In this document: piece by piece, positions 1 to 64,000 of the stretch
Layout: the number at the start of each line of letters is the position of its first letter
How positions within the stretch are numbered: position 1 is the stretch's first letter
Origin: an uncultured Clostridia bacterium
Lineage (GTDB): Bacteria > Bacillota > Clostridia > Christensenellales > Borkfalkiaceae
Direction of reading: 5' to 3'
Assembly: GCA_947627575.1 (NCBI GenBank)
Contig: CANQWN010000004.1
Location: 1-64,000 of the forward strand
DNA length: 64,000 nt
Translations under genes and position numbers: made by a program
The notes under the pieces: model-generated
Told to the model about the DNA's origin: nothing
The model's database searches: none
What the model saw: the letters and a program-made list of their open reading frames with translations, nothing else

Positions 1-1280
1 GTTTGAGAGTCTTGTTATTTTGTAATTAAGTAAAACTGACGCCGATGCCTACTTTCGTGATCGTATGTTTGAGAGTCTTGTTATTTTGTAATTAAGTAAA
101 ACTGAAATACATAGTCAATTTATCGGGCGGCAGTTTGAGAGTCTTGTTATTTTGTAATTAAGTAAAACTTTACTCACCGTTATTTAAAGCGTTGAGCCGT
201 TTGAGAGTCTTGTTATTTTGTAATTAAGTAAAACCGTTTAATATTGTGCCGGAATACTGGCTATGTTTGAGAGTCTTGTTATTTTGTAATTAAGTAAAAC
301 ACTGTTTTTGACACATTCGCATTGCTTTTAGTTTGAGAGTCTTGTTATTTTGTAATTAAGTAAAACGCACAAAGGCGTACTTCATTACAGGCTTCAGTTT
401 GAGAGTCTTGTTATTTTGTAATTAAGTAAAACAAAGTCAACGTCAATATAACGCCTTACGTAGTTTGAGAGTCTTGTTATTTTGTAATTAAGTAAAACAT
501 GGAACGTTCAAAGAACTTTATGAGGCTTGTTTGAGAGTCTTGTTATTTTGTAATTAAGTAAAACTCAATAGGTATATTATTCTCTCTACAAAAGTTTGAG
601 AGTCTTGTTATTTTGTAATTAAGTAAAACTTTATGCGTTACTACTACGAAAAGCGCGAGGTTTGAGAGTCTTGTTATTTTGTAATTAAGTAAAACAGAGC
701 TATCGGGCGTTAGAGAGCCATTTACGTTTGAGAGTCTTGTTATTTTGTAATTAAGTAAAACAAAGCGCGAGCGTTATCCGCGACGCTTTTTGTTTGAGAG
801 TCTTGTTATTTTGTAATTAAGTAAAACGTGCGAGCGCGTAAAGAGCGTTGAGGAAGTGTTTGAGAGTCTTGTTATTTTGTAATTAAGTAAAACCGCAGTT
901 GAAAAACATAACAGCTCCATAATGTTTGAGAGTCTTGTTATTTTGTAATTAAGTAAAACGCCGAAAATCTCACCCCAGCGGTCGTAACAGTTTGAGAGTC
1001 TTGTTATTTTGTAATTAAGTAAAACAAATTGTCAGCCACTGATACGGGTCTAAATGTTTGAGAGTCTTGTTATTTTGTAATTAAGTAAAACTTGAACAGG
1101 GTTAGAAATTTGCGACGCCTGGTTTGAGAGTCTTGTTATTTTGTAATTAAGTAAAACAAAGCGTAGGCGCGTTGTTATAGTAATCAGGTTTGAGAGTCTT
1201 GTTATTTGTAATTAAGTAAAACGCCACGCGTTGGGGGCTAACTGCTTGCTGTGTTTGAGAGTCTTGTTATTTTGTAATTA
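1..1280 (+). CRISPR. Type II-like CRISPR array, 20 repeats, cut by the window start
   Basis: Twenty copies of a 36-base repeat that begins GTTTGAGAGTCTTG and ends AAGTAAAAC start at 1, 67, 133, 199, 265, 331, 397, 463, 529, 594, 660, 726, 792, 858, 924, 990, 1056, 1122, 1188 and 1253. Spacers are 30 bases, except one of 29 (565-593). The repeat at 1188 has lost one T. The last copy (1253-1280) is truncated to 28 bases, so the leader-distal end is on the right and transcription should run left to right. A GTTT-GAGAG start with an AAAAC end is the pattern of Cas9-associated (type II) repeats in Firmicutes. That class call is inference, because no cas gene, tracrRNA or leader is in view. Repeat 1 starts at base 1, so the array probably continues leftwards. 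Confidence 0.97.
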
Positions 1281-1287
1281 AAAAGCG

Positions 1288-1309
1288 GCAGTTCAGTCGA
1301 CTGAACTGC
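1288..1309. repeat. 22-bp perfect palindrome after the array
   Basis: GCAGTTCAG-TCGA-CTGAACTGC is a perfect palindrome starting 7 bases after the truncated last repeat. It could be a hairpin at the 3' end of the array transcript or a protein site. No T tract follows directly. Confidence 0.7.
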
Positions 1310-1361
1310 ACCGGGGTGTTTGAAAGATTTTTTTAATTATGTAAATTTGTGCGTAAGTAAG

Positions 1362-1406
1362 GCTATGCTCCCGCGGACAAAAGTCCGCGGGAGCATAGCT
1401 GTTTTT
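1362..1406 (+). terminator. Strong rho-independent terminator after the CRISPR array
   Basis: A 17-bp perfect stem (1362-1378 with 1383-1399) around an AAAA loop is followed by G and five T. It faces rightwards and probably ends the array transcript. The rest of 1281-1532 holds no open reading frame that I can support. Confidence 0.8.
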
Positions 1407-1485
1407 GCCTTATAACCCAAATATATTGCAGGCGATACCCAAACAAGTTTAACGGCGCGGCGGAAAATTTACGCTTTTACGGCGC

Positions 1486-1519
1486 ATAAAAAATCCGCGC
1501 CGAAATTTTCGGCGCGGAT
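1486..1519 (-). terminator. Terminator of the phosphoglucomutase gene
   Basis: A 12-bp GC-rich stem (1493-1504 with 1508-1519) is followed on the minus strand by a run of six T (1488-1493). It lies 14 bases beyond the stop of the minus-strand gene. Confidence 0.8.
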
Positions 1520-1532
1520 AACCGTAAACAAA

Positions 1533-3254
1533 TTACGCGTTTATTATTTTCTTGACAGCCGCCTGCATCTTTTCAAGCGCGGCTTCCGCGTCGGCTTTAT
1601 TGTTCGCCTTTACGGAGAAGTATATTTTCAGCTTCGGTTCGGTACCTGATGGACGTACGCAAATGAAGCTGCCGTTTTCCAACTCGTAATAAACGCAGTT
1701 GGTAGTGGGGGAGCCTATTTCGCAAGTTGCGCCCGTCTTTACGTCCGTCTTTAAGTTTTTGGAATAATCGCGTATGGCGTTGACTTCGTAGATATCAAAC
1801 GCCTTTACGGGGGTGGCTTTAAGCCCGTCCACAACGGCGTTCATCTCTTTCATTGCGTTAAGCCCCTTGAAAGGTATCGAAATGTTGCAGTCAAGCACGT
1901 ATCCGTAGGTCTTGTAAATTTCCTGCAACCTCTGGTACACGGTTTTGCCGATAGAGGTGTAGTAACATACCATTTCGGCGCACAGCATAGAAGCCACAAC
2001 GGCGTCCTTGTCGCGCGCGTGCGTGCCGCGCAAGTATCCGCAGCTCTCTTCAAAGCCGAACACGAAGGTGTGCGAATGATCCCTTTCCCAAAGTTTTATC
2101 TTTTCGCCTATAAACTTAAAGCCTACGGGCACTTCAAAAAGTTCCACGCCGAATTTTTGGCAGATTGCCTTTGCCATTCCCGTCGTAACGAAAGATTTCA
2201 CAACCGCGGCGTTGGAGGGCAAAGCGTCCTCCTCTTTCAGCCTCGTCAGGATGTAATCCAAAAGCAGTATGCCCGTCTGGTTGCCGGAAAGCGCTTCAAA
2301 TTCTCCCTCGTCGTTCTTCACGGCAACGCCTAACCTGTCGCTGTCAGGGTCGGTGCCGAAAACAACCGTCGCGTCTATGGAATTGGCAAGTTCTATGCCC
2401 TTTGATAGCGTTTCCTTGAATTCGGGGTTGGGTACTTCAACAGTGGAAAATTCGGGGTCGGGATTTTTCTGCTCTTCCACTACAGTGGTGTTTATCCCCA
2501 ATTTGGAAAGTATCGTGGTTACGGGTACGTAACCGGAACCGTGTACGGGGGTGTAAACAAGTTTAAGGTCCTTTCCGCACTGCTTAACCGCTTTTTTGGA
2601 AAGGGTAAGTTTTTTCAGTTCCTTATAATATTTCTTGTCCACCTTCGCGGGCATATCGTGCACGTATTTTTTAACCTGCTCGATAGTGGGGGAGGGAACC
2701 GAGAAATAATCGTCAATCTTCTTTATAAAGCCTACCACAACGGCGGTGTCTTCGGGGCTCATCTGCGCGCCGTCCGCGCCGTACACTTTATAGCCGTTGT
2801 AAATTTTGGGGTTATGCGAGGCGGTTATCATTATGCCCGCAACAGCGTTAAGCGCCCTGACGGAATAGGAAAGCATAGGTACGGGGTGAGGCGCCGTAAA
2901 TTTATAGGATTTGATTCCGTTCGCCGCGAGAACGTCTGCGGTAACTTCCGCAAACTTGTCGCTTTTCAGGCGGGTATCGTAGGAAATCGCAACGCCGCGC
3001 GCCATTGCTTCCGCGCCCAACGTTTTGATAAATTCCGCAAGGCCCTGTGTTGCCCTGCCTACGGTAAGAACGTTCATCATGTTCGTGCCGTAACCTATTA
3101 TTCCCCTCATGCCCGCCGTGCCGAATTCAAGTTCGGCGCCGAAGCGGTATTCTATTTCTTCGTTATTATCTTTTACGCTTTCCAGCTCTTGTTTGCCTTC
3201 GGCGTTCAATTTTCTATTAGTCAGCCAGCTTTGGTAGACCTTTTTGTAGTCCAT
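1533..3254 (-). CDS. pgcA: Alpha-phosphoglucomutase / phospho-sugar mutase
   Basis: A 573-residue member of the alpha-D-phosphohexomutase family, which interconverts glucose-1-phosphate and glucose-6-phosphate in the cytoplasm. The active-site serine loop TASHNP is at about residues 144-149 (Ser146 is phosphorylated in the family). The metal loop TDPDSDR is at 301-307, the sugar-binding FEESCGY at 401-407, and the phosphate-binding RPSGTEPK is near 536. Length is normal for the Firmicutes PgcA type. The ATG is preceded by AGGTGG five bases upstream. It is transcribed alone, away from the CRISPR array. With the UDP-sugar pyrophosphorylase at 35.5 kb it could feed nucleotide-sugar synthesis. 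Mannose specificity cannot be excluded from sequence alone. Confidence 0.95.
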   Translation of the reverse strand: MDYKKVYQSWLTNRKLNAEGKQELESVKDNNEEIEYRFGAELEFGTAGMRGIIGYGTNMMNVLTVGRATQGLAEFIKTLGAEAMARGVAISYDTRLKSDKFAEVTADVLAANGIKSYKFTAPHPVPMLSYSVRALNAVAGIMITASHNPKIYNGYKVYGADGAQMSPEDTAVVVGFIKKIDDYFSVPSPTIEQVKKYVHDMPAKVDKKYYKELKKLTLSKKAVKQCGKDLKLVYTPVHGSGYVPVTTILSKLGINTTVVEEQKNPDPEFSTVEVPNPEFKETLSKGIELANSIDATVVFGTDPDSDRLGVAVKNDEGEFEALSGNQTGILLLDYILTRLKEEDALPSNAAVVKSFVTTGMAKAICQKFGVELFEVPVGFKFIGEKIKLWERDHSHTFVFGFEESCGYLRGTHARDKDAVVASMLCAEMVCYYTSIGKTVYQRLQEIYKTYGYVLDCNISIPFKGLNAMKEMNAVVDGLKATPVKAFDIYEVNAIRDYSKNLKTDVKTGATCEIGSPTTNCVYYELENGSFICVRPSGTEPKLKIYFSVKANNKADAEAALEKMQAAVKKIINA

Positions 3255-3321
3255 TTTTCCACCTCGTCTTATTATTTGGTTATAATACCGTAAATAGATA
3301 TAGTACCATAAAGTATTATAT

Positions 3322-3349
3322 AAAAAAAATCCCCCATTGTAAAGGGGGA
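3322..3349 (-). terminator. Terminator between the membrane-protein gene and pgcA
   Basis: The stem TCCCCC/GGGGGA (3330-3335 with 3344-3349), extended by a short A/T helix, is followed on the minus strand by eight T (3322-3329). It should stop transcripts coming from 3411-4373 before pgcA. Confidence 0.75.
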
Positions 3350-3410
3350 AACGAAAAAAATTTTTCAGAAATTGTTATTTTATTAAAAAAATATTAAATT
3401 TTTTTCATAA

Positions 3411-4373
3411 TTATTGTTCGCCGCGGAAGAATTCTTCCCTCGTAGGCGTCTTTTCGTGGGCGGGTTTTATTATCGTATTGTTGTCCACAAAATATTTCAG
3501 CTCTTCCCTGTCGTAGTAATTTACGAACTCGAACGAAATCAAAATGAGGTAACTTGCCGGCACCGTAAGCAAAATCGCCGCGCCGAAAGTAAATACCGCC
3601 GCCGCAAAATTAAGCCCGAATATTATCAGCACCATCACCACAAAGTTGGAAAGCACGCTTGCGGTGTTCTTTTTGCGCCTCGAAAATGCATAAGTAAACG
3701 CCCCGCCGTAATCCTTTTTACCGCATATCAGCGCGGGCAGCCAGTCCGACGTGAAGGTCATTTTTACGGAAATCGCCGCGACGAACATAGTCACGAACAG
3801 GAAAATTTTCAAAATGAAGGGGAGGAAGGTAAGCGCCTTGAACAGCAACAGGAAAATGACGGAAGCGCAGGCGAGGTCGTATGCGATGGAAAGGGGGGCG
3901 TACATAAGGTTGTAAACGCACGCCTCTTTCAGGTTTTTAACCAGCGTAAGCACAAACGGCGATTTCGCCCTCATAGCCATTCTGTCGTTTATAAGCGCGC
4001 CCGCGGCGTAATTCCCCAATCCGCCGAGGAACTTTTCCACAAAATGTACAAAAACAAGCCCGAAAATACCTAAATAGATATTTCCGCGGTTGTGCGCAAT
4101 GAACCGCATCACGTCGGCGAAAGATTCCCGCACGGCGTGCGCGGCGTTTGCCATTTCGTCGGGGTGCCCGTTGACGAAGTTGGATAAAAACGCCTTTATT
4201 CCGTCCACAAGCGCCCTGTACTGCGCCGAATCCGCAAGCCCCTTGATAAAGGGGTACAGCACGGCGGTGTAAAGCCCTATGGATATAAGCGTTGTGATGA
4301 TTCTGTAGATAAGCAACTTGTACGTAACCGAAAAGTTGTCCACAAATACGTGAAAGGTGTGCTTGAATTTCAT
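3411..4373 (-). CDS. Integral membrane protein of unknown function
   Basis: A 320-residue protein with about five or six hydrophobic segments, near residues 20-45, 100-118, 160-180, 185-203, 240-262 and 265-285, and a charged C-terminal tail. I recognise no named family and see no catalytic motif. It is the last gene of a minus-strand run rdgB-yfcE-this gene. The start ATG follows GAGG by five bases and lies 7 bases after the yfcE stop, so it is probably co-transcribed. A role in permeation or envelope maintenance would be a guess. Confidence 0.75.
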   Translation of the reverse strand: MKFKHTFHVFVDNFSVTYKLLIYRIITTLISIGLYTAVLYPFIKGLADSAQYRALVDGIKAFLSNFVNGHPDEMANAAHAVRESFADVMRFIAHNRGNIYLGIFGLVFVHFVEKFLGGLGNYAAGALINDRMAMRAKSPFVLTLVKNLKEACVYNLMYAPLSIAYDLACASVIFLLLFKALTFLPFILKIFLFVTMFVAAISVKMTFTSDWLPALICGKKDYGGAFTYAFSRRKKNTASVLSNFVVMVLIIFGLNFAAAVFTFGAAILLTVPASYLILISFEFVNYYDREELKYFVDNNTIIKPAHEKTPTREEFFRGEQ

Positions 4374-4380
4374 AAATTCC

Positions 4381-4851
4381 TCAATTTACGCGTACGTGCC
4401 TGAAAGTGATTTTTCCCTCGTGTACTACTACGTAACAATAACTTTTTTCCGAGTATTTCGTCATACAACCCGGGTTTATAAGCAAAACCCCGTCTATCTC
4501 GTCCGCGCGCGCGTCGTGCGTGTGCCCGTACAGCGCCAGCGCGCAACCCAAACTTTTTGCGCGTGCGGCAAGTTTAACAAGGGTATGTTTAACCGAATAT
4601 CTGTGCCCGTGGCAGGCAAAAATTTTTATTCCTTCCACGGTATATACCGCCTCGTCCTCGCCACACCCGAACGTATCGCAGTTACCGTTGATAACAATAG
4701 TTTTGCCGGGATATTTTTCCCGCAGGTAACAGCCGTCGGAGGACAGGTCGCCGAGGTGAATTATGATGTCGCTTTCCGCGGGTACCGGTTCCAGCGCGTC
4801 TATCGCGGCGCGGTTGCCGTGCGTATCGGATAAAACAAGTATGGTTTTCAC
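4381..4851 (-). CDS. yfcE: YfcE/MJ0936-family metallophosphoesterase
   Basis: A 156-residue calcineurin-like phosphodiesterase. The metal-ligand motifs are in order: SDTHGN near the N-terminus (8-13), GD in HLGD, the GNCD block (family GNHD/GNCD), CHGHRY, and GHTH near residue 109. Family members hydrolyse phosphodiester model substrates and cyclic nucleotides; the natural substrate is usually unknown. Its start overlaps the rdgB stop by four bases (ATGA), so the two are translationally coupled. Confidence 0.9.
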   Translation of the reverse strand: MKTILVLSDTHGNRAAIDALEPVPAESDIIIHLGDLSSDGCYLREKYPGKTIVINGNCDTFGCGEDEAVYTVEGIKIFACHGHRYSVKHTLVKLAARAKSLGCALALYGHTHDARADEIDGVLLINPGCMTKYSEKSYCYVVVHEGKITFRHVRVN

Positions 4852-5417
4852 AGTTTTTCTTTAAGATCGCACAGGGCGCGGAAGCGGTGCGAAACGGAGT
4901 TTTTTTCCTTCGGGGAAGCCAGCCCGAAACTTTTTTTAAGGTCTTCCGAATAAAATATGCAGTCGTAGCCGAAGCCGTTGCCGCCTATTTCTTCCTGTAA
5001 AATTCTTCCGTAAGTTTTGCCCGTTCCGAAGTAGGTTTTGCCGCCGGGGAAGTACAGGCAAACCGCACATTCGAAGTGCGCGCCCCTTTCGGGTATACCT
5101 TCCAGCCTCTTCAAAAGCAGGGCGCGGTTTTGCTTTTCGCCCTCGCCCGAAAACCTTGCGGAATATATCCCGGGCGCGCCGTGCAGTGCGTCTACGCACA
5201 ATCCGCTGTCGTCGGCAAGGGCGGGGATGTTGTATTTTTCCGCTATGGCGGCGGCTTTCAGCTTTGCGTTTTCCCTGAAAGAATCACCCGTTTCGGGTAT
5301 CTCGCCCTCGAAGCCGAGTTCCCGCATGGTAACTATTTCCGTACACTTGAAAATTTCTTTTATTTCCTTAATCTTGTGCGCGTTGCCGCTTGCAACGGCT
5401 ATCTTTGCAGGTATCAT
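4848..5417 (-). CDS. rdgB: XTP/dITP diphosphatase (HAM1/RdgB family)
   Basis: A 189-residue house-cleaning pyrophosphatase that removes non-canonical purine triphosphates (XTP, dITP) before they enter nucleic acids. The N-terminal ASGNAHKIKEI matches the family S/T-x-N-x2-K-hexx-E signature. ALADDSGLCVDAL carries the metal-binding acidic pair, followed by GAPGIYSARFSG and near the C-terminus SHRFRAL. First gene of a three-gene minus-strand run with yfcE. The ATG lies only six bases after a TATAAT -10 box, so the mRNA would begin at or next to the start codon, with no ribosome site. Confidence 0.95.
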   Translation of the reverse strand: MIPAKIAVASGNAHKIKEIKEIFKCTEIVTMRELGFEGEIPETGDSFRENAKLKAAAIAEKYNIPALADDSGLCVDALHGAPGIYSARFSGEGEKQNRALLLKRLEGIPERGAHFECAVCLYFPGGKTYFGTGKTYGRILQEEIGGNGFGYDCIFYSEDLKKSFGLASPKEKNSVSHRFRALCDLKEKL

Positions 5418-5423
5418 ACTTTG

Positions 5424-5452
5424 ATTATACTATAAACCGTCGTAAATGTAAA
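5424..5452 (-). promoter_or_regulatory. rdgB promoter, start codon at predicted +1
   Basis: On the minus strand: -35 TTTACA (5452-5447), 17-base spacer, -10 TATAAT (5429-5424). Six bases separate the -10 box from the ATG at 5417. Confidence 0.8.
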
Positions 5453-5492
5453 GTGCTGGCGGATAAAATTACCCGCCGCAAATAAATACGCG

Positions 5493-5987
5493 TCATTCCC
5501 AACTGAGGCGGTGCAGGTTGCCGTATCCGTTAAGCCCGTCAAATCCGTTCTGCCTCAACGCCTCGTAAACGGCTATGGCGACGGAGTTGGAAAGGTTTAA
5601 ACTGCGCGTATCGCCTATCATGGGTATGCGCAGGCAACTTTCGCGGTTTGCCACAAGCAGTTCTTCGGGCAAGCCGCGCGTCTCTTTCCCGAACACCAGA
5701 AAATCTCCGCTTTTAAAGCGCGCTTCGGCGTAATTTTTCCTCGCCTTCGTGGTGAAAAAGTAAAACGCGCCGTCCGCGTGCGCCGCAACGACGTCCTCAA
5801 AGCGGTCGTAATAAAATATCTTCGCGTCTTTCCAATAATCCAGCCCGGCGCGTTTAAGCTGTTTGTCCGTCACTTCAAACCCCAGCGGGCGCACAAGGTG
5901 CAGCGCGCACCCCGTTGCCACGCACGTGCGGACGATGTTACCCGTGTTTTGCGGTATTTCGGGTTCCACAAGCACAATATTGAACAT
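5493..5987 (-). CDS. trmL: tRNA (cytidine/uridine-34 2'-O)-methyltransferase
   Basis: A 164-residue SPOUT (knotted) methyltransferase of the TrmL/YibK type. It 2'-O-methylates the wobble base of tRNA-Leu isoacceptors using SAM. Seen: N-terminal VEPEIPQNTGNIVRTC, the central DYWKDAKIFYY, GKETRGLPEELL, and the C-terminal knot motif IPMIGDTRSLNLSNSVAIAVYE. Length is typical for the minimal TrmL form without extra domains. A GGAGAAA ribosome site precedes the ATG, and it has its own promoter. Confidence 0.95.
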   Translation of the reverse strand: MFNIVLVEPEIPQNTGNIVRTCVATGCALHLVRPLGFEVTDKQLKRAGLDYWKDAKIFYYDRFEDVVAAHADGAFYFFTTKARKNYAEARFKSGDFLVFGKETRGLPEELLVANRESCLRIPMIGDTRSLNLSNSVAIAVYEALRQNGFDGLNGYGNLHRLSWE

Positions 5988-6036
5988 ATAAATTTCTCCG
6001 CGCCGCGGTTTTCATCTTCGCCCGCGACGCAATTAA

Positions 6037-6065
6037 ATTGTAAATCATACGGATAAATTTTGCAA
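6037..6065 (-). promoter_or_regulatory. trmL promoter
   Basis: On the minus strand: TTGCAA (6065-6060), 17 bases, TACAAT (6042-6037). This predicts a leader of about 43 bases. Confidence 0.65.
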
Positions 6066-6095
6066 CTTTCCGCACGCCGAAATCTTAATAAATAA

Positions 6096-6124
6096 TTGAC
6101 ACTAACGCAATAACTTGTTACAAT
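6096..6124 (+). promoter_or_regulatory. Promoter of the Na/Pi cotransporter-fur unit
   Basis: TTGACA (6096-6101), 17-base spacer, TACAAT (6119-6124). Predicted start of transcription is near 6131. Confidence 0.8.
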
Positions 6125-6167
6125 AAGTACGGTGGAATTTTGCGTTCCGCCTCAACGAGGGAAAAAT

Positions 6168-7934
6168 ATGTCTTTTCAGTTGCTTGCGTTGGGCGTTTCC
6201 GACGTGCTGAAAATAGTAAACGAATTTCTGTTGCTTCTCGGCGGCATTGCGGCGTTTATCATAGGTATGAACCTTATGGGCAACAGCCTTGAAAAGGCTG
6301 CCGGCAAACCCATGCGCAGACTTATGACAAAAGCCACGAAAAACCGTTTTGTGGGCGTTGCCACGGGCGCGGCGGTAACTGCGATAGTAACAAGTTCTTC
6401 AGCCACGACGGTAATGATAGTCGGCTTCGTAAACGTCGGCATAATGACGCTGTTGCAAGCCACTTCCGTGATAATGGGCGCAAATATCGGCACCACGGTG
6501 ACGGCGTTCATAACCGCGATATCCACCACGGGCGGGGAATTGCAGATAACTTCGATATTCGCCTTTCTTGCGTTTGTCGGCGTGCTTATGCATATGCTCG
6601 GCAGGCGGGATATGGTAAAATACGTCGGCTCGATACTTTCGGGGCTGGGGCTTATTTTCATAGGTATGAACACCATGTCCGTTTCCGTGGGCGGGCTTAT
6701 GGCGGAAAAGATAATAGTGGACGGAGAAGCGGTTGCAAACCCGATAGCGGAGGCTGTAAAACAGCTTTTTATGGCAATAGGGTTGGGCAAGGACGTGCTT
6801 ACGTGGGAAATAGTGGTGCTGTTTTTATTGGGCGCGTTGCTTACGGGGCTTATGCAGTCCTCCGCGGCTATAACGGCGATAGCCATCTCGCTTGCAAGCA
6901 CAAACCTCATCTCTTTCCCCATGGCTATGTTCATAGTGTTGGGCACCAACGTAGGCACCTGCGTAACGGCTTTGCTTTCCTCGTTGGGCACCAGCGTAAA
7001 CGCAAAGCGCACGGCGGCAGTTCACTTCCTGTTCAACCTGATAGGCAGTTTGATTTTCATAATTCCGCTGTCTGTTCCCGTCGTCGGCAACGGGCTTGCA
7101 AAGTTTTTGCAGTCCTTCATTCCCAGCGTGTCGTGGCAGATAGCCGTATTCCATATGGCGTTCAACCTTATAACCACCGCGCTTTTGTTGGGCTTCCAGA
7201 AATATCTCGTAAAGCTCGCCTGCCTGCTTGTCAAGGACAAAAAGGACGAAAAGCCCGTCGGAGAGGAGACGGAAACCCTCGATATGCGTCTGTTGAAGAC
7301 CCCGGCAATCGCCGTGGGACAGGCGCGCAAGGAAATTATGCGCATGGGCAAGGAAGCCTTTGCAAACTACAAGCTGTCGCTTGAAATGCTTCTCAGCGGC
7401 GATATTTCCGGACGTGCGGAATTCGACGAACGCGAAAAAAATATAAACGAAAACAACAGATACATAAATTCGTTCCTCGTCAAGCTGTCTTTGGGCGACG
7501 TGGGCGAAAACGACGAAAATAAAATAAGTTCTTTCTACCACGTAATTTCCGATCTGGAAAGGATAGGCGACTATGCCGAAAATATCGTGGAATACGCCGA
7601 AAGAATGATTTCTTCCGAAATAACTTTTTCCGAACACGCAATGGACGAGATAAGGGAGATGGACTTGCATCTCACCGAACTTTATAAAAACGTAGAGCTT
7701 ACTTTCGGCGGCATAAATTTAAGCTATATGCCCAAAGTAGAGGCGGAGGAGCAGGCAACCGACGATATGAACGCCAAGATGCAGCAATCGCATCTGCGCC
7801 GCGTAACGGAGGGCAGGTGCACGGCGGAAGCCGGCGCCATATTCCTGCAACTTGCGCTTAATATGGAACGCATAGGCGACCATATGTACAACATAGCCAA
7901 TTCCGTAAAATCATACGCGCACAGCGTGAGGTAA
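6168..7934 (+). CDS. Na+/phosphate cotransporter with PhoU-like tail
   Basis: A 588-residue NptA/YjbB-type sodium-phosphate symporter of the plasma membrane. The N-terminal two thirds carry two inverted Na/Pi-cotransporter repeats with the signature segments TSSSATTVMIVGFVNVG plus GANIGTTVTAFITAI, then MQSSAAITAIAISLA plus GTNVGTCVTALLSS. The C-terminal ~190 residues are soluble, helical and PhoU-like (dimers of DLERIGDYAENI and NMERIGDHMYNIA). A GTG at 6132 lies in frame, but it sits on the predicted transcription start. The ATG at 6168 has a GAGGG site and is the better start. It is followed 3 bases later by a Fur-family gene. The family imports phosphate; the PhoU part probably gates it. 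Confidence 0.92.
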   Translation: MSFQLLALGVSDVLKIVNEFLLLLGGIAAFIIGMNLMGNSLEKAAGKPMRRLMTKATKNRFVGVATGAAVTAIVTSSSATTVMIVGFVNVGIMTLLQATSVIMGANIGTTVTAFITAISTTGGELQITSIFAFLAFVGVLMHMLGRRDMVKYVGSILSGLGLIFIGMNTMSVSVGGLMAEKIIVDGEAVANPIAEAVKQLFMAIGLGKDVLTWEIVVLFLLGALLTGLMQSSAAITAIAISLASTNLISFPMAMFIVLGTNVGTCVTALLSSLGTSVNAKRTAAVHFLFNLIGSLIFIIPLSVPVVGNGLAKFLQSFIPSVSWQIAVFHMAFNLITTALLLGFQKYLVKLACLLVKDKKDEKPVGEETETLDMRLLKTPAIAVGQARKEIMRMGKEAFANYKLSLEMLLSGDISGRAEFDEREKNINENNRYINSFLVKLSLGDVGENDENKISSFYHVISDLERIGDYAENIVEYAERMISSEITFSEHAMDEIREMDLHLTELYKNVELTFGGINLSYMPKVEAEEQATDDMNAKMQQSHLRRVTEGRCTAEAGAIFLQLALNMERIGDHMYNIANSVKSYAHSVR

Positions 7935-7937
7935 AAA

Positions 7938-8372
7938 ATGATAGAAAACGTACAGGAAAAGAACGACAAAAAAACGCGTTCAACGCGTCAGAAGCAAATT
8001 ATCTACGAGGCGCTTTTACACGCCGACCATCCTACTGCTACGCAGCTTTACGAACAGGTTAAAAACCAATGCCCTTCCATAAGCCGCGCAACCGTATTCC
8101 GCGTGCTTATGCAGTTTTCCGGGCAGGGGCTTATCACCCGCATACATTTCCCCGACGGGCTTGCGCGGTACGACGCGCGCACGCAGATACACGCGCATCT
8201 CCATTGCCTCGTGTGCGGGCTGGTGGTGGACGCCGTAGGCAACAACTTCAAACCGCCGATAGGCACGCCGTGGCTGAAAGGTTTTCAGGTAACCGCGGCA
8301 AACCTCGATTATTTCGGGCTGTGCCCCGCCTGCCGCAAAGCGGCGGAGGAAGCCGAAAACAAAGATAACTGA
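7938..8372 (+). CDS. Fur-family metal/peroxide-responsive repressor
   Basis: A 144-residue protein with an N-terminal winged helix (TRQKQIIYEALLHADHPTA, SISRATVFRVLMQF) and a dimer/metal domain carrying HAHLHCLVCG and CPACRKA. These two CxxC pairs would hold the structural zinc. The family includes Fur, Zur and PerR, and the metal specificity cannot be read from sequence. It starts 3 bases after the phosphate transporter and shares its promoter. That pairing is unusual and may link phosphate uptake to metal or redox state (inference). Confidence 0.88.
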   Translation: MIENVQEKNDKKTRSTRQKQIIYEALLHADHPTATQLYEQVKNQCPSISRATVFRVLMQFSGQGLITRIHFPDGLARYDARTQIHAHLHCLVCGLVVDAVGNNFKPPIGTPWLKGFQVTAANLDYFGLCPACRKAAEEAENKDN

Positions 8373-8377
8373 AATAA

Positions 8378-8412
8378 AAGCCGCCGCGCAATATATGCGC
8401 GGCGGCTTGCTT
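8378..8412. terminator. Bidirectional terminator after the fur gene
   Basis: Perfect 13-bp stem (8378-8390 with 8396-8408) with A-rich left and T-rich right flanks. It lies between convergent genes. Confidence 0.75.
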
Positions 8413-8428
8413 ATTTTATTATAAGGCG

Positions 8429-9862
8429 TCAAGCGTTTTCGGCGTCGTTCTTCCCGTCCGCCGTTTCGTCCTTTGCGGCGGTTTCTTCATAGGGCGTTTC
8501 GTCCGTAACCGCGGCTTCGCCTGCCGCATTTTGCGCGGGGATGGGCGTATCGGGTACGGCGCGCCTGCGCGACAAAACCTTTTTACGCACAGCCATAAAC
8601 GCGTAGTACGCCCCGTTGAACGCAAAGAATATCGCCACATACGCCGCCCAAAGCCCCAAAACGTAAAGCACGTTCACGTCGTAACGCCATATTCTCAATT
8701 TTATCACGGGCGGAACCTCGAACGGCAGGGGGTTGATTTGCGTGAAAGCGTAGTTGGGCATCTCGTCTATGCCCCAATTCATATAAGCGGAGGTTACCAG
8801 CGCGCTTGCAACCGAAGCTATTATAATTACAACAAAATAATAGATTATGGGTATTATGCAGTCCTTCATCACCCAGCGGTAATGCCCCAACGCCACCGGC
8901 ATTACCGAAAGCGCGAACAGCAGGCAGTGCGTAAGGCAGAAGTAGAGTATGGAATAGCTGCAGAATATCCCGTAATTTGACATTTCGGGCTTACCGAAAT
9001 ATACAAATACGGTAATCGCGCCCGCCGCGTGTACGAAGAACGCCGTGGAATAAAGCGTCCGTCTTTTAAGTATCACCGCCAGCGCGGCTACGTATACGCC
9101 TATATTGCATATAAACAGCGGCACGCACGCCAGCACGGAATGGTATACGTTATACCCGTCGCCTATCACCATGCTGTCCTTGCTGTGGTATTGTATCAGC
9201 ATAACTATCGCGCCGGCGATAAGCCAATCTTCCTGCGTTTTTCTGTCTTTGCCCCGCAAAAAATAGTATACGCCTATCGTAAAGCCCGCCAAAAGCAGAA
9301 TTGCCACCGCGTGCCATACGGTAAAGCTGTTAAAGCGCAAAAGGCTGTCCGCGGGCACCTTGTTTATATCGAAAAAGTTTTCAAAGATGTTCAGCGGCAT
9401 ACAGCCCACCATTGCGAACGGCAGGTATATAAAGGATTTTGCTTTAACTTTAAAGCCGTCCCTTATAAACAGCGCGGCGCACAGTATAAGGTGCAGGGCG
9501 TTTTCGGTGAAGAACAGCGCCATATTAGCCGTCTTGCCTATAAATCCGTTTATTTGCGCAAACTCGTCGGGCGCGGGCAAAACGTCGAAAAATCCGCCGA
9601 ACAGCGCGCAGGACAGGGGGATAAAGATAAATGAATATTTGGCTATATCCGCGCAGGATTTTTTGCCGTAATACGCCGCAAGCGGAAACAGCAAAAAGCA
9701 CGCTTTTTTCACCCACTGCGCCAAACAGAAGAAAAACCCGAACTGCGATATTCTGTTGAATATGTAGTAATCAGAGGCGGTAAAGGTAAGTATAAGCGCC
9801 ACCGCCAGAAGCGCCGCCGTACCCGCTTTAAGCGTTATATCGGCGTATCTTTTGATTTTCAT
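8429..9862 (-). CDS. Polytopic membrane protein, possibly YwaF/TMEM164-like
   Basis: About 477 residues with roughly 11-12 hydrophobic segments and a C-terminal acidic Ala/Glu/Asp-rich cytoplasmic tail of about 50 residues. The segment YHSVLACVPLFICNIGVYVAA, followed by a later GHYRWV, loosely resembles the histidine and cysteine pattern of YwaF/TMEM164 proteins. That match is weak. Upstream in-frame starts (TTG at 9901, ATG at 9874) fall inside a consensus promoter. The ATG at 9862 is therefore chosen, giving a leader of only about four bases. Function unknown. Confidence 0.7.
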   Translation of the reverse strand: MKIKRYADITLKAGTAALLAVALILTFTASDYYIFNRISQFGFFFCLAQWVKKACFLLFPLAAYYGKKSCADIAKYSFIFIPLSCALFGGFFDVLPAPDEFAQINGFIGKTANMALFFTENALHLILCAALFIRDGFKVKAKSFIYLPFAMVGCMPLNIFENFFDINKVPADSLLRFNSFTVWHAVAILLLAGFTIGVYYFLRGKDRKTQEDWLIAGAIVMLIQYHSKDSMVIGDGYNVYHSVLACVPLFICNIGVYVAALAVILKRRTLYSTAFFVHAAGAITVFVYFGKPEMSNYGIFCSYSILYFCLTHCLLFALSVMPVALGHYRWVMKDCIIPIIYYFVVIIIASVASALVTSAYMNWGIDEMPNYAFTQINPLPFEVPPVIKLRIWRYDVNVLYVLGLWAAYVAIFFAFNGAYYAFMAVRKKVLSRRRAVPDTPIPAQNAAGEAAVTDETPYEETAAKDETADGKNDAENA

Positions 9863-9872
9863 AGCAAAAAAC

Positions 9873-9901
9873 ATTATATAATAAACGCGCGCGTTTGTCA
9901 A
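9873..9901 (-). promoter_or_regulatory. Perfect consensus promoter, nearly leaderless
   Basis: On the minus strand: TTGACA (9901-9896), 17 bases, TATAAT (9878-9873). The predicted start near 9866 is about four bases from the ATG at 9862. Confidence 0.85.
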
Positions 9902-9970
9902 TATCGCAGGCGTTTAAGCGCATAAAACGCGGTTTACAAATTATGTAAACGCACGTTTTGTTAAAAGGCG

Positions 9971-9999
9971 TTGCATTTTTTTGCCGCATATGATATAAT
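9971..9999 (+). promoter_or_regulatory. Cardiolipin synthase promoter, nearly leaderless
   Basis: TTGCAT (9971-9976), 17 bases, TATAAT (9994-9999). The ATG at 10009 is nine bases beyond the -10 box. Confidence 0.75.
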
Positions 10000-10008
10000 C
10001 GTCATAAT

Positions 10009-11580
10009 ATGAAGCTGGACATGACTATGCGCAGCGGCATACACAGCCGCCGCAAAGAATTTTTCAAATCTGTAAAAGTAAGGACGTGGCACAACTTCGA
10101 CAACGTGTTCGCAATGTGCGCAACGCTGTTCCTTTTGTTTGTGCAATTTGCCTTGCTTGTAGTGTTTTACGCGCTGTTCGCCGTAAGGTTCGTAATAGTG
10201 CTTTTTGTCGCGTTCGGCTTTACTTTTCTCACCTGTCTGTACATATTTTTCAACGAAAAGGATTCGCAGTGCAGGGCAAGCTGGCTTATCCTGATGCTGT
10301 TGTCGTTCGGGTTCGGCTTTATCATTTACATTCTCGCAAATAAAAAAATCTGTTTCTGCGGATATACCCGCCGCCTGCGCGCCATATATAAAAGGAACGC
10401 CGTTCCTCCCCGTACGGACTTGATTATTTGTTCGGACGCGGTTAAAAACGATTGCGAATACGCGTACAGGACGGGCGGCTTTGTACCCTACGCAAATACT
10501 TCCGCCCGCTATTTTTCGTCGGGCAAAACCTTCTTCGACAACGCGATAGCAAGGATTGAAAAGGCGGAAAAATTTGTGTTTATCGAATTTTTCATCATTG
10601 CGGACGGCGTGCTTTTGGAAAGGCTTATAAGCGTGCTCCGCCGCAAAATCGCGGAAGGGGTGGAAGTAAAACTTATCTACGACGATTTAGGCTGTCTCAG
10701 TCTGTTTTCCTCTATAACAAAGCGCCGTCTTAAAGATATCGGCGTCCAGATGAAAGCGTTTTCCCGCATACTCACCGTGTTCAATTTCGGGCTTAACTTC
10801 CGCGACCACAGGAAGATAATAGTTGTGGACGGCAAAACCTGTTACGTAGGCGGTTGCAATATCGCGGACGAGTGCGTAAACCAGCACAGGATGGAAGGCG
10901 TGTGGAAGGACGCGGGCATACGCCTTGACGGCGAGGCTGTGGACGGCGTTACGTCTATATTCCTTAACCAGTGGGAATTGCTGTCCCGCAGACAGCCGGA
11001 CAGAGTGAAATATACGGGGCAGTATGAAAAGGTTTCCTCCCAAAGCGTATTTCTGCCCTATGCGGGCGGACCCGAACTTAACGAATCTCTTTGCCGCGGC
11101 ATATACGCCAACGCCGTTGCCGGCGCGCGCGAAAAGCTGTACATAATGTCGCCGTACTTCGTGCCCGACGGAGATCTGCTTGAACAGGTAAGGCACAAGG
11201 CGCTTTCGGGCGTGGACGTGAGGATAGTCATTCCCGAAGTGGCGGACAGAAAATTTATATACAAAGTAACCAAAGCCAATGCGGAAGCGCTTATAAAATG
11301 CGGCGTAAAGCTGTACATAGGCAAGGGGATGTTCGTACACAGCAAACTTATTCTCACCGAAAATTGCGCCACTATAGGCTCGGTAAACTTCGATATGCGC
11401 GCCTTCTATCAGGAATTCGACAACGGGATATATACCGACGACCCCGAAATTATGCGCGAGGTGGAAAACGACTTTTTATCAATCTTTATGCAGGGCGCGC
11501 CCGTCGCGGAAGAAAGCAAGCGCGGCTTTTTCTCCCGCGCGGAACTTGCGTTTTTAAAACTTCTTTCTCCGCTTATGTAA
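10009..11580 (+). CDS. cls: Cardiolipin synthase (phospholipase D family)
   Basis: A 523-residue membrane enzyme that joins phosphatidylglycerol molecules to cardiolipin. Two N-terminal transmembrane helices lie at about residues 40-62 and 65-85, with a third hydrophobic stretch near 95-110. Two PLD domains follow. The first active-site motif, HRKIIVVD, is canonical HxKx4D. The second, HSKLILTE, has Glu in place of the usual Asp. Both are followed by the family's G-G/S-x-N (GGCNIAD, GSVNFDMR). Length is typical. If translation begins at the ATG at 10009 the mRNA has almost no leader; ATGs at 10021 and 10027 are alternatives with weak ribosome sites. It stands head to head with the membrane protein gene at 8429. 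Confidence 0.93.
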   Translation: MKLDMTMRSGIHSRRKEFFKSVKVRTWHNFDNVFAMCATLFLLFVQFALLVVFYALFAVRFVIVLFVAFGFTFLTCLYIFFNEKDSQCRASWLILMLLSFGFGFIIYILANKKICFCGYTRRLRAIYKRNAVPPRTDLIICSDAVKNDCEYAYRTGGFVPYANTSARYFSSGKTFFDNAIARIEKAEKFVFIEFFIIADGVLLERLISVLRRKIAEGVEVKLIYDDLGCLSLFSSITKRRLKDIGVQMKAFSRILTVFNFGLNFRDHRKIIVVDGKTCYVGGCNIADECVNQHRMEGVWKDAGIRLDGEAVDGVTSIFLNQWELLSRRQPDRVKYTGQYEKVSSQSVFLPYAGGPELNESLCRGIYANAVAGAREKLYIMSPYFVPDGDLLEQVRHKALSGVDVRIVIPEVADRKFIYKVTKANAEALIKCGVKLYIGKGMFVHSKLILTENCATIGSVNFDMRAFYQEFDNGIYTDDPEIMREVENDFLSIFMQGAPVAEESKRGFFSRAELAFLKLLSPLM

Positions 11581-11593
11581 ATTACTGTAAAGC

Positions 11594-11621
11594 GCGGCGG
11601 CTTGTTCCGCCGCTTTTTTTT
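11594..11621 (+). terminator. Terminator after cardiolipin synthase
   Basis: Stem GCGGCGG/CCGCCGC (11594-11600 with 11607-11613) followed by eight T. Confidence 0.85.
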
Positions 11622-11671
11622 GTTCTTTTGCGGCTTTAATACGCGCGATTATTCCGTTTGGTAGTACGGTA

Positions 11672-11700
11672 TTGACTTTGCTACCCTTATTTTATAGAAT
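11672..11700 (+). promoter_or_regulatory. Promoter of the leucine-rich-repeat lipoprotein
   Basis: TTGACT (11672-11677), 17 bases, TAGAAT (11695-11700). Leader of about 63 bases ending in GGAGGTG. Confidence 0.7.
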
Positions 11701-11769
11701 AGAGAGGGAGCGTACATTGTCCGCGCCCGTATGCTTATGTAAAAATTTATAAAATTATCGGAGGTGCAT

Positions 11770-14700
11770 ATGAGACGTAAATTATTTGCCGTACTGTTAT
11801 TGCTGTTGTTTGCCGTATGCGGCGCCTTTGTGATTTCCGCCTGTAACGAGGATGAAAAACAGGCGCATACCCAACATATCTGGGGCGAATGGCAGGTGGT
11901 AACTCCTTCCGATTGCGAGACGGACGGGCTTAAACGCCGTTCCTGCGAAGTATGCAACCAAACAGAGGACGAAGTAATCCCCGCAGAGGGACACAAGATA
12001 ACAAATCCTCAAACAGTTCAGCCTACGTGTACAGAGGATGGGTACAGCTCCGGCAAATGTTCGGTATGCGGCGAAACGGTTACCCAAAATATCCCCGCTT
12101 TGGGGCACGATTGGGACGACGGCGAAATGACCCAAATCCCCACCTGCGTTCGGGGGGGGGGTTAAAACTTATACGTGCCGTCGCGACGGAAATCATAAAA
12201 AGACGGAAGATACGGATATAGATCCCGACGCACACGCAATGGACGGCGGGGTAATCACCAAAAAGCCCACCTGTATGGAAGGGGGCTTAAAGACCTTTAC
12301 CTGCCTCAATAACTGCGGGTATACCGAAACGGAAGATTTGGATATCGATCCCGACGCGCACAGGATGGACGGCGGGGTAGTTACCAAACAGCCCAACTGC
12401 ACGGAAGAGGGCGTAAAGACCTTTACCTGCCTCAATAACTGCGGGCATACCGAAACGGAAGATTTGGATATCCAACCCGACGCGCACAACTATGTTTACA
12501 GTTCGGACGAACATACCCATACGCGGTATTGTTCCTACTGCCTGCGCGAGGATATATCGCAACAACCGCACGAGATAGTAAACGATTACGAGTGCGAAGT
12601 ATGCGGCTGGCATTACGAGTACACCACATCGCTTACTTTTGCGCCCAACACCCACGGCGAGGGCTATATGGTAACGGGCGCAAATAACGGCGAACTTACC
12701 AAAATAGTAGTCCCCGACATGTACGAGGGCGAACCGGTGGAGGCGATAAACAGCTCGGCGTTTCGTACCGACACTGCCGGTAATTTCCTGTCGCTTGAAG
12801 AGGTTGTGCTGGGCGAAAATATAACTTTTATAGGTTATACGGCGTTCTATAATTGTACCCAATTACAAAAGATAAACTTCCCCGACAGTCTGGCGATAAT
12901 AGACGGATATGCTTTTTCAAACTGTACTGCGCTTGAAGAAGTATCCTTTGGCGAAAACCTGATTACAATAGGGTTGCAGGCGTTCTGGTGCTCGGGCATA
13001 GTTTCGCTTGTATTGCCGCAAAGCGTTACATACGTTGGGCAGTGGGCGTTTTCCGAATGTCCTAATTTAAAGACGGTGGAAATAAACTGCGACGAAGCCG
13101 AATTTGTGCAGTGCGCGTTTTTAAGATGTCCCGAACTTGTATCGGTGACTATAGGCGACGGCGATATAATATTAGGTAACTGGGCGTTCCAGCAGTGCAA
13201 CAAACTTAAAACCTTTACCGTGGGCAACGGCAACGTAACTTTCGGCAAGGATTTGCACGGCGACGACGGCAGTGTAACCGTCGCGCAGGGCGTTTTCTAT
13301 CAAAGCGCAGGCTTGCAGAACTTCATTGCGGGCGACGCAGATCTTACGTTCGGCAATTGGACTTTTCAGGAATGTACCGCGCTTGAAACATTCGTTGCGG
13401 GCGGCGGCGATATAGTTTTGGGGAACGGCGCTTTCTACGGTTGTACGGGGCTGCTGAATGTTGATTTGGGCGACGGCAACGCGGTAATCGGCGAAAACGC
13501 GTTTTCAAGCAGCGCATTGCTGAAAAGCGTAACTTTCGGCGACGGCGACGTAACAATAAAAGGTCAATATGTGGATGAAGAGTACACCTCGTACATATAC
13601 GGCGCGTTTTACGGATGCTATTCGCTTGAAAGCGTAACTTTCGGCAACGGAAATAAAATCATACAGGATTATGCTTTCAATGATTGCGCAAATTTAAGCA
13701 GTTTGGTTTTGGGCGAAGGCGACGTGCAGATAGGCGTAAGCGCCTTTGAAAACTGCAAAAAACTTCTTTCGCTTACCGTAAACGGCTCTGCCGATATAGG
13801 CGACAGCGCGTTTGAAAGTTGTGAGGCGCTTACTTCCGTATCGATATCGGGCAGGGCGGCGCAGATAGGTAATGAGGCGTTTTACATGTGCGAAGCGTTG
13901 CGCACGTTCTCTGTGGGGGACGGCGACACGGTTATAGGCGGCAGGGCGTTCTCCATTTGCGATTCGCTTGAAAGCGTAATTTTCGGCAACGGTTCGCTTA
14001 CCGTAGGCGAATTTGCGTTCTTTTCGCTTGATAAGCTGGAAAGCATAACTTTCGGCGACGGAGATAAAAACTTTGAACAATACGCCTTCGCATATCTTGA
14101 AGTTTTGCAAAGCGTATCGCTGGGCAACGGCAATGCGGATATCGCGCAGGATTGCTTCCGCAACTGCTCGTCTATCGGCGTATTTACCGTAAGCGGCGGC
14201 TACGTAAATATAGGCGACGACGCGTTCTGGGAATGTACTTCGCTTACATCGGTGCGCACGGGCGAAGGTAAAACCACCGTCGCCGAACAGGCGTTCCACG
14301 GTTGCTTGCAACTTCATTCTTTCGTCACGGGCGGCGCGGCGGATATAGGCGGAAACGCTTTCGTGCTGTGCGAAAACCTTGCCGAAGTTACTTTCGGCGG
14401 CGGAAAAACAAATATCGCCAGGGACGGCTTTTACAATCTTAAAGGGTTGGAAAGGGTGGAATTCAACGGCGACGTGTATATAGAAGAGTTTGCGTTTGCT
14501 TCCTGCGGGGTAAAAACAGTTGTGTTCGGCGGCGACAACGTAAAGCTGGATGTGCAAAGTTTTTACGGATGCAGGCAGATGGATTCGGTAACTTTTTCGG
14601 GTCGCGGAACGTTTGAAGGCGGCGCGTCCGCGTTTGCAAGTTGCACAATGCTTGCCGACGTCCGCATGCAATACGACAAAGCGATTTTGGGCGATAACAT

Positions 14701-16714
14701 TTTCATAAACTGCGGCGTCCGCAACTTTGAATTTACGGGCGGAACTTTAAACATAGGCAAGCAGGCTTTCCATCTCGTAACAAGCCTCGAAAGCGCGCGT
14801 ATGGAGGCTTCTGTGGAACTTAATATAAACAATTTTGCTTTCTCCGGATGCATATTGCTTTCCGAAGTTGTTTTAAGCGACAATCTTAAAAGTATAGGCA
14901 TAAGCGTTTTCGATGATTGCGACAACTTGCCGTATTACTATTACGGAGGCGGCAAGTATCTCGGCAACGAAACCAATAATTACGTGGTGCTTATAACTAT
15001 GGAAGATAAATCGCGCACGTCTTTGGATATAAATCCCGCAACGCGCATTATATACGAAAACGCCGTGGCGGGAAGCAACGTGCAACAGATAAAACTTCCC
15101 GACGGAGTGCGCCAGATAGGCTATAACTCTTTCGGTTGGTGCGAAAAACTTACCGATATAGACCTCGGGCAAAGCCTTACGGATATAGGCGGCAGGGCGT
15201 TTTACGAATGTAAAGTTCTCGATAATGTGGTATTGCCCGATTCCCTGTTAAGCATCGGCAACAACGCTTTCGGCAAGTGCGTGGGACTGAAAGAAATAAC
15301 TTTCGGCGATAATCTCGCCAACGTAGCAGAGTACGCGTTCGACGGCTGTACTTCGTTAACCACAGTAAAAGTGGATTCTGTCGAGGCATGGCTTAATATC
15401 TCTTTCGAGGATACCCAAAGGGTTAAATCCACCAACCCGCTTTCGGCGGACGGCGTGCAGTTGATTGCCGGCGGACAGCTTATAACCGACCTAATCGTGC
15501 CGGACGGCGTGCAAAGTATCAACCCCCTCGCGTTCGCGGGATATGCGCGCCTTACAAGCGTAAAAATAGGCGCGGGCGTAAGCGAGATATCCAAGTACGC
15601 CTTTATGGGGTGCGTAAATCTCAACGAAATAACCGCAAACCCGTCCAACAGGTGGTATACGGCGGAAAACAACTGCATTATAGAAAGCGACACGCGCAAG
15701 TTGATTTTGGGTTGTACGGGCAGTACAATACCGCAGGGCATAACGGAAATAGGCGATTACGCTTTCTACGGCATAAAATTCACAAATCCGGAGCAGACCG
15801 TGCCCGATACTGTCAACAGCATAGGCGAATACGCCTTCTACGCCTCAAGCGGCATTTCCAAAATAACTATGGGCTCCGGCTTGCAGGAAGTGGGCAAGTG
15901 GGCTTTCGCAAGCAACAGTATAGACGAAGTTTATTTAACCGATCTCAAAAGCTGGTGTTCAATAGTCTTTGCGGATGAACATTCCAGCCCCATAAGGTGG
16001 GGAGGGCAGTTGTACGTAAACGACGTAAAAGTTTCCAACGATTATACGGGCGGACTTGTAATTCCCGAAGGTATAGAGGAAATAAAAGATTACGCTTTCT
16101 CGCACGCCACAATAAACAAACTTACAATTCCGCAGTCAGTTACCTATATAAGCAACACGGCTTTCGCCTATTGCGCCGGGCTTAACAACGTAACGGTTAA
16201 CGTGAATAACCCCGTCTACCACAGCGCGGTAAACGGGATAATAGAAACGGATACCAAAACGATAATAGTAGGCGTGGTAACCGCAGGATATAACGGAAAT
16301 AAAGTGCAGATAGCTTCAAATATAGAACATATCGCGCCCTATGCGTTCTCTTACCGCGTGGTTAATAACCTCACGTTTTCCGTAGGATTAAAGGATATAG
16401 GCGACCACGCTTTCGAGGGCAGCTATATCAGCGGTTCGGTTGTTATACCGGAAGGGGTGGTAAGCATAGGCGAAAACGCCTTCTCCGGCAATACCAAGCT
16501 TACAAGTTTGAAGATAGCTTCCACGGTGAACTATATAGGCAGAAACGCCTTCTGGTCCACATCTGCGCTTACTTCGGCGGAATTTGCAGAAAAAAGCGGT
16601 TGGAATATGCGCTACGATTTTACGGGCGATCAGATAAAGCCCGACCTTTCGGACGCGGCCAAGGCGGTGGAATACCTCCATAAAAACGGCTACGTATGGC
16701 GCCGCGAAAGTTGA
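11770..16714 (+). CDS. BspA-like leucine-rich-repeat lipoprotein, frameshifted at a G10 tract
   Basis: Starts at ATG 11770 after GGAGGTG. Signal peptide with lipobox VISAC (lipid Cys25). Residues ~30-240 form Cys-rich units (PTC...G..KT.TC...C....E). About 1,350 residues of LRR_5/BspA-type repeats follow, with recurrent AF..C..L..V..G and IG..AF blocks. As written, the frame from 11770 hits TAA at 12163-12165, just after ten G (12152-12161), giving 131 residues. The downstream frame is open through the tract to 16714. With nine G the two parts join as PTCVRGG-VKTYTC, exactly like the neighbouring units (PTCMEGGLKTFTC), and encode about 1,647 residues. The G10 could be an OFF state of a phase-variable gene or an assembly error. 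Such proteins are usually cell-surface adhesins; no LPXTG anchor is seen, so lipid anchoring is inferred. Confidence 0.88.
12152..12161 (+). repeat. G10 homopolymer tract within the lipoprotein gene
   Basis: Ten consecutive G. Loss of one G, or change to any length equal to nine modulo three, restores a reading frame of about 1,647 codons. It is the longest G run I see in the window. Confidence 0.95.
12239..12490 (+). repeat. Two tandem 126-bp near-identical units
   Basis: Units 12239-12364 and 12365-12490 each encode 42 residues beginning MDGGV and ending in DPDAH or QPDAH plus one residue. The nucleotide sequences are nearly identical. A more diverged copy lies just upstream and carries the G tract. 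Such repeats allow copy-number change by recombination. Confidence 0.9.
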
Positions 16715-16732
16715 AGCCTTAAATAAAAACAT

Positions 16733-16767
16733 ACAGCCGTGCGGCGCGCCGCACGGCTGTAATTTTT
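16733..16767 (+). terminator. Terminator after the LRR lipoprotein
   Basis: A 28-bp perfect palindrome (16733-16760) followed by AATTTTT. Confidence 0.85.
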
Positions 16768-16772
16768 AAATT

Positions 16773-16979
16773 CTATTTTTTAAACACAAACAAATACTCG
16801 TGCGCAAGCAGTAAAAAGTTAAACTTTATACTGTTTGTTTTCCAATAGCCTGTCGCCCTGCAGTTGTGTTGTTCCTTTATGATAATCTCTTTCGTCTTGA
16901 ACCCGGCAAGCTCAAAAATCCGCATAACTTCAAATGCAAGCGGCTGAACCATACTCTCTTTCAAATAGCGCAAAATCAA
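16773..16979 (-). pseudogene. 3' remnant of an N4/N6 DNA methyltransferase
   Basis: A 68-codon frame whose last ~56 residues (PLAFEVMRIFELAGFKTKE, IIIKEQHNCRATGYW, LLLAHEYLFVFKK) match, as I remember the family, the C-terminal end of Firmicutes DNA modification methylases of the DNA_methylase N-4/N-6 type. The catalytic (D/N/S)PP(Y/F) and FxGxG motifs, and everything else upstream, are missing. The 45 bases before it belong to the end of dpnD and a short spacer. It therefore looks like a gene beheaded by insertion of the DpnI cassette. The first ~12 codons are probably fortuitous. It is unlikely to make a functional protein. Confidence 0.72.
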
Positions 16980-17024
16980 ATTTCGCGGGATATCCGGCGG
17001 CAGATTTCCGCGATAGATAAATTA

Positions 17025-17219
17025 TCAAAATTCTATCCATTCGGTAGGTTCATCGCCAACGGATGCCATTTGCCGAAATTCTACTTCGTCTTTATCCAAT
17101 ATAAATTCACCTTTTTTATATTTTTCTTCGGCTATATTTAACGCTTCGCAACTTTCTTCTGCCCAAACTTCAAATTCTTGAACAACAGTTTCTTCAATTG
17201 CAATAATAAACTTTTTCAT
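17025..17219 (-). CDS. dpnD: DpnD/PcfM-like small protein
   Basis: A 64-residue acidic protein. The pattern KKFIIAIEETVVQEFEVWAEE, then EALNIAEEKYKKGEFIL and D..DEVEF.., follows the DpnD/PcfM-like family. In Streptococcus pneumoniae dpnD is the second gene of the DpnI cassette; its role is not established. It lies 6 bases after the DpnI-type gene and has GAGGT before its ATG, so it is co-transcribed with it. Base composition is more A/T-rich than in the flanking housekeeping genes. Confidence 0.82.
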   Translation of the reverse strand: MKKFIIAIEETVVQEFEVWAEESCEALNIAEEKYKKGEFILDKDEVEFRQMASVGDEPTEWIEF

Positions 17220-17225
17220 TTTACC

Positions 17226-17996
17226 TCAATATATTTTCCTATATTTTCCTCTCTGCGTGAAGTCTAAAAAACCTTTGTCGCGCAGGTATTGTAATTGCTG
17301 TCTGATTTTAGGTTTAACGTTATGATTGTATGGATGCTTTGCCGATAATAATGATTCATAACGATATATGTCGTCAAGTGAAAATTCTTGCTTTGGTATT
17401 AAATTAACGCATTCAAGCACGTCAAACAACCAACCGCGTGCGCTAATATCCAAAACTTCCAAATCAGAGCTTTGTGACATCTGCAACAGCACTTTTTCCT
17501 TATCAACGGCGCAGCCGTTCTCAATAATTTTTATAAATCCCTGTTTGGGAACAGCGTTCAATAAAATATTACATCCAACCCATCCCGACCTGCGTGCAGT
17601 TGCGGAAAGCGGTTTGCGCTTTTCAATCATAGACGGAACAAAGAAATGCTTTGGAACGATAACAAGATTTTTTACTGTCAAGGACTGTTTTTCGTATCCC
17701 ATAAATAAAAAATCGGGGTTCTGATTACTTGTTATTCTGTCAATCATAGTATCATATGCGCCGTCGTTTACCTTTTCGCCTAATGCGCCGCTCTTGCTTT
17801 TCAGTTCAAACTCGTTTTTACAATTCTCGCAATAGAAGTCTGCTACCGGGCGATTATTTTGCAAATGGGTTATCTTTGCGTTGCCACAACGCGGGCAGTA
17901 CAAATTTTTCCCTATCCAAGTTTCGGTAAGCACGCGTATACGTTGCGTTGTGCTATGGTAAGCGTCTATACCATCAACTTGCATTTGTAAATCCAT
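17226..17996 (-). CDS. dpnC: DpnI-type methyl-directed restriction endonuclease
   Basis: A 256-residue homologue of S. pneumoniae DpnI, which cuts GATC only when the adenine is N6-methylated (type IIM). The N-terminal nuclease domain has a zinc site from CPRC (34-37) and CENC (56-59). Its PD-(D/E)xK residues are Asp53 (VADFYC), Glu64 and Lys66 (ELKSKSG), at the same positions as I recall for DpnI. Other near-identical blocks are NDGAYDTMI, RKPLSATARRSGWVGCNI and the C-terminal winged helix ending KIRQQLQYLRDKGFLDF. Length matches (about 254 in DpnI). Its ribosome site AAGGAG lies inside the end of the truncated dam gene, which it overlaps by 23 bases. All catalytic residues are present, so it should be active. 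It is not a DpnII-type enzyme, which would cut unmethylated GATC. Confidence 0.93.
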   Translation of the reverse strand: MDLQMQVDGIDAYHSTTQRIRVLTETWIGKNLYCPRCGNAKITHLQNNRPVADFYCENCKNEFELKSKSGALGEKVNDGAYDTMIDRITSNQNPDFLFMGYEKQSLTVKNLVIVPKHFFVPSMIEKRKPLSATARRSGWVGCNILLNAVPKQGFIKIIENGCAVDKEKVLLQMSQSSDLEVLDISARGWLFDVLECVNLIPKQEFSLDDIYRYESLLSAKHPYNHNVKPKIRQQLQYLRDKGFLDFTQRGKYRKIY

Positions 17997-18939
17997 AAGT
18001 TTTTAACTCCTTATTATCTTTTCTCAACACAATCTTTGCGCCCGTTTTGTTTATTGTGTCAATAAAATGCGCCAAACGTATTTGCTGTTCGTCGTCAAAA
18101 GCGTCGGCATTGTATGAAGTGAAAGCGGACGTTTCTGAAATAGGGCGGTACGGCGGGTCGAGATATACAAAAGTATTCTTGTCGATGAACTCTTTCGATA
18201 ATGAATAGTCGCCGCAAACGATAGTAACGTTTTGCAAAACTTTGCTGATATTAAGCAAGTTTTCCTCGTCGCAAATTGTAGGATTTTTATATGCGCCCAT
18301 GGGGACGTTAAACTGCCCTTTGCGGTTTACACGATACAGCCCGTTGAAGCAGGTTTTATTTAAAAATATGAAGTAAGCCGCCTTTTCAGCCGACGTTGCC
18401 TCCGTCAACTCTACGGAATTGAATTTATCCCGTATGGAATAGTAGTAAAACTTTCTGCCGTTCTCGTCCATAGGCAAAAAGACCATTTGCATTTCCATAA
18501 GGCGGGCAATCAATTCCGCAACGTTCCTTTTTATCACGTTATAGGCGTTGATAAGTTCGGGGTTTATGTCGCTTATATAAAGTTCGGTAAAATTATATTT
18601 CGACAGCACGTTGAAAAGAAGCGCGCCGCCTCCTACCATAGGTTCGCAATACTTTGTCAAAACTTTTTCACCGGTTGAAGGAAGCATCTTTTCAAGTTCG
18701 TCGATAAGTTGCCCCTTGCCGCCAACCCATTTTACAAAAGGCTTTATCGTGACCGGATGTCCCTTTTCACGGCGAACGGTTCTTTTATCTATGGGCTTTT
18801 CGGCGTTGCCGGGAATAATCCACATATTGCCTACCATCATAGCTCCGACTATCCTGTTTTCACTGCAAAGTATCGCTACGCGCCGTTGCGAAATGTTCCA
18901 TTTTTCAGCCGCCTCTTTGGCGGATATAAAACTTAACAT
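17974..18939 (-). CDS. HTH-Dam-type adenine methylase, C-terminally truncated
   Basis: A 321-residue protein. Residues 1-57 form a helix-turn-helix domain (SAKEAAEKWNISQRRVAIL), which is commonly fused to this clostridial methylase type. Residues ~62-309 are a D12-class Dam/DpnM N6-adenine methyltransferase with PFVKWVGGKGQLI (motif X), YCEPMVGGGALLF (SAM-binding motif I) and the catalytic VYLDPPYRP (motif IV). The protein stops at KIVLRKDNKELKTYGFTNAS. Family members continue here with motif V (SNSD) and about 60 more residues, so the tail is lost exactly where the dpnC gene begins. A GATC methylase that worked would make the chromosome a DpnI target, so loss of activity is expected. The ATG at 18939 has GGAG upstream; a TTG at 18972 is rejected. 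Confidence 0.88.
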   Translation of the reverse strand: MLSFISAKEAAEKWNISQRRVAILCSENRIVGAMMVGNMWIIPGNAEKPIDKRTVRREKGHPVTIKPFVKWVGGKGQLIDELEKMLPSTGEKVLTKYCEPMVGGGALLFNVLSKYNFTELYISDINPELINAYNVIKRNVAELIARLMEMQMVFLPMDENGRKFYYYSIRDKFNSVELTEATSAEKAAYFIFLNKTCFNGLYRVNRKGQFNVPMGAYKNPTICDEENLLNISKVLQNVTIVCGDYSLSKEFIDKNTFVYLDPPYRPISETSAFTSYNADAFDDEQQIRLAHFIDTINKTGAKIVLRKDNKELKTYGFTNAS

Positions 18940-18960
18940 TTTTAATCTCCGTTTGCTTAT

Positions 18961-18989
18961 ATTATATTCCAAGTCGCGAATAAAATCAA
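18961..18989 (-). promoter_or_regulatory. Promoter of the dam'-dpnC-dpnD unit
   Basis: On the minus strand: TTGATT (18989-18984), 17 bases, TATAAT (18966-18961). Leader of about 15 bases with GGAG. Confidence 0.75.
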
Positions 18990-19039
18990 GTTAAATTTTA
19001 ACAAGTTCGTATGAATTTGTGGCAGTAACAAAAATTTAT

Positions 19040-19068
19040 TTGCTTTAAGGCGGGCGGCGGTGTATAAT
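19040..19068 (+). promoter_or_regulatory. Promoter of the DUF2798-like gene
   Basis: TTGCTT (19040-19045), 17 bases, TATAAT (19063-19068). Leader of about 109 bases. Confidence 0.6.
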
Positions 19069-19183
19069 ATAAATAATTAAATAAACGGAAAACGACACAC
19101 GTATTGCCTTGCGCATGTAAATCTGATTACGGTACATCGGGTTTAGCGGCGGCATACGCGTTTTTGTTTTTTGGGAGGAATTT

Positions 19184-19828
19184 ATGCCTAAAAATTTGTT
19201 TCAGCGCATGATTTTTGCGCTTATCACCGTAGTAATTACGGTTCACGCTTTTGTGTTTTACAGCCTGTATGTGGTAAACGGCGCAATGTTTATGCAGGTT
19301 ACGGGCAAGGGCAGCGTAATAGCCGCCATAAACGCAATGGGCGGGGTATCGGTTTTCGGCTCTCCCGTGCCGATTTGGGCTGTCATACTTATCGAATTTG
19401 CGCTTGCATATACGCTTGAATGTGTTTTGGGAAGCCCCTGCAGTTTTAAACTCGTCTGCAAAGTGTTCAAGCCGGGCAGCATAAACCCCGTAATTTTCGA
19501 ATCGGCTGTGATTATTGCCACCGTCGGCATAATGTGCCCCGCAATGAGTCTGCTTGCCGCATTTTTGTATTATCCGTACGGCGCGGGCTTCAATATGCTT
19601 ACGTTGCTTGCAAATTGGCTTAAACTTGTTTGCTATAATCTGCCGTTTGCATTCTTTTCGCAATTGCTGTTCATACAGCCGCTGGTGCGCACAATTTTCA
19701 AAGCGATCTTCGTCCGTAAGGGAAAAGACGGCGGATGCGGCGCGCTTGAAAATAATGTCGCCGGTGAAACCGCCGCGGCGGACGCCGCCCGGCAAAGCGA
19801 AGAAGAGGGCAAGGGTAACCGAATATAA
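19184..19828 (+). CDS. DUF2798-like membrane protein
   Basis: A 214-residue protein with four or more hydrophobic segments (about residues 8-32, 60-82, 105-130, 140-165) and a hydrophilic C-terminal tail rich in Ala, Gly and Glu. The opening MPKNLFQRMIFALITVVIT and the internal near-repeat resemble small DUF2798 membrane proteins. This is recognition by pattern only. A strong GGGAGGAA site precedes the ATG. Function unknown. It stands alone, divergent from the DpnI cassette. Confidence 0.65.
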   Translation: MPKNLFQRMIFALITVVITVHAFVFYSLYVVNGAMFMQVTGKGSVIAAINAMGGVSVFGSPVPIWAVILIEFALAYTLECVLGSPCSFKLVCKVFKPGSINPVIFESAVIIATVGIMCPAMSLLAAFLYYPYGAGFNMLTLLANWLKLVCYNLPFAFFSQLLFIQPLVRTIFKAIFVRKGKDGGCGALENNVAGETAAADAARQSEEEGKGNRI

Positions 19829-19834
19829 AAATCA

Positions 19835-19870
19835 ATAGATATAGAAATAGAGATAGAAATATAGATAGAA
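19835..19870. repeat. Degenerate hexanucleotide repeat (ATAGAA-type)
   Basis: ATAGAT, ATAGAA, ATAGAG, ATAGAA, an AT pair, then ATAGATAGAA run in tandem, seven bases after the stop codon of the DUF2798-like gene. Confidence 0.8.
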
Positions 19871-19889
19871 GTTGAGGTGTAAAATTAAA

Positions 19890-19917
19890 GCGGCGGGGCA
19901 CTTTTGTGCCCCGCCGC
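19890..19917 (-). terminator. Terminator of tRNA-Ser
   Basis: Perfect 12-bp stem (19890-19901 with 19906-19917) around TTTT. It is followed on the minus strand by a T-rich stretch. Confidence 0.75.
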
Positions 19918-19924
19918 CCGCGTC

Positions 19925-20012
19925 TGGCGGAAGGTGAGGGATTTGAACCCCCGGAAGCTTTCACTTCAACGGTTTTCAAGACCGCCGCATTCGACCGCTC
20001 TGCCAACCTTCC
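19925..20012 (-). tRNA. tRNA-Ser (anticodon TGA)
   Basis: An 88-base class II tRNA read on the minus strand. The acceptor stem GGAAGG pairs with CCTTCC, the discriminator is G and the CCA end is encoded. The anticodon loop CTTGAAA gives anticodon TGA, the variable arm is long, and the T-loop GTTCAAATC is normal. Confidence 0.95.
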
Positions 20013-20029
20013 GTGTTTTCAACGTAAAC

Positions 20030-20058
20030 ATTTTAACAGACGTACACCGCGTTGTCAA
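20030..20058 (-). promoter_or_regulatory. tRNA-Ser promoter inside a 10-bp inverted repeat
   Basis: On the minus strand: TTGACA (20058-20053), 17 bases, TAAAAT (20035-20030). ACAGACGTAC (20036-20045) and its complement GTACGTCTGT (20078-20087) flank the -35 region. Confidence 0.7.
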
Positions 20059-20144
20059 ACGATTTTTCGGCGCGTGCGTACGTCTGTTATATTATTGCGT
20101 ATTTTAAAATTTATGACTTTTCCGTGAAAATAAGCTATCTGTAA

Positions 20145-20846
20145 TCAGGGTTTCTGTTTATATTCCACGGAAGCGACGGTGGCGAAGAACACTTTTGCCG
20201 CTCCTGCGGTTTTAAGTTTTTTGGTCATTGCGTCCGCCGTGGCGCCCGTTGTAAGCACGTCGTCGGTTAAAAGTATGCTTTTACCCTTTAAAAGTTTTCT
20301 GTCGTTCACGGTAAAGCAACTGTTAAGGTTATCCGTCCTCTCCGCGCGGTTCAGCGTCTTCTGTGCGGGCGTTTCCTTGCTTTTTACTATAACGCCGTAC
20401 GCAACGGGGGTGGAAGTGCGTGCCGAAACGCTTTCCGCAAGCAATTTGGACTGATTGTATCCACGCTTTGCTTCGGCTTTCGCCGTCATAGGCACGTATA
20501 AGATATAGTCGATGGGTTCAAAGCCTTTCAGCTTTTCGCAGATAAGGTCGGCGAAATATTCTTTCAGATATTCGCTTCCGTTTTTGAATTTCGCGATAAG
20601 TTTTTGCGTTCCGCCGTTGTATACCAACGCCGATACGGCTTTATCGAACAGGGGAGGCAAGTCGCGGCATTCTATGCAGACGCCGTCGTGAAGAACTCTT
20701 CTTCCGCACAGCGGACAGGTGATTTTATCGTTAAGTTCAACCGTCTTTGCACAGTCCGGGCACAGGTTGCTTCCAAACGTTTCGATGCCGCATATGTCGC
20801 AGGTAAACGCCTTCGGAAACATCGCCTCCGCCAGAAATTTCAACAT
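20145..20846 (-). CDS. comF: ComF-family phosphoribosyltransferase-like protein
   Basis: A 233-residue protein of the ComFC/GntX type, needed in naturally competent bacteria for handling incoming single-stranded DNA. A double zinc ribbon (CDIC..CPDC, CPLC..CIEC) occupies residues 17-58. The C-terminal half is a type I PRTase-like fold with [13 protein letters not shown], the PRPP-binding loop, near residues 189-201. A longer open frame runs upstream, but it lies over metK. ATG 20846 overlaps the metK stop by seven bases and suggests translational coupling. ATG 20822, preceded by GGAGG only two bases away, is an alternative. No other competence gene is in the window. Confidence 0.88.
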
Positions 20847-21976
20847 TTCAACGCCGCTTTCAGCGCATCGGTTCTGTCCGTACGTTCCCACGGCAATTGC
20901 GGTTTTCCGAAGTGCCCGTACGCCGCCGTCTGCGAATAAATGGGCGCGCGCAATCCCAAATTTTTTATTATTCCGCCGGGTGTGAGATCGAATTGTTTTT
21001 TCACCAATCCGGCAATTTCGTCGTCGGCTATCACGCCCGTGCCGAAGCTGTCTATAAACACGGAAACGGGTTCCACAACGCCTATCGCGTAAGCCAATTG
21101 CAATTCCACTTCGTCGCAAATGCCCGCCGCCACAAGATTTTTGCAGATATATCTCGCCATATACGTGCCCGAACGGTCCACTTTTGTGGGGTCCTTGCCG
21201 GAAAATGCGCCGCCGCCGTGCGCGCACCTACCGCCGTATGTATCCACGACGATCTTCCGCCCCGTCAGTCCGCTGTCACCCTCGGGGCCGCCTATTTCAA
21301 ATCTTCCCGTCGGGTTTATATAAAATTTGGTTTGCCCGTCCAGCAGGGCGGAGGGGATAACCTGCTTTATTATCTTTTCGGTAACGTCGCGCTTCAGCTG
21401 TTCCTGTTCAACTTTTCCGTTGTGTTGCGCGGACACGACGACGGTATCCACGCGCAGGGGCTTTTTGCCGTCGTATTCCACCGTCACCTGCGTTTTGCCG
21501 TCGGGGCGGAGATAATCGAGCTCTTCGCTCTTTCTCGCTTCGGCAAGCCTGTAAGCAAGTTTGTGCGCCAAAGCTATGGGGAGGGGCATCAGATCTTCGG
21601 TTTCGCGGCAGGCGTAGCCGAACATTATTCCCTGATCGCCCGCGCCAACGTCGTCGCCGCGGTTTACGCCCATTGCTATATCCGCGCTTTGGTTATGCAC
21701 GGCGACGTCTATCTTGCACTTGTCGTAGGCAAAACTTCCGTGGCGGTATCCCACGCGGCGGATAACATCCCTCGCAATTTCTTCGTAATTCACTTCCGCG
21801 CGCGCAGTAACTTCGCCCATTATAAGCGCGCGGTCGTACGCGGCGCAACATTCGACGGCGCATCTCGCCTCGGGGTCCTGTTTAAGTATCTCGTCCAAAA
21901 TGGCGTCCGAAATCTGGTCGCACAGTTTATCGGGATGTCCTTCGGTAACGCTTTCGCTTGTAAAAAATTTTCTCAT
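20840..21976 (-). CDS. metK: S-adenosylmethionine synthase
   Basis: A 378-residue methionine adenosyltransferase making SAM from methionine and ATP. Conserved motifs are [20 protein letters not shown] (start), [21 protein letters not shown], the P-loop-like [16 protein letters not shown] and [13 protein letters not shown]. It ends [12 protein letters not shown], as is usual. The start is ATG 21976 with GGAGAG upstream; the longer frame runs into the riboswitch. Expression is expected to fall when SAM is high, through the riboswitch/terminator leader. Its last bases overlap comF. Confidence 0.97.
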
Positions 21977-21989
21977 TGTTTCTCTCCGC

Positions 21990-22120
21990 AAAAAAAACGA
22001 CCCCGCCTGCCCGGCGGGGTATCGTAATCTTTTATTTCCCCATCGGTACGGCGTTAGCACCTTGCTTTGCAGGTTGCTGTGTGGTCCACGAGCCGTTCTC
22101 TCGCACACTCTTTATAGGTT
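21990..22120 (-). promoter_or_regulatory. SAM-I-clan riboswitch with terminator, in the metK leader
   Basis: Read on the minus strand, the aptamer spans about 22118-22038. P1 pairs CCTAT with ATGGG. AAAGAG follows, and P2 is GTGTG/CACAC enclosing CGAG/CTCG. The conserved core GCAACC comes next, then P3 TGC/GCA, then AGGTGCTAA. These blocks, in this order, define the SAM-I clan. P4 looks short or unusual, so the exact class (SAM-I or SAM-I/IV) is open. A perfect terminator follows (CCCCGCC/GGCGGGG, 22019-22001) with eight T (21997-21990) just before the ribosome site. High SAM should terminate transcription ahead of metK. Confidence 0.88.
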
Positions 22121-22127
22121 TGCCGTT

Positions 22128-22156
22128 ATTATATCAAAGCGTTAAAATAATGTCAA
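22128..22156 (-). promoter_or_regulatory. metK promoter
   Basis: On the minus strand: TTGACA (22156-22151), 17 bases, TATAAT (22133-22128). Perfect consensus. Transcription would start next to the riboswitch. Confidence 0.9.
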
Positions 22157-22163
22157 ACAAAAC

Positions 22164-22192
22164 TTGCAATTATCGTGCATTTATTTTATAAT
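22164..22192 (+). promoter_or_regulatory. Promoter of the radical SAM gene, leaderless
   Basis: TTGCAA (22164-22169), 17 bases, TATAAT (22187-22192). The ATG at 22200 is seven bases after the -10 box. Confidence 0.75.
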
Positions 22193-22199
22193 GTACTAA

Positions 22200-23051
22200 A
22201 TGAAATGCAATCTCTGTCCGGTAAGTTGCGGAGCCGAACGCGAAACCTCCGCGGGCGCGTGTTCCGCGCGCCGACTTAAAATAGCCAAATACTATCTGCA
22301 CCCCTTCGAGGAACCGCCCATATCCTTCAAAAACGGTAGCGGCTGCATATTTTTCTGCGGTTGCAGTCTCGGGTGCGCGTTCTGCCAAAACTTCCCCGTT
22401 TCTCGTTCTGTGACGGGCAAAACGATAGATAAATTTCAGCTTGCGGATATCTTCCGCTATCTTGAAAGCGCGGGCGCGGAAAATATAAATCTCGTCACTC
22501 CCACGCAGTATTTAAGGGATATTGCGGGGGCTTTTGAAATTTACAGACCCAAAATACCCGTTGTTTACAATACTCACGGCTATGAAAATGCGGAGGGGTT
22601 GAAGATAGCGGAAGGCTTTACGGACATATATCTTACGGACGTGAAATTTATCGATCCGTCGCTTGCCGCAAGGTACACTTCGCGCGCGGACTACGCCGTA
22701 TACGCTTTGCCCGCCGCGCGTTTTATGGCGCAAAAGCCGTTGAAAATGACGGAGGACGGCAAAATGCTTTCCGGTTGCATAGTGCGCCACCTCGTTTTGC
22801 CGCAGGCGGTGTATGACAGCCTGAAAGTTATCGAATTTGTAAAAACCCTGCCCGAAAGCGTGTATTTCAGCGTGATGAGCCAATACACGCCGTGCGGCGA
22901 AATTTCTTCCTTTCCCGAACTTAACCGCGGCATAACCCGCAGGGAATATAACCGCGTTTTACGTGCGGTGAAGGAAAGCGGACTTAAAAACGTGTACGTG
23001 CAGGATATTTCCAGCGCGGACTGCAAATTTATACCCGAGTGGGATTTTTAA
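22200..23051 (+). CDS. Radical SAM protein, PflA/PflX-like (COG1313 type)
   Basis: A 283-residue iron-sulphur enzyme. An N-terminal Cys cluster (CNLCPVSCG.., GACSA) is followed by the radical-SAM motif CSLGCAFC at about residues 55-62 (C-x3-C-x2-C). Then come LVTPTQYLRD, NTHGYE and YLTDVKF, typical of pyruvate-formate-lyase activator-like uncharacterised proteins. The substrate is unknown. No ribosome site is visible, and the ATG is at the predicted transcription start. The ABC-F gene begins immediately after its stop codon, so the two are co-transcribed. Promoters here and for metK are divergent and close. Confidence 0.9.
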   Translation: MKCNLCPVSCGAERETSAGACSARRLKIAKYYLHPFEEPPISFKNGSGCIFFCGCSLGCAFCQNFPVSRSVTGKTIDKFQLADIFRYLESAGAENINLVTPTQYLRDIAGAFEIYRPKIPVVYNTHGYENAEGLKIAEGFTDIYLTDVKFIDPSLAARYTSRADYAVYALPAARFMAQKPLKMTEDGKMLSGCIVRHLVLPQAVYDSLKVIEFVKTLPESVYFSVMSQYTPCGEISSFPELNRGITRREYNRVLRAVKESGLKNVYVQDISSADCKFIPEWDF

Positions 23052-24929
23052 ATGCTTGTATCTTTAAACAAAGTTAATTTCGGCTACGGCGGCAATACCA
23101 TACTTAAAGACGTCTCTTTCATCATAAGCGAGGGCGAGAGAGTGGGGCTTGTCGGCGCCAACGGCGAGGGTAAAACCACCCTGATAAACCTTATAGTAAA
23201 CCGTCTTATCCCCGATTCCGGCGAGATAACGCTTAAACGCGGATTACGCATAGGCTATCTCGAACAGAACGGCGGCTATTCCTGCGGCAACACCGTATTT
23301 GAAGAGATGAGGCAAGTGTTTTCGGAAGAGCTTTCCGCCGTGTCGAAGCTGGAACTGCTATCCGCGCGGCTGACTTCCGAAAAGGAGGGCTGCGCGGAAT
23401 ATAACAGGCTTTCCGCCGCAATAGATAGTTTGCAAAAATTCATCGCCGCAAGGGATTGCTACGACGTTGAGGTAAAAATCCGCACAGTTTTAAACGGAAT
23501 GGGCTTTTCGGAAATGTACGGCAGGGTGATAGACAGCCTGTCCGGCGGCGAAAAAACCCGCCTTAAACTTGCCCGCCTTTTGCTTGAAAGCCCCGATTTG
23601 CTTATCCTCGACGAGCCGACGAACCATCTCGACATGCCCACTCTGTACTGGCTTGAGGATTATCTTCAATCTTTCGGCGGCGCAATTCTCGTCGTCTCGC
23701 ACGACAGATATTTTCTGGACAGGGTTGCGGGAAGGGTGCTCGACCTCGAAAACAAGTGCGTGGTATCCTATGCGGGGAATTATTCCAAATACAAAGTTTT
23801 GAAAAAAGAGTATTACGCGCGGCTTGAAAAGGAGTACGAGGCGCTTAAAGAGGAGCGCGAAAAACTTTCAAAGTACGTCGAAAAGAACATAGTGCGCGCC
23901 ACAACGGCGAAATCCGCGCAGAGCAGGGTGAAGAAGTTGGAAAAACTGCCTCTGCCCGAAAAACCGTATACGCCGCCCGCGCCGCCGCGCTTTCGCTTCC
24001 TTTTCGACGTCGCGTCCGCAAAAGAGGCGCTTGAAATACTCGGCGCGGATATCGTGCGCGGCGGTAAAGTTTTGGTGCGCAACTGCAATTTGAAGGTTAT
24101 GCGCGGCGATAAACTTGCCGTTATAGGCGAAAACGGGGCGGGAAAAAGCTCGCTTTTGAAAGATATTGTTTCGGGCGGCGAGGGCATACGCACGGGAAGA
24201 AACGTGAAGATTGCCTATTACGATCAGGAAGGGCTTATTCTCAACCCCGAAGCTACCGTTTTGGATGAGCTTTGGGGCAGGCATACGGGGCTTTCGCAGA
24301 CCGAGGCGCGCGCCGAACTTGCCCGTTGCGGGCTTTATGAAGAGGATATTTGCAAAAAGACCCGCGAACTTTCGGGCGGCGAGCGCGCCAAACTTGCGCT
24401 GTGCATAGCCGTTGCCGAAAGGGGCAATCTGCTTATTTTGGACGAGCCTACCAATCACCTCGATCTGCCCGCGCTCGAAAGCCTTGAAAGCGCGTTGAAA
24501 AGTTACGAGGGGACGCTTGTTTTCGTCTCGCACGACAGGTATTTCCTTTCCGCCGTAGCCGACAGAACGGCGGAGATAGCTGACGGGCAACTTACCGTAT
24601 TCGACGGGGGATATGCCGAATTCAACCGCCAAAAGGCGCTTGAAAACCGCCCTGAAAAGGGCGCGCCGCCGCGGCGCGCCGAAAAGCCATCCGCCGAAAG
24701 TTACCGTTCCCCCAAACAGCGTGCGGAAGAGGAAAGGCACAAGGCGGAAATAAAGAATTTGGAAAGAGAAATTTCCGCCCTCGAAAGCAGGGAACAGGAA
24801 ATAAACGCGATGCTTTGCGACCCCGCTGTTACCGCGGATTACAGGGCGTCGGGCGCGCTGGCGGAAGAGCTGAACGGCATAAAATTACAACTTGACGCAC
24901 TTTACAAAAGGTACGGCGAAGTGTTATAA
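23052..24929 (+). CDS. ABC-F family ATPase (ribosome-associated)
   Basis: A 625-residue protein with two ABC domains and no membrane segments. Domain 1: Walker A GANGEGKTT (about residues 37-45), signature LSGGEKTRL, Walker B LLILDEPTNHLD. Domain 2: GENGAGKSS, LSGGERAKLAL and a second LLILDEPTNHLD. Both carry the EPTNHLD typical of the family. A linker of about 80 residues between them (KEYYARLEKEYEALKEERE) is the P-site tRNA-interaction motif region. A charged coiled coil ends the protein, as in Uup/YdiF types. These proteins act on stalled or hibernating ribosomes. An antibiotic-resistance role cannot be told from sequence. Confidence 0.92.
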   Translation: MLVSLNKVNFGYGGNTILKDVSFIISEGERVGLVGANGEGKTTLINLIVNRLIPDSGEITLKRGLRIGYLEQNGGYSCGNTVFEEMRQVFSEELSAVSKLELLSARLTSEKEGCAEYNRLSAAIDSLQKFIAARDCYDVEVKIRTVLNGMGFSEMYGRVIDSLSGGEKTRLKLARLLLESPDLLILDEPTNHLDMPTLYWLEDYLQSFGGAILVVSHDRYFLDRVAGRVLDLENKCVVSYAGNYSKYKVLKKEYYARLEKEYEALKEEREKLSKYVEKNIVRATTAKSAQSRVKKLEKLPLPEKPYTPPAPPRFRFLFDVASAKEALEILGADIVRGGKVLVRNCNLKVMRGDKLAVIGENGAGKSSLLKDIVSGGEGIRTGRNVKIAYYDQEGLILNPEATVLDELWGRHTGLSQTEARAELARCGLYEEDICKKTRELSGGERAKLALCIAVAERGNLLILDEPTNHLDLPALESLESALKSYEGTLVFVSHDRYFLSAVADRTAEIADGQLTVFDGGYAEFNRQKALENRPEKGAPPRRAEKPSAESYRSPKQRAEEERHKAEIKNLEREISALESREQEINAMLCDPAVTADYRASGALAEELNGIKLQLDALYKRYGEVL

Positions 24930-24968
24930 TGGTTAAAAACCGTAAGCCGCATTGCGGCGGGGTGAATT

Positions 24969-25997
24969 ATGAACGATAACGAAAACAATAAAAATACCGA
25001 CGAAGAGGAAAAGACTGTTATCCGCCACAAGATAAACGCGGAAGAAACCTTTACACTCGCAAAGGACGTATACGATTTGCGTTGCGTAATCAAAAACATA
25101 TACGCAAACCGCGCCGTGATTTTGAGGCGGCTGAACATAATAACGATGACGTTCAGTCTGCTGTTTACGTTGCTTTACGTAGGCTATATGCTGGGCACGG
25201 GCTTGTTCGGCAAACTCAGCCTCGGCGGCGAAATAGCCTCGTTCGTGCTGTTGGGCGTATACGCGGCGGTGTTCGCAACGCTTATAATAGTAGCTTTGTG
25301 CGGCTCGCACGCCCACGCAAAAAACGTGCGCACGGTAAAGCGCGCCCTTAAAATAATAAGGTTGATAGTCCGTCTGCTGTCGATTGCGATAACTGTCGCC
25401 GCGCTTGTTTCCGCAACCGATTCGGCTTACGCGGCGCAAAGCGTTGCGCTTAACGTGGTGCTTATTATCTTTTCCGTTTTAAGCCTTCTTGTACAGCTTT
25501 TGGCTTTGCTGTGCGGCGGAACGGTGCGGCTTGCAAGGTGGTTGCTTTCCCCCGTAAAAATCAAATACCGCTTCCCCGTAGTCGCGGTGGAATGGTACGG
25601 GTTGGTAACCGCAGGCGACGATAAAATGCAATCGGTAAAAAAAGTTTCAAAAAAATACGTGGATTCCACGGGCAAATGCCTCGACGGGTATATAATTCCG
25701 TCGTTCGGCAACAAATACATAACTTCCATAAAGCCCGCCGCCGTGCTTGCCGTGGCGGAAGCCGCCCCCGAAGAGGAGAAAAGGCTTACGGAGGGCGTGC
25801 TTAAAAGCGTTTTCGCCTATGCCGAAGAATGTGGCTACATTGCCGAAAATCCCTGCCGCGACCTCGATTTGAAGGGCAGCATAGAGGACGAAAAACGCCC
25901 GCGAAGGACGCTTAAAGACAGGCTTATGGGTTTAGGCAAAAGGGTGGGCAAATCCATGCTCGATAAATACGTGCTTAAACCGGACGAGGACGATTGA
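24969..25997 (+). CDS. Membrane protein of unknown function
   Basis: A 342-residue protein. A charged N-terminus of about 55 residues is followed by four hydrophobic segments (about 60-82, 90-112, 130-150, 160-182), then a soluble C-terminal half ending in a basic/acidic tail. No recognisable motif. The ATG follows GGGGTG. It lies 39 bases after the ABC-F gene and before a shared bidirectional terminator, so it is probably the third gene of that unit. Confidence 0.7.
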   Translation: MNDNENNKNTDEEEKTVIRHKINAEETFTLAKDVYDLRCVIKNIYANRAVILRRLNIITMTFSLLFTLLYVGYMLGTGLFGKLSLGGEIASFVLLGVYAAVFATLIIVALCGSHAHAKNVRTVKRALKIIRLIVRLLSIAITVAALVSATDSAYAAQSVALNVVLIIFSVLSLLVQLLALLCGGTVRLARWLLSPVKIKYRFPVVAVEWYGLVTAGDDKMQSVKKVSKKYVDSTGKCLDGYIIPSFGNKYITSIKPAAVLAVAEAAPEEEKRLTEGVLKSVFAYAEECGYIAENPCRDLDLKGSIEDEKRPRRTLKDRLMGLGKRVGKSMLDKYVLKPDEDD

Positions 25998-26002
25998 CAT
26001 AA

Positions 26003-26038
26003 AAAGCCCCGCGGCAAACAGCCGCGGGGCTTTATTTT
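26003..26038. terminator. Bidirectional terminator between convergent units
   Basis: Perfect 13-bp stem (26003-26015 with 26021-26033) with an A run on the left and a T run on the right. Confidence 0.85.
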
Positions 26039-26052
26039 TCTGTTTTCCAAAA

Positions 26053-27438
26053 TCAATTGAATTCGCAGAATTTCGCAATATATTCAACAAGTTCTTCCTC
26101 TTTAAGCCGTATCTGTTTCATCGTGTCCCTGTCGCGCACGGTAACCGTGCCGTCCTCAAGCGTGTCGAAGTCTACGGTGATGCAGAGGGGGGTGCCTATC
26201 TCGTCCTGACGGCGGTAACGCTTGCCTATAGAACCGGCGGCGTCGTAAGTTACCATAAACTTTTTGCAAAGTTTTGCGTAGATGCTTTCCGCCTTTTCGG
26301 AAAGGTTTTTCTGTAATGGCAGTACGGCGGCTTTGTATGCCGCTATGGCGGGGTGAAAGTGCATTACGGTACGCGTTTCGCCGTCCTCCAACTTTTCCTC
26401 GTCGTACGCTTCGGAAAGGGTGGCAAGCATAAGCCTGTCCGCGCCTATGGAATACTCTATCACGTACGGTATAAATTTTTCGCCCGTGGCGGGGTCGGCA
26501 TACTGCATACTTTTCCCCGAATATTCCTGATGCCGCGTAAGGTCGTACTGCGTGCGGTTGTGTATACCGTTAAGTTCGGACCAGCCCATGGGGAAGAGGT
26601 ACTGTATGTCGCACGCCGCTTTGGCGTAATGCGCCAGCTTGTCGTGATCTTTAAAGCGCAGATGATCTTCCTTAAAGCCCAAATCGGTTAAAAATTTCCA
26701 CGCCTTGCCCTTAAACTCGTCGTAATATTTCCCGTCCGTGCCTTCCTTGCAGAACCATTGGTGTTCCATCTGTTCAAATTCTATGGTGCGGAAAATAAAG
26801 TTTCCGGGCGTTATCTCGTTTCTGAACGCCTTGCCTATCTGCGCTATGCCGAAGGGCACTTTGGCGCGGGTGGTGCGCTGTACGTTCAAAAAATTTACAA
26901 ACTCGCCCTGCGCGGTTTCGGGGCGGAGGTATATCTTGTTCTGATTTTCGTCCGTCACCCCGCGTGAGGTTTCAAACATAAGGTTAAAAGTGCGTATGCC
27001 CGTCCAGTTGAACTTGCCGCATATCGGGCAGCAAACCCTGTGTTCGTTGATGTAATTTTCCATTTCCTCGTTGGTCATAAGGTCGGGATTTACTTTGCCC
27101 TTCGAGTGGCTTTCAATCAGGTTGTCCGCGCGGTGACGGCTTTTACATTCCTTGCAATCCATTTTGGGATCGGAAAAGGAGGCGGTGTGCCCGCTGGCTT
27201 CCCACACGCGCGAATTCATTAAAATCGCCGCGTCAACGCCGTAGCTGTTCTCGCTTTCCTGCACAAACCTCTTCCACCAAGCGCGCTTTATGTTGTTCTT
27301 TATTTCCACGCCGACGGGGCCGTAGTCCCACGTATTGCCCATTCCGCCGTATATTTCGCTTCCCGGGAAGATTATCCCGCGCGCTTTGCAAAGGTTTACT
27401 ATCTTATCCATAGTAACGCATTTTTTTTCTTCTGCCAT
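26053..27438 (-). CDS. glyQS: Glycine--tRNA ligase, single-chain type
   Basis: A 461-residue class II aminoacyl-tRNA synthetase of the alpha-2 (eukaryote-like) type found in many Gram-positives. It charges tRNA-Gly. Seen: FPGSEIYGGMGNTWDYGPVGVE near the start, the CxxC insert (CKECKSRH, CCPICGKFNWTG), motif 2 (FRNEITPGNFIFRTIEFEQMEHQ), and WSELNGIHNRTQYDL. The C-terminal anticodon-binding domain starts near 360. GAGGTAG lies before the ATG. The short leader leaves no room for a T-box. Confidence 0.97.
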   Translation of the reverse strand: MAEEKKCVTMDKIVNLCKARGIIFPGSEIYGGMGNTWDYGPVGVEIKNNIKRAWWKRFVQESENSYGVDAAILMNSRVWEASGHTASFSDPKMDCKECKSRHRADNLIESHSKGKVNPDLMTNEEMENYINEHRVCCPICGKFNWTGIRTFNLMFETSRGVTDENQNKIYLRPETAQGEFVNFLNVQRTTRAKVPFGIAQIGKAFRNEITPGNFIFRTIEFEQMEHQWFCKEGTDGKYYDEFKGKAWKFLTDLGFKEDHLRFKDHDKLAHYAKAACDIQYLFPMGWSELNGIHNRTQYDLTRHQEYSGKSMQYADPATGEKFIPYVIEYSIGADRLMLATLSEAYDEEKLEDGETRTVMHFHPAIAAYKAAVLPLQKNLSEKAESIYAKLCKKFMVTYDAAGSIGKRYRRQDEIGTPLCITVDFDTLEDGTVTVRDRDTMKQIRLKEEELVEYIAKFCEFN

Positions 27439-27468
27439 ATGCTACCTCTAACAGTAATTCGTACGTAT

Positions 27469-27497
27469 ATATTATTAAAATTACCGCGATAAGTCAA
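27469..27497 (-). promoter_or_regulatory. glyQS promoter
   Basis: On the minus strand: TTGACT (27497-27492), 17 bases, TAATAT (27474-27469). Confidence 0.7.
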
Positions 27498-27619
27498 GTA
27501 AATAATCCCTTTCGCGGCGGCAAATAAATTTTTTGAAAACAATACGCCGCCGCGCGCCCCGTTCCAACCCAAAAAAAATAAATTTTATTGTCAAAACGAT
27601 ATACTTTACGCGCGCGTTG

Positions 27620-27628
27620 TGTTATAAT
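27620..27628 (+). promoter_or_regulatory. Extended -10 promoter for fhs-glnS
   Basis: TGTTATAAT is an extended -10 element (27620-27628). No good -35 is seen. Predicted start is near 27635. Confidence 0.55.
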
Positions 27629-27663
27629 AATTTAGCTTTAATAATTATAACGGGGTGAAGTTT

Positions 27664-29325
27664 ATGCTGTCCGACATAGAAATTGCAGAAAGTTGTAAGT
27701 TGCGCGATATACGCGAAATAGCCGCAAAACTCGGCCTTGAAGAGGACGATTTGGAACTTTACGGCAAGTATAAAGCCAAAATCAATCTCAAAGAGTTAAA
27801 GCCAAAATCAAAACTCGTTTTGGTTACGGCGATAAACCCCACGCCCGCGGGCGAGGGCAAAACAACCGTTTCGATAGGGCTTGCGGACGGAATGTCCCGC
27901 CTCGGCAAAAGGGCGTGCCTCGCCTTGCGCGAACCTTCCCTCGGTCCCGTTTTCGGGATAAAGGGCGGCGCGGCGGGCGGCGGCTATGCGCAGGTTGTGC
28001 CTATGGCGGATATCAACCTGCATTTCACGGGCGATCTTCACGCCATAACAGCCGCAAACAATCTGCTTTGCGCAATGATAGATAATCACATATTCCGCGG
28101 CAACGCTTTGGATATACGCACCGTATATTTCCGCCGTTGCATGGATATGAACGACAGGGCTTTGAGGGATCTTACGATAAAATGTTCCGCGGGGAATATG
28201 AAGGGTTGCGCCGATTACACCCGCGCGGAAAGTTTTGAAATTACCGCCGCTTCCGAAATAATGGCGGTGCTTTGCCTCGCCGCCGATATGGCGGATCTTA
28301 AAAGGCGTCTGGGCGATATAGTGGTGGGCGTAAACGGCAGCGGGGAATTTGTCCGCGCGCGTCAGCTTAACGCCGTAGGGGCGATGGCAACCCTCCTCAA
28401 AGAGGCGATAAAGCCCAATCTCGTGCAGACGTTGGAAGGCACCCCCGCGATAGTTCACGGCGGACCTTTCGCAAACATAGCCCACGGCTGCAATTCCGTC
28501 CGCGCAACCCGCACGGCGATGAGCCTTGCCGACGTGGTGGTAACCGAAGCCGGTTTCGGCGCGGATTTGGGCGCGGAAAAGTTTCTCGACGCAAAATGCA
28601 GGATAGCGGGTATTCAGCCGGACTGCGTGGTTGTGGTAGCCACGGTACGCGCCCTGAAAATGCACGGCGGCGCGGATAAAGCCAAACTTGCGGAAGAGGA
28701 TATCCCCGCGCTTAAAGCGGGCTTGCCCAATCTTTTAAAACACATTTCCAATATGAAGGACGTCTACAAAAAACCCGTAGTCGTCGCAATGAATTCGTTT
28801 TTCTCCGATACTCCCGCGGAAACGCAGACGGTGTTGGACGCGTGCGCGCAGGCGGGCGTAAAAGCCGTGTTCTGCGACGTGTTCGCGCGCGGAGGCGCGG
28901 GCGGCGAAGCGCTTGCGCGCGAAGTGCTTGCGGCGTGCGAAATAAAAAGCCGTCTTGATTACGCGTATAATCTCGGCGACGATATAAAGACAAAAATCAA
29001 CGACGTAGTAGTAAAAATTTACGGCGGGGACGGCGCGGAATATTCCGAAGAGGCAAGCGCGAAGATAGAAGAGATAGAAAGGAAAGGCATAAAGGGCTTG
29101 CCCGTCATAATAGCCAAAACGCAGTATTCGCTTTCGGACGACGCAAAAAAACTTGCCCGTCCGCAGGGATTTAAAATCCACGTCCGCGACATCATATATA
29201 AGGGCGGGGCGGGCTTTATAGTGGCTGTCGCCGGCGAAATAATGCTTATGCCGGGGCTTCCCAAAATCCCCTGCGCCGAAAAAATAGACATAGACGACGA
29301 CGGAAACGTTTCCGGTCTTTCCTGA
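27664..29325 (+). CDS. fhs: Formate--tetrahydrofolate ligase
   Basis: A 553-residue enzyme that activates formate with ATP to 10-formyl-THF, entry to the one-carbon pool and to the Wood-Ljungdahl methyl branch. Seen: the ATP-binding loop TPAGEGKTTVSIGLADG, REPSLGPVFGIKGGAAGGGYAQVVPM (start of the formate/folate site), and FTGDLHAITAANNLL. Length matches the family (about 556). The upstream in-frame GTG at 27655 lies inside the ribosome site GGGGTG, so ATG 27664 is chosen. glnS follows after 12 bases. Without other acetogenesis genes here, a purely biosynthetic role is as likely. Confidence 0.97.
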   Translation: MLSDIEIAESCKLRDIREIAAKLGLEEDDLELYGKYKAKINLKELKPKSKLVLVTAINPTPAGEGKTTVSIGLADGMSRLGKRACLALREPSLGPVFGIKGGAAGGGYAQVVPMADINLHFTGDLHAITAANNLLCAMIDNHIFRGNALDIRTVYFRRCMDMNDRALRDLTIKCSAGNMKGCADYTRAESFEITAASEIMAVLCLAADMADLKRRLGDIVVGVNGSGEFVRARQLNAVGAMATLLKEAIKPNLVQTLEGTPAIVHGGPFANIAHGCNSVRATRTAMSLADVVVTEAGFGADLGAEKFLDAKCRIAGIQPDCVVVVATVRALKMHGGADKAKLAEEDIPALKAGLPNLLKHISNMKDVYKKPVVVAMNSFFSDTPAETQTVLDACAQAGVKAVFCDVFARGGAGGEALAREVLAACEIKSRLDYAYNLGDDIKTKINDVVVKIYGGDGAEYSEEASAKIEEIERKGIKGLPVIIAKTQYSLSDDAKKLARPQGFKIHVRDIIYKGGAGFIVAVAGEIMLMPGLPKIPCAEKIDIDDDGNVSGLS

Positions 29326-29337
29326 TAAGGTATAAAA

Positions 29338-30987
29338 ATGGACTTACCCGAAGCATCTAACTTTATAGAACAATTCATAAACGAGGATATCCGCGCGGGC
29401 AAACTCGAACCCGTAAACAACCGCGTTCAGGTGCGTTTTCCGCCCGAACCCAACGGCTATCTTCACATAGGGCACATAAAGGCAATGTGCATAAATTTCG
29501 GCGTAAAGGAAAAGTACGGCGGCAAACTTAACCTGCGCATGGACGACACCAACCCCGCAAAAGAGGACTATGAATACGTAAATTCGATAGTGGACGCGGT
29601 AAAGTGGCTGGGCTTTGAATACGATAAGCTGGTGTTCGCTTCCGATTATTACGACAGACTTTACGAAATTGCCGAAAAATTCATTCTCGACGGCAACGCC
29701 TACGTCTGCGACCTGTCCGCGGCGGAAATCACCGCAACGCGAGGCACGCTTACGGAACCGGGCATACCCTCGCCTTACCGCAACAGGACGGTTGAGGAAA
29801 ACCTTAAACTTTTCCGCGAGATGAGGGACGGCAAATATCCCGACGGGGCAAAGACGTTGCGCGCAAAGATAGATATGGCTTCACCCAATCTAAACATGCG
29901 CGACCCCGTAATTTACCGCATAGCGCACGTTCCGCACTACCGCACGGGCGACAAATGGTGCATATATCCAATGTACGATTACGCCCATCCCCTTTCGGAC
30001 GCGATAGAGGGGGTAACCCATTCGCTGTGTTCGCTTGAATTTGAAAATCACCGTCCTCTGTACGAGTGGTTTGTGGAAAGGGCGGGCTTTTCCGCGCCCC
30101 TTCCCCGACAGATAGAGTTTGCAAGGCTGAATATCACAAATATGCTTATGTCCAAACGCTATCTTAAAAAACTTGTGGACGAGGGGTTTGTGCGCGGTTG
30201 GGACGATCCGCGCATGCCTACCGTAGCGGGGTTGAAAAACCGCGGCGTCCCGCCCGAGGCGCTTAAAAAATTCTGCGCCGACGTGGGCGTGGCAAAGGCG
30301 TACTCGGTCGTAAGTTCGGCGCAACTCGACAGTTGCATACGCGACAACCTGAACTTTAACGCGGAACGCGCTATGGCTGTTCTCAATCCCGTAAAACTTA
30401 CCGTAACAAACTATTCCGGCGAGGAAGAGCTGGATTTTGAAATAAACCCCATGAAAGAGGGCAGCGGCGTCCGCAAAATAAAGTTTACGGGCAACGTGTA
30501 TATAGACGCGGACGATTTTTCCCTCGATCCGCCTCCCAAATACAAACGTCTGCAAAAGGGCGGCACCGTGCGCCTGAAAGGCGCGTATATAGTGCGTTGC
30601 GACGACGTTTTGTTTGACGAAGAGGGTAACGTAAAGCAAATACTTTGCACATATTTCCCCGAAACGCGTAGCGGAAGCGGCGCAGAAACGCCGATAAAAG
30701 CAAAGGGCGTAATACAGTGGGTGGACGCAAAGTACGGTTGCGACGCGGAATTCAGGCGCTATCAGCCCTTGCTTAAAGACGAACAGTATCCCGAACAAGA
30801 TTACGGCGAAAGGCTTAATACCGAAAGCGAGCAGATATGTTTCGGTAAAGCCGAACCTTATCTTAAAGACAGCGCGGACGGCAAGCCTTTTCAGGCTATG
30901 CGTACGGGTTACTTCAAAAAGTGCAGCGAGGGCGGCGCGCTTATATTATCTGAAATAGTTTCATTGAAGGACGGTTACAACAAGTAA
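29338..30987 (+). CDS. glnS: Glutamine--tRNA ligase
   Basis: A 549-residue class I synthetase. HIGH motif in PEPNGYLHIGHIKA (about residues 39-52). RMDDTNPAKEDYEY and the GlnRS-type DYAHPLSDAIEGVTHSLCSLE follow, with KMSKR replaced by the common LMSKR. The C-terminal two-barrel anticodon domain is complete. The GlnRS-specific pattern, rather than GluRS, means this organism can charge Gln directly; many Firmicutes rely on GatCAB instead. It is in the fhs unit, with no shared pathway evident. Confidence 0.95.
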   Translation: MDLPEASNFIEQFINEDIRAGKLEPVNNRVQVRFPPEPNGYLHIGHIKAMCINFGVKEKYGGKLNLRMDDTNPAKEDYEYVNSIVDAVKWLGFEYDKLVFASDYYDRLYEIAEKFILDGNAYVCDLSAAEITATRGTLTEPGIPSPYRNRTVEENLKLFREMRDGKYPDGAKTLRAKIDMASPNLNMRDPVIYRIAHVPHYRTGDKWCIYPMYDYAHPLSDAIEGVTHSLCSLEFENHRPLYEWFVERAGFSAPLPRQIEFARLNITNMLMSKRYLKKLVDEGFVRGWDDPRMPTVAGLKNRGVPPEALKKFCADVGVAKAYSVVSSAQLDSCIRDNLNFNAERAMAVLNPVKLTVTNYSGEEELDFEINPMKEGSGVRKIKFTGNVYIDADDFSLDPPPKYKRLQKGGTVRLKGAYIVRCDDVLFDEEGNVKQILCTYFPETRSGSGAETPIKAKGVIQWVDAKYGCDAEFRRYQPLLKDEQYPEQDYGERLNTESEQICFGKAEPYLKDSADGKPFQAMRTGYFKKCSEGGALILSEIVSLKDGYNK

Positions 30988-31003
30988 CCTTTAAGAGGTG
31001 AAA

Positions 31004-32218
31004 ATGAGTATCATAGGCATTGTAGCTCTGGCGGTTATATTGCTTTGCACGGCGACAGGCGCCGTGGTGGGCGCGTTGAAGGGCTACACCAAAGTAAAAA
31101 GCTGGGCTGCGGAATATCTCGCCGCGGGCATTCTTACGATAGTGTTCGGCGCGATAATACGTAAAAATCTTCCGGGCGGCGGAAGCGGCTTTTCGGCTGT
31201 TGCGCCGGCTTTGATAACGTTTGCAATCGCGATAGTGTTCATTCTTCTGTTCGCGGTGCTTTCGTGGCGCGGCAGAATTTTCTTTGAAAAAGGGCTGGAA
31301 AGGCGCAAACAGCTTTCATATTACCGTCAGTACGATCAGATTGAGGACAACAGGGAACAGATCCTCGACGCGTTGGACGTAAACGACAAAAAGGCTTACA
31401 AAAAACTTACAAAACACAAGTTCAAATACAAGGGCGGCGTCTGGTCCGTGCTTAACCGCGTGTTCGGCGGCATAACTTCCGCAATCAAGTGCGCGGTTGT
31501 AAGCGCGCTGATATTTTCGTGCGTGCTGGCGTTTGTGGAATTTTCCCATCTTGCGGAAACGGGCGGCGCGCTTAACGGCTTTTTGGGCGATGTTTACGGC
31601 AGCGGCGTATGGAAATTCGTCCGCAAATATCTTATGGATATGATAGTGTTGGGTCTGCTGTCGCTGTGCATAAAGACGGGCTTTTCAAGCGGTATATCCA
31701 ACGCCGTATGGGTATTGGTGGTTTTGGGGTTGATAGCCTTTGCGGGCTATGCTTCCTACTATATGGTTGCAAAAACAACCCTGTTCGATTCGGCGGCGCA
31801 GGCTCTCGGCGGCAGGCTTTCCGGCTTGCTTGAAAAGGGCGCGGATATTCTCGAAAAAATAAAATTGACGGATACGAAGATAGCCAAAATAATATTGGGC
31901 GCGGGCGTTTTCATCCTTATGTTGATTCCCATAATTCTCGCCGCGGTATTCGTGCCCCAACTTATAGGCAGGGCGCGCGAAAGCAAAATCTTCGGATATG
32001 CGGACGGCGTTATGGGCGCGATTATTGTAACCGCGCTTGTGTTCGGCATACTTTTCGTGGTGGGCGCAGTAGTGGATTCCCTGCAAAGTTTCGGGTTTAT
32101 GGATGTGTTCAACAACTATTTCGTCCACAGCAAATTGGCGGTGTATATGTACGGCGACAACCTGCTGGTAAGTATGGGGTTGGGCGACGTTTTCTCGATA
32201 GGCAAATATTTAAGATAA
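31004..32218 (+). CDS. Polytopic membrane protein, CvpA-like at the N-terminus
   Basis: A 404-residue protein with about eight hydrophobic segments. The first (GAVVGALKGYTKVK) resembles the G-x3-G-x2-KG turn of CvpA-like proteins; beyond that I recognise nothing. A charged cytoplasmic loop (about residues 95-145) separates the second and third segments. ATG 31004 is chosen over GTG 30998 because that GTG lies within the ribosome site GAGGTG. It is 16 bases after glnS, so probably the end of the fhs-glnS unit. Confidence 0.72.
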   Translation: MSIIGIVALAVILLCTATGAVVGALKGYTKVKSWAAEYLAAGILTIVFGAIIRKNLPGGGSGFSAVAPALITFAIAIVFILLFAVLSWRGRIFFEKGLERRKQLSYYRQYDQIEDNREQILDALDVNDKKAYKKLTKHKFKYKGGVWSVLNRVFGGITSAIKCAVVSALIFSCVLAFVEFSHLAETGGALNGFLGDVYGSGVWKFVRKYLMDMIVLGLLSLCIKTGFSSGISNAVWVLVVLGLIAFAGYASYYMVAKTTLFDSAAQALGGRLSGLLEKGADILEKIKLTDTKIAKIILGAGVFILMLIPIILAAVFVPQLIGRARESKIFGYADGVMGAIIVTALVFGILFVVGAVVDSLQSFGFMDVFNNYFVHSKLAVYMYGDNLLVSMGLGDVFSIGKYLR

Positions 32219-32224
32219 CACGGC

Positions 32225-32256
32225 AACGGCGGCGCTTATGCGCCGCCGTTATTTTC
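32225..32256 (+). terminator. Terminator of the fhs-glnS-membrane protein unit
   Basis: Perfect 11-bp stem (32225-32235 with 32240-32250), TTAT loop, then ATTTTC. Confidence 0.8.
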
Positions 32257-32413
32257 AGGGATTGAACTTTTCCGAATAGCTTTCGCAACAGGTGCAGGTT
32301 TCGCTGTTGCAGCTGCAACCCACGCGGATTTTATCGAGAGTGCAGTTACAGCCGTCGTAGTTGTGCTTGCATGCCTTAACGTTGCACGCAATACCGAAAT
32401 TTACGTTTTCCAT
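32255..32413 (-). CDS. DUF1540 small cysteine-rich protein
   Basis: A 52-residue protein with nine cysteines (ACNVKACKHN, GCNC, RVGCSCNSETCTCC). This is the DUF1540 pattern seen in clostridia, often near sporulation genes. Probably metal-binding (inference). The start ATG 32413 has GGAGGA eight bases upstream, which settles it over a longer frame. It is monocistronic. Confidence 0.85.
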   Translation of the reverse strand: MENVNFGIACNVKACKHNYDGCNCTLDKIRVGCSCNSETCTCCESYSEKFNP

Positions 32414-32469
32414 AAATAATCCTCCGTCTTTATTTTGTCCGTCCCCGCCGCCTATTATCCGCGCAGGTA

Positions 32470-32498
32470 TTGACAAATTTTCCGTAATATACTAAAAT
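32470..32498 (+). promoter_or_regulatory. rplI promoter
   Basis: TTGACA (32470-32475), 17 bases, TAAAAT (32493-32498). Confidence 0.75.
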
Positions 32499-32518
32499 AT
32501 TGTAAAAGAGGTGCAAAT

Positions 32519-32962
32519 ATGAAAGTTATACTTTTGAAGGACGTTCAGGGTCAGGGCAAGAAGGGCGAAGTTGTGGACGTAAACGAGGGTTACGCGCGCA
32601 ACTTTTTGATAAAAAAGGGCTTTGCCGAAGCGGCAACCCCGTCAAAACTCAACGATATAGCCCAGAAAAAATCTTCCGCGGAATTTCACCGCGCCGAGGA
32701 ACTTAAAGCGCTTCGCGCGCTTGCGGCGGAAATAAAGGGTAAAACTTTCGTCGTCGCGTTAAAAGCCGGGCAGGGCGGAAAAGTGTTCGGTTCCGTCACG
32801 GCTTCTTCGGTTGCGGAAGCGCTTGCCGCTTCCGGATACGAGGTGGACAAGAAGAAGATAGCGCTTCCCCAGCCTATAAAAACGGTGGGCGAATACAAGA
32901 TAGAGATAAAGTTTACCGAAGGTATTTCCACTGAAATAATACTCGCCGTCAAAGGCGAATAA
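32519..32962 (+). CDS. rplI: 50S ribosomal protein L9
   Basis: A 147-residue ribosomal protein that binds 23S rRNA at the base of the L1 stalk. The L9 signature [24 protein letters not shown] is at residues 14-37. A long connecting helix and the C-terminal domain ([12 protein letters not shown]) complete it. Length is normal. It usually sits near dnaB or gdpP; here it stands alone with its own promoter and terminator. Confidence 0.98.
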
Positions 32963-32996
32963 AAAAACAGCCGCGCAAAAGCGCGGCTGTTTTTTT
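32962..32996 (+). terminator. rplI terminator (bidirectional)
   Basis: A7-CAGCCGCGC, AAAA loop, GCGCGGCTG-T7. Perfect 16-bp stem including the A/T arms. Confidence 0.85.
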
Positions 32997-33013
32997 ATGC
33001 TGTTTTGCGTAAT

Positions 33014-34807
33014 TTATCCGCGACCGCCGTTTTGCGTATCGGCGGGGCGGGAGGACATCGCCGCCGCAATTTTTGCGGCGCAACGCTTTATCGCCGCGTT
33101 CACGGCGCGGAAAGCCGACTTGTCCGTGCGGTAACCAGTAAGCCAGACGGGCGCGGTTACGGGGATATCCCTGAATTTTTCTTCCCACACGCCCAACACG
33201 TTCAAAACATAGGCGTAGGGTATAACTTCATAGTAAAAAGCGGGGTTTTCTTCCGTTGCAAGCACAAGCGAGGGCTTGCCCGTATTTATAACGTAACGCT
33301 TAAATCCCACAACCTCGTTGAGTTGCCTTGCATATTCCTTGTTGCGGCTTATAAGCAATACAGAAAACAACACCTCAACAAAGCCCAAAACGCTTAACAG
33401 AGCTTTGGGAAGCAGGGGCATTACGGCGGAAGGAATAAAATAGCAGTAAACAAAGCAACACACCGCGCCTACCGCGCCTATGCCCAAAGCGAACAGAAAA
33501 TAGGTGATTTGGTTTAGTTTCAGCCTGTAATACATCATCGATTCCGTAAGCGCGTAAACGATAAGCGCGGGTATAACAGAAAGGAAAGGCGCAAAATAAA
33601 CGAAGGTGGAAGATATGTTTTTAAGCGCCAAAGCAAACGGCGCCGCGCCGAGAAGCAACCCGCCCAGAAGCACTGCCAAAACCGAAAGCCCTATGCTTTG
33701 GTTCAGGTAAAGCCCCTTTGTGTGCTTTTCCACCAACGCCGTGGCGCGTTCCGCGGTGCGGTAATACACGTTTTTCAGTTTTTCGATTTTCACCTCATTT
33801 CCGCCGCGGAAAAGCCCGCCGAAAAGTACGTGTTCGTAATCGTTTGCGGTTGCAGGCAATTCGCGCAGTTTAACAAGCGTAATGTCCCCGTCCGCGCCTA
33901 TATCGATGCGTAGATATCCCTTGTTCGCCCAATAAAACGCCATCGCCGCAACGTCCTCGCTGTTCACCTTGTTGTCAATCAGCTTGCCCATGATAAGCGG
34001 GTCCGTCTTATAAATGTTTTTTCTGTCCACGACGGGCGATAAAAGCGATTTGTTGAATGCCGTAAACTTGATTACGGCAATAATAAGTATAAGCGCAACC
34101 GCGGCTATCACAAAATAGTACGGGGTAATGTCAAAGTGGCTTTCCACGGTTCCGTCCGGCAACTTCACGCCAAGCGAAATGTCTGCGCCGTCCGCTTCGG
34201 CGGCGCACGTAACAACGTTCCCCTCCGTAATGGCTTCCAGCCTGCGGGAACCGCAATTTATTTCGGCTTGTCCTTCCGCCTCGGCGGGCAGGGTAAGTTT
34301 AAGTTCAAACAGATATACTTCGGCGTTTTTGCCGTCGAAGAGGTTTAAGTTCAGGTTGCCGCCCTTCACGCAATAATCGTATTTAAGCACGTAAACGTAG
34401 GTTTCGCCGCCCTTCGGCAAGTCGTCGCCTATTTCAACGGAGATATAATTTCTTCCGCTTACGCCCACTTCGTGCGGCGCGTCCGTAAGATTCCCGTCCG
34501 CAAGTTTTGCAACGCTTACGTTTTTAACCTGTTCGCCGTTCCCAACGCTTAAATATCTCGTGCAGGTTGTGGCGCGCCTGCCCGTAAATTGCACCGTAAG
34601 CGTTTCCTCAACGCCTATAACGCCGTCTTTCCCGGCGTTCATTACAATCGCCGCGCGGGAATAGCCGTAAGCGTAATCTTCGCCGCCGTGTTCCGAAGCG
34701 TGCGCAGTCCTTCCGCCGGTAATAAAGGGCAGAATAAACAGCGCCGAAAGCAGTATAACCGCAATCGCCGCCGCTTTCAGACTTTTGCAAAACAGCGTTT
34801 TTCCCAT
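33014..34807 (-). CDS. DUF2207 membrane protein
   Basis: A 597-residue protein. N-terminal signal/anchor (about residues 8-32), then an extracytoplasmic beta domain of about 190 residues (VEETLTVQFTG, YVYVLKYDY). A transmembrane helix near 230-250 follows, then a cytoplasmic domain, more membrane segments (about 370-460), and a C-terminal GFKRYVINTG...ENPAFYYEVIPYAYVLNVLGVWEEKF. That last block is the DUF2207 signature. The tail is Gly-rich. Function unknown; the family is widespread in Gram-positives. It is 16 bases after the Nudix gene, in the same direction. Confidence 0.82.
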   Translation of the reverse strand: MGKTLFCKSLKAAAIAVILLSALFILPFITGGRTAHASEHGGEDYAYGYSRAAIVMNAGKDGVIGVEETLTVQFTGRRATTCTRYLSVGNGEQVKNVSVAKLADGNLTDAPHEVGVSGRNYISVEIGDDLPKGGETYVYVLKYDYCVKGGNLNLNLFDGKNAEVYLFELKLTLPAEAEGQAEINCGSRRLEAITEGNVVTCAAEADGADISLGVKLPDGTVESHFDITPYYFVIAAVALILIIAVIKFTAFNKSLLSPVVDRKNIYKTDPLIMGKLIDNKVNSEDVAAMAFYWANKGYLRIDIGADGDITLVKLRELPATANDYEHVLFGGLFRGGNEVKIEKLKNVYYRTAERATALVEKHTKGLYLNQSIGLSVLAVLLGGLLLGAAPFALALKNISSTFVYFAPFLSVIPALIVYALTESMMYYRLKLNQITYFLFALGIGAVGAVCCFVYCYFIPSAVMPLLPKALLSVLGFVEVLFSVLLISRNKEYARQLNEVVGFKRYVINTGKPSLVLATEENPAFYYEVIPYAYVLNVLGVWEEKFRDIPVTAPVWLTGYRTDKSAFRAVNAAIKRCAAKIAAAMSSRPADTQNGGRG

Positions 34808-34823
34808 ATTTCCCCGAAGTAAA

Positions 34824-35315
34824 TCAGAATTTTTTCAGCTCGTTGACGGCGGCTTTCAAAAAAGTTTCCGCCGTGGATTGTTTCCGCACGTTTTCAAGCG
34901 CCTCGTCTACGGTGAACCAGCGCGCTTCGTCAAGCTCGTTTTTGTCAAGCAAAATTTCGCCGTTTTCCGCCATAATAAGGAAGTTCAGCATAAGCACGTT
35001 TCTCGGCTCGTGATAGCGCGAACTCATATATCTGAATTTCACCGTATCAAGTTTAGTTTCTTCTTTAAATTCGCGCGTGACGGCTTTTTCCGCCGTTTCA
35101 CCCTTTTTTACATAGCCGGCAAACAGAATATAATCGTCCTGCCCGCGGTGTTTGGCAAGCAGTATCCTGTCTTTGGTGCGGTTGGTAACAACCATGCTGA
35201 CGGCTGTGGCAAATCTCGGAAAGCGGTAATCGTCGCACTTTTTGCAATAGGGCACAAGCCCTTCCCCCTGTTTGAATACAAGCGTAAGATTTTCTCCGCA
35301 TTCTGTACAAAACAT
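34824..35315 (-). CDS. Nudix hydrolase with zinc ribbon (NudC-like)
   Basis: A 163-residue protein. A zinc ribbon (CTEC..16..CKKC) lies at residues 3-25, then a Nudix box GYVKKGETAEKAVTREFKEET, one residue short of the full pattern because the usual G after EEx is K. The layout matches the C-terminal part of NADH pyrophosphatase (NudC); the N-terminal NudC domain is missing. Likely hydrolyses a nucleoside diphosphate derivative; the substrate is unknown. ATG 35315 has GGAGGT upstream. Confidence 0.87.
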   Translation of the reverse strand: MFCTECGENLTLVFKQGEGLVPYCKKCDDYRFPRFATAVSMVVTNRTKDRILLAKHRGQDDYILFAGYVKKGETAEKAVTREFKEETKLDTVKFRYMSSRYHEPRNVLMLNFLIMAENGEILLDKNELDEARWFTVDEALENVRKQSTAETFLKAAVNELKKF

Positions 35316-35351
35316 ATCGTTTACCTCCGTAAACGTAAATTCTTTCTTTCT

Positions 35352-35380
35352 ATTATATAACTTTGCTTGCCGATTTTCAA
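35352..35380 (-). promoter_or_regulatory. Promoter of the Nudix-DUF2207 unit
   Basis: On the minus strand: TTGAAA (35380-35375), 17 bases, TATAAT (35357-35352). Confidence 0.8.
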
Positions 35381-35407
35381 TAGGTAAACGCAAATTTAAC
35401 AAATTAT

Positions 35408-35436
35408 TTGACTTATTTTCACAGTTATAATATAAT
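35408..35436 (+). promoter_or_regulatory. Promoter of the UDP-sugar pyrophosphorylase gene
   Basis: TTGACT (35408-35413), 17 bases, TATAAT (35431-35436). Divergent from the Nudix promoter. An in-frame ATG at 35440 lies before the predicted start of transcription. Confidence 0.8.
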
Positions 35437-35469
35437 TGTATGGATAATAATAAGGGGTATAGGGTATTT

Positions 35470-36690
35470 ATGGATTATAAGCGCGCCAAAAACTATCTTG
35501 CCCTGCGCGGGCAAAGCCATTTGCTGGAATATTACGACGAACTTTCGGAAGAACAGCGCGTACAGCTTTTAAACGATATTCAAAACGCCAACTTTTCGGT
35601 GTTGAGGAACATAAACAAACCGTATAATCTCGTACGCAAAAAAATAAAGCCCGCAAACGTAGTTTCGCTTGCGGACGTAGCCCGCCGCCGCCACGAATAT
35701 GAAAGCGTGGGCATGCGCATGCTTGAACAAAACAAAGTGGGCGCGGTGTTGCTTGCGGGCGGCATGGGCACAAGGCTCGGTTTCGATAAGCCGAAGGGGA
35801 TGTTCAACGTCGGCGAAACGCGGTTCGTTTCCATATTCGAACTGCTTATGCAGAACATAAACGACGTGGTAGAGGTTACGGGCAGGCATTTCCCCCTGTT
35901 CATAATGACCAGCTTCCAGAACGACGCCGAAACGCGTAAATTTTTCGAGGACAACAACTATTTCGGCTACCCGCACGACAAGGTGCATTTCTTTATGCAG
36001 AATGTAGAGCCGACGTGCGATTTCAACGGCAAGGTATATCTTGCGGAAAAATGGCGCATATCTTTTTCGCCGAACGGCAACGGCGGCTGGTACTCGTCGC
36101 TTATAAACGCAGGCTATAACCGCATACTCGATTCGGAAGGAGTGGAATGGCTTAACGTGTTCGGCGTGGATAACGTTCTCCAACGCATATGCGACCCCGC
36201 ATTTATAGGCGCAACCGTGATGTCGGGCAGCCGTTGCGGCGCAAAGGTAGTGTGCAAAACCGACCCCACGGAAAGGGTGGGGCTGTTGTGCCAATCGGGC
36301 GGCAAGCCCCACATAGTGGAATATTTCGAAATGCCCGAAAAGTTGCAAAACAAGCGCGAAAGGGACGGACAGCTTACTTTCCGCTACGGTATAACCCTCA
36401 ACTACCTGTTCAACGTCTACGACCTCAACGCCACGCTTGCGGGCAAACTTCCGTATCACATTGCAAAAAAAGCCATTCCGCACATAGAAAACGGCAAAAA
36501 AGTTTCGCCCGAAGATCTGTGCGGGTATAAATTTGAAACGCTTGTCGTCGATATGGTAAAACTTATGGGCACTTGCCTCGGCTTCGAGGTGGAACGTGAA
36601 AACGAATTTGCGCCTATAAAGAACAAGACGGGCAAAGATTCGGTGGAAACGGCACGTATGTTGCTTAAAAAGAACGGCGTAAAACTTTAA
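35470..36690 (+). CDS. UDPGP-family nucleotidyltransferase (UDP-sugar pyrophosphorylase)
   Basis: A 406-residue protein of the eukaryote-like UTP--hexose-1-phosphate uridylyltransferase family (UAP1/UGP2 type). The nucleotide-binding loop LLAGGMGTRLGFDKPKGMF is at about residues 95-113. FIMTSFQND, PNGNGGWYSSL, and NVFGVDN (metal-binding) follow. It could make UDP-GlcNAc or UDP-glucose; the two activities are hard to separate by eye. The start at ATG 35470 is chosen because the ATG at 35440 is upstream of the likely mRNA start. Lipoprotein protease genes follow in the same direction. Confidence 0.88.
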   Translation: MDYKRAKNYLALRGQSHLLEYYDELSEEQRVQLLNDIQNANFSVLRNINKPYNLVRKKIKPANVVSLADVARRRHEYESVGMRMLEQNKVGAVLLAGGMGTRLGFDKPKGMFNVGETRFVSIFELLMQNINDVVEVTGRHFPLFIMTSFQNDAETRKFFEDNNYFGYPHDKVHFFMQNVEPTCDFNGKVYLAEKWRISFSPNGNGGWYSSLINAGYNRILDSEGVEWLNVFGVDNVLQRICDPAFIGATVMSGSRCGAKVVCKTDPTERVGLLCQSGGKPHIVEYFEMPEKLQNKRERDGQLTFRYGITLNYLFNVYDLNATLAGKLPYHIAKKAIPHIENGKKVSPEDLCGYKFETLVVDMVKLMGTCLGFEVERENEFAPIKNKTGKDSVETARMLLKKNGVKL

Positions 36691-36713
36691 TAAATTTTGG
36701 TAAGGTATTAGCT

Positions 36714-38087
36714 ATGAAAAAGATGCTTTTGGCTCTGTTGTCGGCGCTTTTTGCCGCCGTATGCGTATTCGGAGGATGTATAACGGCGGGAGAGGACGGC
36801 AAGGACGGCGCCGACGGTAAGGACGGCAAGGACGCCTCTGTATACGAGGTTTACGAAAAATTGAACGAAGAGCTTGCCGCGGACGGCGAACCCACGCTCA
36901 CTTTCGACGAGTTCGTCCGCGAATATTTCAACTATTCCGACGGCGAGTTGGAAGAAGCGTTAAGCGAAAAGGCGGTTATCAACCGTTCGCTGTTAAGCAC
37001 GGTTTCCGTGCTTACGCGGTTCCCCTACACAAGCCGCGGCTATTTCGGTTCCTCAACCGTAAGTTACAAGGTGTTTACGGGTTCCGGGGTAATAGTATGG
37101 CTTGACAAAGAGGAGGGCGACGCCTACGTGGTTACAAACGCGCACGTAGTGTACGCCTCCGACGCGGACGAAATTTACTGCCCCGACGTAAGGCTTTATC
37201 TCTATGGGCAGGATATACGCAACGTAAACTACACCGTAACTTCGTCTTACGATATAACGGACGACGAAAATTACAGAATATCCGCCACGGTTGTGGGCGC
37301 TACGGTAAGCTACGACCTCGCGCTTTTGAAAGTAGAGGGAAGCGAAGTGCTTAAAAACAGCGCCGCCGTTGCCGCGGAATTTGCCGAAGGCGATATAAAC
37401 TATGTAGGCGAAAGCGTATATGCGGTAGGCAACGCGGACGGCAGGGGCATTGCCGTGACGGACGGCATAATAAGCAAGGACAGCGAAAATATACTTCTCG
37501 ATTTTGCTGGGCAGGCGTACTATCGCGAACTTCGCACTTCCGCGGCGATAAACGGAGGCAATTCCGGCGGCGGACTGTTCAACAAAGAGGGGAAGATAGT
37601 GGGCATAGTAAACGCCAAGGACGAAAATTCGGGCATAGACAATATCGGCTTTGCCCTTCCCGCAGGCAGATGCAAACGCCTGTTGCAACTTATGTACGAG
37701 CAGGCTTCGGATTTCGACCCCGCAAAGGGCGGCGTAACCAAGTGTAAGTTGGGCATAACAATGCAGACCACCGATACGTATTCCTATTTGAACGAATCGG
37801 GCTTTGCGGAAATTGTGGAAATACGCACTATAAGCTCCGTAAACGATGATTCGGTATTTTACGGCAAATTGCTTGAGGGCGACGTGCTTAAACATATGAA
37901 GATAACTTCCGCGGACGGCGACGTCAAGGAAGATTTCGACGTCACCCGCAGTTATCTTGTGGACGAATGTATGTTTTCCGCGCGGGTAGGCGATACGGTA
38001 ACGTTTACCGTAAAGAGAGTTTCGGACGGCGTAACCGTTTCCGAGGAATTGTCGGCGGAAGTTACGGCAACGCAGTATATCTCATAA
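36714..38087 (+). CDS. Trypsin-like (HtrA-type) serine protease lipoprotein
   Basis: A 457-residue surface protein. Signal peptide with lipobox VFGGC (Cys22), then a short collagen-like GxD linker (EDGKDGADGKDGKD), a helical region, and a S1C protease domain. Catalytic His144 is in TNAHVV, Asp201 in YDLALLKV and Ser284 in GGNSGGGLFN, all intact. A PDZ-like domain follows (about residues 335-450). HtrA-type proteases degrade misfolded envelope proteins. It lies 24 bases after the pyrophosphorylase gene, and its degenerate paralogue follows after 9 bases. Confidence 0.92.
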   Translation: MKKMLLALLSALFAAVCVFGGCITAGEDGKDGADGKDGKDASVYEVYEKLNEELAADGEPTLTFDEFVREYFNYSDGELEEALSEKAVINRSLLSTVSVLTRFPYTSRGYFGSSTVSYKVFTGSGVIVWLDKEEGDAYVVTNAHVVYASDADEIYCPDVRLYLYGQDIRNVNYTVTSSYDITDDENYRISATVVGATVSYDLALLKVEGSEVLKNSAAVAAEFAEGDINYVGESVYAVGNADGRGIAVTDGIISKDSENILLDFAGQAYYRELRTSAAINGGNSGGGLFNKEGKIVGIVNAKDENSGIDNIGFALPAGRCKRLLQLMYEQASDFDPAKGGVTKCKLGITMQTTDTYSYLNESGFAEIVEIRTISSVNDDSVFYGKLLEGDVLKHMKITSADGDVKEDFDVTRSYLVDECMFSARVGDTVTFTVKRVSDGVTVSEELSAEVTATQYIS

Positions 38088-38096
38088 GGAAGACGG

Positions 38097-39437
38097 ATGA
38101 AAAAATTTTTTGTGACCCTGTTGGCGGCAATATGCGCCGCCGCCGCTTTGATTGCGGGCTGTATGGATATCCCCGCGTCGGACGGCAGCGCGGGCAGGGA
38201 CGGACGTGACGGCGACGGGATAACGCTGTTCGACGTATTTGAAAGCGTAAACGAGGAACGCGAAAAATCCGGGCGCGAAAAGATAGATTTTTCGCAGTTC
38301 GTGTCGGAATATCTCGATTACGAAAGCAAGTCCGAAAAAGACGATTTACAACTTAAAAAATGCATAAACGCTTCCCTCTTCGGCAGCGTTTCGATAATAG
38401 CGCGGTTCACCTATAACTACGGGCAAACCGCAATACTTAAAATGTTTTCCGGCATAGTTGCGGAAGCGGACGCCGCCTCCGGCGACGCGTACGTGCTTAC
38501 AACTTCCACGGCGGTCTACAATTCTTCCCGTCAGGGCGACGGGGTTTCGGCGATATACGTCCTCGCCTACGGGCAGGATGTGAACGGCGTAAATTATCAC
38601 GTGACCGGTTCCAATGATATAGTAGACGAGGGCGGTTACTGCATAAAAGCGGAAATAGCGGGCGTTTCGCTCACTTACGACATTGCGCTTATCAAAATCA
38701 CCGCAAGCGACGCGGTAAAGCGCGGAATGATTAAAGCCGTCTCCTTCGATCTCGGCGAAAACCGTTGCGTGGGCGAAAAGATTTTCGCCGTCGGCAATGC
38801 GGACGGTTCAGGTATGGGCGTTGCGCAAGGCGCGATAAGCCACGAAAGCGAGGATGTGCGCTATATATCGGAAAGCGGCGAAATTTACAATTGCCGCGCA
38901 ATGCGCGTTTCCGCTGGCATAACTTCGGGCAATTTGGGCGGCGCGGTTTTCAACGGGGAAGGCAAGGTTTCCGGTATGTTGCTGTTGCGCGGGGAAGACG
39001 ATATGGAAAATATGGCGTACGCCGAACCCGCAGACCTTGTGTATAAGGTATATCTAATCTTAAAGCGTGGCGCGTCGTCGCCTTACGTACAGCCGGGGTT
39101 CTACTGCTTTAAGTGGGACTTTGAAACCTATTCCGAAAGTTATCAGGTATACGACGAACAGACGGGCGAATTGCATATCGGGGAAAGGGTAAAACTTTCC
39201 GCCGCCATTATTTTCGGCGGCAATGCAATAGCCAAGGACAGCATAATAACGCACGTAAGCGCAACCGTGCCCGGCGGTACGGAAGCGTTTGCAATGGAGG
39301 TAACTTCCTCGCACGCCTTCGAGGAATGTGCGCTGTCCGTAGAGGAAGGCTATGCCATAAGGCTTACTTTCCTTACCCCGTCCGGCGTGGAAAAAAGCGC
39401 TTCGTTCGTCGCGTTATGCAACAAGTATTCAAAATGA
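38097..39437 (+). CDS. Pseudoprotease lipoprotein, paralogue of the preceding HtrA
   Basis: A 446-residue protein with the same layout as its neighbour: lipobox LIAGC (Cys22), a GRDGRDGDG linker, helical spacer, trypsin fold, PDZ-like tail. The catalytic positions have changed: His is Thr138 (TTSTAV where the neighbour has TNAHVV) and Ser is Leu280 (SGNLGGAVFN where the neighbour has GGNSGGGLFN). Asp195 in YDIALIKI remains. The fold-defining stretches are kept, with no stops, so it looks like a selected non-catalytic protein rather than decay. It could regulate or scaffold the active protease. Ribosome site GGAAG; same operon. Confidence 0.9.
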   Translation: MKKFFVTLLAAICAAAALIAGCMDIPASDGSAGRDGRDGDGITLFDVFESVNEEREKSGREKIDFSQFVSEYLDYESKSEKDDLQLKKCINASLFGSVSIIARFTYNYGQTAILKMFSGIVAEADAASGDAYVLTTSTAVYNSSRQGDGVSAIYVLAYGQDVNGVNYHVTGSNDIVDEGGYCIKAEIAGVSLTYDIALIKITASDAVKRGMIKAVSFDLGENRCVGEKIFAVGNADGSGMGVAQGAISHESEDVRYISESGEIYNCRAMRVSAGITSGNLGGAVFNGEGKVSGMLLLRGEDDMENMAYAEPADLVYKVYLILKRGASSPYVQPGFYCFKWDFETYSESYQVYDEQTGELHIGERVKLSAAIIFGGNAIAKDSIITHVSATVPGGTEAFAMEVTSSHAFEECALSVEEGYAIRLTFLTPSGVEKSASFVALCNKYSK

Positions 39438-39448
39438 ATTTATAGTTT

Positions 39449-39490
39449 AAAACGCGCGCTTCCGCAAAAAGCGGAAGCGCGCGTTTTTCT
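39449..39490 (+). terminator. Terminator of the protease operon
   Basis: Perfect 17-bp stem (39449-39465 with 39471-39487) ending in T5. Confidence 0.85.
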
Positions 39491-39501
39491 TTTCTGCGTA
39501 T

Positions 39502-40425
39502 TTATTTTTCTATCGCGTTTATGTCGTACGGCGTAACCTGATATACGTAGTAGTTAAGCCAATTTATGTAAAACAGGTTGGCGGTGGAAGTCCAATTCAT
39601 TTTAACTTCCTTGCCCTCGTCGTCCGCAAAGTAATTTACGGGCGGCTTGATATCCAGCCCTTTGGCTTTGTCGCGCTCGTACTCGTTTTTAAGGGTATAT
39701 CTGTCGTATTCCATATGCCCCGTAACAAACACCCTGCGGTTGTCCGTGCTCTTTATTATGGAAGCGCCCGCCTTTTTGGAATACGCCAAAATTTTCAACT
39801 GCTTTACGTGCAATATGTCCTTTGCGTAGATTATGGTGTGGCGGGAATGGGGCATATGGAACTCGTCCGAAATGCCCCGCATAAGCGGCTCTATCACGCC
39901 GTCGCGCACGCGCTTATGCGCAAATATCCCAAAGCATTTTTCTTTCAGCGGATGCTTTTTTATGCCGTAAAAATAGTGCAACGCCGCCTGCGCGCCCCAA
40001 CAGATAAACAGGGTGGAAGTAACGTTGGTGGCAGTCCAATCCAAAATTTCTTTCAGTTCCTGCCAATACGCAACTTTTTCAAAGGGCATATTTTCCACGG
40101 GCGCGCCCGTTATTATCATACCGTCAAACTTATTGTTGCGCACCTCGTCAAATGTTTTGTAAAACTTTTCAAGATGCGCTTTGTCGGTGTGGGTGGGGTC
40201 GTAGGTGGAAGTTTTTATAAGCGTTATGTTCACTTGCAGGGGAGAGTTGGAAAGCAGCCTCATAAACTGCGTTTCCGTCGTTTCCTTTGTGGGCATAAGG
40301 TTTAAAATGGCTATCTCTATGGGGCGGATCTGCTGCGACGTCGCCCTTTCCTTGTCCATAACGAAAATTCTTTCGCCCGTAAGTATCTTATACGCTGGTA
40401 TATCTTTATCAATAACTATCGGCAT
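39502..40425 (-). CDS. metAA: Homoserine O-acetyltransferase (MetA family)
   Basis: A 307-residue enzyme acylating homoserine, the first committed step of methionine synthesis. The nucleophile Cys142 is in LFICWGAQAALHYFYG, and RHTIIY and the GHMEYD His are present. Residue 111 is Glu (GAPVENMPFE). In MetA enzymes Glu at this position favours acetyl-CoA over succinyl-CoA, which fits the adjacent O-acetylhomoserine sulphhydrylase. It lies one base after metY, in the same direction. Confidence 0.95.
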   Translation of the reverse strand: MPIVIDKDIPAYKILTGERIFVMDKERATSQQIRPIEIAILNLMPTKETTETQFMRLLSNSPLQVNITLIKTSTYDPTHTDKAHLEKFYKTFDEVRNNKFDGMIITGAPVENMPFEKVAYWQELKEILDWTATNVTSTLFICWGAQAALHYFYGIKKHPLKEKCFGIFAHKRVRDGVIEPLMRGISDEFHMPHSRHTIIYAKDILHVKQLKILAYSKKAGASIIKSTDNRRVFVTGHMEYDRYTLKNEYERDKAKGLDIKPPVNYFADDEGKEVKMNWTSTANLFYINWLNYYVYQVTPYDINAIEK

Positions 40426-40426
40426 A

Positions 40427-41689
40427 TCAAACTCTCTTCAACGCCTGTTCTATGTCGTCTATTATATCGTCCGCGTCCTCTATGCCCACGGAAAGGCGGA
40501 TAAGGTTATGCGGCACTCCCGCGGCTTTAAGGTCCTCTTCGGAAAGTTGCCTGTGCGTGGTGGAAGCGGGGTGAAGCACGCAACTTCTCACGTCGGCAAC
40601 GTGCGTTTCCTGCGTAATCAGTTTAAGCCCTTCCATAAATTCCGCGCACTTCTGCACGTTGCCCGCAATACCGAAGCTCAACATTCCGCCCTGTCCGTCG
40701 GGCAGGTATTTTTCCGCAAGCCCGTGATAGGGGTTGTCTTTAAGCGAAGGGTGTTTCACCCAATCGATTTTGGGGTGCGCTTCCAGATAAGCCGCAATTC
40801 TTTTTGCGTTTTCACTGTGCTTTTTCATTCTCAAAGCCAAAGTATCGCAACCTATGTATGATAAAAATGCGTTTTGCGGGCTCATAATCGCGCCGAAGTC
40901 CCTTATCATCTGCGCGCGGCATTTGGTGCCGAACGGTACGGGCTGTTCCGCGTACACAAGCCCGTGATAGCTTTCGTCGGGCGTGGTGAAAGCGGGATAT
41001 CTGCCGCTTGCCGCAAAATCGAAGTTCCCCGCGTCCACGATAATTCCCCCCAACGCCGCGGCGTGCCCGTCGAGGTATTTAGAGGAAGAGTGCACTATTA
41101 TATTCGCGCCGAACTGTTTGGGTCTGCAAAGCGCGGGCGTGGCAAGCGTGTTGTCCACGGCGAAAAGCACGCGGTGTTCCGCGCATATTTTCGCAATTTT
41201 GTCGAAATCGAGTACGACGATGGAGGGGTTGGCGATAGTTTCGCAAAACACCATCTTCGTGCGCCCGTCTATAAGTTTTTCAATTTCCTTTGCGGGCGCG
41301 TCGGGGTCGAAAAATCTGCACTCTATCCCAAGTTTGGGCAGGGTGGTGGAAAACAGGTTGTACGTTCCGCCGTAAACCGCCGCCGAGCTTAAAATATTGT
41401 CGCCCGCGCCCGCCACGGTGAATACCGCAAGCGCCGTAGCGGACATACCGGAAGAACAGCCTATCGCGCACGCCCCGCCTTCAAGCGCGGCAACTTTCCC
41501 TTCAAAAGCCGCCACGGTGGGGTTGGCAAGGCGGCTGTAAAAATATCCGTCGCTTTTCAAATCGAACAAATCCGCCATATCCTGCGTCTTTTCGTAAACG
41601 TAGGTGGTGGATTGGCAGATGGGCGGTATTCTCGCGTCGCCCGTTTTGGGGTCGTAACCCGCCTGAACGCACAAAGTGTCTATCTTCAT
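40427..41689 (-). CDS. metY: O-acetylhomoserine sulphhydrylase
   Basis: A 420-residue PLP enzyme of the Cys/Met metabolism family that makes homocysteine from O-acetylhomoserine and sulphide. The PLP lysine is in VHSSSKYLDGHAAALGG. SRLANPTVAAFEGKVAALEGG and GCSSGMSA precede it, and LSVGIEDADDIIDDIEQAL ends the chain. Length (420) is that of MetY rather than the shorter MetB/MetC. With metAA it forms the direct-sulphhydrylation route. Its ATG overlaps the smpB stop by four bases, so all three are one transcript. No SAM riboswitch is seen upstream. Confidence 0.95.
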   Translation of the reverse strand: MKIDTLCVQAGYDPKTGDARIPPICQSTTYVYEKTQDMADLFDLKSDGYFYSRLANPTVAAFEGKVAALEGGACAIGCSSGMSATALAVFTVAGAGDNILSSAAVYGGTYNLFSTTLPKLGIECRFFDPDAPAKEIEKLIDGRTKMVFCETIANPSIVVLDFDKIAKICAEHRVLFAVDNTLATPALCRPKQFGANIIVHSSSKYLDGHAAALGGIIVDAGNFDFAASGRYPAFTTPDESYHGLVYAEQPVPFGTKCRAQMIRDFGAIMSPQNAFLSYIGCDTLALRMKKHSENAKRIAAYLEAHPKIDWVKHPSLKDNPYHGLAEKYLPDGQGGMLSFGIAGNVQKCAEFMEGLKLITQETHVADVRSCVLHPASTTHRQLSEEDLKAAGVPHNLIRLSVGIEDADDIIDDIEQALKRV

Positions 41690-42150
41690 ATTTTACTCCC
41701 GTAATCCTTTATTTCTCTACGCAACGCCCTTTCGCTTTCGCGTTCGGCAATCACGCGTTTTTTGTCGTAATTTTTTTTGCCGCGGCAAAGCGCTATTTCA
41801 GCCTTTACAATACTGCCCGAAAAATACAGCGAAAGGGGTACAAGCGTAAATCCCTTTTCGTTTATTTTTCCCGTCAGCCTGTCTATTTCCCGCCTGTGCA
41901 TAAGCAGTTTTCTGTCCCGTTTGCTTTCCCGCGTGGAAAACGCCCCCGCCTTGTCATATACGGCGATATGGGCGTTTTTAAGCGTTATTTCGCCGTTTTT
42001 TATCATACAAAAGCTGTCTTTAAGGTTGCATTTTCCCGCCCTTAAAGACTTCACTTCCGAACCTTCCAAAACTATTCCCGCCTCGTACTTTTCCACTACA
42101 AAATATTCGTACAGGGCGTGCTTGTTGTAGGCAATTGTTTTCACGGACAT
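41686..42150 (-). CDS. smpB: SsrA-binding protein SmpB
   Basis: A 154-residue partner of tmRNA in trans-translation. Seen: NKHALYEYFVVEKYEAGIVLEGSEVKSLRAG near the start, NLKDSFC, and the basic tail RGKKNYDKKRVIAERE. The start is ATG 42150 with AAAGGTGG upstream; a longer frame is rejected. It is co-transcribed with metY. secG lies upstream, separated by a terminator. In many Firmicutes rnr lies between secG and smpB; here it is absent. Confidence 0.97.
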   Translation of the reverse strand: MSVKTIAYNKHALYEYFVVEKYEAGIVLEGSEVKSLRAGKCNLKDSFCMIKNGEITLKNAHIAVYDKAGAFSTRESKRDRKLLMHRREIDRLTGKINEKGFTLVPLSLYFSGSIVKAEIALCRGKKNYDKKRVIAERESERALRREIKDYGSKI

Positions 42151-42260
42151 ATTATACCACCTTTTGCCGTAAAGGTAAATAAAAAAGCGGCATTTTTCCC
42201 GCTTGCGTAAAAATAGGTATGTACGGGAAATACCGCGCGCGGCGTTCACCGTATAAAAGC

Positions 42261-42288
42261 AAAAAGGCGGACCGCTTCCCGATCCGCC
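42261..42288 (-). terminator. secG terminator
   Basis: GGCGGA/TCCGCC stem (42266-42271 with 42283-42288), then five T on the minus strand (42265-42261). Confidence 0.7.
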
Positions 42289-42295
42289 CGATATT

Positions 42296-42598
42296 TCACT
42301 GTGCCAAAAGGTTTACTATATATACGACAACGGACAGCACGCCGAGTACGGCGAGGCAAATCCAAGTCCACTTTTTAAGCTGGCTTTCAACCGACTTGCC
42401 TTTATTTTTGCCGAAGAAAGTTTCGCTTGAAGCCGTAATGCCCTGTATGCCGTCGGAATTGCTTTTCTGGAACAGCACAAGGATTATAGTGATAAGGGCG
42501 GTGAGGAATATAAGTACAAGGCACGCTATGGTTATTACCAGATACGCAACCCATTCGGTTTCGCTCATACCCGCGGGCGCAAGCAAATTTGCAAGCAT
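42296..42598 (-). CDS. secG: Preprotein translocase subunit SecG
   Basis: A 100-residue membrane protein, component of SecYEG. Two transmembrane helices (about residues 15-40 and 75-97) flank the conserved loop LVLFQKSNSDGIQGITASSE, then FFGKNKGKS. The N-terminus is slightly longer than usual. ATG 42598 has GAGAGG upstream. Confidence 0.95.
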   Translation of the reverse strand: MLANLLAPAGMSETEWVAYLVITIACLVLIFLTALITIILVLFQKSNSDGIQGITASSETFFGKNKGKSVESQLKKWTWICLAVLGVLSVVVYIVNLLAQ

Positions 42599-42684
42599 AA
42601 AAAGACCTCTCAATCAAAAATTGCTTAAAAATTATAGCACGTATAAATTAATTTTACAATCAAATTCACGCCTGTTTTATAAAA

Positions 42685-43641
42685 TTATTCCTTTTTTTTG
42701 AATTTATCCCTTTCGCCGAATTTATTTATGACGAATATTCCCGCGCAGACAAGCGCCAGCGCAATCAGCGTAAAGTAGGATAAAAGCTGTTCGCTTTCGC
42801 CGAGTATTATCGCCGAAAACACCGCGCCGAACAGCGGGTTGGTGCTTTTGAAAACAGCCACCTTCGAAATGGGGTTGTATCTTAAAAGTATCCCCTGCAA
42901 AGTGAACGCGCACGCCGAAATGAAGGCGAGGTACAAAAGCATAAACGCGCTTCCCACGCCGGTTGCGCTTATTCTGCCGCCCGCGGCAAGCCCTATAACG
43001 GTAAGCGCAATGCCGCCCGCCAAAAATTGATATCCGCACAGGGTAACCGTGTCCTCCTTGCGCGAAAATATCTTCACCAACCCCGCCGCAACCGCGGAGG
43101 AAAGCCCCGATAAAATTATAAACCCTTCCCCCAAAAAGGAGAAGCCGAACGAAAAATCCCCGCCTATGTTTATGAGGATAACCCCTCCGAAGCCCAACGC
43201 GCAACCGAGAAGTTTTATAAGGTTGAATTTTTCCGTGCGGAACACAAAGCAGGCAAGCAATATGGTAAAAAATACGCCCAATCCGTTCAGTACGGAGGAT
43301 TTAACGCCCGTGCAACCCGCAAGCCCGATGTAAAAAAAGGTGTATTGCGCCACCGTCTGGAACACCGCCAAAAGCCCCGTGCGCCATAGGTTCCGCGGCT
43401 TCGGGTACAAAAACTTTCTCTTTATTATGCTGCCCGAAATAATAACCATAACGCCCGCCAGCGCAAAGCGCACGCCCGCAAAAAGCATAAGCGAGGGCGC
43501 GTGCGCCGTGTTTACGTTAAAAAGTGTGTAACCCGTTTTAACGCACGGGAAGGCGCTGCCCCAAAGTATACAGCAAAATATCGCGCCGAGGCACACAACC
43601 CATGGCTTTGTAAAAAATTTTTCGGGTTCTTTTATGCACAT
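42685..43641 (-). CDS. EamA/DMT-superfamily transporter
   Basis: A 318-residue protein with about ten hydrophobic segments in two five-helix EamA repeats (CILWGSAFPCVKTG at the start; the second half begins near residue 165). These proteins export metabolites or amino acids; the substrate is unknown. No ribosome site is visible, and the ATG lies six bases after a TATAAT box, so a leaderless mRNA is predicted. It is single and follows gpmI, with a terminator between. Confidence 0.88.
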   Translation of the reverse strand: MCIKEPEKFFTKPWVVCLGAIFCCILWGSAFPCVKTGYTLFNVNTAHAPSLMLFAGVRFALAGVMVIISGSIIKRKFLYPKPRNLWRTGLLAVFQTVAQYTFFYIGLAGCTGVKSSVLNGLGVFFTILLACFVFRTEKFNLIKLLGCALGFGGVILINIGGDFSFGFSFLGEGFIILSGLSSAVAAGLVKIFSRKEDTVTLCGYQFLAGGIALTVIGLAAGGRISATGVGSAFMLLYLAFISACAFTLQGILLRYNPISKVAVFKSTNPLFGAVFSAIILGESEQLLSYFTLIALALVCAGIFVINKFGERDKFKKKE

Positions 43642-43647
43642 ATTACC

Positions 43648-43676
43648 ATTATATTTGATTTGCGGGTTTTACGCAA
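43648..43676 (-). promoter_or_regulatory. Promoter of the EamA transporter, leaderless
   Basis: On the minus strand: TTGCGT (43676-43671), 17 bases, TATAAT (43653-43648). The ATG at 43641 is six bases further. Confidence 0.65.
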
Positions 43677-43708
43677 ACAAAAACGCCGCCCGCTTGCGCG
43701 TACGGCGT
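43677..43708 (-). terminator. Terminator of gpmI
   Basis: ACGCCG/CGGCGT stem (43683-43688 with 43703-43708), with TTTTGTTT following on the minus strand. It touches the next gene's -35 box. Confidence 0.6.
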
Positions 43709-43728
43709 AAAATTTTGTCGCAAATTAT

Positions 43729-45282
43729 TTACTTTATCAAACTTGTTCCCGTCATCTCTTCGGGTTTGGGCAAGCCCATAAGTTGCAGAAGGGTGGGGGC
43801 GAGGTCGCAAAGTTTTCCGTCCTTGCGCAGTTCCGCGTTTTTGAACTTTTCCGAAACGAGTATCACGGGCACGGGGTTTGTGGTGTGCGCGGTGAAGGGC
43901 GAGCCGTCCTCCGAAAGCATCTTGTCCGCGTTTCCGTGGTCTGCGGTAACAATTGCGCCGCCGCCCATTGCAAGTATCTTGTCAAGCACCTTTTTAAGAC
44001 ATTCGTCCACCACGTCCACGGCTTTAACCGCCGCGGGGATAACCCCCGTATGCCCAACCATATCGCAGTTGGCAAAGTTCAAAATCACCGCGTCGAATTG
44101 CCCGCTTTCAAGTTCTTCCAAAACTTTGTCGGTCACGAGGTACGCGCTCATTTCGGGCTGTAAATCGTAAGTAGCCACTTTGGGAGAGGGGATAAGGTCG
44201 CGCACTTCGTTTTCGTTGGGCGCTTCCACGCCGCCGTTGAAGAAGAAGGTAACGTGCGCATATTTTTCCGTTTCGGCAATGCGCAACTGTTTTTTGCCGC
44301 ACTTTGCAAGATATTCGCCGAGGGTGTTGTTCATAGTAGTTTTGGGGAAAGCTATATCCACGCCTCCAAACTGCGCGTCGTACACGGTAAAGCATACGTA
44401 AACGGGGCTTAAAAATCCCGTCTTTCTCTCAAACGCCGTGCCTTTGGGCGCGATAAAGGGGTCTTGCGAAAACGCCCTCGTAATCTGCCTTGCGCGGTCG
44501 GGACGGAAGTTGAAGCATATTATGCTGTCGCCCTTTTCGATAAGCCCCACGGGCTTTCCGTCCTCGTAAACCTTCGTGGGCAAAATAAATTCGTCGGTAA
44601 CGCCCGCGGCATAACTTTCTTCCACGGCTTCGGCGGGGTCGCACGTGCGGTTGCCCGTCCCCAGCGTAAGCATATCGTACGCCTTTTCAATCCTGTCCCA
44701 GTTGTTGTCGCGGTCCATTGCATAGTATCTTCCGCATACCGAGGCAACTTTGCCTATGCCCAACTCTTTCGCTTTCGCCTGCAAATCGCGTATATATCCC
44801 ACGCCGGAAGTGGGCGAAACGTCCCTGCCGTCCATAAAGCAGTGGATATAACATTCGTCCAGCCCGCGCCTCTTCGCCATTTCAAGCAACGCGTACAGGT
44901 GCGTGATATGGCTGTGTACGCCGCCGTCGGACAAAAGCCCGTAAACGTGCAACTTTTTCCCGTTGTTTTTCGCGCTGTCCATCGCTTTTACAAGCGCGGG
45001 ATTTTCAAAAAAGTCGCCGTCCTGTATGGCTTTTGTTATCTTCGTAAGGTCCTGATATACAACGCGTCCCGCGCCGATATTCAGGTGCCCCACTTCCGAA
45101 TTGCCCATCTGTCCTTCGGGAAGTCCCACCGCCATACCGCTTGCGCCGAGGGTGGCGGAAGGGTACTTTTTCATAAGCGCGTTTACGTTTTTACTTCCGT
45201 CAAGATAAATCGCGTTTCCTTTTCCGGGCTGTGCAAGCCCGTAACCGTCCATAATTATAAGAGCATAGGGTATTTTTTTCAT
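43729..45282 (-). CDS. gpmI: Cofactor-independent phosphoglycerate mutase
   Basis: A 517-residue metalloenzyme of lower glycolysis (3- to 2-phosphoglycerate). The alkaline-phosphatase-like metal sites are at MDGYG near the start and in VTADHGNADKML. The phosphorylated Ser is in GNSEVGHLNIGAGR (about residues 61-74). HCFMDGRDVSPTSG and FNFRPDRARQI are also present. Length is typical. It is downstream of tpiA but has its own promoter. Confidence 0.97.
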   Translation of the reverse strand: MKKIPYALIIMDGYGLAQPGKGNAIYLDGSKNVNALMKKYPSATLGASGMAVGLPEGQMGNSEVGHLNIGAGRVVYQDLTKITKAIQDGDFFENPALVKAMDSAKNNGKKLHVYGLLSDGGVHSHITHLYALLEMAKRRGLDECYIHCFMDGRDVSPTSGVGYIRDLQAKAKELGIGKVASVCGRYYAMDRDNNWDRIEKAYDMLTLGTGNRTCDPAEAVEESYAAGVTDEFILPTKVYEDGKPVGLIEKGDSIICFNFRPDRARQITRAFSQDPFIAPKGTAFERKTGFLSPVYVCFTVYDAQFGGVDIAFPKTTMNNTLGEYLAKCGKKQLRIAETEKYAHVTFFFNGGVEAPNENEVRDLIPSPKVATYDLQPEMSAYLVTDKVLEELESGQFDAVILNFANCDMVGHTGVIPAAVKAVDVVDECLKKVLDKILAMGGGAIVTADHGNADKMLSEDGSPFTAHTTNPVPVILVSEKFKNAELRKDGKLCDLAPTLLQLMGLPKPEEMTGTSLIK

Positions 45283-45312
45283 AAATTTATCCTTGATTTT
45301 TTTCTATTGCAA

Positions 45313-45341
45313 ATTATACTACAACCGCCCGCAATTTACAA
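45313..45341 (-). promoter_or_regulatory. gpmI promoter
   Basis: On the minus strand: TTGTAA (45341-45336), 17 bases, TATAAT (45318-45313). The rest of 45283-45536 holds only this and the tpiA terminator. Confidence 0.7.
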
Positions 45342-45484
45342 GCGTTACAATAAAAATTTTTTTCGATAATCGGCGCCGCAAGCCCCAATTTGCGCACTCT
45401 TTCGCCTCCGCGGAGTGAATTTTTGCAATTATATAATAAGCGCGCCCTTAAATATCGCAGTCAGAGGGCGAGTAGCCCTCAACT

Positions 45485-45530
45485 CACGAAAAAATAAAAA
45501 CGTCCGCAAAGACGTTTTCATTTTTTCGTG
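45485..45530. terminator. tpiA terminator, long A/T-rich hairpin
   Basis: A nearly perfect ~20-bp stem (45485-45504 with 45511-45530) whose inner part is AAAACGTC/GACGTTTT. It ends the minus-strand tpiA transcript. Confidence 0.7.
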
Positions 45531-45536
45531 AACCTA

Positions 45537-46283
45537 CTATTTATCGTAATTCACAATTGTTGCAAAGTCGGTTTTCAGCGACGCGCCGCCGATAAGCCCG
45601 CCGTCTATATCGGGCTGTGCCATAAGCCCCTTGCAGTTGGCGGCGTTCATACTTCCGCCGTACTGTATGATAACTTTTTCCGCGGCGGCGGGGGTGAACA
45701 GTTCGCCTAACTTTTTGCGGATAAACGCGATGGTTTCCTGCGCCTGTTCGTCCGTGGCGGTCTTGCCCGTGCCTATCGCCCATACGGGTTCATACGCGAT
45801 AACCACGTCGGTTATGTCGCTTATGTCGCCCAACCCAACGGTAAGCTGGCGTGAAAGCACTTTGTTTGTCTTGCCCGATTCGCGTTCTTCCAGCATTTCG
45901 CCTACGCAAACAATGGGCGTAAGCCCCGCTTTAAGCGCGGCGTGCACGCGCATATTCACGCTTTCGTCCGTTTCGCCGAAGTATTGCCGCCTTTCGCTGT
46001 GCCCGATAATCACGTATTTAACGCCGTATTCTTTCAGCATTGCCGCCGAAATTTCCCCGGTATACGCGCCGGAGGGCGCCCAATGCACGTTTTCCGCGCC
46101 GATATGTATGTTGCTGCCTTCCGCCGCCTTGACCATGGCGGGGATAAGTATGGCGGGTACGCACAGCGCAACGTCGCAATCTGCGTCCTTCACAAGCGGT
46201 TTCAGCTTTTCGATAAGTTCCGCGCCGCTTGCCGCCGTCATATTCATTTTCCAGTTGCCCGCAATAAAGGGTTTTCTGCTCAT
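45537..46283 (-). CDS. tpiA: Triosephosphate isomerase
   Basis: A 248-residue TIM-barrel enzyme interconverting DHAP and GAP. Catalytic residues are in GNWKMN (Lys), IIGHSERR (His) and AYEPVWAIGTGK (Glu and flexible loop). The phosphate-binding IQYGGSMNAAN is near the end. GGAGAG precedes the ATG. Confidence 0.98.
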   Translation of the reverse strand: MSRKPFIAGNWKMNMTAASGAELIEKLKPLVKDADCDVALCVPAILIPAMVKAAEGSNIHIGAENVHWAPSGAYTGEISAAMLKEYGVKYVIIGHSERRQYFGETDESVNMRVHAALKAGLTPIVCVGEMLEERESGKTNKVLSRQLTVGLGDISDITDVVIAYEPVWAIGTGKTATDEQAQETIAFIRKKLGELFTPAAAEKVIIQYGGSMNAANCKGLMAQPDIDGGLIGGASLKTDFATIVNYDK

Positions 46284-46311
46284 ATTTCTCTCCTTTCGTT
46301 TACTACCGTCA

Positions 46312-46340
46312 ATTATAGCACATTAAATATCCAAATGCAA
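46312..46340 (-). promoter_or_regulatory. tpiA promoter
   Basis: On the minus strand: TTGCAT (46340-46335), 17 bases, TATAAT (46317-46312). Confidence 0.7.
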
Positions 46341-46464
46341 CGCGCCCGCGCCAAAAAAACAAAATCCTCCGCCCGTTTTTTATTTTTCCTCCGCCCCCGC
46401 CGCATTTATATCTATGTTAATGCGGATTTATTCCCCAAACGCACATAATGTAATCAAAAGCAAT

Positions 46465-46628
46465 TTGTAATATATTTTTATTACAATCGTCCCGTCTTTC
46501 TTTTGACAATGCGCGGGCAAACTACTATAATAGCGGTAAATTATAATTTACCGCTTTCCCCCCGCGGAATACAATATATAACTTACGCTTATACGGGGTA
46601 TAAATAAAACAAATACCTTGTTATACCC
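46465..46628 (+). promoter_or_regulatory. Distal promoter P1 and three inverted repeats
   Basis: The 441 bases between tpiA and the glycosyltransferase hold no gene but much regulatory structure. TTGTAATA and TATTACAA (46465-46472, 46479-46486) lie just upstream of P1. P1 is TTGACA (46503-46508), 17 bases, TATAAT (46526-46531), a perfect consensus. It is followed at once by a 24-bp perfect palindrome (46532-46555), placed as an operator over +1. GGGTATAA (46596-46603) and TTATACCC (46621-46628) make a third inverted repeat. At least one regulator is expected; none is obvious nearby. Confidence 0.75.
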
Positions 46629-46635
46629 GAAGCGG

Positions 46636-46660
46636 TTGACAAAAGCGGGGGGGGTATAAT
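46636..46660 (+). promoter_or_regulatory. Proximal promoter P2 with a G8 tract in its spacer
   Basis: TTGACA (46636-46641) and TATAAT (46655-46660) are both perfect, but the spacer is only 13 bases and consists of AAAGC plus eight G (46647-46654). Twelve G would give the ideal 17. Slippage in this run would change promoter strength, as known for porA and other phase-variable promoters in Neisseria. Confidence 0.7.
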
Positions 46661-46724
46661 AGATATACAGGTTGTAAATAATTATATTTCACCGGGGCAA
46701 CCGCAAAATAAAAAGGGGTTTTAT

Positions 46725-47927
46725 ATGGTTATAACGGTAGTATGCGATATTTTGGGCGAGGAAAACAACGGAACGGTGGTTGTTTCCATGAACCTGATAC
46801 GTTATCTGCGTTCGGCGGGGCACGAAGTGCGCGTGCTGTGCGCCGACCAAAGCAAAAAGGGGCTTGAAAATTATTACGTGGTGCCCAACAAAAGTTTCGG
46901 CAAGGCGCTTAACTCGCTTGTAAACAAAGTAGGCGTAACTTTGGCGAAGTGCGATAAATCCATAATACAGCAATCTTTGCAGGGCGCGGAACACGTGCAC
47001 ATAATGTTGCCATTGGGTTTGGGGCTGGCTGCCGCAAAGATGGCTTACGAAATGAATTTGCCCATCACGGCGGGCTTCCATATGCAGGCGGAAAACCTTT
47101 CAAGCTATATCAAAATGAACAGGCTGTATTCCGTAAACACTTTCATATATAAATTTATATATAAGCATATGTACAGATATTGCGACGGCATACATTATCC
47201 CACGCAATTCATACGGCGCGTTTTCGAGGGGCGCATAAAGCAAACTACGCCCGGTTACGTAATTTCAAACGGCGTACAAAACAACGTATGCAAGCGCGAG
47301 GTTGCAAAACCCGACGAATTTGCGGATAAGATAGTAATTTTATCTACGGGCAGATATTCCGCGGAAAAATCGCAGGATACGCTGTTAAAAGCCGTGGCGC
47401 TGTCCGCATATAAGGATAAAATTCAGGTAATACTTGCCGGGCAGGGACTTAAAGAAAAGTATTACAGGCGCATTTCAAAGCGCTTGCCCGTACAGCCCGT
47501 ATTTAAACTTTACGGGCGCGACGAAATTATCGACGCCATTAACTTTTGCGATCTGTACGTTCACCCCGCCGTAGACGAGCTGGAGGGCATAGCCTGCCTC
47601 GAAAGCATAGCCTGCGGCAAAATGACCATAGTTTCCGATTCGGAAAACAGCGCCACAAAGGATTTTGCGGTGGACGGCAAGTGCATTTTCAGGCGCCGCA
47701 AGCCCAAAGACCTTGCCCGCGTTATCGATTATTGGATATCCCACCCGGACGAGCGCGCCGAATACGAGGGGAAATACCTTTCAAGTTCGGCGGTGTACAG
47801 ACAGGAAGAGTGCATGCGGCAGATGGGCGAAATGATAGAGCGGACGAACAGAAATCATTACGCAAATTCCCCCGACGGCGAACTGCTTGCCGCGGACGAC
47901 GGGCGGGGCGTGGGAGACGCGCTATGA
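46725..47927 (+). CDS. GT4-family glycosyltransferase
   Basis: A 400-residue GT-B enzyme. The N-terminal half has a Rossmann acceptor domain (VCDILGEENNGTVVVSMNLIRYLRSAGHEV) and GFHMQAENL. The C-terminal half has VILSTGRYSAEKSQDTLLKA, VILAGQGL and the nucleotide-sugar E-x7-E region DELEGIACLESIACG. This resembles diacylglycerol or lipid glucosyltransferases of Firmicutes. Co-transcription with a PlsY-like acyltransferase supports a glycolipid role (inference). The ATG follows AAGGGG. Expression may be switched by the G8 tract in P2. Confidence 0.88.
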   Translation: MVITVVCDILGEENNGTVVVSMNLIRYLRSAGHEVRVLCADQSKKGLENYYVVPNKSFGKALNSLVNKVGVTLAKCDKSIIQQSLQGAEHVHIMLPLGLGLAAAKMAYEMNLPITAGFHMQAENLSSYIKMNRLYSVNTFIYKFIYKHMYRYCDGIHYPTQFIRRVFEGRIKQTTPGYVISNGVQNNVCKREVAKPDEFADKIVILSTGRYSAEKSQDTLLKAVALSAYKDKIQVILAGQGLKEKYYRRISKRLPVQPVFKLYGRDEIIDAINFCDLYVHPAVDELEGIACLESIACGKMTIVSDSENSATKDFAVDGKCIFRRRKPKDLARVIDYWISHPDERAEYEGKYLSSSAVYRQEECMRQMGEMIERTNRNHYANSPDGELLAADDGRGVGDAL

Positions 47928-48583
47928 AAATAATGTGGGAAGTTGCGCTTATAATTTTCGGCTTTTTGTGCGGCAGTTTGATGTTTTCGCAGTGGATACC
48001 CAAAATTTTCCTAAAGAAGGATATCTGCAAAATAAGCGTGGATAACAACCCGGGCGCGTTCAACGCCATCAAGCATTGCGGCAAAAGGACGGGTATGCTT
48101 TGCCTGTTTTTGGACGTAATAAAGGGCTTTTTGCCCGTATTTTTGGGCAGTTTGTTCTTCGATAGCGACGGTATACTGTTTTCCCTGATAATGTTTGCGC
48201 CCGCATTGGGGCACGCGCTGGGGCTTTTCAATCATTTGCGCGGCGGCAAGTGCATAGCCGTATCTTTCGGCATAATGTTGGGCGTTATGCCCGTGGCGTG
48301 GATAGCCTTTGTAACGCTTGCGGCGTTCTATATAATTTTTTCCACCGTCGCAAGGATAAAAAACGCGGCAAAGCGCAGCGTGTTTGTGTACCTTTTGTTT
48401 ATGGTTGTGGCGTGCGTAACGTTGGGCTCAACAGGTATGGCGTACGTCGCCATAGGTTGCGGGCTTGTGGCTATGATGCCCGTGATAAAATTTGTTTTCT
48501 CCCCCAACGGCTTGGCGGATAACAAATTGAACGGGCAATCCTCCGCGGAAGATTGCGGCTGTTCCGTGGGCGAAAAAAACTGA
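47924..48583 (+). CDS. PlsY-like glycerol-3-phosphate acyltransferase
   Basis: A 219-residue membrane protein of the PlsY family, which transfers an acyl group from acyl-phosphate to glycerol-3-phosphate. Seen: NNPGAFNAIKHCGKRTG (family GxxNxGAxNxxRxxGxxxG), LDVIKGFLPV, and GHALGLFNHLRGGKCIAVSFG (family GHxxxxFxxFxGGKGVAT). The third-motif KGVA is KCIA, a deviation. Five or more hydrophobic segments; a hydrophilic tail. Its ATG overlaps the glycosyltransferase stop (ATGA). Possibly a second PlsY dedicated to the glycolipid made by its partner. Confidence 0.82.
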   Translation: MKIMWEVALIIFGFLCGSLMFSQWIPKIFLKKDICKISVDNNPGAFNAIKHCGKRTGMLCLFLDVIKGFLPVFLGSLFFDSDGILFSLIMFAPALGHALGLFNHLRGGKCIAVSFGIMLGVMPVAWIAFVTLAAFYIIFSTVARIKNAAKRSVFVYLLFMVVACVTLGSTGMAYVAIGCGLVAMMPVIKFVFSPNGLADNKLNGQSSAEDCGCSVGEKN

Positions 48584-48630
48584 TAAATATCCGCGTTTCG
48601 CCGTCTTGAATAAAATAATAATGTGAAATA

Positions 48631-48669
48631 AGCCCGCCCGCGCGCAAATTGCGCGCGGGCGGGCTTTTC
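48631..48669. terminator. Terminator between plsY-like gene and XRE gene
   Basis: A ~16-bp nearly perfect GC stem between 48631 and 48665, then TTTT. It serves both converging units. Confidence 0.8.
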
Positions 48670-48687
48670 CGTTGCCTGCTTTTATAA

Positions 48688-48963
48688 CTACTTTGTCAGG
48701 GGCGGTTCTCCCTTTTCGGGACGCGCCCCGCCGAACAAATCGTCCAGCGAAACTTTAAGCGCCGCCGCCAAAGCGTACAGCTCGATATCCGTCACCGTGC
48801 GCGAACCGTCCTCTATGCGCGAAAGAGAACCGCGGCACACGTACACGGCGTACAATTCCAGCTTTTCCGAAAGTTCCCTTTGGCTCATTTTTCTCTGTTC
48901 GCGGAATTTTTTTACCCTCAACCCCACCAGATTTTTCATTTCGCTATCTATAATTCTTGCCAT
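48688..48963 (-). CDS. XRE-family helix-turn-helix regulator
   Basis: A 91-residue DNA-binding protein: GLRVKKFREQRKMSQRELSEKLE (helices 1-2), SRIEDGSRTVTDIELYALAAALKVSLDDLF (recognition helix and after). No extra domain except a short tail. GAGGTG precedes the ATG at 48963. Three copies of an inverted repeat lie between it and the divergent lipoprotein gene, so it very likely represses one or both promoters. An ATG at 48939 is an alternative start. Confidence 0.9.
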   Translation of the reverse strand: MARIIDSEMKNLVGLRVKKFREQRKMSQRELSEKLELYAVYVCRGSLSRIEDGSRTVTDIELYALAAALKVSLDDLFGGARPEKGEPPLTK

Positions 48964-48986
48964 AACTTCACCTCAACGTAATATTT

Positions 48987-49073
48987 TTGTCCTAACACAG
49001 GACAAATGTCTTGACATAGGACAAGAATTATGATAGACTTGTTTCAAATTTTAATTGTCCTGTCATAGGACAA
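48987..49073. promoter_or_regulatory. Three XRE-type operators and lipoprotein promoter
   Basis: TTGTCCT-N5-AGGACAA occurs perfectly at 48987-49005 (O1) and 49055-49073 (O3), and as ATGTCTT-N5-AGGACAA at 49006-49024 (O2), directly abutting O1. The -35 TTGACA (49011-49016) lies inside O2, followed after 17 bases by TAGACT. O3 ends just before the ribosome site. Binding at O2/O3 should block transcription of the lipoprotein gene. Confidence 0.85.
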
Positions 49074-49087
49074 GTGAGGTAGAAATA

Positions 49088-51760
49088 ATGAAAAAATTGT
49101 TTATTTTTGTCGTTTCCGCTCTCCTTGCCGTCGGCGTGCTTTGTTGCGTTGCGTGCGGGGATGATAATGACGACAATAAAAACACCCCGTCTTTCAGGAC
49201 GGAAGTTACAGAAGAAGAGTTTAAAACCGCCTGCACGGCTTTAAACTCGGTTAAAAATTGGTATTACGAATCTTCTTCGGACAATCCCGAATATATCCCG
49301 TCCTTAAAGGCTTATCAGGATAGCGAAAACGGCGTGGCGCACTTCGTATTTTTGGGCGAAGGCGGCGTAACCGCAGGCGAAAGCTATATCGTACTCAACG
49401 GCGATAAAGTGGAAACGTACAGCTATGAAGTAAGCGGCGTTTCAACCGTTTCCGTTCCCGTTGCCGAAGAACAGCAGGCGGAATGGGAATACGACGCGCA
49501 AACTTTTTCAAGCGCGGAGAGCGCAGAAGAATATTTCGGCAGTTATCTTATAACTCCCGCCGATGTTACGGAAGTTTTCAATGAAAAATTTGCCGATTGC
49601 GAATATGACGCGGAAAAGAAGTGTTATCTTTACACTTTAACTACCGACGACGCCGATTTTGCGCAAAACGCCGTGTTTGAAATTTATTTTCAGGACGCAA
49701 ATTTGGTTTCCGTCACGGAAAATATCCAAATAGAAAACAAAGTTGAGGATACAACCGCCACGGGCAAGTATGTGTTCAATCAGTTCGGCGCGGTTGCCTC
49801 TGCGGACGTAACCGTTCCCCAAAGCGTAAAGGACGCGGTTGCGGATAAAACGGTATACACCGTAACCGAGGCTGAGTGGCAAGCCGCCATATCCTACTTT
49901 GACGATAATTTAAATTCCGTCTACGCGCATATCACAACCGACAACGCAGATTTCGGCGCGTACGAGACGTTTTTATGGCAGAGCTTTGAAACTTACGTAG
50001 CTTATTACGAGATGTACGACGTCGCCGGCGTGGAAGGGCAGGATTTTCAGATGTACTACGTGCTTGACGGCACCGATGTGCAGATGTACCAATCTTCCGT
50101 ATATGCGCACGGCTCTTCCCCCGATGATTGGTCTTATTCCGTCGCAAACTACGAAAGCGTAGAGGACGCTATGACGACGTGGAGCATTATCAAAATAGGT
50201 ATGGGCAATTCCAACGACGGCGTAAAGAATAAATATTCGTCCGCCGAATATGACGAAAGCAAAAAATGCTACACTTTCAGCGTAGTTGACCATCACGACG
50301 GCAACGGACCCACCGGTTCGGAAAGCGGCGTTGGGCAGACGGTATTTAATTACGAATATTATTTCGAGGACGGCGCGCTTATACGCGTAGTTACTTCAGA
50401 AGTAGCCACCTATGCCAATCCGTCGGAGGAAATTCACACCCGCGTGGAAGTGGAAAATTTCAATAAGGTTCCCGCGGAAAAAACCACCGTTCCCCAAAGT
50501 GTGAAGGACGCGGTTGCGGATAAAACGGTATATACCGTAACCGAGGAGGAGTGGCAAGCCGCCTTTGAACATTTTACCGAAGTTAAAACTTTGAAATCAA
50601 CTTTAACTACCGATCACCCCGAAGAAGTGGGATTCCGTTCGTCAATAGCTTATCAAGATTATGAAAATTACGTAATATATGCAACCGAGTACGGTCTTGA
50701 CACAGATCGTGGGGAACTTGAAGGTGCAGGCGAAGGCGAATGGGATGTCTCATTTTATACAGTGCTTGAAGGGTTTGATGCTGCAAATTATATTTCTTCG
50801 CCTTATAAGCACGGTGCCGCACCGCAGGAATGGTCTTATGCATCCGACCCTTACCTTGACGAAGAAACTGCAAAAGCAGAGCTTATCAAATTGAGCGGTG
50901 TTTTCCGTTTTTATGATATGTTGGCGGATAAGTTTGAACTTTTTGAATATGATTCAGAAAAGCAGTGTTACAGCTGCCTATACAGCGATCCGGAATTTCA
51001 CACTTCGGAATTTTTGATTGAATTGTATTTTGTAAACGGCGAGTTGATTCGCATTGTAGAAGAAGATAACACAACACGTACCGTATATGAAGATTTCGGT
51101 AAAGATTTCGGCGATAAAACCGTTTTTCCCGAAAGCATAAGGAACCAGGCGATAACGTACACAGTGGACGAGACCAAATGGGGCAGTGCTTTGAGCCTTT
51201 TATCCTTGCGTGACAATTACATAAGCGAAATTACCGCATACAATCCCGAAGATGCGGGGATAATATCGCAATTGGTTTTGATAGATTACGCACGGCATAT
51301 TTTGCACACCTTCCAGCACGGCATCGGCGGCGACCCCACAAAGGACTGCGAAGCGTACGCTTTTGTAGATGGTACCGATTATTACACTTATATGTCCTAC
51401 TATGATAACGGCGCCTCGCCCGAAGAATGGACGTATCGCGTAACCAACTGTTCCACCGAGGAACAGGCGCAGCAATATTTCGACTATGACGCGGACGGCG
51501 CACCTGAGGTGTATGCCAGAGAGATGCCCGCATTTTCACAGTTCCGCTACGATTCGCAGAATAAATGTTATAAAGCAACAAAGACGGACGAGCACGACAA
51601 TCAAACAAATATCGAAGTTTATTTTAAAAACGGCGAGATATTTAAAATTGTTTTGGATATGCCCGATAACGGCGTAAAATACGTGCTTCGCAATTTCGGT
51701 GTGACTTTGGTAATTTTCCCGACGGAAATAGAGGAAAACGCAACGTTGCAGACAGATTAA
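49088..51760 (+). CDS. Large lipoprotein with four ~200-residue repeats
   Basis: An 890-residue secreted protein. Signal peptide followed by CCVACGDD (lipid Cys at 23 or 20), then four related domains. They begin near TEVTEEEFKTACTAL, twice with PQSVKDAVADKTVYTVTE, and finally with PESIRNQAITYTVDETKW. Each holds a Y-D-x-x-x-K-C-Y strand and ends in E-V/I-YF-x-G/D-x-L/I. No cell-wall anchor. I recognise no family; repeated beta-rich domains suggest binding rather than catalysis. Domain 3 (about 50580-51110) uses visibly more A/T-ending codons than its neighbours. Controlled by the XRE operators upstream. ATG 49088 follows GAGG. Confidence 0.85.
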   Translation: MKKLFIFVVSALLAVGVLCCVACGDDNDDNKNTPSFRTEVTEEEFKTACTALNSVKNWYYESSSDNPEYIPSLKAYQDSENGVAHFVFLGEGGVTAGESYIVLNGDKVETYSYEVSGVSTVSVPVAEEQQAEWEYDAQTFSSAESAEEYFGSYLITPADVTEVFNEKFADCEYDAEKKCYLYTLTTDDADFAQNAVFEIYFQDANLVSVTENIQIENKVEDTTATGKYVFNQFGAVASADVTVPQSVKDAVADKTVYTVTEAEWQAAISYFDDNLNSVYAHITTDNADFGAYETFLWQSFETYVAYYEMYDVAGVEGQDFQMYYVLDGTDVQMYQSSVYAHGSSPDDWSYSVANYESVEDAMTTWSIIKIGMGNSNDGVKNKYSSAEYDESKKCYTFSVVDHHDGNGPTGSESGVGQTVFNYEYYFEDGALIRVVTSEVATYANPSEEIHTRVEVENFNKVPAEKTTVPQSVKDAVADKTVYTVTEEEWQAAFEHFTEVKTLKSTLTTDHPEEVGFRSSIAYQDYENYVIYATEYGLDTDRGELEGAGEGEWDVSFYTVLEGFDAANYISSPYKHGAAPQEWSYASDPYLDEETAKAELIKLSGVFRFYDMLADKFELFEYDSEKQCYSCLYSDPEFHTSEFLIELYFVNGELIRIVEEDNTTRTVYEDFGKDFGDKTVFPESIRNQAITYTVDETKWGSALSLLSLRDNYISEITAYNPEDAGIISQLVLIDYARHILHTFQHGIGGDPTKDCEAYAFVDGTDYYTYMSYYDNGASPEEWTYRVTNCSTEEQAQQYFDYDADGAPEVYAREMPAFSQFRYDSQNKCYKATKTDEHDNQTNIEVYFKNGEIFKIVLDMPDNGVKYVLRNFGVTLVIFPTEIEENATLQTD

Positions 51761-51775
51761 AAATTCGGACAACGA

Positions 51776-51814
51776 TAAGCCCCCCGTGCGGATAAAACCG
51801 CACGGGGGGCTTAA
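51776..51814 (+). terminator. Lipoprotein terminator (bidirectional)
   Basis: Perfect ~16-bp stem (TAAGCCCCCCGTGCGG and complement) between 51776 and 51813, with a six-base loop and an A/T-rich right flank. Confidence 0.85.
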
Positions 51815-51845
51815 AAATATTTTTAGGAGGATTTTCCATGTGTGA

Positions 51846-53156
51846 TTAATTTTTGTCGTTCAGGCAGGCGATACCGGGTAAAACTTTGCCTTCAAACAGT
51901 TCAAGCGAAGCGCCGCCGCCGGTGGAAATATGCGTCATTTTGTCCGCAAATCCCAATTGCTGAACAGCCGCCGCTGAATCTCCCCCGCCTATAATGGTGG
52001 TGCACTTGCCGTAAACGTCCGCAAGCGCCTGCGCCACCGCAATGGTGCCTTTTGCAAGCGTGGGGTTTTCAAACACGCCCATAGGTCCGTTCCAGATAAC
52101 CGACTTCGCGCCGGCAATCTTTTCGGCGTACAGCTTTCTCGTCTTTTCGCCGATATCCATACCCATCATATCCGCGGGGATTTTGTCGGAGGGAACGGTT
52201 TTCGTCTCTATAGCTTCGTCTATGGGGTCGGGGAAATGGGTGGTAACAACCGTATCTATCGGCAGAACAAGTTCCTTGCCCGCCTTTGCGGCTTTTTCCA
52301 TCATTTGCTTGCAGTAATCTATCTTGTCCTCGTCCAAAAGCGACGTGCCCACTTCATAGCCCTTCGCTTTAAGGAAGGTGTAAGCCATGCCGCCGCCTAT
52401 TATAAGCGTATCGCACTTGTCAAGCAGGTTGGAAATAACGTTAAGTTTATCGGCAACCTTCGCGCCGCCCAAAATAGCTACAAAGGGACGGGCGGGGTGT
52501 TCAAGCGTATCCGCCATAACCGTAAGTTCTTTTTCAATCAAAAATCCGCAAACGGCGGTCTTTATAATTCCGTATTCCACAATTGCCGCGGTGGAAGCGT
52601 GGGAACGGTGCGCCGTGCCAAACGCGTCGTTTACGTAAATTTCGGCGTCGTAAGCCAAAGCCCTGCAAAAGTTTTCTTCCTTTTTCTCTTCTTCCCAATG
52701 GAACCTCAAATTTTCAAGCAGCACCGCCTCGCCGTCTTTCAGCGCGTCGCGCTTTGCCTTTGCGTCCGCGCCTATAACGTCCTTTGCAAAGGTAACTTTG
52801 CCGCCCAACAGTTGGTTAAGCCTTTCCGCAACGGGGGCAAGGGTAAGTTTTTTGGGTTCATCCTTTTTGGCTTTTTCTATAATTTCTTCCTTCGTGGCTT
52901 CGCCCGCGTCAACCTTCTTCTGATCCTTTTTGTTAAGTTTAACTTCCGCGGAGAATATCGAATGGGGCTTGCCCATATGAGAACACAGCGTAACTTTCGC
53001 GCCGGCGTCCAACAGATATTTTATGGTGGGCAGCGCGCCCGTAATTCTGTTTTCGTCCGTAATCACGCCGTCCTTCATGGGTACGTTAAAATCGCAACGT
53101 ACAAGCACCTTTTTGCCTTTAAGATCTTTCAAATCTTTAACGGAAACTTTGTTCAT
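51846..53156 (-). CDS. pgk: Phosphoglycerate kinase with a Lys/Glu-rich insertion
   Basis: A 436-residue glycolytic kinase. Seen: [15 protein letters not shown] at the start, CSHMGKP, the adenine-site GGAKVADK, and the C-terminal [34 protein letters not shown]. It is longer than the usual 390-400. The extra stretch, about residues 72-105 ([14 protein letters not shown]..., [13 protein letters not shown]), lies in the loop after SHMGKP, where most Pgk have only a few residues. A longer frame upstream is rejected; ATG 53156 has GAGAGGT before it. Confidence 0.96.
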
Positions 53157-53194
53157 CTGAAAAATTACCTCTCTAAATTCAATTTCCGTATATA

Positions 53195-53223
53195 TTATAG
53201 TCTTATGCGAAAAAAATGTCAAT
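53195..53223 (-). promoter_or_regulatory. pgk promoter
   Basis: On the minus strand: TTGACA (53223-53218), 17 bases, TATAAT (53200-53195). Perfect consensus, as expected for a highly expressed gene. Confidence 0.9.
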
Positions 53224-53334
53224 AAAATCACCCGCATATTGCGCGGGGTATTATTTGCGGCTTAAAATCTATTGTGTTTGGCGGCGAAATATGTTATTAT
53301 TTTGTAAAAATATTTTGTTTTGTATGGTGAATTT

Positions 53335-54183
53335 ATGGAAATCTGCGTTGCGGGGTTGGGTATAATAGGCGGTTCTTTATGTCTTTCGCTTAAACGCGGC
53401 GGCATTTTTTGCCACGGCTACAACCGTTCTTCCGGCGCGCTGGAATATGCGCTTTCCAACGGCGTAATTTCCGCCGCGGCGGAGGATTTTTCAAAGTACG
53501 GGGTAGTGTTCGTAGCCATGCCGCCGGAAGCCGCGCTGGCGTTTATTTGCTCTGCAAATTTCAAAAAAGGCGCGATAGTGGCGGATATATGCGGCGTAAA
53601 ACGCTATATGCGCGCGGGCATAACCCGCGGCGACATACGCTACGTAGGCTGTCATCCGATGGCGGGCAAGGAAGTTTCCGGCATTTCCGCCGCAAGCGAA
53701 AGCCTGTTCGACGGGGCGGATATGATTGCCGCCGTGGACGGCGATACCGACGCGGACGCCTTGCGGCAGATAAAACGCCTTTGCAAACTTATGGGCTTCG
53801 GCAGGTTTGTAGAGTGCAGTGCGGAAACGCACGATAAAAAGATAGCGTACACGTCCCAACTCGCCCACGTGGTTTCCAACGCGTACGTAAAGGACGGCAA
53901 TTTAAAATCCTGCCTCGGCTTTACGGGCGGAAGTTTTCAGGATATGACGCGTATAGCGGGCGTGGACGAAAACGTGTGGGCTTCGCTTTACCTTAAAAAC
54001 GCGGATAACCTCGTAAGTTGCATAGATAGCCTTACGCGTTCCCTTTCCGAGGTGCGCGCCGCCCTGCAAAGCGGGGACAGGCAGGGGCTTGTAAACCTGC
54101 TTAAACAGGGCAGGGAAATTTTTGAAAGCGGCGCATTTTCGCTTGATGACGATAAAATAAACATAACGCCGCTTAATAATTAG
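53335..54183 (+). CDS. tyrA: Prephenate dehydrogenase
   Basis: A 282-residue NAD(P)-dependent enzyme of tyrosine synthesis. The Rossmann start is GLGIIGGSL, and the substrate site includes GCHPMAGKE and the conserved TSQLAHVVSNAY and GFTGGSFQDMTR. No ACT domain is attached, so feedback by tyrosine through ACT is not expected. It might use arogenate. ATG 53335 has GGTGA upstream; the TTG at 53320 is rejected. It stands alone before the DUF1934 gene. Confidence 0.93.
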   Translation: MEICVAGLGIIGGSLCLSLKRGGIFCHGYNRSSGALEYALSNGVISAAAEDFSKYGVVFVAMPPEAALAFICSANFKKGAIVADICGVKRYMRAGITRGDIRYVGCHPMAGKEVSGISAASESLFDGADMIAAVDGDTDADALRQIKRLCKLMGFGRFVECSAETHDKKIAYTSQLAHVVSNAYVKDGNLKSCLGFTGGSFQDMTRIAGVDENVWASLYLKNADNLVSCIDSLTRSLSEVRAALQSGDRQGLVNLLKQGREIFESGAFSLDDDKINITPLNN

Positions 54184-54203
54184 GCGTTATTTGTAAAAAA
54201 ATA

Positions 54204-54232
54204 TAGTAATTTTTTAAAATATGTGTTATAAT
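54204..54232 (+). promoter_or_regulatory. Promoter of the DUF1934 unit, leaderless GTG
   Basis: TAGTAA (54204-54209, weak), 17 bases, TATAAT (54227-54232). The GTG at 54239 is six bases beyond. Confidence 0.6.
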
Positions 54233-54238
54233 GAGATA

Positions 54239-54613
54239 GTGGTAAAACTCTGTAAAATCACCGTAAGCGCCAAAAGCCCTTCCCGCAACGATAATTTCAC
54301 GTCGCAAGGCACGGCGGAAATTTCGGCAAGCGGGATAAAATTCAGCTATTTTATAGAGGGCGAAGGGTGCGCGCTGTTGTATTCGCAGGGCAGAGTTACG
54401 CATATCCGCGGCGAAAAGGAAGATATCCGTATGGATTTCGAGGAAAACAAAAGCACCCGTTGCAATCTCGCTTTCGGCGGCTTTACGGGCGGCTTCGGCA
54501 TACATACGCATAAACTTCGCGCCGTTTCGGGCGCGGGCGGCGTAAGGATTGCGCTTGAATACGAGGGCGGCGGGGAAACTACAAATCTGGTATTTACCGC
54601 CGTTTACATATAA
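54239..54613 (+). CDS. DUF1934-like (YwiB-type) beta-barrel protein
   Basis: About 124 residues, starting at GTG 54239. Beta-strand pattern ending FTGGFGIHTHKLRAVSGAGGV, then ALEYEGGGETTNLVFTAVYI, resembling the DUF1934 calycin-like fold. Recognition is tentative. An ATG at 54221 in the same frame lies upstream of the -10 box and is rejected. First gene of a run with the metallo-hydrolase, the Rho-like gene, obgE and yhbY. Confidence 0.65.
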   Translation: MVKLCKITVSAKSPSRNDNFTSQGTAEISASGIKFSYFIEGEGCALLYSQGRVTHIRGEKEDIRMDFEENKSTRCNLAFGGFTGGFGIHTHKLRAVSGAGGVRIALEYEGGGETTNLVFTAVYI

Positions 54614-54623
54614 AGAGGATAAA

Positions 54624-55274
54624 ATGAAGATAGAATATTTGGGACATTCCTGTTTCAAACTTACCGAAAGCACGGGCACTTCCGTGTTGTGCGACCCGTT
54701 CGACGCGGGCATAGGCTATAAAATGCCGCGCGCGGAGGCGGACGCGGTTACCGTTTCGCACCGTCATTACGACCACGCCAATATTTCCGCGGTGGGCGGC
54801 AATCCCCGCATAATTTCGGGCGACTGCAATTTCAACGGCGTAAAGGTAAGCGCCGTACAAACCTATCACGACGACGAAGGGGGCAAGTTGCGCGGCGGCA
54901 ACACCATCTTCAAATTCCGTATGGACGGGATAGACGTCTGCCATATGGGCGACATAGGCGAACCCTGCTCGGCAGAGCTTATCGAAAGGTTGCTTCCCGT
55001 AAACGTATTGCTTATCCCCGTCGGCGGAACTTACACCGTAGACGCGGAGGGCGCAAAGGAATACGTGGACAGGATAATGCCCGATATAGTTATCCCCATG
55101 CACTACAAATGCAAGGGCAACAAAATGGATATAGACAGGGTGGAACAGTTTACCGACCTGTTCGACAAAGACATAGTGGAAGAAACCGAAACTTCCGAAA
55201 TTTCGCTCGACCGCGCCGATTTTACGGGCGGCACGCGCGTTATTGTGCTTGAAAGGCAGGAAGACAATGAATAA
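54624..55274 (+). CDS. Metallo-beta-lactamase-fold hydrolase (UlaG-like)
   Basis: A 216-residue protein. GHSCF at the start (LGHSCFKL), the metal motif SHRHYDHAN (HxHxDH), then VCHMGDIGE and PMHYKCKG with the further His ligands. This is the COG2220 group, whose substrates are mostly unknown. The start is ATG 54624 with AGAGGAT upstream. It ends 8 bases inside the Rho-like gene. Confidence 0.88.
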   Translation: MKIEYLGHSCFKLTESTGTSVLCDPFDAGIGYKMPRAEADAVTVSHRHYDHANISAVGGNPRIISGDCNFNGVKVSAVQTYHDDEGGKLRGGNTIFKFRMDGIDVCHMGDIGEPCSAELIERLLPVNVLLIPVGGTYTVDAEGAKEYVDRIMPDIVIPMHYKCKGNKMDIDRVEQFTDLFDKDIVEETETSEISLDRADFTGGTRVIVLERQEDNE

Positions 55275-56655
55275 AGAAGAGCTTTTGAAACAGATAGAAC
55301 AGCGCCTTATCGCAAAAAACATCTACGATTTGCGGCAGATAGGCAGGGCGGCGGGTATGCAAAGCCCCTCGTCCGCCGAAAGATCGGCGATAATAAGCGG
55401 CGTGCTGGCGATAGCTTCGGGGCAGAGCGACCCCGTTTCTCCGTCCGGCAGGGGCGCGCATCCCAAATCGCCGGAATATGACAGGGCATTGCTGGGCGAT
55501 ATACAGCTTTGCCGCACTTTTTTTCTTTCGGATACAAAGCAGGAAGATAAAATAATCGTTTCCTCGCCCGATTTCGTCCGCCTGTCCTCTACGGAGGATA
55601 TGGTAAGCGCGCTGTATATGTCCGACGGCGACATAGCGTTTACCACCGGCGGAAAGTATCCTTATAAGGAAATTTACGTAAGTTCCGCCCTCGCGCGCAA
55701 GTATTCGCTTACCGACGGGGACAGGATAGAGGGCGTGTGCCGCAAAAACGCGGATAACAGCATGCCCGAATTTACTTCCGTGGAAAAAATAAACGGCAAA
55801 CTGCTCGAAGATTGCGCGGCGGGCGGCGCGTTTTACGGCTTGCCCGTAACATATCCCGCGGCGGTTTTCAATTTGGGCGGTGAAAATTGCGGCGTCACCC
55901 GCAGAATTATCAATTTGTTCTGCCCGCTTGCAAAGGGACAGCGCGCGCTTATCTGCGCCCCCGCGGGGACCGACCCCGTAAAGGCGGTTGCCGCCGTTGC
56001 GGAAGGTTTAGGCGAAAACCATCCCAACGTAAAAAAGATAATTCTCGTCACGGACGGCTATCCCGAAGAGATTGCGGAATATTTCCGCACTTGCGGCGGT
56101 TGCGATATAATCTATACGGGCGTGGACCAATCCGAAAAGCGCCATCTCGAAGTTGCGGAAACAGCGTTTGCGCATTGCAGGCGGCTTGTGGAAAACGGGT
56201 TCGACGTAGCGCTTTTCGCAGTGGGAACGGAAAGGCTTGCCCGCAGTTACAGCCTCTCGTCCGTACAGCTTATGCCGCAGGCGGAACAGCGCGCGGCGGC
56301 GTATATACGTCGGCTTTTCGGCGCGGCGCGCACGGTTGAAGGCGGCGGCTCGCTTACCGTTGCGGCGGTTTCTCGGCAGGATTTTTCTTCGTCTGCGGAC
56401 GTTGCGGTATATAACTGCCTTAAAGATTGTTGCAATATGCGCGTGGAACTTTCCCCGCGGCTGGCGCGTTCGGGCGCGGCTTCTTCGGCGGACGCCCTCC
56501 AAAGTTATTCCTATGCGGAAGATTTCGCCCCGCAAAGCGCAAGGCGGCTGGCTTCCGCAATGAGGAACGGCGGCTATTCCGCAGAGGAAATTGTAAAATT
56601 GATTGAAAACTGCCCCACGGACGAAAGTTTGGCGGCGGCTTTGAAAATACAGTGA
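55267..56655 (+). CDS. Rho-like protein lacking ATPase motifs (pseudo-Rho)
   Basis: A 462-residue protein that follows Rho from end to end. Rho_N-like start (IYDLRQIGRAAGMQSPSS, 19-36), RNA-binding region (EIYVSSALARKYSLTDGDRI), and RecA-type domain (TRRIINLFCPLAKGQRALICAP, then ENHPNVKKIILVTDGYPEEI, RLVENGFDV, ERLARSYS, FGAARTVEGGGSLTVAAV). Each catalytic motif is broken. Walker A APPKAGKT is APAGTDPV (231-238), DERPEEV (catalytic Glu) is DGYPEEI (263-269), and Walker B ILLDS is LFAVG (316-320). It cannot be an ordinary Rho motor. It may still bind RNA or a true Rho (inference). Ribosome site AGGAAG; overlaps its upstream neighbour; obgE starts one base after. Confidence 0.9.
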   Translation: MNKEELLKQIEQRLIAKNIYDLRQIGRAAGMQSPSSAERSAIISGVLAIASGQSDPVSPSGRGAHPKSPEYDRALLGDIQLCRTFFLSDTKQEDKIIVSSPDFVRLSSTEDMVSALYMSDGDIAFTTGGKYPYKEIYVSSALARKYSLTDGDRIEGVCRKNADNSMPEFTSVEKINGKLLEDCAAGGAFYGLPVTYPAAVFNLGGENCGVTRRIINLFCPLAKGQRALICAPAGTDPVKAVAAVAEGLGENHPNVKKIILVTDGYPEEIAEYFRTCGGCDIIYTGVDQSEKRHLEVAETAFAHCRRLVENGFDVALFAVGTERLARSYSLSSVQLMPQAEQRAAAYIRRLFGAARTVEGGGSLTVAAVSRQDFSSSADVAVYNCLKDCCNMRVELSPRLARSGAASSADALQSYSYAEDFAPQSARRLASAMRNGGYSAEEIVKLIENCPTDESLAAALKIQ

Positions 56656-56656
56656 T

Positions 56657-57934
56657 ATGGCTGACAGACAGTTTATCGACAAGGTTATAATAACCGTAAA
56701 ATCGGGCGACGGCGGAGACGGGCTTAATTCTTTCAAATCGTTCAAAGGCAAGCCCGCGTGCGGTCCCGACGGCGGAGACGGCGGAAACGGCGGCGGCGTG
56801 TATATCGTCGCAGATAAAAGCGTTTCCGACCTTTTGCAATTCCGCTTCGTAAGCAAATATTATGCGGGCAACGGCGAACGCGGCGGCTCCAACAGGTGTT
56901 CGGGGAAGAGCGGGGAGGATAAAATTATATCCGTGCCCGTGGGCACCGTCGTACGCGACAGGGAAAGCGGAAAGGTTATAGCCGATATGTTTTCGGACGG
57001 CGAAAAGGCGCTGATAGCCGAAGGCGGCAGGGGCGGCAAGGGCAACGTGCGCTTTACAACCGCGCGCCGTCACGCCCCCAACTTCGCGCAGAAAGGCGAA
57101 AAGACGTTCTCGCACGAACTTGTTCTCGAACTTAAAGTTATAGCGGACGTGGGGATAATAGGCTTCCCCAACGTGGGCAAAAGCACGTTGCTTTCCAAAA
57201 TTTCGGCGGCGCGCCCCAAAATTGCGGACTATCACTTCACAACGCTTTCGCCCAATCTCGGCGTGGTGCGCTTTTACGACGAAAGTTTTGTCGCCGCGGA
57301 TATCCCGGGGCTTATAGAGGGCGCGGCGCGCGGCGCGGGTTTGGGGCACGATTTTTTGCGGCATATCGAACGCACCCGCATGCTTTTGCACGTGGTGGAT
57401 ATTTCCGGCTCCGAAGGCAGGGACCCTTTGCGGGATTTTGACGCCATCAACGCCGAATTGAAGCAATATGCCGAATTTTTATGCAACCTGCCGCAGGTTA
57501 TAGCGTTAAACAAATGCGACGTATACGGCGCGGAGGAAAACATAAAAAGGTTTAAGGCAAAATTCGGTTCAAAGTATAAGATATACCCCGTTTCCGCAAT
57601 CGCGGGTAAGGGATGCGACAGCCTGATTGCGGGCATATACGAAACGTTGAAAACCCTTCCGCCCGTAAAGAGGGTGGAAGCCGACGAACAGTTCACTTAC
57701 CGCACGGGCGGGGATCTGGGCTTTGAAATCTACCGCGACGGCGAAGCGTACGTGGTGGTGGGCAGTCTTGTGGATATGCTTTGCCGCAACGTAGCCCTCA
57801 ACGACCCCGATTCTATGGCGTATTTCCAAAAAATCTTGCGGGAAAAGGGAGTAATTTCCCAACTTGTAAAAGAGGGAGTAAAAGAGGGCGATACCGTCGT
57901 AATAGGCGACGTGGAATTCGATTTCGTACCCTGA
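56657..57934 (+). CDS. obgE: Obg-family GTPase
   Basis: A 425-residue GTPase that acts on the 50S subunit. Gly-rich Obg domain (1-158: VKSGDGGDGLNSFKS, GGDGGNGGGVY), G1 GFPNVGKSTLL (about 165), G3 DIPGLIEGAARGAGLGHDFLRH, G4 NKCD, and a C-terminal OCT domain (GDLGFEIYRDGEAYVV). Complete and of normal length. Part of the run with pseudo-Rho and YhbY, both RNA- or ribosome-linked. Confidence 0.98.
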   Translation: MADRQFIDKVIITVKSGDGGDGLNSFKSFKGKPACGPDGGDGGNGGGVYIVADKSVSDLLQFRFVSKYYAGNGERGGSNRCSGKSGEDKIISVPVGTVVRDRESGKVIADMFSDGEKALIAEGGRGGKGNVRFTTARRHAPNFAQKGEKTFSHELVLELKVIADVGIIGFPNVGKSTLLSKISAARPKIADYHFTTLSPNLGVVRFYDESFVAADIPGLIEGAARGAGLGHDFLRHIERTRMLLHVVDISGSEGRDPLRDFDAINAELKQYAEFLCNLPQVIALNKCDVYGAEENIKRFKAKFGSKYKIYPVSAIAGKGCDSLIAGIYETLKTLPPVKRVEADEQFTYRTGGDLGFEIYRDGEAYVVVGSLVDMLCRNVALNDPDSMAYFQKILREKGVISQLVKEGVKEGDTVVIGDVEFDFVP

Positions 57935-57974
57935 ATAAAAAAAATGCGCGCAATTGCGCGGCTTAAAGGTAATT

Positions 57975-58265
57975 ATGTTGACATCCAAACAAAGAAGCAA
58001 ATTAAAAAGTTTAGCGGCGAAGTTACAGCCCGTTGGGCAGATAGGCAAGGACGGCATAGGCGAAAATATGCTTAAAAGTTTTTCCGATTGCCTTTCCAAA
58101 CGGGAGCTGATAAAAGTGAACGTGCTTGAAAATTGCGATAAAAGCCCGTCGGAAGCGGGGGAAGAACTTGCAAGCCTCCTCGGCGGGGAATGTGTGATAG
58201 TGATAGGCAGAAAAGCCGTTATATACCGCCCGTCCGACCGCACCGACGTACAGCACCTACTTTAA
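57975..58265 (+). CDS. yhbY: YhbY-type CRM-domain RNA-binding protein
   Basis: A 96-residue protein of the CRM fold. LTSKQRSKLKSLAAKLQPVGQIGKDGI carries the G-K-x-G motif, and GECVIVIGRKAVIYR is the second strand. The family associates with the pre-50S subunit, often beside obgE as here. ATG 57975 with AAAGGT upstream is preferred to the in-frame upstream ATG at 57954. Confidence 0.93.
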   Translation: MLTSKQRSKLKSLAAKLQPVGQIGKDGIGENMLKSFSDCLSKRELIKVNVLENCDKSPSEAGEELASLLGGECVIVIGRKAVIYRPSDRTDVQHLL

Positions 58266-58966
58266 TTTATCACAAGCGCAACGGCGGAAAGTATAAGCAA
58301 AATCCCCCCGCTGATTATATAGTAGACGGGGAAAAAGGTGAAATAGCTCATCGCAAGCAGGGCGGCGCCCGACCAGAACAGCGGCGCGCACAGCTTGCGC
58401 GTAAATCTCGCCCTTATCCGTTTTGCAAGTGAAATTTTGTCGTTCTTTTCGTAGGCGAATTTCTCCGGCAGAAGATTTTTTTCTTCCAGCCCGTCGTAAA
58501 TCCCGTCTATTTTCACTGTTTTTATCCCGAAATCTTCGGCAAGCAATTCCGCTTCGGGCGAAATTTTGCAACAGTATAAGGTTTTTTGTCTATCGCACTT
58601 GCGCTTTATTATCGCGGCGACGTCGTCCTCGTCCAAAGCCGCCATTTCAAAGCGGTAAAACGCCTCCTCGCCTTCGTGGGAAATCTGCGAAACAAGTTTT
58701 TCGGCTTCCCCGTCGCTTATCAGCGAAAGGTGCAGGGCAAGCAGCTTTTTTTTGCGTTCGTTGCGCGATAACAGCAGGCGTTTGTTCTGTTTGCGGCTTA
58801 TGTACAAAAAGCACAGCGCGCCGAACAGCGCCAACGCGCACACGGCAAACCCCAAAGCTATATACACGTTTTTGGTGTAATAGCGTATCGCGGTGAAAAA
58901 CACCAGAAAGGCGCACACCGCGGCAAACGCCGTATCAAGTATAAGCGGTAAATTTATCTTTCTCAC
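58262..58966 (-). CDS. Membrane protein of unknown function
   Basis: About 234 residues, with two N-terminal transmembrane helices, a soluble middle of roughly 130 residues and two C-terminal helices. I know no family. The open frame runs further upstream, but into nadD. A GTG at 58966 is a plausible start, lying 42 bases from the divergent nadD ATG, though its ribosome site is unconvincing. The stop overlaps yhbY's by four bases, tail to tail. Confidence 0.6.
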   Translation of the reverse strand: MRKINLPLILDTAFAAVCAFLVFFTAIRYYTKNVYIALGFAVCALALFGALCFLYISRKQNKRLLLSRNERKKKLLALHLSLISDGEAEKLVSQISHEGEEAFYRFEMAALDEDDVAAIIKRKCDRQKTLYCCKISPEAELLAEDFGIKTVKIDGIYDGLEEKNLLPEKFAYEKNDKISLAKRIRARFTRKLCAPLFWSGAALLAMSYFTFFPVYYIISGGILLILSAVALVIN

Positions 58967-59008
58967 GCTTGGGTTATTGCCCCGTTCGGGCAATGTTATT
59001 CTTATATT

Positions 59009-60145
59009 ATGAAAATCGCTATTTTCGGCGGATCGTTCAATCCCGTCCACAATGAACACGTAAATATCGTCCTCGCCGCAAAAAAAATGTTGCGGCTGGA
59101 CAAAGTGATTGTTATGCCCACAGGCGTTTCTCCGCATAAGTCGGGCAAAATCACCGCGTCGGGAGAGGACAGGCTTGCGCTTTGCCGCCTCGCATTCGCG
59201 GGGATAGAGGGCGTTGAAGTTTCCGGTTACGAGATACAGCAGGGCGGGATAAGCTATTCCGCCGATACCTGCCGCGAATTTCGCCTGCGCTATCCCGACG
59301 ACGAGCTGTATTTTATAGTCGGCGCGGATATGCTTGAAAATTTTTCCGCGTGGAAAGACCCGCGCGGCATACTGTCCTGCGTAAGGCTTGCCGCCTGCGC
59401 CCGTGAGGATTACAACGGCTTTTTAAGCGCGGTTGAAAATTTTGAAAGGCTGTTCGGCGAAAAAGTTGCCGCGTTCAACTACGTGGGCGCAAATGTAAGT
59501 TCAACAAAAATCCGCACGCTTGCCGTCCTCGGCGAAGATTTCGGCGAATACGTCTGCGCGGACGCGGCAAAATATATAGGGGAACGCTCGCTTTACAGTA
59601 TCCCCCGCATAAAAGACGTAAAAAAATATCTCACGCCGCGGCGTTGGGCGCATACCGTCAGGGTTGCGCTTATGTCGGCGGAAAATTGTTCCCGCGTGAG
59701 GATTTCGGAACAGTGCGCCATAACCGCGGCGGCATTGCACGATTGCGCCAAATATCTTTCCCCGTCCGCGCCCGAACTTGAAGGCTTTATCCCCCCGCAG
59801 GGCGTGCCGCAACAGGTTATGCACCAATATACGGGCGCGTATGTTGCGGAACACACTTTCGGCGTTACCGACCCGGACGTGCTTCTCGCCATACGCTATC
59901 ACACCAGCGGCAGGGAAAATATGACCGACGCCGAAAAATTGCTGTACCTGTGCGATATGTTGGAAGAGGGGCGCGCTTTCGACGGCGTAACCGCCCTGCG
60001 CAACCTCTTCGGCGTAAGCGTGGACGAGTGTCTTTTTGCGGCGTTGCAACACCAGATAGAGTATCTTAAAACCACGGGCGGGGAAATTTATCCCCTCACC
60101 GTAAGCGCATATGAATATTTAAAGGAACGTAAAAATGGAAAGTAA
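59009..60145 (+). CDS. nadD: NadD-YqeK fusion: nicotinate-nucleotide adenylyltransferase plus HD hydrolase
   Basis: A 378-residue protein. Residues 1-~195 are NadD: FGGSFNPVHNEH (nucleotidyltransferase T/HxGH-type start), VGADMLENFSAWKDP and the SSTKIR (ISSTxIR) end motif. It joins ATP and nicotinate mononucleotide for NAD synthesis. From ~200 on it is YqeK-like, with RRWAHTVRV, AALHDCAKY (HD), YTGAYVAE and RYHTSG. YqeK homologues hydrolyse Ap4A. In Bacillus these are two adjacent genes (yqeJ, yqeK); here they are one chain without a stop. rsfS follows with an 11-base overlap. Confidence 0.94.
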   Translation: MKIAIFGGSFNPVHNEHVNIVLAAKKMLRLDKVIVMPTGVSPHKSGKITASGEDRLALCRLAFAGIEGVEVSGYEIQQGGISYSADTCREFRLRYPDDELYFIVGADMLENFSAWKDPRGILSCVRLAACAREDYNGFLSAVENFERLFGEKVAAFNYVGANVSSTKIRTLAVLGEDFGEYVCADAAKYIGERSLYSIPRIKDVKKYLTPRRWAHTVRVALMSAENCSRVRISEQCAITAAALHDCAKYLSPSAPELEGFIPPQGVPQQVMHQYTGAYVAEHTFGVTDPDVLLAIRYHTSGRENMTDAEKLLYLCDMLEEGRAFDGVTALRNLFGVSVDECLFAALQHQIEYLKTTGGEIYPLTVSAYEYLKERKNGK

Positions 60146-60485
60146 AGAAAAAACTTTGGCAATCTGCAAACTTCTTTCTGAAAAAAAGGCGACGGGCATA
60201 GTATATATCTCCGTCGCGGAAAAGACCACGCTGTGCGATTATTTTATAATAGCCGGCGGGCGCAGTAAAACACAGGTTAAATCGCTTGCCGAAAACCTTG
60301 AAGAAAAGTTGGAAAAGGATTACGGCTTAACCCCCCGCCGCAAAGAGGGCGTACGCGAGGGGCGTTGGGCGGTTCTCGATTATTCCGACGTGATAGTGCA
60401 TATTTTCGGCGACGAGGAGAGGGATTTCTACTGCCTTGAACGGCTTTGGGAGGACGGCGGAAACATAGTAAGGTACGAGGATTGA
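60135..60485 (+). CDS. rsfS: Ribosome silencing factor RsfS
   Basis: A 116-residue protein that binds L14 and keeps subunits apart in starvation. SVAEKTTLCDYFIIAGGRSKTQVKSLAENLEEKL, EGVREGRWAVLDYSDVIVHIF and ERLWEDG are the family blocks. The start is ATG 60135 inside nadD-yqeK, with GGA upstream. The order nadD-yqeK-rsfS is the standard Firmicutes order. Confidence 0.97.
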   Translation: MESKEKTLAICKLLSEKKATGIVYISVAEKTTLCDYFIIAGGRSKTQVKSLAENLEEKLEKDYGLTPRRKEGVREGRWAVLDYSDVIVHIFGDEERDFYCLERLWEDGGNIVRYED

Positions 60486-60704
60486 TCAATCGTCCTTAAA
60501 CTTTATTTCCTTGGGCTTCGAATAGCTTTTTTTGGTCCGCTTTTTTTCAACTATGTAATACACCGGTTCCGGCTTCGGTTCCGGTTTTTTTATTTCTTCC
60601 TTTTTTTTCAGGCTTTTTATCCCGATATACGCAAGTTTTACCATATGCACGAGAATAAAACACGCCGCAAAAGTCAAAAACAAATACAAAGCGCCTATAT
60701 ACAT
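60486..60704 (-). CDS. Small membrane protein of unknown function
   Basis: 72 residues: one N-terminal transmembrane helix (about 4-28), then a very basic Lys/Pro/Glu tail (EPKPEPVYY, KKRTKKSYSKPK). GAGGT lies 11 bases before the ATG. Convergent with rsfS, with no spacer. No family recognised. Confidence 0.6.
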   Translation of the reverse strand: MYIGALYLFLTFAACFILVHMVKLAYIGIKSLKKKEEIKKPEPKPEPVYYIVEKKRTKKSYSKPKEIKFKDD

Positions 60705-60777
60705 AGCCGCATTTTACCTCGTGCGGCGGCGAAAAAAATGTAAAAGGCTATCGCAAATTGATTTTTAAGGGTGTTTT

Positions 60778-61521
60778 ATGCAAAACGAGTTAAGCGAAGA
60801 GGATAAAATTTCGTATCAGCAATTCAAAAGAAAGATGCACGTTCAGGCGGCGCACGCGCAGGTTAAAAAGTTGGAATATACCTTTATAGACGCCGCGGCG
60901 GAAAAGGGCGGTTTGCGCCGCGCCTGCCAGGATTGCGAAAGGTTGGGTTTGGGCGGCGTGTGCGTTTTGCCCTGCTTTGTAAAGCCGTGCGTGCGCTTTC
61001 TCGGCGCCGACCCCAAAACTTCCATAGTGGCGTGCGTGTCTTATCCTTACGGCGCGGATACAACCGATATAAAGTGCAAGGCGGTAAAGCGCGCCTTGAA
61101 GGACGGCGCGGACGAGGCGGAAGTTTCCGCCCCGCTTGCATATATAAAGGACGGCAATTGGGGATACGTCCGCAGGGAATTTAAAAAACTTAAAAAAGCC
61201 GTAAAGGGCAGGGCGCTGCGTATAAGCGTGGATATCCCTATGCTCACCAAGGACGAGCTTTCAAAATTTTGTTCCACCGCCGCCGAATGTGAAGTGGATT
61301 CCGTCAAAGCCTTTTCCCTTAACGAGGGCGGCGTTGATTTCGGCGCAATCGAAAAGATAAAGTCCGCCGTGGGCGATAAATGCGGCGTAAAGGCGGAGGG
61401 TGTTGCAAGCATAGCGGATTTAAACCTCGCCGTGGATATGGGCGCGGACGTGGCGGGCAGTAAAAACGCCGCCGATATAGCGGGCGCAATCTTGTTTGCC
61501 GCCTCTGCGGAAAAGCAGTAA
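60778..61521 (+). CDS. DeoC-like aldolase, divergent
   Basis: A 247-residue TIM-barrel protein related to deoxyribose-phosphate aldolase, which splits deoxyribose-5-phosphate to acetaldehyde and GAP. The Schiff-base Lys is in DSVKAFS (family IKTSTG) and the second Lys in CGVKAEGVAS (family VKASGGIR). The region before, EAEVSAPLAYIKDGN, replaces the family's acid-rich ..D.VIN.G.. segment with changes at the key Asp. The two lysines remain, but other substrate residues differ, so activity is uncertain. The ATG has GGGTG upstream. No deo operon partners are present. Confidence 0.75.
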   Translation: MQNELSEEDKISYQQFKRKMHVQAAHAQVKKLEYTFIDAAAEKGGLRRACQDCERLGLGGVCVLPCFVKPCVRFLGADPKTSIVACVSYPYGADTTDIKCKAVKRALKDGADEAEVSAPLAYIKDGNWGYVRREFKKLKKAVKGRALRISVDIPMLTKDELSKFCSTAAECEVDSVKAFSLNEGGVDFGAIEKIKSAVGDKCGVKAEGVASIADLNLAVDMGADVAGSKNAADIAGAILFAASAEKQ

Positions 61522-61551
61522 AATATTTTCCCGCCCGTTTTTTGCAAACAA

Positions 61552-61586
61552 AAAGCCGCTTGCGCGTAAACCGTGCAAGCGGCTTT
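61552..61586 (+). terminator. Terminator of the DeoC-like gene
   Basis: Perfect 12-bp stem AAAGCCGCTTGC/GCAAGCGGCTTT (61552-61563, 61575-61586). Confidence 0.75.
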
Positions 61587-61766
61587 AAAAATCTTATCAG
61601 CCTTCCCTACGCCAAGTGCAAATGAATTCAAGTGAATTCGCTTACATAAGCGCAAGTGAGAATGATACGAACAGAGAAACGGAAAAGCGCACAGGCGGAA
61701 ATATCCGAAGATTGCGCAAAAGGGCGGTACGCGTTTACGGGGAAATTTTCAAATAGGGGAAGAAGA

Positions 61767-61802
61767 AAAGCGGCGGAAACGTAAAAACGTTTCCGCCGCT
61801 TT
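61767..61802 (-). terminator. Terminator of the helicase gene
   Basis: Perfect 16-bp stem (61767-61782, 61787-61802) around AAAA, with an A/G-rich left flank that becomes T-rich on the minus strand. Confidence 0.8.
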
Positions 61803-61828
61803 TTGAAACATATATCGATATTTTGGGG

Positions 61829-63043
61829 CTATCTTACCAAAATAAGTTTGTCTTTCGCGCGCGTTATCGCCGTGTAAAGCCACTTGTTTTTGTCCTCTTT
61901 AAAGGCGTAACTTTCGTCAAACACAAGCGTTTTACCAAACTCGCTTCCCTGCGCCTTATGGCAGGAAATGCAGTAGCCGTATTCAAATCTGTTCAGCTGA
62001 AACGCGCCCACGGGGCGGTCGTTTTCGTCGGATTTCGCAAAGTAATCCCCGTGTTTGTAAAAATAATTTCCCGCCGTGAATATGCCCGTGTCAAACGGCA
62101 ATGCGTCGGGGCAGAAGCCGTCCGCAAAGTCCGCTTTAAAGCGTATAAAACCTATCCCGCGCTCCTTATCGTAAAAGGGGTCGTAAGCGACGCCGATAAG
62201 CCCGTTCACAAGGTTAAATTTGCCCTCGCCGTCCACGTACTGTTCCCAATTGTTCATCGTGCAGATAAGTTTATCGCCGTCCTCCGGCAGGGGTCCGCGA
62301 CCGTCCGCCGCGCGTATTTCGCCGTTTATTTCAACCCTCGTCCTGTTTATGCCGCATATTATCTGGTCCGCCCACCGCAGATATTTTATCCGCCTTTCGC
62401 CCGTGAAAGCCCTCTTTGTTATCACGGCGGCGCTGTTGCCGTAGTTGCCGTAGGGCAAAGGTTCGCCCTTTCGCGCCATTTCCGAAAGTTTGATAATGGG
62501 GTTATCCAGCTGTTGCCGCACTATGCTTTTCAGCGTATAATCGGGCTTTTTCAAAAACCCGTTCAGCCCTTCCACGGGCGGCAGTTGCGCGTTGTCGCCG
62601 CATATCAAAATTTTCACGCCGAATTGCGCAAGGTCGCACAGCGTTTCGTCCGATACCATAGAGGCTTCGTCCAAAACGATAAGCCGTATGCCCTTGTCTA
62701 TCTTGTCCCTGCGCCTGAAAATAAGTTTTTCCACTGTCACCGTTTTGCCGTTGATAACAATTTCGCGTTCTTCGGTTTCGGATTGATAGATAAGTTTGTG
62801 CAGGGTACAGGCGGGTATGCCCGCGCGGATAAGCACGGTTGCGGCTTTACCCGTCGGGGTTACAAACGCCGCCTCTTCGTCGGGGACAAGCCCCAAAGTT
62901 TTTGTAACCGTATGTTTAAGCAGTGTTGTTTTGCCCGTCCCGGCATATCCCGCAAGTACAAAATACTGCGAGGGGGAACGTTCAAACCATTGCTTTATAA
63001 GTTCGTCCGCCGCAAGCTGGTCGGCAGTGAAAGCGCTGTGCAT
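61829..63043 (-). CDS. RecD2/Dda-like helicase (short form)
   Basis: A 404-residue SF1B-type helicase. Walker A GYAGTGKTTLL, Walker B VLDEASMVS, motif III GDNAQLPPV, the UvrD_C_2 end CISCHKAQGSEF and TAITRAKDKLIL. It is far shorter than RecD2 (about 700) and lacks its N-terminal domain, resembling phage Dda and small bacterial relatives. Start ATG 63043 is six bases after a TATAAT box, with no ribosome site: a leaderless mRNA is predicted. It could act in repair or fork restart, or be a prophage relic; no phage genes are near. Confidence 0.9.
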   Translation of the reverse strand: MHSAFTADQLAADELIKQWFERSPSQYFVLAGYAGTGKTTLLKHTVTKTLGLVPDEEAAFVTPTGKAATVLIRAGIPACTLHKLIYQSETEEREIVINGKTVTVEKLIFRRRDKIDKGIRLIVLDEASMVSDETLCDLAQFGVKILICGDNAQLPPVEGLNGFLKKPDYTLKSIVRQQLDNPIIKLSEMARKGEPLPYGNYGNSAAVITKRAFTGERRIKYLRWADQIICGINRTRVEINGEIRAADGRGPLPEDGDKLICTMNNWEQYVDGEGKFNLVNGLIGVAYDPFYDKERGIGFIRFKADFADGFCPDALPFDTGIFTAGNYFYKHGDYFAKSDENDRPVGAFQLNRFEYGYCISCHKAQGSEFGKTLVFDESYAFKEDKNKWLYTAITRAKDKLILVR

Positions 63044-63049
63044 ATCCCG

Positions 63050-63079
63050 ATTATACTTCAAAAACAAACGTTTTGACAA
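63050..63079 (-). promoter_or_regulatory. Helicase promoter, leaderless
   Basis: On the minus strand: TTGTCA (63079-63074), 18 bases, TATAAT (63055-63050). The ATG is at 63043. Confidence 0.75.
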
Positions 63080-63125
63080 GTAAATTTAAACCCAAATAAA
63101 ATTGAGATAATTTTTATGGCAAGTA

Positions 63126-63154
63126 TTGACAGTGATTGCCTTTTGGGATATAAT
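63126..63154 (+). promoter_or_regulatory. pgi promoter
   Basis: TTGACA (63126-63131), 17 bases, TATAAT (63149-63154). Perfect consensus. Leader of about 43 bases with GGAGGAG. Confidence 0.9.
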
Positions 63155-63203
63155 GATAAGGTAGAAAATTTGCTTTAAGCAAAAATAAATCCGGAGGAGA
63201 ATA

Positions 63204-64000
63204 ATGGGATATAAAACCAAAGAGTGGCGCAATTCCATGCGCGTCACCGTAGACTACAACTATATGATGGCAAAGTCGCTGGGCGAAAAGGGTATATCCG
63301 ATTCGCAACTGCGCGCAGTTAAGGATGAAGCCGAAAAGGCTTTCGGTTACGTTGCCGCAAACCGCGGGCGCGACGATTTGTATATGGGCTGGACGGAACT
63401 GCCTTATAACCAGACGGAAATAGTGGACGACATTATCAAAACCGCCAAAGCCGTAAGGAAAAAGTTTAAGTACTTCGTCGTTTTGGGCATAGGCGGCAGC
63501 GCGTTAGGTCCCATAATGGCTTTCAACGCGTTAAAACATCTTCACTATAACGAACTTTCGCAAAAACTTCGCGGCGGCCCCAAATTTTATGTAGAGGACA
63601 ACGTAGACCCCGTAAGAATGGCTGCGTTGCTTGACGTTATCGAACCCGAAAAGACGTGCTTTAACGTAATTTCCAAATCCGGCGCCACTTCCGAAACGAT
63701 GACGCAGTATCTCATCATTTCCGATATACTTAAAAACAAGGGCGTGGACCTCACCGAAAACCTTATATTCACAACCGACGCTTCCCGCGGGAACCTTATA
63801 AAGATAGATAAATCGCTGGGCGGCAAAATCAAGAAATACGTCCTTCCCGACGGCGTAGGCGGAAGATTTTCCGAACTTTGCCCCGTGGGCTTGCTTCCCG
63901 CGGCGGTGTTGGGCATAGACATAAAGGGTCTGCTTGCGGGCGCGGCGTATATGGACGGGCTTTGCTCTAAACCCTCTATTTCCAAAAACCCTGCTTTGGC
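63204..64000 (+). CDS. pgi: Glucose-6-phosphate isomerase, 5' part
   Basis: The first 265 codons of phosphoglucose isomerase, cut by the window end. VVLGIGGSALGP (sugar-phosphate-binding loop) and NVISKSGATSETMTQYL (the PGI signature region) are present, followed by TTDASRGNL and DGVGGRFSEL. The start ATG follows GGAGGAG by six bases. Confidence 0.96.
   Translation, partial: MGYKTKEWRNSMRVTVDYNYMMAKSLGEKGISDSQLRAVKDEAEKAFGYVAANRGRDDLYMGWTELPYNQTEIVDDIIKTAKAVRKKFKYFVVLGIGGSALGPIMAFNALKHLHYNELSQKLRGGPKFYVEDNVDPVRMAALLDVIEPEKTCFNVISKSGATSETMTQYLIISDILKNKGVDLTENLIFTTDASRGNLIKIDKSLGGKIKKYVLPDGVGGRFSELCPVGLLPAAVLGIDIKGLLAGAAYMDGLCSKPSISKNPAL

Follow-up and report, generated by a model that had tools for sequence, protein, structure and literature searches.

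A DpnI-type cassette within a former HTH-Dam operon of an uncultured Clostridia bacterium, and a truncated Dam that may persist as its regulator

The locus analysed here raises the question of how a gene for a predicted methyl-directed endonuclease comes to stand between the remains of two DNA methylase genes, and of whether the truncated methylase in front of it is a relic or still serves the operon. In S. pneumoniae, DpnI and DpnII are exchangeable cassettes at one site, and a preliminary description of this stretch of DNA (the window, 64,000 nucleotides in all) regarded the locus as the fossil of a cassette swap, in which dpnC and dpnD had replaced the middle of a Dam-plus-methylase locus. 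The genes lie on the minus strand, from 18989 down to 16773, in the order sigma-70-type promoter, HTH-Dam stump, dpnC, dpnD and the remnant of a second methylase (M2), with the following features:

18961..18989, minus strand: promoter-operator, the block conserved in the aligned loci
18989-18984, minus strand: -35 element TTGATT, part of the promoter-operator
18982-18965, minus strand: palindrome TATTC-N8-GAATA, between -35 and -10
18966-18961, minus strand: -10 element TATAAT, part of the promoter-operator
18772..18939, minus strand: HTH domain, codons 1-56 of the Dam stump, probably the operator-binding part; HTH_17 match below the Pfam cut-off
18025..18756, minus strand: methylase part, codons 62-305 of the Dam stump; DPPY and glycine-rich motif present, last ~50 codons absent
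17974..18024, minus strand: 3' end newly acquired by the stump, comprising codons 306-321 and the stop codon; as a leader it includes an AAGGAG ribosome-binding site and the dpnC start
17226..17996, minus strand: dpnC, 256 aa, predicted DpnI-type methyl-directed endonuclease (Pfam and R.DpnI alignment)
17025..17219, minus strand: dpnD, 64 aa (PF14207 DpnD-PcfM, 4e-08)
16953..17015, minus strand: M2 remnant, codons ~35-55 (tblastn with the intact M2 of locus L080, 71% identity)
16773..16961, minus strand: M2 remnant, codons 184-245 and stop (tblastn with the intact M2 of L080, 90% identity)

On the plus strand, a repeat-rich open frame of 1491 aa (12239-16714), with leucine-rich-repeat-like units recognised by eye, converges on the operon.

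The stump gene starts at the ATG at 18939 and its stop codon ends at 17974, giving an open frame of 321 codons in which the methylase domain is incomplete: the Dam model TIGR00571 is matched only to position 230 of 267, and DpnM (PDB) is followed only to residue 243 of 284. In an alignment with 13 intact HTH-Dam genes of the same genus, the stump leaves its relatives right after codon 305 (AKIVL), codons 306-321 being new sequence. The intact proteins measure 350-355 aa (340 aa in one case) and continue for ~50 codons beyond the join; thus, the truncation described previously is real, but about 50 codons are missing and not about 60. The reported overlap of 23 bases between dam and dpnC is exactly 23 nt.

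It could be argued that an intact dam has merely been misassembled or frameshifted here, since the relatives with named records are metagenome assemblies. However, five other assemblies (L079, L020, L021, L107 and L114) agree with the window in the join after codon 305, the length of 321 codons and the 23-nt overlap, and the dam tail that a different assembly might have revealed appears in none of them. Six assemblies therefore have the same join, and the five of them assigned to genomes represent three genera of two families; the probability of an assembly slip is practically negligible. A near-identical join also occurs in the diverged cassettes of L110, L117, L125/L127 and L123. In all 12 loci measured, L110 being left out of this count, the stop of the upstream frame overlaps the start of dpnC (by 23 nt in six, by 11 nt in four, and by 17 nt and 4 nt in a single locus each). 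A programmed frameshift that would fuse Dam to DpnI was considered on the basis of the overlap itself. The surroundings of the loci differ: when seven were compared in pairs over 900 nt before the start codon, they matched only in stretches of 30-68 nt around the promoter. AlphaFold models were uninformative, the intact control (mean pLDDT 61) being no better than the stump (67).

The origin of both stumps is indicated by the relatives. Each of the 13 intact HTH-Dam genes is followed by a further gene, and in ten of these loci M2 (~245 aa) comes after this middle gene, while it was not seen in L081, L098 and L099. Among the middle genes compared with Pfam, those of L088 and L082 (the latter outside the 13 aligned genes) match PF04556 DpnII and stand between HTH-Dam and M2, so that a Dam-type methylase and a DpnII-type endonuclease do share this operon in relatives. 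The middle gene of L080 (5521-6060, minus strand), also between HTH-Dam and M2, encodes 179 aa and matches PDDEXK_11 weakly; the 177-aa protein of L098 has no Pfam match. Frames of 179 aa that begin like that of L080 were observed in L083, L084, L085, L086, L087 and L090. Taking into account that relatives carry the uninterrupted operon (HTH-Dam, endonuclease and mostly M2), which the preliminary description had proposed to look for, the replacement of its middle by dpnC-dpnD is well supported. What it displaced corresponds to codons 306-355 of dam, the gene for the endonuclease, and the beginning of M2.

When both stumps are aligned to intact genes, the joins fall at dam codon 305 and, in L114 and L021, at about codon 27-30 of M2. 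In these two loci dpnD abuts M2 there and M2 is otherwise open (in L021, to the contig end). In the window, compared with the intact M2 of L080, codons ~35-55 are fused to codons 184-245 by an in-frame internal deletion, so that what had been described as the last ~56 codons of a second methylase is a genuine but slightly larger remnant, a 62-codon tail plus an N-terminal scrap; it has no Pfam or NCBIfam match of its own. In the other same-join loci M2 begins at codon 144 (L079), at 157 and with in-frame stops (L020), or at 128 behind an unrelated open frame (L107). The start of M2 is lost in six of six same-join loci, with more deletion or stops in four (the window, L079, L020 and L107), and the M2 remnant is decaying.

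Pfam matches confirm both dpnC and, downstream of it, dpnD. The dpnC product matches DpnI (2.4e-75) and DpnI_C (3e-32) and aligns over its full length with R.DpnI (phmmer 1.7e-79; PDB 4esj), containing the two domains that characterise the family, the catalytic one (PF06044, residues 1-178) and the C-terminal winged helix (PF17726, residues 186-254). The active-site residues D53, E64 and K66 are all present, as are L130, R136, W139 and G141, the equivalents of L129, R135, W138 and G140 in the methyl pocket of R.DpnI (residue roles as described in PMC4117772). Judging from these residues, the product would cleave G-m6A-TC as DpnI does. In L025 (4768-5097), and also in L108 and L116, a small protein with the motif FYTxEG(Y/C)TESP was observed after dpnC, in dpnD's usual place; for the L025 copy, neither Pfam nor PADLOC gave a match.

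Two active enzymes could coexist in one cell if the truncated Dam still methylated another site, or if this DpnI homologue had no need for methylated DNA. The motifs up to codon 305 are kept, as the first possibility would require, but the last 24-38 of the 267 Dam model positions are unmatched in eight stump genes; the second is opposed by the retention of the methyl-pocket residues, W139 being kept in 33 of the 34 DpnI homologues aligned. Such joint activity is considered very improbable. As regards other sources of GATC methylation, a TIGR00571 search of the host genome returned the stump only and no other Dam-family gene, and GATC methylation is probably absent from this host. In none of 26 genomes with dpnC was there a full-length TIGR00571 match above 200 bits; weaker full-length members, whose target may or may not be GATC, exceed the cut-off in five of them (G072, G202, G225, G306 and G1108), and two more (G778 and G813) have Dam-family members below it. 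Among 93 genomes of the genus, a full-length match above 200 bits occurs in 16, and a full dpnC is absent from all 16, a distribution that is only suggestive of mutual exclusion between Dam and dpnC.

Depletion of GATC in the window (42 seen vs 127 expected from trinucleotides) was considered and dropped as evidence, because CTAG (0 vs 35), GGCC (6 vs 307) and CCGG (117 vs 389) are depleted as much or more over positions 1-64000. This marked avoidance of palindromes perhaps reflects a history of GGCC-type restriction. A search of the host genome for C5-type methylases (PF00145) found just one (L164, G000:C5 38346-39476), which adjoins a 444-aa protein with an NPPY motif.

To what extent the locus is a singular case can be judged from 35 distinct dpnC loci, broken copies included, which were found by a search with the window's dpnC and therefore lean towards its relatives. 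L093, a dpnC fragment beside an M2 tail, lies outside this set, and eleven short weak matches (L007, L008, L010-L018) were not counted as dpnC. A former HTH-Dam operon lies beneath dpnC in 18 of the 35, and 17 show no trace, L124 being placed with the latter since its one-mismatch promoter-like match is accompanied by neither HTH nor M2. The Dam stump is open in eight loci (the window, L079, L020, L021, L107, L114, L110 and L117, the last cut by a contig end and visible only from codon 170), whereas in three it is a decayed stump or relic with dpnC still open (L125, L127 and L123). Only the HTH persists in five, either alone (L025, L108 and L116) or fused to DpnD (L092 and L120), and in two dpnC stands directly on the promoter, which is exact in L096 and has two mismatches in L109.

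In a dpnC tree of 34 of the 35 loci (L030 left out), those with a former operon fall into at least three groups, matching three gene orders (dpnC-dpnD; dpnC followed by the 'EGYTESP' small protein; dpnD-dpnC), with the provisos that these groups also hold loci without the HTH site and that support labels may be one node off after re-rooting. These results suggest that cassettes took over such operons more than once. The notion of a fossil is only partly right: M2 is decaying, whereas the six same-join stumps are open and conserved. A single event was rejected as the whole story on account of the tree groups and the condition of the stumps, and several cassette types occur at such loci.

In a pattern-free alignment of the sequence before the start codon, one block is conserved in 19 of 19 loci (four stumps, 13 intact genes and two HTH-only loci). 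Its consensus, TTG-N4-TATTC-N8-GAATATAAT, comprises the -35, the palindrome and the -10. The 30-nt promoter pattern occurs once in the window against 0.01 expected, and the palindrome with its -10 is matched exactly at only one place in the host genome (1.59 Mb). Across the 93 genomes of the genus, the pattern (one position being A or G) is matched exactly 19 times, in 18 genomes. In 17 cases the match stands directly before dpnC, an HTH-Dam, a stump or an HTH cut by a contig end. Allowing one mismatch adds 19 more, of which at least four belong to Dam or HTH loci (G007, G033, G070 and G076), and a reversed control pattern gives four matches at up to one mismatch. The remaining two exact matches lie before a different methylase gene, in which a 57%-identical HTH is fused to an N6_Mtase/Eco57I-type protein (L139, G017:C4, 2-1495, minus strand), and before a 239-aa protein without HTH_17 (L152, G045:C12, 1549-2268), perhaps another gene that captured the promoter.

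The palindrome is usually accompanied by this particular HTH. It is absent, within three mismatches, from four of five HTH-less Dam loci (L047, L048, L050 and L057), and among eight loci with more distant HTHs (38-60%) it occurs within two mismatches only in L056. In the five HTH-only loci mentioned above, where nothing else of Dam is retained, HTH and palindrome are kept together, with one mismatch in L025 and two in L120. Promoter and HTH can part, as indicated by L096 and L109, with dpnC on the promoter without an HTH, and by L046 / L100 (G007:C10), where a palindrome with one mismatch precedes a Dam without the HTH part, whose match ends at codon 284. The window presents the arrangement of an HTH-methylase autorepressor, with an N-terminal HTH and a conserved palindrome overlapping the gene's own promoter, the HTH_17 match of the stump (E 0.0073) being under the Pfam cut-off and that of L025 reaching 3e-05. 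The conserved palindromic promoter lends weight to the earlier suggestion that the HTH on the stump may regulate the operon, which it would do by binding the palindrome and repressing the promoter.

Conservation of the stump itself is a more ambiguous guide. Codon-model omega (IQ-TREE; L114 left out) is 0.067 over six stumps vs 0.055 over 13 intact genes, or 0.048 vs 0.028 in the HTH and 0.069 vs 0.060 in the methylase part. At 124 columns invariant in the intact genes, the stumps differ at 0-2, except L020 at six and L107 at seven, and intact genes left out in turn show 0-8 differences. Such values could be taken as proof of function. However, the M2 tail, part of a methylase that does not work in these loci, is conserved as well (pN 0.081 and pS 0.825 in eight remnants; 0.053 and 0.908 in the six of 11 intact tails recovered by motif), with pN/pS of about 0.10 and 0.06, respectively, which weakens the argument and implies that young swaps or recombination may explain the state of the stump.

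Thus, it is quite possible, if short of probable, that the stump is functionless, the swaps being young relative to the divergence of the lineages or the Dam and M2 ends being refreshed by homologous recombination with intact alleles. The two ends would then be kept as recombination arms, and the stump as a leader frame to which dpnC translation is coupled. The conservation of the M2 tail is in line with this, and recombination is visible: codons 1-245 reject a tree in which all six stumps form a single clade (AU p 0.0045), codons 246-305 do not (p 0.127), over the whole region the stump of L020 falls apart from those of the window, L079 and L021 (AU p 0.0019), and the differences between L020 and L107 are arranged in mosaic blocks. 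The conservation of the stump may therefore stem in part from young swaps or refreshed ends. Divergence between the two parts of the locus points in both directions, since dpnC shows the greater divergence of the two in the pairs among the window, L079 and L021 and in L020-L107, whereas the Dam arm does so when L020 is paired with the window, L079 or L021. Against a functionless stump, HTH and palindrome are kept together in the five loci without the rest of Dam, and all six same-join stumps are open vs the loss of the M2 start in all six.

The reading preferred here, with a probability of roughly 0.6, is that dpnC took over an autoregulated methylase operon, and that the truncated Dam is now a translated, methylation-dead HTH regulator coupled to dpnC. 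It relies on the link between HTH and palindrome and on the overlapping dpnC start, not on dN/dS. Against it speak the conservation of the M2 tail, the lineages in which the stump has decayed or is gone and dpnC is kept, the loci at which promoter and HTH have parted, and the five dpnC genomes with other full-length Dam-family genes. In the proposed sequence of events, the ancestor would have been a GATC-type restriction-modification operon composed of HTH-Dam, an endonuclease and M2, in which HTH-Dam would control its own promoter through the palindrome between -35 and -10. The dpnC-dpnD cassette would then have replaced the segment between codon 306 of dam and codon ~30 of M2, removing the Dam C-terminus and leaving promoter, palindrome and HTH in place. 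Loss of methylase activity by this truncation would leave GATC unmethylated, and DpnI would therefore be harmless to the host. The stump would still be translated, its end, overlapping the start of dpnC, would couple the translation of the latter, and its HTH would probably still repress the promoter.

A more specialised role has also been considered, in which the stump is a dedicated regulator whose HTH and dead GATC-reading domain set DpnI expression, perhaps by sensing the state of GATC. The truncation, nearly fixed at codons 305-308 across families, would fit this role, which nonetheless appears doubtful.

If dpnC did take over an autoregulated methylase operon, an incoming endonuclease would have acquired an existing, probably self-regulated promoter, as the present data suggest. 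They also suggest that Neisseria and the pneumococcus are not the only bacteria in which a protective methylase operon gave way to its opposite, an endonuclease that depends on methylation, and a defined HTH-palindrome pair seems to serve more than one restriction gene. The series of intact operon, stump, decayed stump, HTH only and promoter only makes the order and mechanism of swaps testable. Among the titles and abstract openings returned from the open-licence PMC literature, none dealt with a conserved HTH-Dam stump or a shared HTH-operator module beside DpnI; the replacement of dam by DpnI is already known in Neisseria, and the takeover of the HTH-operator module with a retained HTH-Dam stump would be the new element.

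Among known systems, SsoII and Ecl18kI are C5 methylases, whereas here the HTH belongs to a D12 adenine methylase and outlives the complete enzyme. Autorepression of a methylase gene by the N-terminal HTH of its product is an established mechanism, and the SsoII/Ecl18kI type shares with the present locus both this N-terminal HTH and an operator that overlaps the promoter of the methylase gene (PMC3874152). In Neisseria, a DpnI homologue is described as inserted at dam, with dam truncated (PMC4269198, PMC516771); this dam-replacing gene, drg, lies beside leuS and the passages concerned do not mention an HTH on dam, whereas the operon analysed here keeps the promoter and HTH of HTH-Dam. The pneumococcus has either DpnI or DpnII (PMC3573125), and the present locus resembles this alternation in that dpnC-dpnD stands where some relatives have DpnII. 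It differs from it in that the joins lie inside the methylase genes, leaving stumps, and in that the promoter belongs to HTH-Dam.
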